From positions 1 to 27,155 of IMG/VR virus record IMGVR_UViG_3300025426_000104: DNA of 27,155 nt; one strand, 5' to 3'. Both the position numbers and the translations under genes were made by a program. Of this stretch, positions 1-27,155 are shown one piece after another. The first letter of the stretch is position 1. Every line of letters begins with the position of its first letter. Under the pieces are notes generated by a model that was not told the origin of the DNA, ran no database searches, and saw nothing but the letters and a program-made list of their open reading frames with translations. This stretch comes from a virus.

Positions 1-1
1 T

Positions 2-538
2 ACTGGTGCATGGGCGGTGATGAATGAGAAGAAGGATTGGGAATACCAACTCAACATCTATGGTTGGTTAGTTCAGAAGGTGAAAGGGTCGAACGTCAAA
101 GGTCTGGAGATCGTTGCCATCATTCGTGACTGGAGCCGCAGAGATTCCACGACCAAAGAAGGGTATCCAGAAGCACCTATCAAGGTTATAGACATTCCGC
201 TCTGGACGTTCCAAGAGCAAGAAGATTTCATCCGCGAAAAGATCAAACTCCATTCAGCAGCAGAGTTTGCACGGATCACGGGCGAAGAGATTCCCTACTG
301 CACTCCTGAGCAGATGTGGGAAAAGCCGACCGTTTGGGCGGTAAAGAAAGAAGGTGGAGTAAGAGCCAAGTCAGTATGGAACACGGAGGAAGAGGCGCAT
401 GCCGCATTATCCAAGGGTGATGTCATTGAAGTTAGGCCGGGTCAGCGAACGCGATGTGAGAGTTTTTGCAACGTCCGAAACTTTTGTAATCAGTGGAAAG
501 AATTTAACCAAGGGAGAGACAACAATGGCGAGTTATAA
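2..538 (+). CDS. PD-(D/E)XK exonuclease (RecB/Cas4-like), C-terminal part
   Basis: The reading frame is open to the left edge, so only the last 178 residues are seen and the start lies outside. The visible part carries a QxxxY motif (Q codon at 47-49, in EYQLNIYGWLV), which is the RecB-family nuclease motif that follows the PD-(D/E)XK core. Near the end are three cysteines spaced Cx3Cx5C (codons at 455, 467 and 485). This matches the C-terminal cysteine group that binds an Fe-S cluster in Cas4/AddB-type nucleases; the fourth cysteine would be in the missing N-terminus. The catalytic D and E/K residues are also off-window. An annealing protein lies two genes downstream, so the likely role is resecting phage DNA ends for recombination or replication. 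The family call is inferred from motifs; the exact subfamily is uncertain. Confidence 0.7.
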   Translation, partial: TGAWAVMNEKKDWEYQLNIYGWLVQKVKGSNVKGLEIVAIIRDWSRRDSTTKEGYPEAPIKVIDIPLWTFQEQEDFIREKIKLHSAAEFARITGEEIPYCTPEQMWEKPTVWAVKKEGGVRAKSVWNTEEEAHAALSKGDVIEVRPGQRTRCESFCNVRNFCNQWKEFNQGRDNNGEL

Positions 539-803
539 ACAGCAGAACGTAGAGTTGATGGAAAGATTAACAGCAGCAGTTGGAAAAATGATTGAACAGG
601 AACAGGACATTACAAACCTTCGGTTTGAAAATCTTTCGTTGCGAGAGTCTATTGAAACGGAACATAAAAGGTTGGTTGATGATGAACATTTAAACTCCGA
701 GTTAAAAAAGAGCCTTCGAGAAATGCAGGAATCAAATGAATTGTCTGCCAGAATAATACGTAAGTTGTTAAACGCAATGGATAAAATGGAAGGTGAGTTC
801 TAA
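525..803 (+). CDS. Small coiled-coil protein, unknown function
   Basis: This 92-residue protein is rich in Glu, Lys, Leu and Arg and is probably one long helix or coiled coil (heptad-like LMERL, LRFENLSLRESI, LKKSLREMQ). I chose ATG 525 because it follows an AGGGAGAG ribosome-binding site at 510-517 at normal spacing. A longer reading from 399 would overlap the exonuclease by 140 bases without an obvious Shine-Dalgarno. With this start the gene overlaps the exonuclease end by 14 bases and its stop overlaps the ERF start (TAATG). Lying between exonuclease and annealase, it may be an accessory of the recombination module, but that is position only. No family recognised. Confidence 0.72.
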   Translation: MASYKQQNVELMERLTAAVGKMIEQEQDITNLRFENLSLRESIETEHKRLVDDEHLNSELKKSLREMQESNELSARIIRKLLNAMDKMEGEF

Positions 804-1549
804 TGAGCGTATACCAAAAACTGATGGAAGCTCGCGTCAAACTTGCTGAAGCCAACTTGAAAAAGAGTGGGCATAACAAGTTTGCCGGGTACTACTACTA
901 TGAGCTGGGTGACTTCCTGCCAACGGCGATGAAGATTTTTTGCGACCTAAAGTTGTACGGCGGTGTTTCGTATGGCAGAGATGTAGCAACCCTGACCATC
1001 GTGGATACAGAGAAGCCAGAATCCACCGACCATATCTTTTACTACTGCCCGATGTCTACGGCTGAATTGAAAGGATGCCACCCTGTACAGAACCTCGGCG
1101 CGGTACAGACGTACATCCGCAGATACCTTTGGACAGCAGCACTTGAACTGGTCGAGCACGATGCTATAGACGCAAGTGAGCCAGCCGGTATTAAAAAAAG
1201 TGAGTTAGAGACGGTAGAAAAGAAGGTTGCTAAACCAATAGAGGCTCCCAAGAAAGAACCGTTGGGTCCGATTGCTGAAGCTAAAGACTTAACAAACGAA
1301 AAGCCGAAGGATGAAACCCCGCAAAAGCCTTGGACGATTACCTTGAAATCGGACACCGCTTTGTTTGTTCCTTCGTTTGTAGAGTCCGCTCAATTTACGT
1401 TGCAGTTTGCGAAGAGCGAAGAGGATGTAAAAGAGATCTTCCGTGTAAATAAGTTTATGTTTGACGAACTCAAGCGTCAGTCCGTAGAGCAATACGACGC
1501 GCTGATGGTTGCGTTTAAAACACGTAAGAATGATTTGATTAAGGAGTAA
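803..1549 (+). CDS. erf: ERF-family single-strand annealing protein
   Basis: This 248-residue protein has the hallmarks of the ERF recombinase family (P22 Erf type). Residues 23-40 read GHNKFAGYYYYELGDFLP, and residues about 97-123 contain LGAVQTYIRRYLWTAALELV followed by EHDAID, the conserved family end. ERF proteins form rings on single-stranded DNA and anneal complementary strands for phage recombination and genome circularisation. The core ends near residue 125. A Lys/Pro/Glu-rich linker follows (about 130-170), then a less conserved C-terminal tail of about 75 residues. The start ATG overlaps the previous stop (TAATG). A nuclease upstream and an SSB-like gene downstream support the call. 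The core motifs are visible, so confidence is high; the role of the tail is unknown. Confidence 0.92.
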   Translation: MSVYQKLMEARVKLAEANLKKSGHNKFAGYYYYELGDFLPTAMKIFCDLKLYGGVSYGRDVATLTIVDTEKPESTDHIFYYCPMSTAELKGCHPVQNLGAVQTYIRRYLWTAALELVEHDAIDASEPAGIKKSELETVEKKVAKPIEAPKKEPLGPIAEAKDLTNEKPKDETPQKPWTITLKSDTALFVPSFVESAQFTLQFAKSEEDVKEIFRVNKFMFDELKRQSVEQYDALMVAFKTRKNDLIKE

Positions 1550-1551
1550 TC

Positions 1552-1761
1552 ATGAAAGAACGTATCTATGTAGTAAGAGGGCCAAACACAACCCATCTGG
1601 TAAACGCGCCTAGTAAAGCATCTGCGATTGCGTTTATCGCGGACAGTCAGTTCACGGCTGACGTTGCAAGCCAGATGGATCTGGTAAACCTTTTAACAGA
1701 CGGCATCAAAGTTGAATTCGCTCGTGTATCAAACCTTGACTTAGAACTAGGAGATAAATAA
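1552..1761 (+). CDS. Small phage protein, unknown function
   Basis: A 69-residue protein with a good AAGGAG site just upstream of ATG 1552. It starts with a short beta-like segment (ERIYVVRG), then an Ala/Ser-rich helix (ASAIAFIAD), and ends in an acidic stretch (LDLELGDK). I recognise no family. It sits between the ERF gene and the SSB-like gene, and its stop overlaps the next start (TAATG), so it is probably co-translated with them. A regulatory or structural accessory role in recombination is possible but is inference from position only. Confidence 0.75.
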   Translation: MKERIYVVRGPNTTHLVNAPSKASAIAFIADSQFTADVASQMDLVNLLTDGIKVEFARVSNLDLELGDK

Positions 1762-2027
1762 TGGCTGAAGCATACCCAAACAGTGGCGCACTCTGGACTC
1801 CAAAGTTTCCAAAGAAGCATGACAAGGCTCCAGACTTACGCGGTGACATCAAGATTGAAGTTGATCTTTTATCCGAACTTATGCAGAACGCGGAAGATGG
1901 ATTGGTTACGATCAAGATAGACGGATGGAAGCGTAAAGACTCAAACGGAAATCATATGGTATCCATCAAGGTAGATACGTATAAGCCACAACAAGCTCGC
2001 CAAATGAATGATCCTTGGGATGATTGA
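1761..2027 (+). CDS. Small protein with SSB-like acidic tail, possible ssDNA-binding protein
   Basis: An 88-residue protein starting NSGALW within the first 12 residues, a signature of a common group of small phage proteins that often begin NGGALF/NSGALF. The middle (DIKIEVDLL, LVTIKIDGWKRK, MVSIKVD) alternates like a small beta-barrel, compatible with an OB-like fold. The chain ends in NDPWDD, an acidic and aromatic tail like the C-terminal peptide with which bacterial SSB recruits partners. Placement in an exonuclease-ERF operon fits a single-stranded DNA-binding role. SD sequence AGGAGA and TAATG overlap support the start. The fold and function are inferred; the motif and tail are seen. 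Confidence 0.6.
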   Translation: MAEAYPNSGALWTPKFPKKHDKAPDLRGDIKIEVDLLSELMQNAEDGLVTIKIDGWKRKDSNGNHMVSIKVDTYKPQQARQMNDPWDD

Positions 2028-2028
2028 T

Positions 2029-2460
2029 ATGGTAGATAACATTCAGTTTGAGGCCGTGAAAACGGCTTTACGACAGTCTAAGGATGGGTATTCCCTGTCC
2101 TTAGTTATCCATCCAGATGACATACCAGATGAGTTGGTAAAGGATTTTGTTGGCTCTCGATATGTGGTGGTGATGGTTCGGTTAGATGACGAAGACAAGC
2201 CAATGGTCCGGGAGAAAGAAACGCCCGGAGCACATGCCGTAAAAATGGCTGCGGTTCTTTGTCGTGATATGGAGTTTTGGTCATGGGTAAATAACGCTTG
2301 GGATTTATCTATTACAACCGAAGAGTCTTGTAAGAAGTGGCTATGCGAATACTTAGGCATAGAGTCACGCGCAGAACTCAAAACCGATGCAGCAGCGCGA
2401 GGATTGTTTGAAACGTTACGTAACGGTTTTTATGATTGGAGGGGTCAGGATGAAAAGTAA
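2029..2460 (+). CDS. Conserved phage protein, unknown function
   Basis: This protein is 143 residues from ATG 2029; in-frame ATGs at 2008 and 2020 are alternatives but lie inside the previous gene. An upstream GGGA at 2017-2020 favours 2029. The first half has beta-like segments (YSLSLVIHPDDIP, YVVVMVRLDDEDKP). The second half is helical with a WSWVNNAWDLSITTEESCKK patch and a C-terminal acidic tail. The ITTEE...WL...LGI...AELK pattern recalls a group of small phage early proteins often found beside recombination genes, but I know no function. It starts just after the SSB-like gene and overlaps the next gene by 11 bases. Confidence 0.7.
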   Translation: MVDNIQFEAVKTALRQSKDGYSLSLVIHPDDIPDELVKDFVGSRYVVVMVRLDDEDKPMVREKETPGAHAVKMAAVLCRDMEFWSWVNNAWDLSITTEESCKKWLCEYLGIESRAELKTDAAARGLFETLRNGFYDWRGQDEK

Positions 2461-2728
2461 ATTAGTGCCGTATAGCGTTTATCTTCCGGTCGAAGTGTAT
2501 AACAAGATTCGTGAGTTAGCCAAAGAACGCAAAGCATCCTCGGCTGTACGAGACGCAATCATGGTCATTATGGCTGGCGGGAATGAGTACAAGGCTGGAT
2601 ACAACAAAGGTCTTGCTGACTCCATAGGCGTGATTGATCAATGCAAAGAGATTGAGCATATCGCAATCCGCAATAAGTTCTTAGCCGATGTATTGATTGA
2701 TCAGATCAAAGAACTAGGTGAAGTATGA
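2450..2728 (+). CDS. Ribbon-helix-helix DNA-binding protein (putative regulator)
   Basis: A 92-residue protein from ATG 2450, which follows a strong GGAGGGG site (2438-2444). The longer reading from 2387 would run deep into the previous gene. Residues about 7-40 read as a ribbon-helix-helix unit: a short strand (VPYSVYLP), helix VEVYNKIRELAKERK, turn, then SSAVRDAIMVIM. Such proteins bind DNA as dimers through the strand. The C-terminal half (YKAGYNKGLADSIGVIDQC onward) is helical and may be for oligomerisation. It could regulate the early operon it lies in. Its operator is not visible, as no promoter-bearing gap exists in the window. Confidence 0.65.
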   Translation: MKSKLVPYSVYLPVEVYNKIRELAKERKASSAVRDAIMVIMAGGNEYKAGYNKGLADSIGVIDQCKEIEHIAIRNKFLADVLIDQIKELGEV

Positions 2729-2943
2729 GTACAAATTCGGAGAAAGTTGCAGCAGAAATCTTTAGGCATATTTCTAAGTTTGATGATGTGGACATATCTC
2801 TGCTTTTGTCTGGACTGGCTCTGGTCTTATGTCGTTTATCTATTGTTGCGGAGATCGAAGACGAGGCTGCGATAGAAGCATTCAAGCACACACTCAAGAG
2901 CGTTCACGCCAACATGTCCGAAGAAGACAAAAGGATGCACTAA
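2725..2943 (+). CDS. Small helical protein, unknown function
   Basis: A 72-residue, mostly helical protein with a hydrophobic middle (ISLLLSGLALVLCRLSIVAE, about residues 24-43) that could be a buried helix or a weak membrane segment. The C-terminus is charged (EEDKRMH). The start ATG overlaps the preceding stop (ATGA) with AGGTGA upstream; its stop overlaps the next start (TAATG). No family recognised. It belongs to the run of small early genes and gives no further hint of its job. Confidence 0.68.
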   Translation: MSTNSEKVAAEIFRHISKFDDVDISLLLSGLALVLCRLSIVAEIEDEAAIEAFKHTLKSVHANMSEEDKRMH

Positions 2944-3119
2944 TGGAAGATGAAATGCACCATTACTACGCTGGCCTTGCCATGTTAGGGATGATCATTG
3001 CCCAAGAGTATGCAGAGGATATTCCACGACTTGCCCACGCTATGGCTGATGCCATGCTGGAGAAACCAGAAGGGATCATGGCGATAAAGAAAACAAAACA
3101 AAAGCGGGAGGAAACGTGA
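2943..3119 (+). CDS. Small phage protein with ADAML motif, unknown function
   Basis: A 58-residue protein from ATG 2943, coupled to the previous stop (TAATG); a reading from 2829 would be a long antiphase overlap and is rejected. The sequence HYYAGLAMLGMIIAQEY, then a helix with LAHAMADAMLEKP, resembles a widespread group of small phage early proteins in which an aromatic/Ala helix is followed by a helix ending in ADAMLxxR. A second member of the group lies at 4702-4878. No function is known to me. The C-terminus is basic (KKTKQKREE), which could contact nucleic acid. Confidence 0.65.
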   Translation: MEDEMHHYYAGLAMLGMIIAQEYAEDIPRLAHAMADAMLEKPEGIMAIKKTKQKREET

Positions 3120-3310
3120 AAAACAATATAGGTTGGTTCCTATTGGGCGGGACATTAGCTTTGCTTTGGTGGTCTGCCGGTTACAACTGGGTTCAATCTG
3201 CGCGATACGACAAGCTGATTCAAGAGCGCGAGTACATGAAAATAGACTACGACGCTTGCATACAGCGAGTGCAGGAGTTAACGTCAAAAGAGCGGGAGCC
3301 AAAGAAATGA
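3116..3310 (+). CDS. Small membrane protein with cytoplasmic or periplasmic coil
   Basis: A 64-residue protein starting at GTG 3116, overlapping the previous stop (GTGA), with GGGAGG upstream (3106-3111). Residues about 5-22 (IGWFLLGGTLALLWWSAG) form one transmembrane segment. The rest is charged and helical (YDKLIQEREYMKIDYDACIQ). The layout of one N-terminal anchor followed by a coil resembles inner-membrane spanins but is also common in small phage membrane proteins. It lies in the early operon and not in the lysis cassette, so a spanin role is only a possibility. Its end overlaps the HNH gene start by four bases. Confidence 0.65.
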   Translation: MKNNIGWFLLGGTLALLWWSAGYNWVQSARYDKLIQEREYMKIDYDACIQRVQELTSKEREPKK

Positions 3311-4149
3311 CTTATGGTCCTCCTGTTATAAAACAATGTGAGCATTGTAAAAAGGAATACAAATGCCCAAACAGCAGGGCGCATAAGTCTAGGTTTTGCA
3401 CCATAACCTGTCACAATAAGTCTGGTTTACTTCCGCGTATTGAATATACCTGCGTTAATTGTGATGATAAGTTTATGGCGAGACCAGATCATGGTGAAGA
3501 CCGTAAGTTTTGTAGTCGCAAATGTTTTTTAGATTATTCATTACGTCCTGAACCTAAAGAGTGTGAAAACTGTGGGGGTGTTTTTCTTGCAGGACGTTCT
3601 GCCACGGCAACTCGCGGTGATGGAAGAAGAATTTACTGCTCCAAAAAATGTTACACAGAAGGATCGCGCTCTTTTGAGGAACGCCCATGCGTTGTTTGTG
3701 GAAAACTTTACTATCCATTGGGAACTAAAAAAGACAAAAACCAAAAAACGTGTTCACTCAAATGCATGGCAGTGTTCTTTTCTGGGCCTAATGGTTCTAA
3801 CTGGCAAGGCGGCGAATACATATCTGAATCAACGAACCACAAGATGGTATTGATTGGAAGACGAAAGGGTTACGTAGGCAAATATACAGCGGAGCATCGT
3901 TTAGTCGTTGCCAAATATATTGGAAGGCTTTTGGAAAGAGATGAAGTTGTTTTACATATAAATAGTCAACCACTAGATAACAGACCATCTAATTTGTTTT
4001 TGTGCGAAACAAGAAGTGAATATGGTTATAGAAGGCATGGAAGTTTGCCTTGGCCTACAACAAGTAACTTAGATAAGTTTAAAGAAACAGAAAAAAAGCT
4101 GAAGGAAATAAAACATGACGCCAGAAGAAAGAACAAAAGCGCAGTTTGA
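3307..4149 (+). CDS. HNH endonuclease with four N-terminal zinc modules (possible free-standing homing endonuclease)
   Basis: A 280-residue protein from ATG 3307; the frame is open further up to 3133 but that part lies in the previous gene. Four CxxC...CxxxC zinc-binding modules are visible at residues 11/14-31/35, 49/52-69/73, 86/89-111/115 and 128/131-149/153. After a GPNGSNWQGG linker (160-169) comes an HNH region: EHRLVVAKYIGRLL (196-209), then VVLHINSQPLDNRPSNL (214-230). H217, N225 and N229 are in place, but the usual first His of the VHH motif is Leu216. HNH enzymes of this type cut double-stranded DNA and in phages often move as free-standing homing genes. The stretch looks AT-richer than its neighbours by eye. 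The C-terminal tail is strongly basic. Activity is not certain because of Leu216. Confidence 0.82.
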   Translation: MTYGPPVIKQCEHCKKEYKCPNSRAHKSRFCTITCHNKSGLLPRIEYTCVNCDDKFMARPDHGEDRKFCSRKCFLDYSLRPEPKECENCGGVFLAGRSATATRGDGRRIYCSKKCYTEGSRSFEERPCVVCGKLYYPLGTKKDKNQKTCSLKCMAVFFSGPNGSNWQGGEYISESTNHKMVLIGRRKGYVGKYTAEHRLVVAKYIGRLLERDEVVLHINSQPLDNRPSNLFLCETRSEYGYRRHGSLPWPTTSNLDKFKETEKKLKEIKHDARRKNKSAV

Positions 4150-4294
4150 GCAGCACGATAAACAGTTTAAACAGCGTGAATGGGTAGCATTGACGAAAGA
4201 GGACATCGCCTACCTTGGTATTCATACAACGGACATGTACCCTGATGAGTTCATTAAATACGTGGAAGCAAAATGCAGGGAGAAGAACGCATGA
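4115..4294 (+). CDS. Small acidic/helical phage protein, unknown function
   Basis: A 59-residue open frame starting at ATG 4115 inside the end of the HNH gene and ending at TGA 4294, overlapping the next start (ATGA). Its sequence begins MTPEERTKAQFEQ and later reads EWVALTKEDIAYLGI, the LTxEDIA pattern seen in many small phage early proteins. GAAGGAAA at 4101-4108 gives a plausible ribosome-binding site. Without it there would be a 140-base hole in an otherwise gapless operon, which supports it as real. Function unknown. Confidence 0.72.
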   Translation: MTPEERTKAQFEQHDKQFKQREWVALTKEDIAYLGIHTTDMYPDEFIKYVEAKCREKNA

Positions 4295-4548
4295 CACAAG
4301 ATGAAATCATTGAGATGGCAAGAGATGCTGATTGGGGCCATGCTTCTGCAAACCTATATGCGCCAGCCCTTGAGCGCTTTGCCAAACTGGTAGCAGCTAA
4401 AGAACGTGAGGCGTGTATTGAAATTGCTGAAAAGCAACGCTATGCAATGTACATAAGTTTGACTTCTCACCCGCCTCAAAACGGCACAGCAGTTGGAATT
4501 GCAAATCAAATCAGAGCAAGGGGACAAGCAGAGGAGAAGAACACATGA
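4291..4548 (+). CDS. Conserved small phage protein, unknown function
   Basis: An 85-residue protein from ATG 4291, which has AGGGAG at 4277-4282 and overlaps the previous stop (ATGA). A reading from ATG 4273 is possible but would lack that spacing. The pattern TQDEIIEMARDA, then LERFAKLVAAKEREACIEIA, and a C-terminal IANQIRARG, is a very common arrangement in small early proteins of Gammaproteobacterial and Betaproteobacterial phages. Its function has not been described to my knowledge. The protein is helical and charged. Confidence 0.78.
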   Translation: MTQDEIIEMARDADWGHASANLYAPALERFAKLVAAKEREACIEIAEKQRYAMYISLTSHPPQNGTAVGIANQIRARGQAEEKNT

Positions 4549-4700
4549 AGCAAATACTTATGCCGGTTGAGCTAATAGAAGAAGTTATAAAAATCATAGA
4601 AGGGAATATGTGCGGCCCTGCTTTGTATCGGCTGTCTGTGATTAAAGAACTTAAAAAAGCACTACTAGAAGGTTTACCACCAACTAAAAAAGGGAAATGA
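4545..4700 (+). CDS. Very small phage protein, unknown function
   Basis: A 51-residue frame, MKQILMPVELIEEVIKIIEG to a basic end (TKKGK). It overlaps the upstream stop (ATGA at 4545-4548) and has GAGGAGAAG at 4531-4539 as a ribosome-binding site. The sequence is an amphipathic helix (VELIEEVIKII), a CGP turn and a second helix (YRLSVIKELKKALLEG), so it may be a small two-helix protein. It fills a gap in the operon. No family recognised. Confidence 0.65.
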   Translation: MKQILMPVELIEEVIKIIEGNMCGPALYRLSVIKELKKALLEGLPPTKKGK

Positions 4701-4701
4701 G

Positions 4702-4878
4702 ATGAAACAACATATGCTTTTACAAATACCTGTACCTTTTGAGGAACCTGAGTTCCACCTGCGCGATTGGTTTGCGGCTCACGCAATCTTGGTTGCAACC
4801 TACGACTGGTCCCCGGAAAAGATTGCTGAATATGCTTATGAAATGGCTGACGCTATGATGGAGGCAAGAAAGAAATGA
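4702..4878 (+). CDS. Small phage protein with ADAMMEAR motif, unknown function
   Basis: A 58-residue frame beginning one base after the preceding stop; its TGA overlaps the lipoprotein start (ATGA). After MKQHMLLQIPVPFEEP the core reads LRDWFAAHAILVATYDWSPE and then IAEYAYEMADAMMEARKK. This is the typical form of a widespread small phage protein that starts LRDxFA and ends ADAMLxAR. It looks related to the 2943-3119 product, which shares an aromatic/Ala helix and the ADAM ending. Function unknown. The overlap and spacing leave little doubt that it is translated. Confidence 0.75.
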   Translation: MKQHMLLQIPVPFEEPEFHLRDWFAAHAILVATYDWSPEKIAEYAYEMADAMMEARKK

Positions 4879-5162
4879 AAAAACTATTCCTTCTCTTAAG
4901 CGTCGCTTTAATCGCAGGATGTTCAACCTCGCGTCCGGTAGAAGACAGCCCACGTTATCTCCCTGCTGTTAAACCTGAGCCCCTTATTGGCAAACTTAAA
5001 GGTTGGGATGGTGCTACCGCTATGAGCGATAACGAAGTCCTACAGGCATCTAAACAATGCATGTACGCGAAGCTGGTCCCAAACGTAGAGTACACTGCCG
5101 TTCGTTTAGATACCGGCGGCAAAACCCTCGTACCGATAGCCGTACACTGCGAGCATAACTGA
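4875..5162 (+). CDS. Putative lipoprotein
   Basis: A 95-residue protein with a clear lipoprotein signal: MKK, hydrophobic LFLLLSVALIAG, and lipobox LIAGC with Cys16. Signal peptidase II would cut before Cys16 and leave a mature, lipid-anchored protein of about 80 residues. The mature part has Pro-rich stretches (SPRYLPAVKPEP), then VLQASKQCMYAKLV, and a C-terminal beta-like segment ending in AVHCEHN. Two further cysteines could form a disulphide. Roles for early phage lipoproteins include superinfection exclusion and outer-membrane spanin; neither is shown. It is coupled to the previous gene by ATGA and to the next by TGATG. Confidence 0.8.
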   Translation: MKKLFLLLSVALIAGCSTSRPVEDSPRYLPAVKPEPLIGKLKGWDGATAMSDNEVLQASKQCMYAKLVPNVEYTAVRLDTGGKTLVPIAVHCEHN

Positions 5163-5461
5163 TGTACCGAAACAAGAAGCTGTTAGAAGTTGTACGCAAA
5201 GCACCGTGCCAACACTGCGGGGTCATAGATGGAACCGTAGTGGCGGCACACTCTAACCAACAGCGTGATGGTAAGGGCAAGTCGATTAAGGCAGCGGATT
5301 ACCGTATCGCTGCCCTATGCTATTGCTGTCACGCCGAGTTAGATCAAGGCTCCAAGATGAGCAGACAAGAGCGCGTAGAGATGTGGGAAGAAGCGCATCG
5401 CAAGACAATAGGATGGTTGTTCGAGAACCTTATTCTTGACGTGAACGAACCGCGTCATTGA
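5162..5461 (+). CDS. YbcO-like HNH-type nuclease (DUF1364 family)
   Basis: A 99-residue protein, close in length to E. coli DLP12 prophage YbcO (about 96). It has C16-x2-C19, then AHSNQQRDGKGKSIKAADYR (His30 at the start), then C53-x2-C56-H57 and ELDQGSKMSRQERVEMWEEA. This is the DUF1364 pattern: a small zinc-stabilised HNH-like fold. YbcO is described as a nuclease in the replication/recombination regions of lambdoid phages. Starting by TGATG overlap, it is the last plus-strand gene. Its last 32 bases overlap the end of the opposite-strand 1956-residue gene. Confidence 0.85.
   Translation: MYRNKKLLEVVRKAPCQHCGVIDGTVVAAHSNQQRDGKGKSIKAADYRIAALCYCCHAELDQGSKMSRQERVEMWEEAHRKTIGWLFENLILDVNEPRH
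5430..5461. other. Convergent overlap of early and late transcription units
   Basis: The stop of the plus-strand YbcO-like gene (5459-5461) and the stop of the minus-strand polyvalent gene (5430-5432) lie within each other's coding sequence, a 32-base tail-to-tail overlap. I see no GC-rich hairpin followed by a T-run on either strand within about 60 bases, so neither transcript has an obvious intrinsic terminator here. Confidence 0.85.
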
Positions 5462-8400
5462 ACTGTTTCATAATCCGTGTCTTGGTTTCCTCGATATTCT
5501 TGAGTCGATCAACATCGGGTTCTTCTCCTCTTAGTTCTGCCTGCTTCTGCAATTGCTGCTTCATTTTGTTCAGCTTCAGTATCTGATTGTGAACATTGTC
5601 CGCAGCTTTATACATGGCAGCTTCAGGGTTTTCCCGAACCACTTCCGCAGGATCTCCTGTACCGGGATTCTTGGCTCGACCTTCTATCTCTGCTTTGTAT
5701 CCAGCCATGCGCTCTGCATTCTGATAGAACCGATTCGCTATCGCTTGTTGAGACTCGGTATCCCCGATTAACTTACCGACGATTGGAACCCTATACAGGG
5801 GCTGCTCTTCTCCGGTCGTTGCGCTCTTAGCCGTCTCTACGGCTTTCATAGCCTCTCTGCTGACACCGCCGAAGTATTGACCCATCATGTAATCTAGGTC
5901 GTCACCTGTAGGGCTTAACGCGCCTTTTTGATACTCTGTGCCACCAGATGCTAGGTTCATAAACTCGGCTAGGTTCTTATTAATGAACGAAGCATTATCT
6001 CTGGAACGTAGATAGCCGGGTGTAGGACGTCCGGGTTGGTCTTTGCGTGAGATAGGACGACCAAACGCATCCTCGTTTGCATACTCAGACACAATCGGAC
6101 GTAGAGCTGTTGGAGTAAGTTCTAATGCCAATGGCCCGCCACCCAAAGGGTTAAATGCACTGAGCATTGAACTTGCAATGTCCATTGCCTTCTTCCCTGC
6201 TCCGGCGTTACTCCGCTGCAATCCAGCTTGTGCCAACGCATATTCAGTCAAGTTGCGACTAAAGTTTGGAATAATGTTTAAGCCGGGAGGCATAGGTATC
6301 TTTAGGTATGTGCCGTCACCCGTTGGAAGGATGAAGTTCTTTTCCTTCTCATATGCAGGGATATCTTCATCATCAAAACCAGCAGCGGCAAGCGCCATAG
6401 CTTGAGCCGTACCAAGCGCTAGGCCGCCTGCAACAATCTTGCGACCTGCTGGGCTATTTAATGTCTGAGCCAAACGATCTGTACTTTGTACGGCAGCATT
6501 AAAGAATGAGAATACGGATGAGAAGTATGGAGTTAACTGACCCTTCTGGTTAAAGTTAACCGTGATGTTGTTGGCAAGCTGTGCCGCCTTGTCAGGAGAC
6601 ATGCCGTTCGGAAATGCTTTGTTCCGCAATTCCAAGGCATTCTTAAACGCTGCTAAACGCACAGCGTTTTCCATACTGTCGTTGTAGTCTGATAGCCAGC
6701 CCATCACTGACTTGGTTGCTTTACGAACGTTGCTTGGGTTTAAGTCCCGCAACTCCTTAGCTAGGATGTCCACTTTCCCTTCGCTGTTTCTTAAACGGTC
6801 TGCAAACTCTAGCTTGCCACCAGACTTCTCAAACTGTTTGTAAAGGTCAGCCCATTCACCAGTTGTTGTTTCCCCGTTTCGTCTGGCACGTAACTCTGAA
6901 TAGATAGTTTTCAGAGCGGGCAAAGTATCAGCCGCAACCTTGGCTTTACTTTGAGCAAGCGGAGTAGATACTAAGTTAACAACACCGCCCACGGAGTCAC
7001 GCATAAAGTTCCATGCGCCAAACACAGGGTTGAATTGGGTATTGATGGAGGATAGATAGTTCGTAAACTTAGCAATGGGTCGCATGAACGGCGGGATCTG
7101 AACGGCATCCGCATTCTTAAGCGCACCCACCATTCTCATGGCTGTTTCATTGCCCGTGTTGAATATGATGTATCTATCGTTGCCATTTATACGAACAGGT
7201 AGCACGTTCGCAGCGCTACGGATGGCAGGATCCATGCGGTACTCAGCTAAACCAGTGCGCTCGTTGATTGTCCCTTTCTTTGGGGGGGCCATGATCCGAT
7301 CGGCAAGGTCAGGATCAAGACCCATCTTCTGTAGTTCTGCTTTCAACAGATGAGGATTTTTAACAACATCTGGATTCACGACCGTGGCAAAACCCGGCAT
7401 CGGATGCTGCAAGAGTTGCCCGTACAATGCACGACCGACCTTGATATCCTCTGCACGATTGATTGCCCGCTCACGCTGGAGCATCACGTTTTCAAGGATG
7501 TCACCAACCGTCTTAAGAGAGCCTACGGCCCTACGCGAAGTATTTCCAGATGATCCAATGCCGCCACCCGTTCCACCATGATGAACGAAGTTAAGTTCTT
7601 CATCTATACGCTGAAGTGGTACGTAATCACCATAAGTTTCGCGCCAGCTTGCTATTGTTGCAGGAGTCTCTTGACCGCTTGCTACAAGCATATCTTGAGT
7701 TTTTTCTATAATTTTACGAACGTCTTTAGCCAAACTTTCAAACTTGGCTTTCTGTTCGGGAGTCAGGCTATCAAGATACTTTTTAGCGTCATCCGTATGG
7801 ATGCCGGAACCAGAATCTTTTATAGCGGGATTTTTTAACTGAATCTCGCCGTTCTCATCTTCGTATTCGTTTGTCTTGTTGTTCTGGTTGTTACGCTCTT
7901 CTGCATGCTTGTTGTGCAGGTATTCATCAAGTTGATCTTGCGTAACACCCAAACGGTCCATCTTTTGAGCCAATGGGCGAAGTTCTTTTTCTCTGAACTC
8001 TTTCGACACATCGGACCTTCTGTTGGTCGAGATTGAATGCTGGAGCCATGCATTGAACTCGTCAGCCATCTTGCCACCGTTCTTGATGATGGCATCGTGC
8101 ATGTTCTTAAGATCAACATACTTGTTAACCATGTGATACATAAACTTGTTTAACCGCTCTGGGTTTATGTTTTGCGGTGTAACAGGCTTTTGTTCAGTTA
8201 CCGCCTCAGAGACTTCGTGTTCTTTTGGAGCGCCGGTTTCTTCACCAAGTTCTTGCCGACTCTTGGGTGTTTTTATCTTGACGCCGGGACGAGACTCGTC
8301 TGGCATAACATGAACTTTCCCGGTCAAGCGCTCACCAAGGTCCATGATTTTGCTTAATGCATCATCACTAGATTTTGTTAAGCCAAGCAACTTACGCACG

Positions 8401-11300
8401 GAAGATACAAACGAACTCCATGCTGTTTCTTCATTAGGAAGCTTAATCTTCTTAAGTATTTCTTGGACTGGGCGATCAACCATAGCCCACGTAATCAATT
8501 CTGTTGGATGAGAGAATATGTTTCCGCCAATACGCTTAAGTTCTTTTCCCTGCGGGATCTTCTTTATGTACTTAAACAAACTATCTAGTTCTTCAGCAGC
8601 TTGAATATGCTGAGGATTAGACTCACCGTAATCAGCATACCCTTTTGCCGCACGGTAATTCCGCTCAGTCGCCGAGTGAACTATTTCATGCGTAATCGTT
8701 GATAAATTGTTCCCGTTTGCGTTTGGGATAATCCGAATATCATGTCGTATTGTGTTATATATTCCGCGAGCCGACCTTCTTCTATTGTCAATCTTGATCT
8801 TTACATCCTTCACTTCAGGAAGGATGCGATCCAGTATTTCTTTGATATCAAGTGGAACAAAGTCACGGATACGTTTAACAACGTCGGCTACTGTCTTGTC
8901 TTTAGCAAGCTCACTTACGGATACCATGCTCTTGCGTGGATCAATTCGGTTGGTCCCTGCTTCAGGATCATCCATGTAAGTCAGATCAATGCCTTTTTTT
9001 CTAGCAGTTTCTATATGTTGATTAAGTGTTTCAGTTAACAGGTCAGGATTATTTTTTGCTTCCTTGATCTCTTGTTCCGTGCCAAACTCAAAGTCATGCA
9101 GCGGTCTTCCGTTTGCATCTTCCCGTCCTCCGGGAGCAGCTTTAGTCAGCTCGACAGGTTTAGCTACTGTTCCTCTAGCAAGATCTATAAGCTCAGGTAC
9201 GCTACGTTTAGGTCTTTCCCCAAACATATCCTCTGAACCGCTCATGTGTTCCTCATGAGCAAACTTTGCTAAGTTCGTTAGGAAGTCTGATGTTCTCTTA
9301 GGTGATCCCGTATGTTCTGCAAACGTCCTGAAAATGTTAGAAGCCAGTTCGCTATCCCCGATTTGCGGAAGTTTTACGCGATCCTTCAAGCTCATCTTGT
9401 TTCGCGTTGCGTTGATTGCCATCTCAGCAGCATCAGCTACGTGCGATTTGATTTCGTTATACGCGGTGTTATCTAACTGCATCATGTGCGGAGCAGCTTT
9501 AGCTAAGGCGTTTACAACGGTCTTAGCCTCTGGATCTACCGCAGAGTATGCAAGCTCAGTTAGCGCGTCGTTGTCGTATGCCTTATGGAAGATAGCCGCA
9601 TTCATACGGTCTATCGCCTTGGGCGTTACCGTGCCATCTTTGTTCAGCATCCCTGCCTGTTCAGACATTGGCATAGCATTGATAAATTTACGAACCGCAT
9701 CAGGGCTTACACCGTTTTCCCCAATATCCAGTTTAGACAAATCAATCCGGTTAGCATCATTCTTAGCCATCTCGATGGGACTAAGTTCTAACCCTAACGG
9801 AGTATTAGTAAGGTCACCCCAGTTTGGTCTGCTCAATACCTGATCTGGATGCGTCACGCGAACGAGCATGGGGTTGTCTAAGCTTGCTATCGCGTTTGGA
9901 TCTATTCCATGCAGGTTATCTGCGGACAGAGATGCGCGATAGGCATCTGCATTCCCACGTTGATGAGCAGCCTGTAAACCCGCAGCGCGACCATTTCCTG
10001 CCGCTACTTTGAGTCCGCTTGCATTTGGGTTGTTGTAGTCGGGTACAGGTGATCCGTCAGCGTAGTGCGAAGGGATAACGCTGTTTGCTTCAACAGCCGC
10101 ATAAGTAACAGGTACTTTAGATCCATCGGTAAGCGTAACGGTGTCTGTTCTTCCAACGTGCTCTGGGTTTATAGGTGCTCGTAAGTTTTGACCGTAAACA
10201 ATCGGAGCACCATCTGCCGCTGAACGTGAAACGCTAACCTGACCGTAATCAGGATTGGCAGCGATAGACTGCATCTGAGCAATAGACTGGTCAGATGTTC
10301 TGTCTCTGTTTTGGATTACAGCTGCTTCACCACCTACAGTTGGAGCTTCCGTTCCTAACGATGCAGTTTTAAATGGTTCTGGCGCATTTACTGTTGCGAC
10401 AGGTTCTGGCTCAACAGAAGTAGCGGTCGGTTCAACAGCAGGAGTTGGCTCAATCGGAGTCGGTGCTGTGACAGGAGCAACTTCCGGTGGTGGAGGCTCT
10501 TTTCCAGACGGAGCGTTTGGTTTTGTGAGTTCTGCAAACGCAGCTTCATTATCTTGATAAGGTGATGCGGAAACTTTATCCGTAGGCTCAGTCGGTTCTG
10601 CCGGAGTAACGGGAGAAACCTCTGGAGCAACTTTTGGTTCGGCCTTAACACCAGTAATGCGTTCACGCAATGCACGACCCGGAGCCCCGGCTGCACGTCC
10701 CAATCCTGTTTCTTTTGTTCCTGCTGCACCTAGAGCTGTAGATAGTAAAGCAGAGTAAGGATCAACCGTTCCTGTGGTTAGAAGTTGTTGACCAACATCT
10801 AATCCACCTGCAAATGTACCGCTAAGTGCAGATTGCCCCGCTATTTGTTTAGCGATGGCAGCCTTTGCCTCTGGTGCTACGTTCTTGCTAAACAAGCTTG
10901 CAATCCCTTCAACATCTGGTCGCATGGTAAGCAGATTAGGAATGATATCCCCTGCCATAGATGCATACGGATGTTGCTCTTGACCTGCCGTCCTCTCGGC
11001 TTCCCCTAAACCTATCGCTTTAGCCGTTTCAGGGAAGCTTTCTAGCGCTTTATTTTGTAGATATTGAGCGCCAATACCTGCACCTAGTAACGCACCGCCC
11101 GTTAGAAGTAAACCAGCCTCAGCAGGCAACGCAGCAACTGCGGATGCCCCGCCTACAATAGGTAAAACGTTTTCTGCCGCACGAGTTAAGAATGCTCGGC
11201 CTGAACTTACTTCAGGGTTTTCTGGCCTCAAGTCATTTGGAAGTCCTTCCGGACGAGGGTTCTCAGGCTTAAGATCATCCGGGAGGTCTTTGAGTGCCAT
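5430..11300 (-). CDS. Giant polyvalent protein: ParB/DdrB-like, zincin-like and LPD38-like regions; probable ejected virion protein
   Basis: This 1956-residue protein is the last gene of the late unit. Residues 6-29 hold two copies of a 14-residue motif (LPDDLKPENP and LPNDLRPENP). A hydrophobic Ala/Gly region follows (about 44-82), then a Pro/Glu/Thr-rich linker (about 215-310). Residues about 335-520 resemble the ParB/DdrB-like domain of polyvalent proteins, with VAAGNGRAAGLQAAHQRG near 430. A zincin-like region has HEIVH (871-875) and HPTELITWA with Glu934 as likely third ligand. The section from about 1227 (DYVPLQR) through FNPVFGAWNFMRD near 1425 resembles LPD38. A hydrophobic segment lies at about 1618-1638 and a helical tail at the end. 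Phage polyvalent proteins are thought to be packaged and injected with DNA. The start is ATG 11298-11300 with no strong Shine-Dalgarno; the upstream stop is 6 bases away. Domain names are by recognition, not search. Confidence 0.8.
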   Translation of the reverse strand: MALKDLPDDLKPENPRPEGLPNDLRPENPEVSSGRAFLTRAAENVLPIVGGASAVAALPAEAGLLLTGGALLGAGIGAQYLQNKALESFPETAKAIGLGEAERTAGQEQHPYASMAGDIIPNLLTMRPDVEGIASLFSKNVAPEAKAAIAKQIAGQSALSGTFAGGLDVGQQLLTTGTVDPYSALLSTALGAAGTKETGLGRAAGAPGRALRERITGVKAEPKVAPEVSPVTPAEPTEPTDKVSASPYQDNEAAFAELTKPNAPSGKEPPPPEVAPVTAPTPIEPTPAVEPTATSVEPEPVATVNAPEPFKTASLGTEAPTVGGEAAVIQNRDRTSDQSIAQMQSIAANPDYGQVSVSRSAADGAPIVYGQNLRAPINPEHVGRTDTVTLTDGSKVPVTYAAVEANSVIPSHYADGSPVPDYNNPNASGLKVAAGNGRAAGLQAAHQRGNADAYRASLSADNLHGIDPNAIASLDNPMLVRVTHPDQVLSRPNWGDLTNTPLGLELSPIEMAKNDANRIDLSKLDIGENGVSPDAVRKFINAMPMSEQAGMLNKDGTVTPKAIDRMNAAIFHKAYDNDALTELAYSAVDPEAKTVVNALAKAAPHMMQLDNTAYNEIKSHVADAAEMAINATRNKMSLKDRVKLPQIGDSELASNIFRTFAEHTGSPKRTSDFLTNLAKFAHEEHMSGSEDMFGERPKRSVPELIDLARGTVAKPVELTKAAPGGREDANGRPLHDFEFGTEQEIKEAKNNPDLLTETLNQHIETARKKGIDLTYMDDPEAGTNRIDPRKSMVSVSELAKDKTVADVVKRIRDFVPLDIKEILDRILPEVKDVKIKIDNRRRSARGIYNTIRHDIRIIPNANGNNLSTITHEIVHSATERNYRAAKGYADYGESNPQHIQAAEELDSLFKYIKKIPQGKELKRIGGNIFSHPTELITWAMVDRPVQEILKKIKLPNEETAWSSFVSSVRKLLGLTKSSDDALSKIMDLGERLTGKVHVMPDESRPGVKIKTPKSRQELGEETGAPKEHEVSEAVTEQKPVTPQNINPERLNKFMYHMVNKYVDLKNMHDAIIKNGGKMADEFNAWLQHSISTNRRSDVSKEFREKELRPLAQKMDRLGVTQDQLDEYLHNKHAEERNNQNNKTNEYEDENGEIQLKNPAIKDSGSGIHTDDAKKYLDSLTPEQKAKFESLAKDVRKIIEKTQDMLVASGQETPATIASWRETYGDYVPLQRIDEELNFVHHGGTGGGIGSSGNTSRRAVGSLKTVGDILENVMLQRERAINRAEDIKVGRALYGQLLQHPMPGFATVVNPDVVKNPHLLKAELQKMGLDPDLADRIMAPPKKGTINERTGLAEYRMDPAIRSAANVLPVRINGNDRYIIFNTGNETAMRMVGALKNADAVQIPPFMRPIAKFTNYLSSINTQFNPVFGAWNFMRDSVGGVVNLVSTPLAQSKAKVAADTLPALKTIYSELRARRNGETTTGEWADLYKQFEKSGGKLEFADRLRNSEGKVDILAKELRDLNPSNVRKATKSVMGWLSDYNDSMENAVRLAAFKNALELRNKAFPNGMSPDKAAQLANNITVNFNQKGQLTPYFSSVFSFFNAAVQSTDRLAQTLNSPAGRKIVAGGLALGTAQAMALAAAGFDDEDIPAYEKEKNFILPTGDGTYLKIPMPPGLNIIPNFSRNLTEYALAQAGLQRSNAGAGKKAMDIASSMLSAFNPLGGGPLALELTPTALRPIVSEYANEDAFGRPISRKDQPGRPTPGYLRSRDNASFINKNLAEFMNLASGGTEYQKGALSPTGDDLDYMMGQYFGGVSREAMKAVETAKSATTGEEQPLYRVPIVGKLIGDTESQQAIANRFYQNAERMAGYKAEIEGRAKNPGTGDPAEVVRENPEAAMYKAADNVHNQILKLNKMKQQLQKQAELRGEEPDVDRLKNIEETKTRIMKQFNDAVRSRQE

Positions 11301-11306
11301 AATTTT

Positions 11307-13733
11307 TTACTTGTATTCTTGTCCGGTTTGCGTGTTCCACCATGATTGAGTCTTGTCGCTCCACTGCGCTCCTTGAGGTACATTAGTTGGGCGTGGTGGC
11401 GTATAAGGCGTTGCAGGTTTATTTTCTGCTGCTGTATTTGCTGGAGCAGATGGGCCAAAAGTTCTTTCCCACCAAGATGGTGTTTTTGGGTTAACAGGAG
11501 GCTTCTCCAGCAATGGTCTGGGCTGATAAAGTTCTCCTGCGCCCTGACGGGTATGAATTGCTCTAGCTTCGTTCTCAACTGCTTGGTGTAGACGTTTGTA
11601 TTGTTCGTACACTTCAGGTTTACTTAGGTCAGCAGCCCCAGTTAAAGGATTATTCAAGAATGCTACCTCAGCATCAGAGGCTTTCTTCAGAGACTCGCTA
11701 TTCTTAAGTGCATTTGTTAAGTCTTCACGTTTCTTAATTTCTTGCTGTTGTTTAAGCGCTTCTTTTCTATCTGCGTTAGCGCCTCTTTCACGCTCCAGCG
11801 CCGCATTTGCTTCTATCATTTTCGCTTTAGCATTGCTTTCCTCTACAGCCAGCTTTCTTGGAGACTCAGTCGTTTTCAATGCAACTTCTTCTTTTGCAGC
11901 TAACGCCGTAATTTCTTTAGACTGAGAGTCTTTTATCTTTGCCTGAACTTCTTGTTGCGCCAGATAGCTTGTCTTAAAGTCTTTTAGTGCTTGCTTTTTC
12001 TGGTTATTCCACTCTATACCCATCTTCGCATCGTCGCGCGCGCGGGCATCTTGAGCCATAGCGTCTGCTTTCCAGAACTCCATAGCTGCTTTATCCTCTG
12101 CGTCTTGTATTTCACGTTGTTTATGTACAAGTTCTGTACGCGCTTTCATCCCGGCAGAGGCAGCGCCAGCAAAACCTAAAGCAGGGTTGGCTCCGGAATA
12201 TGCTGTTGCAAAAGCAATCAGCCTTTCCATTGCGTCTTGCTTATGATTCTCAGCTTGACGTGCTTCCATCGCGCGTTGTCTATCCTCTAATGCAGACAAT
12301 GGATTTTCTTTAACTCCAGCCTTCTTAAAATAATCTTTCATTTCCTGAAGGCTCTTTGGCAAATCATCAGGAACAGCATCTGGTTGAACTTCTCCAAACA
12401 TATCAACCAATTTCTTCGTTGCTGTTGCAGCTTGCGTCGCAGGCGATGCTTTCGCTTCACCGCTTTGAGCGCCCTCTGCTCCTTTTATTCCAGCGGCAGG
12501 AGCGGTAGCTGTAGATGTTCCTAAAGGAGTGAACCTTGGATTTTCCGCAGTTGCGTTGTCAGCAGTAACCTTTTTGATTGCAGCCAATGCTTGTGCATCT
12601 GTAATACCGCTAGGTCCACCGGGGGCTCCAGCTTGTCCGGCTAAGGTATCTAATGAACTGTATGGCAACGCAGGTGTTTCATCTGGCGCTTTAATTGCAG
12701 GACCGCTTGGCGTTCCCGGAAGACCTGCAATCCCAGCCTGTGTGTCTAAAGAACTGTAGTTAGTTGGGCCAGCCTGTTCCGGTGCTTCTACCGCAGGTCC
12801 ACTTGGTGTCCCCGGCAATCCTTGAATTCCGGCTAGAGTATCTAATGAACTGTAGTTCGTGGGTCCAGCAGTTTCCTCAGCAGTAGCTTCTTCTCCTGCT
12901 CCGCCTTGTGACCCTGCTGCGCTAGGAATTCCTGCTGTCTCTACAGGAGTACTATACCCAATGGTCGAAGGCGGGGCGTTCGGACTTATTACTGTCGGCC
13001 CACTAGGGCTTCCCGGTGCTCCCTGAACCCCTGCAACAGAACCGTTTAGTTGAAGGAGATCCGCTAACTTTTGATTAGCCTCATAAGCCTCACGCTCTCT
13101 TCCTGACATATAAGCCGTAGGATTCTCGCTTGCAGGAAAGTCTTCTACAGTTTCCTCAGCTTTACCGCCTTCATCAAAAGCAACAATTCCACCACCCGCA
13201 TAGTTGTCAGCATGGAACATATGATGCAAAGGCATAGAAGCCAATCCACCATGAGCCATAGGAACGGCTGGTGCTTGTGGTGCTTGCGGAACTCCCTGCG
13301 GCCCCTGAACCTGTTTCATTCTGGCATAAGCTTCTTCAGGAGATTGTTGTATGGCCCCGACAGGATTAACTTGTCCAGCAGGAGCCGCCACAGGATTAAC
13401 TTGTCCAGTAGGTGCGGCTACAGGATTGGTTCCTTGCTGTGGAGCAGTTGGATTTGTTGCAGCTTGCGGGGCAAGCGGATTTGCTCCTTGTTGAGCCGTC
13501 AAAGGATTAACTTGCCCTAGCGATCCTAGTCCTTGCTCAATTTGATTTTTAACTGTTGGTTGCTGTGCGGGGACTGGTTGCGCAAGTTGCTCAAGTTGTT
13601 TGCGACGATTTAATTCCCCAAGTGCCATATACGAAGGAACTTCTGGATTCGCACCATTGGCATACTTCATTAAGTCTTGATTAGTAACGATAGGGCTTTG
13701 CAGGCTTGCCTGTACTTGAACCAAATTTAACAT
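11307..13733 (-). CDS. Repeat-rich probable internal virion protein (808 residues)
   Basis: The N-terminus contains NPEVPSYMALGELNRRKQLE (about 29-48), a motif seen in many large phage virion proteins. Next comes a Pro/Gln/Ala-rich part with NPVAAP-type repeats (about 70-130), then AHGGLASMP (from residue 160) and AGGGIVAFDEGG. Residues about 235-380 hold tandem 32-residue units (YSSLDTxAGxxGxPGxPSGP). The C-terminal half is a long Ala/Lys/Glu-rich coil (about 500-700) ending in WWERTFGP and a WSDKTQSWWNTQTGQ motif. No enzyme domain is visible. It sits between the 344- and 1956-residue genes in the place of T7 gp15, so an ejection role is inferred. A GGGGGGAT site lies upstream of ATG 13733. 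Confidence 0.7.
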   Translation of the reverse strand: MLNLVQVQASLQSPIVTNQDLMKYANGANPEVPSYMALGELNRRKQLEQLAQPVPAQQPTVKNQIEQGLGSLGQVNPLTAQQGANPLAPQAATNPTAPQQGTNPVAAPTGQVNPVAAPAGQVNPVGAIQQSPEEAYARMKQVQGPQGVPQAPQAPAVPMAHGGLASMPLHHMFHADNYAGGGIVAFDEGGKAEETVEDFPASENPTAYMSGREREAYEANQKLADLLQLNGSVAGVQGAPGSPSGPTVISPNAPPSTIGYSTPVETAGIPSAAGSQGGAGEEATAEETAGPTNYSSLDTLAGIQGLPGTPSGPAVEAPEQAGPTNYSSLDTQAGIAGLPGTPSGPAIKAPDETPALPYSSLDTLAGQAGAPGGPSGITDAQALAAIKKVTADNATAENPRFTPLGTSTATAPAAGIKGAEGAQSGEAKASPATQAATATKKLVDMFGEVQPDAVPDDLPKSLQEMKDYFKKAGVKENPLSALEDRQRAMEARQAENHKQDAMERLIAFATAYSGANPALGFAGAASAGMKARTELVHKQREIQDAEDKAAMEFWKADAMAQDARARDDAKMGIEWNNQKKQALKDFKTSYLAQQEVQAKIKDSQSKEITALAAKEEVALKTTESPRKLAVEESNAKAKMIEANAALERERGANADRKEALKQQQEIKKREDLTNALKNSESLKKASDAEVAFLNNPLTGAADLSKPEVYEQYKRLHQAVENEARAIHTRQGAGELYQPRPLLEKPPVNPKTPSWWERTFGPSAPANTAAENKPATPYTPPRPTNVPQGAQWSDKTQSWWNTQTGQEYK
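12600..13045 (-). repeat. Tandem 32-codon repeats (YSSLDT...PGxPSGP)
   Basis: Within the 808-residue gene, three units begin with YSSLDT (near 12855, 12758 and 12663 on the minus strand), 96 bases apart. Each continues AGxxGxPGxPSGP. A fourth, diverged unit lies upstream near 13030 (VAGVQGAPGSPSGP). Conservation at the protein level is clear; the Gly-Pro-Ser content is collagen-like but the GXY register is not continuous. Confidence 0.8.
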
Positions 13734-13735
13734 GG

Positions 13736-14770
13736 TTATCCCCCCGTCCCAAAGAAACCTTTAAGTGAATCATAAGCAGTTTGCAATGCAGGTAAATCGT
13801 TTACCAGTGAAGCAACTGTTCCGCCTGCTCCGACCAAGTTTTGTGATGTTGATGGGGCTTGTCCGTAAATCGCAGAGGTACTTGAGGGTAAAGCCGCTAA
13901 TATTCCTGACTGCATCTTCAACATCTGTTGTGGATACTGTAGTTGTTGTAGGTACTGATTGTATGAAGCTGTATCCGCAGCTTGTGCCAAAGCTTGTTGT
14001 TCGCTTCCAGCTTTTTCTTGCGCCTGCACGTCTGCAAGTCCATATTGTGCTTGATTCGTAGCATTCTGACCAAGAGCTTGATTTGCTGTTGTTGCAGCCT
14101 GTAACCCTTGTAAACCTAACGATGATTGATATTGATTTGCTGTTTCTTGTGCTTGCTGAGTTTGTAAGTTGCGAGCTTGATCTGCGTTGAACTGGTTCAT
14201 TGCATTGTTGTACGCAGTGTTATAACCAGAACTGATCAAAGAATTAGCAGCAAGATTATTGTTTAGAGCATTCTGAGATTCTTCTATAGCTTGACGACCT
14301 CCACCAAAAGCTCCCGCCTGAGCCATTGTTGCGCCAAGCTGACTGTTTTGTTGTCCTAGTTGTTGATTTAATAGCTGAAGTTGTGGCTGCAAAGAGGCTT
14401 GCAAATACGGATTCATGTACTGCTGTGCAGCGTCTGAAGTAAAGTTTTGATTTGTAAACGTTGTTGGAGTAAACGTATTGCCAATGTTTTGAGCTTGTGT
14501 TGCTACGCTTCCAAGGTTATTACCAGCCGCCGCCATCCCGCTAGGCAGTGTTAAATTAGCCAGCCCTTGAAATGCTTGGTTTTGTAATTGAGAAGGTCCG
14601 GCAGCAAGCTCTCCGGTAAATTGTGGCATCGGAGCTGAACCAAGTGCCTGAGCTTGATTTACAACTTGATTTGCTAGAGGTTGAGCATATGGAGAAACCC
14701 CCGCTTGCGTATAGCTAGTAGGCGTTGCGTTTAAGTTTTGCGATGTCATGAAATCACTTAGTACAGACAT
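13736..14770 (-). CDS. Gln/Ala/Asn-rich virion protein, probable internal/ejection protein
   Basis: This 344-residue protein is very rich in Gln, Ala, Asn and Leu and almost free of Lys and Arg through its middle. After AGVSPYAQPLANQVVNQ (about 23-40) comes a region with QQYMNPYLQASLQPQLQLLN (about 115-135), GAFGGGRQAIEESQ, and long Gln-rich helices (about 190-290). The YMNPY motif followed by a Gln-rich helical part is common in a poorly named group of aquatic podovirus structural proteins. The gene position and size suggest the gp14-like member of an ejection-protein trio, but no homology to gp14 is claimed. Start ATG 14770 has GGAAAG upstream. It ends two bases before the 808-residue gene. 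Confidence 0.65.
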   Translation of the reverse strand: MSVLSDFMTSQNLNATPTSYTQAGVSPYAQPLANQVVNQAQALGSAPMPQFTGELAAGPSQLQNQAFQGLANLTLPSGMAAAGNNLGSVATQAQNIGNTFTPTTFTNQNFTSDAAQQYMNPYLQASLQPQLQLLNQQLGQQNSQLGATMAQAGAFGGGRQAIEESQNALNNNLAANSLISSGYNTAYNNAMNQFNADQARNLQTQQAQETANQYQSSLGLQGLQAATTANQALGQNATNQAQYGLADVQAQEKAGSEQQALAQAADTASYNQYLQQLQYPQQMLKMQSGILAALPSSTSAIYGQAPSTSQNLVGAGGTVASLVNDLPALQTAYDSLKGFFGTGG

Positions 14771-14779
14771 GATCTTTCC

Positions 14780-17668
14780 TTATGCTGGCATGTAGTTGTT
14801 GGCTTTGATCTGCTTACCCTGTTTAGGATTGCCAGTTCTAGCCTTCCTAACTCGTTCCATCATTTTGTATAACACTTTAGATCCTGCTTCTGTAGAGCCA
14901 TTGCCTAAATGAGATACCACATCCGCTGGAATCACAAACTCCCCATCGGCTAAACGAGCTGGTTGCTTATGCCCTATCGTAGCTGGAATATTATCAGACA
15001 TTCCGTCACCCGGCCCCTTTAAAAGACGTCCACCGTCTGAGTAAGAACCAAGGTTATAAATTTCTCCGCCATGAGCATAAGAGTTGTCTTCGGCTACGTT
15101 TGTTTGTGTCGAAGGAACGTTATGCGTCATTCCACGAGCGTCTACGGAATAAGCTTGGCTTACATCGGTATCGCCGGGCAAATACATTCCTTGTCGCGGA
15201 TCAGGTGTCCGGTTTGCTCCAACGTAACGACCGGCTTCTTGAAGCATATAAGCAGGTAATCCTAACAGAGACTCTTGATGCGGCTGACCCGGAACATACT
15301 GAGCATTTGGGCCTAAATTATTAACGGGTAGTTCTTCTCTTGGAGCGAACTCAATACTTGGCCTCGTGAAGAAATCCGTGATGTCATTAAAAGTTGAATT
15401 ACCGCTTACTCCGGTTCGATCACCTCGCTTCGGTTGTGAGACTAAAGATCCATGCGTTTGACCGCTGAATGCAGGAATCCCGTGATCATAATATGTTGTT
15501 GGTGTCACAGATTGATTGGACACCATTGTAGGCATGCCGCCATTTGAAAACTTTTTAGGTATAGACGCAAGGCCGCCGTGAGCGAACCCAGAAAAAGTTG
15601 GATTTAAATATTGATGTCCCATAGCGGATCCTGTTGGGTGGGTGTACGCACTATAATTCCAGTTTAAGACTGGATTAGAAGCAGGTGATGATGTTGATGT
15701 TCCCGTTACATTCGGGCTTGATGAGCTACTCCCGCCGCTTACAAGACCAACAAGACCTGCTGACGCAGCTAAAGCTTTTGCAATCCCAGAAAGGTTGTTT
15801 CCCGCATTGCCTGCAATAGCCGTTCCTTGTGTTGGCGTTAACGCATTTTGTATCGTTGAACTACTTGTAACATTTCCTGTCGTTGGGTCAACGTTCGTAG
15901 TTGTTTGTGAATTATCTACGTAGTTAGATGTTGTCCCAAGAGGAACTTGTGACATTCCGCTTGTATCTTGAAATATAGGAGTTCCAGTAGATCCGTTCTG
16001 TGCTGTGTTAATACCAGTTGGTAAGTTTACTGGCGCTGTTGCTGCTGTTACCGGGCTTGATGTGACATCTGCACCGCTTACTCCTCCGGCAGACGGAGTT
16101 ACCATTTGCGTTTGATTGTCACCCGTTCCAAAGTTTGTTGTGATTCCAGCCTGAGATCCATCCGTAGTAAACGTGGGTGTACTCGTAGATCCATTCTGCG
16201 CCATGTTCACGTTATCGGCAGGATTTGGATCACCACCCGTTGAACCAATCGTTGGCGAAGTAACCCCCAATGAACTTCCTAATCCAACTAAACCAGACAA
16301 AACTCCAGCAGGATTGTTATCCTGTGCTGCTTTCACTGTGTTTACAGCTTGGTTTGCTGTTTGCACATCTTGAACTACTGGATTAGATGCTACATCTTGA
16401 GCCGCACCTATAATTTGAGACCCAAGAGATGGAGCTACTGCTGCTGCCGTTCCAGCCGCTGAATATGCCGCAGGAATTGCTCCGCTAGATGTGATAACAG
16501 ATGATCCGGAAGGAGCAAACGTGGCTATATCTGCTGCACCCTCAGCCGCTGTAAACCCAGACAACGCATCTCCTAGTGCCGCACCTATTCCGGGTAAAGC
16601 CAATCCAGCCAATACTGGCAATGCCATCTGTGCAATACCACTCAACATTCCACCGCCAGCACCAGACTGATAGGTCATCATCTTAGATGGATCTATGGGT
16701 GCTACTGTGCCTGTCGCTGGATCTGCGCGGATATAGGTATTAATTGATCCTTCAGATTGTGGGTTAGCAAATGAAAATTGATATACGCCATTTTGTTGAG
16801 AAGGGGATACGTTATTTGCTACTACGTTACCTGTTGCTGAGTCTATAAGGTTGTAACCACTGGCTCCGTAGTTAGCTCCAAATGGATTGTTGTTTTGAGT
16901 AGGAGCCTTAACCATAACCAATGTGCCGGCTTGAGAAGCTCGCATCAACTGGTTATAGGTATCGTTCCCAGCAACGTCTACATTGGAACCATACATCTGG
17001 ACACTAGGATCATTTCCACGTCCGGGTATACCCATTTGTGCATATGGGATTGCATTTGATGGAGCAGGAGCAGGAGCAGGAGCAGGGGCAGGAGCTGGAG
17101 CTGGAGCTGAATTAGGGTCTACTAAAGCTGCACGGTTAGGATCGCTTTTTATAATGTTCTCTAAGCTTCCCTGAATAAGATCTGCTTGCTTTCCTTGATT
17201 AATATAGTCTTTAACTACCCCTGTGTTTAGGTACGGATTTGCATTTAGAAAATTAACTATATCTGAATCAGAATATCCAGCCTGTCGTGCAGCAACGTAA
17301 TCCGCTGCGCCAAATCCAGCTCCTGCACCATATATACGAGAAATTTCGGAAAGGCTTTCTCCTTGCGTAACAGGATTAGCCAATAAAGGTAAACGATTTG
17401 CGTCACTTGCCCCTATGTTTGGTGTGCCTGCTGCAATTAAATCTGCCTGCTTTCCTTGCGTAATAAGGTCTTTTGCTGCTCCCGTGTTTAGATATGGATT
17501 TGCATTTAGAAAATTAACTATATCTGAGTCTGTATATCCTGCTTGCAATGCTGCAATATAATCTGCGCCACCAAATCCAGCCCCAGCCCCATAGATACGC
17601 GAGATGTCATACAGACTTTGGCCCTGTTTTACCGGGATTGATAATGATGGTAAGCCTGTGTTTGCCAT
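14780..17668 (-). CDS. Large virion protein with LysM-like tandem repeats and conserved C-terminal GPGDGMSD module
   Basis: A 962-residue protein. Residues 9-95 and 96-182 are a tandem repeat of 87 residues. Each begins P-V-x-Q-G-x-S-L-x-x-I-S-R-I-Y-G, like the first half of a LysM motif, and then has ADYxAAxQAGYxDSDIVNFL and NANPYLNTG. A Pro-Ala linker (about 188-206) follows, then a Gly/Ser/Thr/Asn-rich low-complexity middle with hydrophobic Ala/Gly stretches (about 345-450). AHGG motifs start at residues 696 and 865. The last 85 residues contain LLKGPGDGMSDNIPATIG and LADGEFVIPADVVSHLGNGS, a module I recognise from many phage structural proteins. The role is likely tail or ejection; binding of peptidoglycan by the repeats is inference. 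It starts three bases after the preceding stop. Confidence 0.7.
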   Translation of the reverse strand: MANTGLPSLSIPVKQGQSLYDISRIYGAGAGFGGADYIAALQAGYTDSDIVNFLNANPYLNTGAAKDLITQGKQADLIAAGTPNIGASDANRLPLLANPVTQGESLSEISRIYGAGAGFGAADYVAARQAGYSDSDIVNFLNANPYLNTGVVKDYINQGKQADLIQGSLENIIKSDPNRAALVDPNSAPAPAPAPAPAPAPAPSNAIPYAQMGIPGRGNDPSVQMYGSNVDVAGNDTYNQLMRASQAGTLVMVKAPTQNNNPFGANYGASGYNLIDSATGNVVANNVSPSQQNGVYQFSFANPQSEGSINTYIRADPATGTVAPIDPSKMMTYQSGAGGGMLSGIAQMALPVLAGLALPGIGAALGDALSGFTAAEGAADIATFAPSGSSVITSSGAIPAAYSAAGTAAAVAPSLGSQIIGAAQDVASNPVVQDVQTANQAVNTVKAAQDNNPAGVLSGLVGLGSSLGVTSPTIGSTGGDPNPADNVNMAQNGSTSTPTFTTDGSQAGITTNFGTGDNQTQMVTPSAGGVSGADVTSSPVTAATAPVNLPTGINTAQNGSTGTPIFQDTSGMSQVPLGTTSNYVDNSQTTTNVDPTTGNVTSSSTIQNALTPTQGTAIAGNAGNNLSGIAKALAASAGLVGLVSGGSSSSSPNVTGTSTSSPASNPVLNWNYSAYTHPTGSAMGHQYLNPTFSGFAHGGLASIPKKFSNGGMPTMVSNQSVTPTTYYDHGIPAFSGQTHGSLVSQPKRGDRTGVSGNSTFNDITDFFTRPSIEFAPREELPVNNLGPNAQYVPGQPHQESLLGLPAYMLQEAGRYVGANRTPDPRQGMYLPGDTDVSQAYSVDARGMTHNVPSTQTNVAEDNSYAHGGEIYNLGSYSDGGRLLKGPGDGMSDNIPATIGHKQPARLADGEFVIPADVVSHLGNGSTEAGSKVLYKMMERVRKARTGNPKQGKQIKANNYMPA
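17061..17109. repeat. Hexanucleotide repeat encoding a Pro-Ala linker
   Basis: About eight imperfect copies of GGAGCA/GGAGCT on the plus strand, read on the minus strand as alternating Ala and Pro codons in the 962-residue protein. As the unit is six bases, gain or loss of copies changes linker length without a frameshift. Confidence 0.9.
17123..17644 (-). repeat. Tandem 87-codon duplication (LysM-like units)
   Basis: Copy 1 is at about 17384-17644 and copy 2 at about 17123-17383 on the minus strand. They stay alike at the DNA level: for example both carry the same run around 17490-17520 and 17230-17260 that encodes NFLNANPYLNTG. The near identity suggests a fairly recent duplication or ongoing gene conversion. 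Confidence 0.88.
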
Positions 17669-17670
17669 GA

Positions 17671-18468
17671 TTAGTTAGCCGCTCCAGAAATCAACAAACC
17701 CTCTACTTGAATGCCTACAGGGACAGAGCCTGTTACGGATACTTGAAATTGTATATCTGTTCCTGCCGTGTAAACTAATGGCGTTACTTGCGTTACGCTA
17801 TATCCCGGATACTGAATAGGCGATGGATTACTTATATTCAATACGCCAGCATTTGCGCTATATATACGGAATGTTCCGTAGTTAGAACCGCCTGCCGCTA
17901 CAAACGCTTGTTGCCTTGTTATATACAGTGTAAATCCGGTTGGAACCGTGTAAACAGACATGTTACTACGTCCGTTTGATACGCTAGAACCATTTTGCGT
18001 AGTCAGTCCTATTGTGGCATAAACTGTTGTTATAGAAGAGTTTGATGGGCCAATCGTCACTGATCCAACAGCGCTTGTTGTGCTTGTCACGCTTATACTA
18101 TTTATCCTCAAATACGTATTTACCGTAGAAACGTAAGCAGTTCCGTTTAACGTAACTGTTTCGCTAATGGGCGCATAAGTTGAATTTAATCCAGACACTA
18201 ATACTTGTACTGCTGTATCAGATGCAGATGAACTTGTTAAGTATTGGACCGCAGCAGAGCCGGGATAGGTTGGGTAGTAACTTGCGTTTTCCCATATAGG
18301 ATAATAATTAGTTGCTGGCAAAGCAGCTTGATATCCATTGATGGCAAAAGACGTAACTCCTGTAACTAAACCACGCGCAACTTGATACGTTGCTGGAAGC
18401 GCAGACGCCGATTCATTGCTTGATGTAGTTACGAAGTTGGTCATATTTGGGTACACATTTATGGTCAT
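17671..18468 (-). CDS. Beta-rich structural protein, unknown function
   Basis: A 265-residue protein dominated by Ser, Thr, Val, Tyr and Gly with alternating beta patterns throughout. It has the motif VTLNGTAYVSTVNTYLRINS (about 104-123), seen in phage structural proteins often found between nozzle and ejection genes, followed by a possible jelly-roll-like C-terminal half (VPTGFTLYITRQQAFV, FRIYSANAGVLNI, FQVSVTGSVPVGIQVEGLLI). No transmembrane segment is convincing. GGAGGA lies ten bases before the ATG, which overlaps the previous stop (ATGA). Likely a virion component such as a head or tail decoration; the exact role is unknown. Confidence 0.68.
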   Translation of the reverse strand: MTINVYPNMTNFVTTSSNESASALPATYQVARGLVTGVTSFAINGYQAALPATNYYPIWENASYYPTYPGSAAVQYLTSSSASDTAVQVLVSGLNSTYAPISETVTLNGTAYVSTVNTYLRINSISVTSTTSAVGSVTIGPSNSSITTVYATIGLTTQNGSSVSNGRSNMSVYTVPTGFTLYITRQQAFVAAGGSNYGTFRIYSANAGVLNISNPSPIQYPGYSVTQVTPLVYTAGTDIQFQVSVTGSVPVGIQVEGLLISGAAN

Positions 18469-18803
18469 ACTGCTTGTCCTCCGCTTGCGATAATCGTACA
18501 GCCTGTCGCGCTTGCAGAGACTTGTACAGTCTGGCTAGTTAACAATAATTGCGATCCGGTCCATTGCAAAGTGCTGTTCCCCGGAATAAGTGCTCCATAA
18601 AACAATGCGTTGCTGGTTGAAGCCGTTGATCCGCTGGGAACCAAATAAACATTAACCGATATCTGAGCTGCTGTTGTATTGCAAATATCAATGTCCTTCA
18701 AATACACCAAAGACAAAGTAGGGACTGTATACACCGTTGTTGCAGATGTAGTTATCGCCGCTTGTCCTAACTGTATAGGAGTAACGTTTTGATAATTTGC
18801 CAT
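18465..18803 (-). CDS. Small beta-rich structural protein
   Basis: A 112-residue protein made of short beta strands (TTVYTVPTLSLVYLKDIDIC, ISVNVYLVPSG, LQWTGSQLLLTSQTVQVSA). The pattern resembles small phage tail or capsid-surface proteins that begin with an YxVP strand and carry a central VYLVPxG turn. It starts by TAATG overlap with the gene before it and has only a weak ribosome-binding site, so translation probably depends on coupling. A virion role fits its place in the structural operon. No specific family is certain. Confidence 0.65.
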   Translation of the reverse strand: MANYQNVTPIQLGQAAITTSATTVYTVPTLSLVYLKDIDICNTTAAQISVNVYLVPSGSTASTSNALFYGALIPGNSTLQWTGSQLLLTSQTVQVSASATGCTIIASGGQAV

Positions 18804-18985
18804 TACATGTCAAGCCAAGTCAGAGTAGTGAGCGATGAAATATCATTCGCGCTAGTCTGAACAGATGAAGTAATTCCGTTAAAGTACAAACGCAAGACGT
18901 TGGTAAGAACGTTAAGATATTGTTGGCTAAAGTTATTTTCTGGTAATGGCAGGTTTGGTACTGCTGGAACTAAGTTATTGCTCAT
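18803..18985 (-). CDS. Small structural-operon protein, unknown function
   Basis: A 60-residue protein from ATG 18985 (MSNNLVPAVPNLPLPEN), preceded by GGAAGAAGGGG; the ATG overlaps the nozzle gene stop (ATGA). A longer frame from 19042 would be out of phase inside the nozzle gene and is rejected. The N-terminus is Pro-rich; the middle (FSQQYLNVLTNVLRLYFNGI) is an amphipathic helix of a type common in small podovirus proteins beside the tail genes; the end is Ser/Thr-rich. Function unknown. Confidence 0.68.
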   Translation of the reverse strand: MSNNLVPAVPNLPLPENNFSQQYLNVLTNVLRLYFNGITSSVQTSANDISSLTTLTWLDM

Positions 18986-21225
18986 GTATTTCCCCTTCTT
19001 CCATCTGGACGGATGTTGATACGTGGCGCTCCAAGCTGCCATTGAACTCCAAGTAACCCACTGCTTTCTATTCTAAAAATTAACTGCCTTCCTCGTACAC
19101 GACAAGGAACGGTTCCGGTAAATTTCTCAATCACTACTTGTGAATAACTTAATGATGCGGGGACGCCTGCTGTCGTTTGGATTACAGAGTTACTGTTTTG
19201 CCCACCAGAAAGTAATTTGTCTTGATTGTTTAAACCGGAACCTGAGTTTTGCATTCCAACTAAAGACATCACAACATATGGGTTTGATGCAGTTGATCCA
19301 TTAAATCTAACGTCTGGAAGCATTTGCCATACAAAAGAAAACCGATCCCCGTCTTCAATATCAAATTCAGCAGTTTGAATATATGACGTCATGGGTAGAG
19401 GTGTTCCAGTTGTGTTGTCATCTGTTCCATATTCATGGAATAAAAGCTTCCCTACTGGATTTGAAATGTTTCCCGACGTTTGATATCCAGAAGGATATGC
19501 TGCAATAGGATATACGATTAATCCCGTTGCTACCCATGAAGTTCTAGATATGTATCCAAAGTACCATGCATTATCTATATAGTTATAAATAACATATGTA
19601 TCTGGTGCATTCGTTGCATTTGCCGAACAATAAAACCACCATACTTCATTAAATGCTTCATTTGTTCCTGCGTAAACTTGATAGTTTTGATTTGAATTTA
19701 TATTGCTGAAAATAAATTCACGCAGATCACATTGCAATGTTTGTACCGTACCATTGTATGAATAAAACTTACCATTACCCATCCAATATACAACTCCTGA
19801 AGCTAATGCCATTGCATTTGGGCCAAGGATTGAAGTATCGGAACCAACAAGCTGCGCACCCCAAACAGTAGGGGGTCCAAGATATTGAAGCGAATATACT
19901 GAAGAATCTGTAAAAACAACAATCTCTTGACGTGTTTGTATAAACCCTACAATAGTTGAGCCATGAGATAAAGTTAAACTACCCGCTTGATTAGTGATTG
20001 ATGGAGTCCAGCTAATTGAGCTTTGTTGATCAGACCATCTAATTAACATTGGGCTTAAAATTGTTGACCCATAATCATTGCATCCCAAAGCCAAAACAAA
20101 TCTTGAAGCATCTGAAACAACAATGTTATTTTGAATAGTTGGTACGTCAGAAGCACCATATTGTGTACTTAGATTTTGACCTATTACCCCAATTCCTCCA
20201 GAGGCTTTCCATATATACATGCCTCCACCGCGTGGTCCAAATATTAAATTTTCACCAAAGTTTGCTTGCGACCATAATCCAATTGATGTTGTATTCGCAT
20301 CTAATGAATTACCCCAAGTATTGTTACCCCAGTATCCAGCATTCCAACCTACTACAGAAACAACATAAGCTGGTGATGAACTAATATCAAACTGTGCATA
20401 CAATGTTGAAGTTAACGTTTGATTAGATGTGGCAGCAACAGATGAATAAATTGAGAACGTTCCCTGACCAAGTGCAAATACTTGATATTGATTTGTAAGC
20501 GTTATTCCGCCTACCGTTATGAAAGAACCATTTGGTTGTTTCAAAAAAACCGTGTCATTTATTCGTTCTTGAGTTGAACTGCAAGTCACTATAATAGTGT
20601 TGGAGTTTGCAAATGTTTGAATGCTTGTTATGCTGAACCAATAGGCAAAGTATTGGATAGAACATGCCGAACCAGATGTTCCAGAACTTGTGGCTGCTGA
20701 AGGAAGAACAATCGTTACTGTTGGGGTTCCAATATAATTGGTGGCGGTAATCGTAAACTGTGCATTGAAACTAGCTGCTGGAATTCCATTTACGGCCGTT
20801 GTTACGTTATAGATATTTATAACGTCATTTGTAAACAAGAAGTACGTTGTTCCAAGCCCCGGCATAGCAACCGTAACGCTTGGCGATCCACTTGCTGTAG
20901 TAAATGAATTAGCTGCAACGCTGATTTGACCGTTGGTTGTAAACTTTAGTGGGGTGATATCTGAATATCCGCCACCTTGGTATATATAGAAAAAAAGGTT
21001 TGTTCCTACCCCAATAAGATTAGAGCCAGAAAGTGTTACCCAATTCCATAGTGAACGACAAATTCCAAGAAACGTGTTTGCGCTAGTAGGTTGCCATCCG
21101 CCTATTTTCTCTGGCGAACCAGTACGAAACCTTACTTTGTCGCAGTCGTACCATCCGCCCTCATTAACGTAACGAGTGTTTTCTTGATTAACTCCCGGTT
21201 TAAACGTTATCTTTTTCTGGGGCAT
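18982..21225 (-). CDS. Tail protein, T7 gp12 nozzle-like beta-propeller (probable)
   Basis: A 747-residue protein with the N-terminal signature FKPGVNQENTRYVNEGGWYD and then KVRFRTGSPEKIGGW (residues 8-44), which I recognise from many podovirus tail proteins. Blade-like repeats follow: RWSDQQSSISWTP near 395, EIVVFTDSSVYSLQ, VYWMGNGKFYSYNG, and NEVWWFYCSA near 525. The C-terminal 150 residues are beta-rich and include RFNGSTASNPYVVMS. Proteins of this layout include the T7 gp12 nozzle at the tail tip. It is followed by small structural genes and preceded by the lysis cassette. AGGTG lies upstream of ATG 21225. Nozzle function is inferred from sequence style and context. Confidence 0.7.
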   Translation of the reverse strand: MPQKKITFKPGVNQENTRYVNEGGWYDCDKVRFRTGSPEKIGGWQPTSANTFLGICRSLWNWVTLSGSNLIGVGTNLFFYIYQGGGYSDITPLKFTTNGQISVAANSFTTASGSPSVTVAMPGLGTTYFLFTNDVINIYNVTTAVNGIPAASFNAQFTITATNYIGTPTVTIVLPSAATSSGTSGSACSIQYFAYWFSITSIQTFANSNTIIVTCSSTQERINDTVFLKQPNGSFITVGGITLTNQYQVFALGQGTFSIYSSVAATSNQTLTSTLYAQFDISSSPAYVVSVVGWNAGYWGNNTWGNSLDANTTSIGLWSQANFGENLIFGPRGGGMYIWKASGGIGVIGQNLSTQYGASDVPTIQNNIVVSDASRFVLALGCNDYGSTILSPMLIRWSDQQSSISWTPSITNQAGSLTLSHGSTIVGFIQTRQEIVVFTDSSVYSLQYLGPPTVWGAQLVGSDTSILGPNAMALASGVVYWMGNGKFYSYNGTVQTLQCDLREFIFSNINSNQNYQVYAGTNEAFNEVWWFYCSANATNAPDTYVIYNYIDNAWYFGYISRTSWVATGLIVYPIAAYPSGYQTSGNISNPVGKLLFHEYGTDDNTTGTPLPMTSYIQTAEFDIEDGDRFSFVWQMLPDVRFNGSTASNPYVVMSLVGMQNSGSGLNNQDKLLSGGQNSNSVIQTTAGVPASLSYSQVVIEKFTGTVPCRVRGRQLIFRIESSGLLGVQWQLGAPRINIRPDGRRGNT

Positions 21226-21232
21226 GGCACAC

Positions 21233-21673
21233 CTAAGCTAGTTTGTATGCCCGCGTTCCTGCCTTATCTATAACAAGCGCCTGACCACGGGGCTGTTCAC
21301 CCTCACGGTTAGGTATAGAAACGTGGGTCCAGCGATCAAATTCACGGATCACTTGGTCGAAAGGTAATCCTGAGTTGATTATAGCTTGAACCACTTGATC
21401 AGGGGTCATTCCCGGCACACGAATATCTGCTGCACATCCAACTCTGTGCTGACTTGTATCCTTGCTTCCCACCGCATCATTCACCTGCTTACAACGAAAC
21501 GCAGAGTTAATCATGATCGGCTTCCCACCCAACAACACTTTTACCTTCTCCAAGAACTCAGCCAAGCGTTGTAAGTTCGCAAGTTCTTCAGCATTCGGTG
21601 TGTTATCAAACTCACGATGATCCGTGAAGGTCAGTTCCTCTAGGGAAAAATGGGGGGAGAGTTGAGTCATCAT
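21233..21673 (-). CDS. Endolysin, peptidase M15 family (D-Ala-D-Ala carboxypeptidase type)
   Basis: A 146-residue protein with the M15 zinc-binding pattern. The core is INSAFRCKQVNDAVG (55-69), SQHRVGCAADIRV (74-86) with ligands His76 and Asp83, and RWTHVSI with third ligand His117. The N-terminus (SPHFSLEELTFT) is typical of phage M15 enzymes (Peptidase_M15_3). Such enzymes cut peptidoglycan cross-links or stem peptides at lysis. No signal peptide is seen, so it needs the holin for release. The start is ATG 21673, overlapping the holin stop; an adjacent ATG at 21670 is a possible alternative. GAGGG lies just upstream. Confidence 0.93.
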   Translation of the reverse strand: MMTQLSPHFSLEELTFTDHREFDNTPNAEELANLQRLAEFLEKVKVLLGGKPIMINSAFRCKQVNDAVGSKDTSQHRVGCAADIRVPGMTPDQVVQAIINSGLPFDQVIREFDRWTHVSIPNREGEQPRGQALVIDKAGTRAYKLA

Positions 21674-22179
21674 TTACCCTCGCTCATCTTTGCATGGATA
21701 GCCGCGTCTTTAGCTTGTGATCCAGCGCTTGATCCAAAATAGAAAGCCACGATTCCAGTCCATGCCGTACCCAAAGAACCCAGCATGATATCGACTTCTG
21801 CGGCTTGATCTATCTTTCCTAACATCAACCCTACCAGTATTCCGAAGAATCCCAGAGTAACCGATATTGCGAGAAAAGAAGGAACCCATGACTTAACGGC
21901 TTTCTGCATCTCTCTAGCTGACGCACGATCCTCATTCCCTAGCTTGGTGAAGTCCAGCCCCAACTCTTCAGCCTTGGCCTTAAGCGCAAGTTCGGCTTGC
22001 TGGATAGCAGCAACTTGGTCGCCTGTTAACTTCCCCGTCTCAATCGTCTTTTGTACATCATCTCCAGACACACCAAGTGCAGACTCCAACGCACCAACCG
22101 CCATTCCCGCAACAGGGCTACCAAGCGCTGAGGCAACAGTGGGCGCTAACTTTTCTAGGGTATCAATCCAATCAGCCAT
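21670..22179 (-). CDS. Holin, GTA-type 3TM family
   Basis: A 169-residue protein matching the GTA_holin_3TM group. The N-terminal half is Ala-rich (WIDTLEKLAPTVASALGSPV, AGMAVGALES) and then acidic/helical. Two clear membrane segments follow (about 97-119, VPSFLAISVTLGFFGILVGL; about 129-150, GSLGTAWTGIVAFYFG), ending in FGSSAGSQAKDAAI. The hydrophobic N-terminal part may supply the third segment. The gene is directly before the endolysin with a four-base overlap, the usual arrangement. It would open the inner membrane at lysis. TAATG overlap links it to the tiny membrane gene before it. Confidence 0.88.
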   Translation of the reverse strand: MADWIDTLEKLAPTVASALGSPVAGMAVGALESALGVSGDDVQKTIETGKLTGDQVAAIQQAELALKAKAEELGLDFTKLGNEDRASAREMQKAVKSWVPSFLAISVTLGFFGILVGLMLGKIDQAAEVDIMLGSLGTAWTGIVAFYFGSSAGSQAKDAAIHAKMSEGK

Positions 22180-22343
22180 TAATCTTTTCCTTTATCAATG
22201 TGATGATTCCAAAGCTCAAAAATACTTTTAACTTTATCTTCTAGCGTAGTTATCCGCGCATCCATTTTTGCCAACACAATGACTAATGTGACAAACCCAA
22301 CTGCTATGGGCCATATCTTGGATACAAGGTCTATGATGTCCAT
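22179..22343 (-). CDS. Tiny membrane protein with coil, lysis-cassette accessory
   Basis: A 54-residue frame from ATG 22343 to TAA at 22179, too short for most gene callers. Residues about 7-25 (VSKIWPIAVGFVTLVIVLA) form one membrane segment, followed by a coiled stretch (MDARITTLEDKVKSIFELWN). The anchor-plus-coil layout resembles XhlA-type or spanin-like accessory proteins. Both ends are coupled by TAATG overlaps (to the gene before and to the holin), which is strong evidence of translation. Position puts it in the lysis cassette; its exact function is not known. Confidence 0.75.
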   Translation of the reverse strand: MDIIDLVSKIWPIAVGFVTLVIVLAKMDARITTLEDKVKSIFELWNHHIDKGKD

Positions 22344-22531
22344 TATTCATTTTTCCGTCCAGCCAGTAGTGATACCACTACAGCTATGAGTTGAAGCGTC
22401 CATTGTGTTGTGTCACCCGTCTGCTCACACGGGATCACATCAAAGTTACATACTGCCCCAACCGTTCCTGATATACCTACAACGTATACAAGAAGCCATA
22501 TCAATATTGTTTCATGATCAAGTTTAAACAC
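22343..22531 (-). CDS. Small two-span membrane protein, possible second holin/antiholin
   Basis: A 62-residue protein with a GTG start at 22531, two bases after the previous stop. Two hydrophobic segments are visible (ILIWLLVYVVGISGTVGAV, about 9-27, and LQLIAVVVSLLA, about 46-57) joined by a loop with two cysteines (CNFDVIPCEQ). It ends in a charged GRKNE. The layout and position suggest a class II-type small holin or a holin partner. The family is not recognised. It is coupled to the following 54-residue gene by TAATG. Confidence 0.7.
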   Translation of the reverse strand: MFKLDHETILIWLLVYVVGISGTVGAVCNFDVIPCEQTGDTTQWTLQLIAVVVSLLAGRKNE

Positions 22532-22533
22532 GT

Positions 22534-22923
22534 CTATCCAACTTTATCCCATGCTTTATTTGTTTCATTCCAAGCATATGGGCTATTATCTTGCGGCATA
22601 GGAACAGGTGATTTCCATATCCAATCAGGTGCAGAAATAGTCCAACTAGGATATGGCTGCTGTGAGTAAAACACATCATTAATAGGATCGTAAATAGACC
22701 CTATACCCGCATAGTTTGCCCTGAATGGCTCTCCACCTAATTTATGGACACCACCAGCCGAGTTATAACTTGTTTTTTTCCAAGTTCCTCCTAGCAAATT
22801 TTCTAAAAAAGCTGCACCTATATATTCTTTTTCATTTCCGTGCGCATCACAAGTATCTTCTGTGTTAACAACAACAACTCGTATAACAACATTATTACTA
22901 TCTAGTTCTGCAAAGTGCGCCAT
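22534..22923 (-). CDS. Conserved phage protein near tail fibres, unknown function
   Basis: A 129-residue protein starting MAHFAELDSNNVVIRVVVVN. It later has GGTWKKTSYNSAGG, FRANYAGIGSIYDPINDVFY and PYPSWTI, ending in a Trp-rich YAWNETNKAWDKVG. I recognise this pattern from many aquatic and cyanophage genomes, where it usually lies near tail fibre genes. No function is established to my knowledge. AGAGGT lies upstream of the ATG. It may be a small tail-associated or host-interaction protein; that is inference. The protein is likely compact and beta-rich. Confidence 0.75.
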   Translation of the reverse strand: MAHFAELDSNNVVIRVVVVNTEDTCDAHGNEKEYIGAAFLENLLGGTWKKTSYNSAGGVHKLGGEPFRANYAGIGSIYDPINDVFYSQQPYPSWTISAPDWIWKSPVPMPQDNSPYAWNETNKAWDKVG

Positions 22924-22924
22924 T

Positions 22925-23200
22925 TTAAACCTCTACTTTTTCGGTAGCTTTCAAAAAGTTTTGTTCATCTTCATTAAATTTAGCTAACTGTTCTGCTGTA
23001 TAAATTGTGTCTATGGAATCTTCAAAATTCTTAATTTTTTCCATTACATCAAAAACATCTTGTGGTGTAGGACAAGGACGCGCATCGTCCCATCTAGTAA
23101 ACTTTTGACCATCAAATTCCCACAATGCACCCGGACGTAACATTTCTACTGCCACGTTAATCCCATATAATTTGTATAGCTTCCCTTTTTCAGGTTTCAT
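22925..23200 (-). CDS. Small protein downstream of adhesin, unknown function (possible fibre chaperone)
   Basis: A 91-residue protein with an AAGGTAAAAG site before ATG 23200. The first half has beta-like parts (GKLYKLYGINVAVEMLRPGA, LWEFDGQKFTRWDD). The second half has RPCPTPQDVFDVMEKIKNFE, then a helix ending in acidic residues. The RPxPT...V...I pattern is reminiscent of small proteins encoded after tail fibres that help fibre folding, but the match is weak. It lies directly after the glycine-rich adhesin gene. I recognise no specific family. Confidence 0.65.
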   Translation of the reverse strand: MKPEKGKLYKLYGINVAVEMLRPGALWEFDGQKFTRWDDARPCPTPQDVFDVMEKIKNFEDSIDTIYTAEQLAKFNEDEQNFLKATEKVEV

Positions 23201-23209
23201 TCTTTTACC

Positions 23210-24835
23210 TTAATTGAACACTAAAATTGCAATGCCACCACCACCATTGCTTATAAATCCAGTAGACACTGATGTTCCTGAAGATCCTCCGCCACCGCTT
23301 CCAGTTCCAGCTTGACCGTCAGATCCAGTACCCAGCCCTGCTACCCCACTACCTCCACCTCCAGATCCACCATTATTTAATAATCCAGTTGTAGAGCCAT
23401 TATAAAACGCGCCACCTCCGCCTCCCGCATACGTTACAGAAGACCCTGAAAGAGTTGAAGCATAACCAGCCCCTCCGCTTCCGGGAGTGCTTGTTCCACT
23501 ATTAAAATTTCCCCCGGCGCTTCCAGCTCCTCCACCGCCACCACCACCACAATAAGGAAAAGAACCACCTCCTGAACCACCATTATTGCTATTACCTGCT
23601 ACCCCAAATCCATTTCCACCTGTCGTATTAGTAGATCCAGACCCACCCCCACCTGAACCGCCGGGAGGGTATCCATCTTGACCGCTTTGCACACCTGCTG
23701 TACCTCCAGCTGCACCTCCAAAAGCTGTAATATTGAATCCTTGAGAATCTAAGCCATAAAGAACTGAGTCATGTCCTTTGCTATAAACATCAACATTTTG
23801 GCTTCCGCCTTGTCCTCCCGCCCCAACAACTACAGTATATTTTGCTCCCGCAACAATTGCTCCAGTAGTTCCTGTTAAGAATTGACCTGCACCGCCTCCA
23901 CCTCCGCCGCCAGAACCTATGCCACCAGAAGCCCCTCCAGCAATAAGAAGATAAGATGCATTAGGAGTATTTGCTGGTCCCGTAAAACTTCCAGTACCTG
24001 TAAAAACAAGTCTTGTTGGTTTTGATGTAGTTGCATAAGAAATTATGACTACTCCAGAACCTCCCGTTGAACCCGGATATACACCGTCATAACACCCTCC
24101 GCCTCCGCCTCCTGTATTCTGTAATCCGCTAATAGGTGCTCTTGAAGAAGAAACTCCGCCTCCACCCCCACCTAAACCACCACTGCCTCCAACTGCACCG
24201 TTTGAGTTTCCGCCTCCGCCTCCACCCCCACCGTAATAGGTTGAAGTTCCAGTAATCGTAGAAACCGCACCATTTCCTCCATTACCGCTTGTGGAGCTTT
24301 GCACAGAGCCTCCGCTCCCCCCTGCTTGTCCTGCTCCACCTCCACCACCAGAAGGATATGGATTATTAACGTTGCTATCGCCTCCGTTGTATCCTTGAAC
24401 TGGAGTGGTAGCAGGAGAATTTCCAGAAGCCCCTGAGCTTAATGTTGAATTTTGTCCAGACCCACCTCCGCCTGATGCTCCGGCTGCTGCTGCTTGTGGT
24501 CCTTGAGCGCCACCTCCGCCTCCATTTCCAGTCGAACCACCACCAAAAGAAGATGACCCGCCTCTTTGTGGGCTAGTTTGATTAGGTGCTCCGCCAGCAC
24601 CAATAACAACAGAATAAGATGAGCCAGCGGTAACTGCTTGAGTCCCTACAAGAACCCCGCCACCACCGCCACCACCGCCACCTATGTTATATCCGCCAGC
24701 TCCGCCTCCGCCAACAATTAAATAATTAATTGAAGTAACTCCAGTAGGCGCTACCCAACTTATTGATCCATTAAACGCTTGAACTATGTTATTAACGTTT
24801 GTATTGATTGCAAATAAAATTTGTAATATGGACAT
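23210..24835 (-). CDS. Glycine-rich tail fibre tip / adhesin
   Basis: A 541-residue protein, about a third glycine, built of two modules. Each module starts with a short beta domain and a GGG run: module one has ISWVAPTGVTSINYLIVGGG (about 25-44), and module two starts near residue 284 with LVFTGTGSFTGPA and SYLLIAGGASGG. Poly-Gly stretches (GGGGGGGGG and GGxGGxGG) alternate with Ser/Asn/Thr turns. This matches the glycine-rich domain of phage adhesins, in which Gly-rich strands pack as polyglycine-II helices as in T4-like gp38 adhesins. It likely binds the host surface. It ends ILVFN. The start has no strong ribosome-binding site and the upstream stop is one base away, so coupling is likely. 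Confidence 0.78.
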   Translation of the reverse strand: MSILQILFAINTNVNNIVQAFNGSISWVAPTGVTSINYLIVGGGGAGGYNIGGGGGGGGGVLVGTQAVTAGSSYSVVIGAGGAPNQTSPQRGGSSSFGGGSTGNGGGGGAQGPQAAAAGASGGGGSGQNSTLSSGASGNSPATTPVQGYNGGDSNVNNPYPSGGGGGAGQAGGSGGSVQSSTSGNGGNGAVSTITGTSTYYGGGGGGGGNSNGAVGGSGGLGGGGGGVSSSRAPISGLQNTGGGGGGCYDGVYPGSTGGSGVVIISYATTSKPTRLVFTGTGSFTGPANTPNASYLLIAGGASGGIGSGGGGGGGAGQFLTGTTGAIVAGAKYTVVVGAGGQGGSQNVDVYSKGHDSVLYGLDSQGFNITAFGGAAGGTAGVQSGQDGYPPGGSGGGGSGSTNTTGGNGFGVAGNSNNGGSGGGSFPYCGGGGGGGAGSAGGNFNSGTSTPGSGGAGYASTLSGSSVTYAGGGGGAFYNGSTTGLLNNGGSGGGGSGVAGLGTGSDGQAGTGSGGGGSSGTSVSTGFISNGGGGIAILVFN

Positions 24836-24836
24836 T

Positions 24837-26276
24837 TTATGTTAGCCCAGCTCCAGATATAACCGCAGAAGATGAACTAATAAACAGTATTGTACAAATA
24901 CCATATAAGCCCAATGTTCTGTTTCCTGTAGTCGATGTAGACTGACCGGCCCATTGCAGCGTCAAGCCTGAGCCTTGGGTGATTACTTGTGATCCCGCAG
25001 AATTGTTGTAAATGGTGACTAAATTTCCTGCCGAAAATACCGAATTATTTACTGTTATGCCTCCGGCAGAAATTGAAATAGTTTTTCCAGCATCAGATGC
25101 TAATAATACATAAGCTCCTGATTGTGAATTTAGCGTTGATCCAGTGGAGTTTAATGTTACTGCTGCTGATCCATTAAATGTTGTTCCTGAACTAAACGAT
25201 AATCCAGTTCCTGCTGTTAATGAATTCGTTACTGAAGGAGCGGATGTAACGCTCAGTGTCAAAGCCGCTGAACCGTTATATGTTGTTCCAGAATTAAAAG
25301 CTAAACCTGATCCAGCTGTTAATGCGTTAACTACTGAAGGGGCAGAATAATTTGATGAAATGCTTAATTGCACAGCACCCGTGCTGGCGCTTGCATTAAT
25401 TTGATTTGATGTTCCAGAAACAGAAGTAACACCACTAGCACTTATAGTGACCTGCTGAGAACCATCGTAAGTTGTTCCTGCGCTAAAAGTAATTCCTGCT
25501 CCCTGAACCAATGCATTGTTTACTTTTGCCGCAGACGCTGAATTTAAATTGGCTACCAGCGTTGTGCTGTTAACAGTAAATGGTGCATTACCCTGTGTAG
25601 CAGAGAATGTTGGCTGACTTGCCAATACTACCAATCCCGATCCTGTTGAACCCGTTAACGTTGGCGCGTTTGCCGCAGAACCTGTTCCTGTTGAAGATAA
25701 GAAGAAAGGAGTTGTTGAGGTATTACCCGGAACGTATGTCATCAACGGATACGTTGTAGCACCAATCGTTGTTGTTGATGTATAGACAATTGAATTTGCT
25801 GTTGGCGTTGTTGCATTGTTTGTTCCGCCACTAGACATGGGCAATGCCGAACCTAGCGACAAAGAAGGCACATAATTATATGCCGCAGTAACGTTTGTAC
25901 CATCTACATATAAAGGTACAGTTGTTCCGCTTGGAACAACAATTCCTGTTCCAGATGCCGTTTGAACTTGAATACCATACCCGCCAGTTGTGTTGTTAAT
26001 GACGATATAGTTTTTGTTAATTGTTGGAACAAATAAAGTGCGTTGAGCAGTAAGCGTTCCAGAACAATTTAGATATAAATACCGATATTGCTGATCGGTT
26101 GTTGATTGAGATGCAATTAAAGTTTTATTTGCATCAGAGAACACAATAGGAGTCGAACCAACAATTGCATTTTCCATGCAATATTGCCAGTTACCATTAG
26201 TGGTAGTACCCCATGATCCGTTTTGCTCTCCGGTCCCAATTAACTGAATATTTAGATTAGGCGTCCACGTTGACAT
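24837..26276 (-). CDS. Tail fibre protein
   Basis: A 479-residue protein. The N-terminus (TPNLNIQLIGTGEQNGSWGT, residues 4-23, followed by NWQYCMENAIVG) is a widely conserved fibre-attachment region. The middle is Ser/Thr/Gly/Asn-rich. From about residue 245 there are three repeats of an ALxxGxGLxFxxGTTYNGSxxxTLS unit, two of them 34 residues apart. The C-terminal 90 residues (LLASDAGKTISISAGGITVN, then LVTIYNNSAGSQVITQG) look like a beta-rich tip domain. AGGAAAA lies before the ATG at 26276. The fibre connects the tail to the glycine-rich adhesin encoded next. The fibre assignment is by N-terminal motif and composition. Confidence 0.82.
   Translation of the reverse strand: MSTWTPNLNIQLIGTGEQNGSWGTTTNGNWQYCMENAIVGSTPIVFSDANKTLIASQSTTDQQYRYLYLNCSGTLTAQRTLFVPTINKNYIVINNTTGGYGIQVQTASGTGIVVPSGTTVPLYVDGTNVTAAYNYVPSLSLGSALPMSSGGTNNATTPTANSIVYTSTTTIGATTYPLMTYVPGNTSTTPFFLSSTGTGSAANAPTLTGSTGSGLVVLASQPTFSATQGNAPFTVNSTTLVANLNSASAAKVNNALVQGAGITFSAGTTYDGSQQVTISASGVTSVSGTSNQINASASTGAVQLSISSNYSAPSVVNALTAGSGLAFNSGTTYNGSAALTLSVTSAPSVTNSLTAGTGLSFSSGTTFNGSAAVTLNSTGSTLNSQSGAYVLLASDAGKTISISAGGITVNNSVFSAGNLVTIYNNSAGSQVITQGSGLTLQWAGQSTSTTGNRTLGLYGICTILFISSSSAVISGAGLT
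25140..25350 (-). repeat. Tandem 34-codon repeats in the tail fibre
   Basis: Two close copies (about 25142-25247 and 25248-25350) encode NALTAGSGLAFNSGTTYNG and the NSLTAGTGLSFSSGTTFNG version. A third diverged copy lies near 25440-25530 (ALVQGAGITFSAGTTYDG). The spacing of the close pair is 102 bases. Confidence 0.82.
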
Positions 26277-26283
26277 AATTTTC

Positions 26284-26700
26284 CTAGAGAGTAATTATCG
26301 GTGTCCAATATGGATACAACTGATCGTCGTCTATTTCAGTCCAGTACCAATCTCCACCTAATGCACCTGCAATTCCATTTGCTGTTACGCCAGAAATGGC
26401 AATAACAGGACCGGGTAAAACAATTCCAGCATATCCATTTGCTACTACACCATTTGGTGTTACCGGCCCAATGTACGGAATTAGACCTTGCGCAGATACT
26501 CCCGTTAATGGGAAAGCAGGTGATAAGAAAGGTACTACAAGCCCTAATGCGCCTGACGCGACTACACCTGATTCTGATTCAGTGCTCCGAGGAACTACTG
26601 TTCCAGCTAAACCTGATGCAACTACTCCAAGAAGATTTGCTGCGCCGGGAGTTTTTGCCGAGCTAAATGGTGCAGACGAAACGGGATAGAAGGAGAACAT
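26284..26700 (-). CDS. Small repeat protein with five GVxAxG units, structural
   Basis: A 138-residue protein. After MFSFYPVSSAPFSSAKTPG it carries five units starting G-V-x-A-x-G at residues 25, 45, 67, 84 and 104, spaced 17-22 residues, mostly with a VVP/VLP strand about 10 residues on. It ends in an acidic/aromatic stretch (DWYWTEIDDDQLYPYWTP). The units suggest a small beta-solenoid or stacked hairpins. It lies between the truncated structural gene and the tail fibre, so a fibre-base or collar component is plausible but unproven. AAGGAG precedes the ATG at 26700. No known family is recognised. Confidence 0.72.
   Translation of the reverse strand: MFSFYPVSSAPFSSAKTPGAANLLGVVASGLAGTVVPRSTESESGVVASGALGLVVPFLSPAFPLTGVSAQGLIPYIGPVTPNGVVANGYAGIVLPGPVIAISGVTANGIAGALGGDWYWTEIDDDQLYPYWTPIITL
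26378..26630 (-). repeat. Five degenerate GVxAxG repeats
   Basis: Repeat units in the 138-residue protein, 17-22 codons apart, recognisable at the protein level (GVVASG, GVVASG, GVSAQG, GVVANG, GVTANG) and less so in DNA. They may have arisen by tandem duplication. Confidence 0.78.
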
Positions 26701-26754
26701 TGCTGAACTCCTTCTTTAATTTATTAGCCGTAGATAATAAATCCCCATCCTAGA

Positions 26755-27155
26755 TTAGCTAGGTACTTCAGCCCACATCAAGGAAACGTCAAACGTAGCA
26801 GCGGTAGTCGTTGCATACAAACCATATGCTAGGTAGTTACCGGGAGCAAGAATAATCAGTCCTTTCACGTCATCTACGAACAGACCAACAGTCTGGGTAG
26901 GTGTAGTGGTCGTTGTACCGATTGAAACAGAAGGGGCCACCAAAGTAGATGCAAGCGCACCCGTGTTAGCAACGTTAACCATACCGTATGAAACGGAACC
27001 TGTGTTCTGCTGTGAATACATCGAACGAGAAGCAGTCTGAGTTCCTGAAACCGCAGCAGTGGTTTGGTTAGCCATCCAGAAGTTAAAATCGTTAGAAGTT
27101 GCAGCAGTACCAGTGGTTTTAATGCCAACACGGGCTTGCAGAATAACGATATCAG
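26755..27155 (-). CDS. Structural protein, C-terminal part (cut by right edge)
   Basis: The minus-strand frame is open to the right edge, so the gene starts outside. ATG 27075 is internal: the upstream codons read ILQARVGIKTTGTAATSNDF in the same frame and continue into FNFWMANQTTAAVSG, so this is one protein, not a 106-residue one. The visible 132 residues are Ser/Thr/Ala/Val-rich and beta-like, with VGLFVDDVKGLIILAPGNYL and a closing FDVSLMWAEVPS. The style is that of a phage virion surface, fibre or tail protein. No specific family recognised. Confidence 0.7.
   Translation of the reverse strand, partial: DIVILQARVGIKTTGTAATSNDFNFWMANQTTAAVSGTQTASRSMYSQQNTGSVSYGMVNVANTGALASTLVAPSVSIGTTTTTPTQTVGLFVDDVKGLIILAPGNYLAYGLYATTTAATFDVSLMWAEVPS

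Follow-up and report, generated by a model that had tools for sequence, protein, structure and literature searches.

Polyvalent proteins of phages are single chains in which at least two domains with unrelated activities are joined; they are encoded near late virion genes and delivered with the DNA during infection (Iyer et al. 2017). Those with an LPD38 domain are already known from short-tailed phages, i.e., JC1 and the Bcep22 group, PTXU04, and short-tailed Stx phages. The DarB-like protein gp69 of Burkholderia phage JC1 (4515 aa) was found in CsCl-purified virions by mass spectrometry (PMC9144972). PTXU04 was classified as a podovirus by electron microscopy. Its putative polyvalent protein gp25 (2198 aa) was called Fit in a CRISPRi-ART screen, with BL21 as the final assay strain and confirmation by plaque assay (PMC11879866). 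DdrB of the long-tailed phage P1 is a head protein of 995 aa, and the DNase or nucleotide-dependent activity of DdrB-like ParB domains is a prediction (PMC5512222).

A second group of described systems consists of large ejected proteins. The ejection genes of T7 and phiKMV are arranged in the order small, medium, and large, and a transglycosylase domain is not universal among the T7 gp16-type ejection proteins (reviewed in PMC8954989). The phiKMV-type internal virion protein (9sfn_G; QDWS gp42, 1337 aa) is encoded by the largest gene of such a trio. The giant injected protein of N4 is its virion RNA polymerase, the encapsidation of which needs the C-terminal region (PMC5512222).

Here, we describe P0001, a protein encoded in a viral window of 27,155 nucleotides, which is the whole stretch analyzed (IMG/VR virus record IMGVR_UViG_3300025426_000104). 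With moderate confidence, P0001 is read as a polyvalent protein that a short-tailed phage packages in its virion and injects together with its DNA, probably in the place of the largest ejection protein.

Genomic context and upstream genes

The gene and its upstream neighbors are located as follows:
5430-11300, minus strand: gene for the 1956-residue polyvalent protein P0001, with an ATG start and 1956 codons
11307-13733, minus strand: 808-aa gene of the medium ejection type, directly upstream; its final 25 codons (11310-11384) encode the tail that pairs with the P0001 leader
13736-14770, minus strand: 344-aa gene with a match to the DNA ejection family phrog_4287 (E 1.7e-7)
14780-17668, minus strand: 962-aa late gene belonging to a conserved upstream cassette

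An earlier sequence-only reading had placed a 1956-residue polyvalent protein without a visible lysozyme-like domain last in the late operon, where T7 has its largest ejection protein, and these points held. The ORF was confirmed with its ATG start on the minus strand, and it is the final minus-strand gene after a run of tightly packed late genes. At its 3' end, it meets a convergent plus-strand ORF (5162-5461) tail to tail with an overlap of 32 bp. Genes of 962, 344, 808, and 1956 aa follow each other in this order with gaps of a few bases, and P0001 is the largest and last of a small-medium-large ejection set (344, 808, and 1956 aa), as expected of a T7 gp16-type protein. Homology to such a protein was found for the zincin region alone, namely to the phiKMV-type protein, with the rest of the chain unmatched. 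Pfam assigned no lysozyme-like or transglycosylase domain to the chain and did not report the methylase-helicase dyad of DarB-like anti-restriction proteins. ParB, zincin, and LPD38 domains are joined in a single chain encoded near late virion genes, which agrees with two features of polyvalent proteins (Iyer et al. 2017); delivery with the DNA is predicted. NCBIfam and PADLOC gave no result.

Homologs of the 962- and 344-aa genes were located upstream of genes sharing the C-terminal unit of P0001 in about 30 other contigs. Those of the 808-aa gene occurred upstream of such genes in ten contigs, mostly at a distance of 4-18 bp. In the prophage set, phmmer did not detect the cassette of upstream ejection genes.

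The window is a fragment and was extended by contigs that are identical across the shared DNA. On one of them lie the genes for TerL, a portal of 811 aa, and a capsid of the HK97 type, and another adds more late genes, two of which have SU10-type adaptor domains. Relatives of the portal include those of the Pelagibacter phages HTVC023P and HTVC027P. This gene content points to a short tail for the phage of the window.

The DdrB-like ParB part and the zincin-like domain

Two domains precede the C-terminal unit:
9852-10316, minus strand: DdrB-like ParB domain (PF18763), residues 329-483, assigned by Pfam
8301-8753, minus strand: zincin-like domain, residues 850-1000, with HEIVH at residues 871-875 and the conserved E934

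Both had been named in the sequence-only reading, as a ParB/DdrB-like region and a zincin-like HExxH region, and both were recovered. Pfam ddrB-ParB matched with an E-value of 9.4e-18 and 64.9 bits (gathering cut-off 27.6). Homology to P1 DdrB spans residues 350-644 (tblastn E 9e-15, 28% identity), i.e., the ParB domain and the helical region that follows it. The active-site arginine of the ParB-type GNGR motif, R438, is invariant in six relatives. In the AlphaFold model of residues 325-1030, the ParB part aligned to ParB 6sdk (Z 4.6, 2.7 Å, 82 residues), a match that is weak by itself, and the zincin part aligned to the N4 virion RNA polymerase (9pnt) with a Z of 9.5 at 3.0 Å over 109 residues. 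A split into a ParB gene and a zincin/C-terminal unit gene was considered for the relative L006 and rejected; its locus consists of one frame interrupted by a lone in-frame TAA and therefore gives no evidence for separate genes.

Pfam did not match residues 779-1012 to any zincin even at an E-value of 10, and the region was detected only via relatives and PDB sequences. About 0.04 HExxH motifs would be expected by chance in the P0001 sequence. The zincin region matched the 1337-aa internal virion protein 9sfn_G with an E-value of 2e-6 in a single-sequence phmmer search, at about 26% identity across the domain they share. Further matches were the counterpart in the phiKMV-type phage QDWS (E 8e-7), N4-type virion RNA polymerases (E 3e-6), and, with an E-value of 2e-14, a homolog of larger size in Limnohabitans phage YIMV22061. 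A profile search against 9sfn_G returned an E-value of 5e-52, which is largely built in because the alignment of the profile already holds the QDWS sequence, and the single-sequence E-value is the appropriate measure. All eight aligned sequences keep the downstream glutamate E934. H871, E872, and H875 on the HExxH helix and E934 on the glutamate helix downstream form the zincin pattern; zinc binding and peptidase activity are putative. P1 DdrB also has an HExxH further C-terminal, and this region gave no match to the zincin profile built from relatives. Like P0001, the N4 virion RNA polymerase has the zincin-like domain within a giant injected virion protein, but its payload is an RNA polymerase and no such C-terminal unit was found in it. 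The phiKMV-type protein differs from P0001 in that neither a ParB domain nor the LPD38 unit was found.

Among viral contigs, an HExxH occurred 100-230 residues ahead of the C-terminal unit in 42 of 75 ORFs, compared with about 1.9 expected if the motif were as frequent there as in the remainder of these proteins. The prophage set had it ahead of the unit in 8 of 57 ORFs versus about 2.7 expected, which rules out a zincin at this junction as a general rule. It is common in the closer relatives and not general.

The constant C-terminal unit

The C-terminal half comprises the following features:
5433-8201, minus strand: constant C-terminal unit, residues 1034-1956
5778-6368, minus strand: LPD38 (PF18857), residues 1645-1841, within the unit, assigned by Pfam
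6381-6437, minus strand: conserved hydrophobic helix, residues 1622-1640, just ahead of LPD38

LPD38 was matched with an E-value of 5.7e-37 and 128.1 bits (gathering cut-off 27). The LPD38-like region claimed earlier at residues 1220-1700 is thus present, but lies further C-terminal at 1645-1841; both ranges fall within the conserved unit. The last 900 or so residues are the only part common to P0001 and most of its relatives. The match to the unit stops 0-9 residues short of the stop codon in 104 ORFs whose 3' end is intact; most of these come from viral contigs, near-duplicates are included, and a smaller set holds 72 non-redundant ORFs. A second, independent set was drawn from genome contigs of bacteria and a few labelled as archaeal; here, the match ends at most 50 residues from the stop in 64 of 71 ORFs. 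Proteins with the unit range from 950 to more than 4200 residues, and the parts in front of it are exchanged between them. These N-terminal parts comprise ART-PolyVal, ddrB-ParB, SNF2-type helicase, N6 and C5 methylase, GNAT, HATPase, SLT, RadC, and LPD1 domains.

The AlphaFold model of the unit is a confident fold (pLDDT 83.1, pTM 0.79). Foldseek found no match to it in the PDB (best E 0.58) and 78 matches among viral models at E-values up to 0.001, and the sequence of the unit had no relative in the PDB. Ferritin matches (E 0.02 or worse) were discarded as matches of helix composition, and the VIA-align rows were set aside as generic helical bundles with Z < 6.

The unit with LPD38 is also present in JC1 gp69 (E 1e-85), which comes from a short-tailed, Bcep22-like podovirus. 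As with P0001, its gene closes the virion module, and it has an HExxH about 120 residues before the unit. It differs from P0001 in its helicase, methylase, and lytic-transglycosylase-like domains, and no DdrB-like ParB has been reported for it. PTXU04 gp25 is likewise encoded in a late operon and shares the fold of the unit with a TM-score of 0.64. Its unit has diverged strongly, with about 16% identity in the fold search, and was missed by the profile of the unit, and, unlike P0001, gp25 has no HExxH and a different front part.

Packaging of P0001 in the phage of the window is favored because the homologs of its zincin region sit in virion proteins (phiKMV-type proteins and N4-type virion RNA polymerases) and because JC1 gp69, with the same unit, is present in purified virions (PMC9144972). 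The same two observations make it very unlikely that P0001 is a non-virion late protein working in the infected cell, e.g., in assembly or DNA handling, even though a position in the late operon would not by itself prove packaging.

A further explanation is that P0001 acts purely in anti-restriction, packaged in the head like the P1 Dar proteins and injected solely for DNA protection, with the C-terminal unit as a passive packaging tag that plays no part in ejection. The DdrB homology of residues 350-644, the DarB-like helicase and methylase domains of related proteins, and the DarB-like annotation of JC1 gp69 agree with this. We nevertheless consider it unlikely, as the unit stays constant while the payloads vary, which is unexpected for a dispensable tag, and P1 DdrB, in which the profile of the unit reports no match, reaches the head without it. 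E. coli BL21 lacks the EcoB restriction system. The requirement of PTXU04 gp25 for infection of this strain (PMC11879866) argues for a delivery or ejection role beyond anti-restriction alone, in a protein with a different front and a divergent unit. An ejection role of the C-terminal unit of P0001 is suggested by position, conservation, and this one fitness result.

The N-terminal leader and the tail of the preceding protein

Two features were located at the N-terminus:
11214-11285, minus strand: N-terminal leader carrying a 14-residue repeat in two copies (residues 6-29), supported by a shuffle test
11073-11168, minus strand: Ala/Gly-rich hydrophobic stretch, residues 45-76

The Ala/Gly-rich stretch is a possible membrane-active segment. 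The 14-residue repeat, noticed earlier, is borne out by two copies, LPDDLKPENP and LPNDLRPENP, spaced 14 residues apart, and none of 100 shuffles scored as well. Across the family, 17 of 50 N-termini reached a repeat score of at least 34; among internal windows this was so for 1 of 150, and among the N-termini of other ORFs for 7 of 180. The motif was not found elsewhere in the window, in the linked contigs, or at the same loci; a tag common to other genes of the same genome was considered and dropped, as no other copy was found.

The leader motif varies between lineages. The relatives L026 and L030 share 93% identity across 3676 aligned residues but have unrelated leaders (9 of 37 residues identical), and the tract exchanged between them, of about 390 bp, covers the leader and the end of the preceding gene. 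Across the family, the type of leader tracks the type of the last 25 or so residues of the preceding protein with a partial r of 0.47, which was calculated with near-duplicates removed and was reached by none of 1000 permutations. The N-terminal leader is an exchangeable cassette, the type of which matches the tail type of the upstream ejection-type protein.

This pairing suggests a docking interface, for which the docking of T7 gp15 and gp16 is an analogue (PMC8954989). We give an even chance to the alternative that leader and tail travel together from DNA adjacency alone, without contact between the proteins. Leader and tail are contiguous, and a single tract spans both in L026 and L030, as linkage would have it. 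Against linkage, the correlation drops sharply on either side, to 0.16 and 0.18 (0.15-0.18 across neighboring stretches). For seven of the eight types of leader, the members lie scattered across the tree of the C-terminal unit, where changes are as numerous as members, and each type nevertheless retains its tail type.

Proposed mechanism and implications

According to the favored reading of a virion-packaged and co-injected protein, P0001 would take a T7 gp16-like position in the ejection apparatus, where proteins of this type lie in the internal core of the virion, with its leader probably docking on the tail of the ejection-type protein encoded before it. The constant unit of about 900 residues would act as the delivery and ejection module. 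The DdrB-like ParB part would be the payload, predicted to target DNA soon after entry and probably to counter restriction. The zincin-like domain, just ahead of the unit, may act as a processing peptidase at the junction of payload and delivery module, or may be a structural element that other ejected proteins also have. A wider proposal, which is possible but rather doubtful, is that of a plug-in platform, in which an obligatory C-terminal ejection unit with an unmatched fold would carry interchangeable payloads, and the swappable leader would have to fit the tail of the upstream ejection protein, both being a lineage-specific docking pair transferred among phages as one cassette.

As far as the searched literature shows, the fixed terminal unit of about 900 residues, the zincin homology to a solved internal virion protein of phiKMV size, and the pairing of leader and tail go beyond the record. 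The pairing offers a cheap and specific handle on how the largest ejection protein attaches to its neighbor. If injection always requires the C-terminal unit and the front serves as payload, delivery rather than anti-defence alone would account for the fitness result of PTXU04 gp25. Polyvalent proteins would then be a sortable set of payloads on one common carrier, and this carrier would be a candidate for protein delivery by phage.

Relatives of the polyvalent protein

The constant C-terminal unit of the 1956-residue polyvalent protein (residues 1034-1956, containing LPD38) was also present in MetMV (L095), a virus assigned to Methanosarcina for which the host is a prediction only (PMC7164591), and in L152 and L159, two contigs that binning had placed in archaeal MAGs (Nitrosotalea, Methanoperedens). 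A fully supported group united MetMV with L152. The three carriers are either archaeal viruses or cases of mis-binning.

The closest full-length relative, L006, carries one in-frame TAA (11990-11992) between the ParB and zincin parts of an otherwise open frame, which is either an artefact or a genuine nonsense codon.

Other genes of the virus

Two genes were identified in the convergent early region of the window:
803-1549, +, ERF-type single-strand annealing protein
3133-4149, +, HNH endonuclease

In L092, a contig of the same virus, a direct repeat of ~860 bp (copies at 8034-8867 and 9438-10268, 73% identical) lies within an 897-codon glycine-rich tail-fibre-like gene.

Sequence features of the late proteins

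Two late genes lie upstream of the polyvalent gene:
14780-17668, -, 962-aa protein
11307-13733, -, 808-aa protein, medium ejection-type

Similar AHGGLAS...GG motifs are common to both. The 962-aa protein carries two N-terminal copies of a ~55-residue unit, for which a weak match to LysM (E-value 0.022) falls short of the cut-off.

The N-terminal Ala/Gly-rich region of the polyvalent protein (residues 45-305) is shared with a relative, L068 (E 6.7e-24). An SLT domain occurred in one member of the set of relatives that includes L068, its candidate carrier. Since ~195 SLT-like residues (L068 1-195) precede the Ala/Gly-rich region there, the N-terminus of the polyvalent protein may be a place where a lytic domain was either lost or acquired.
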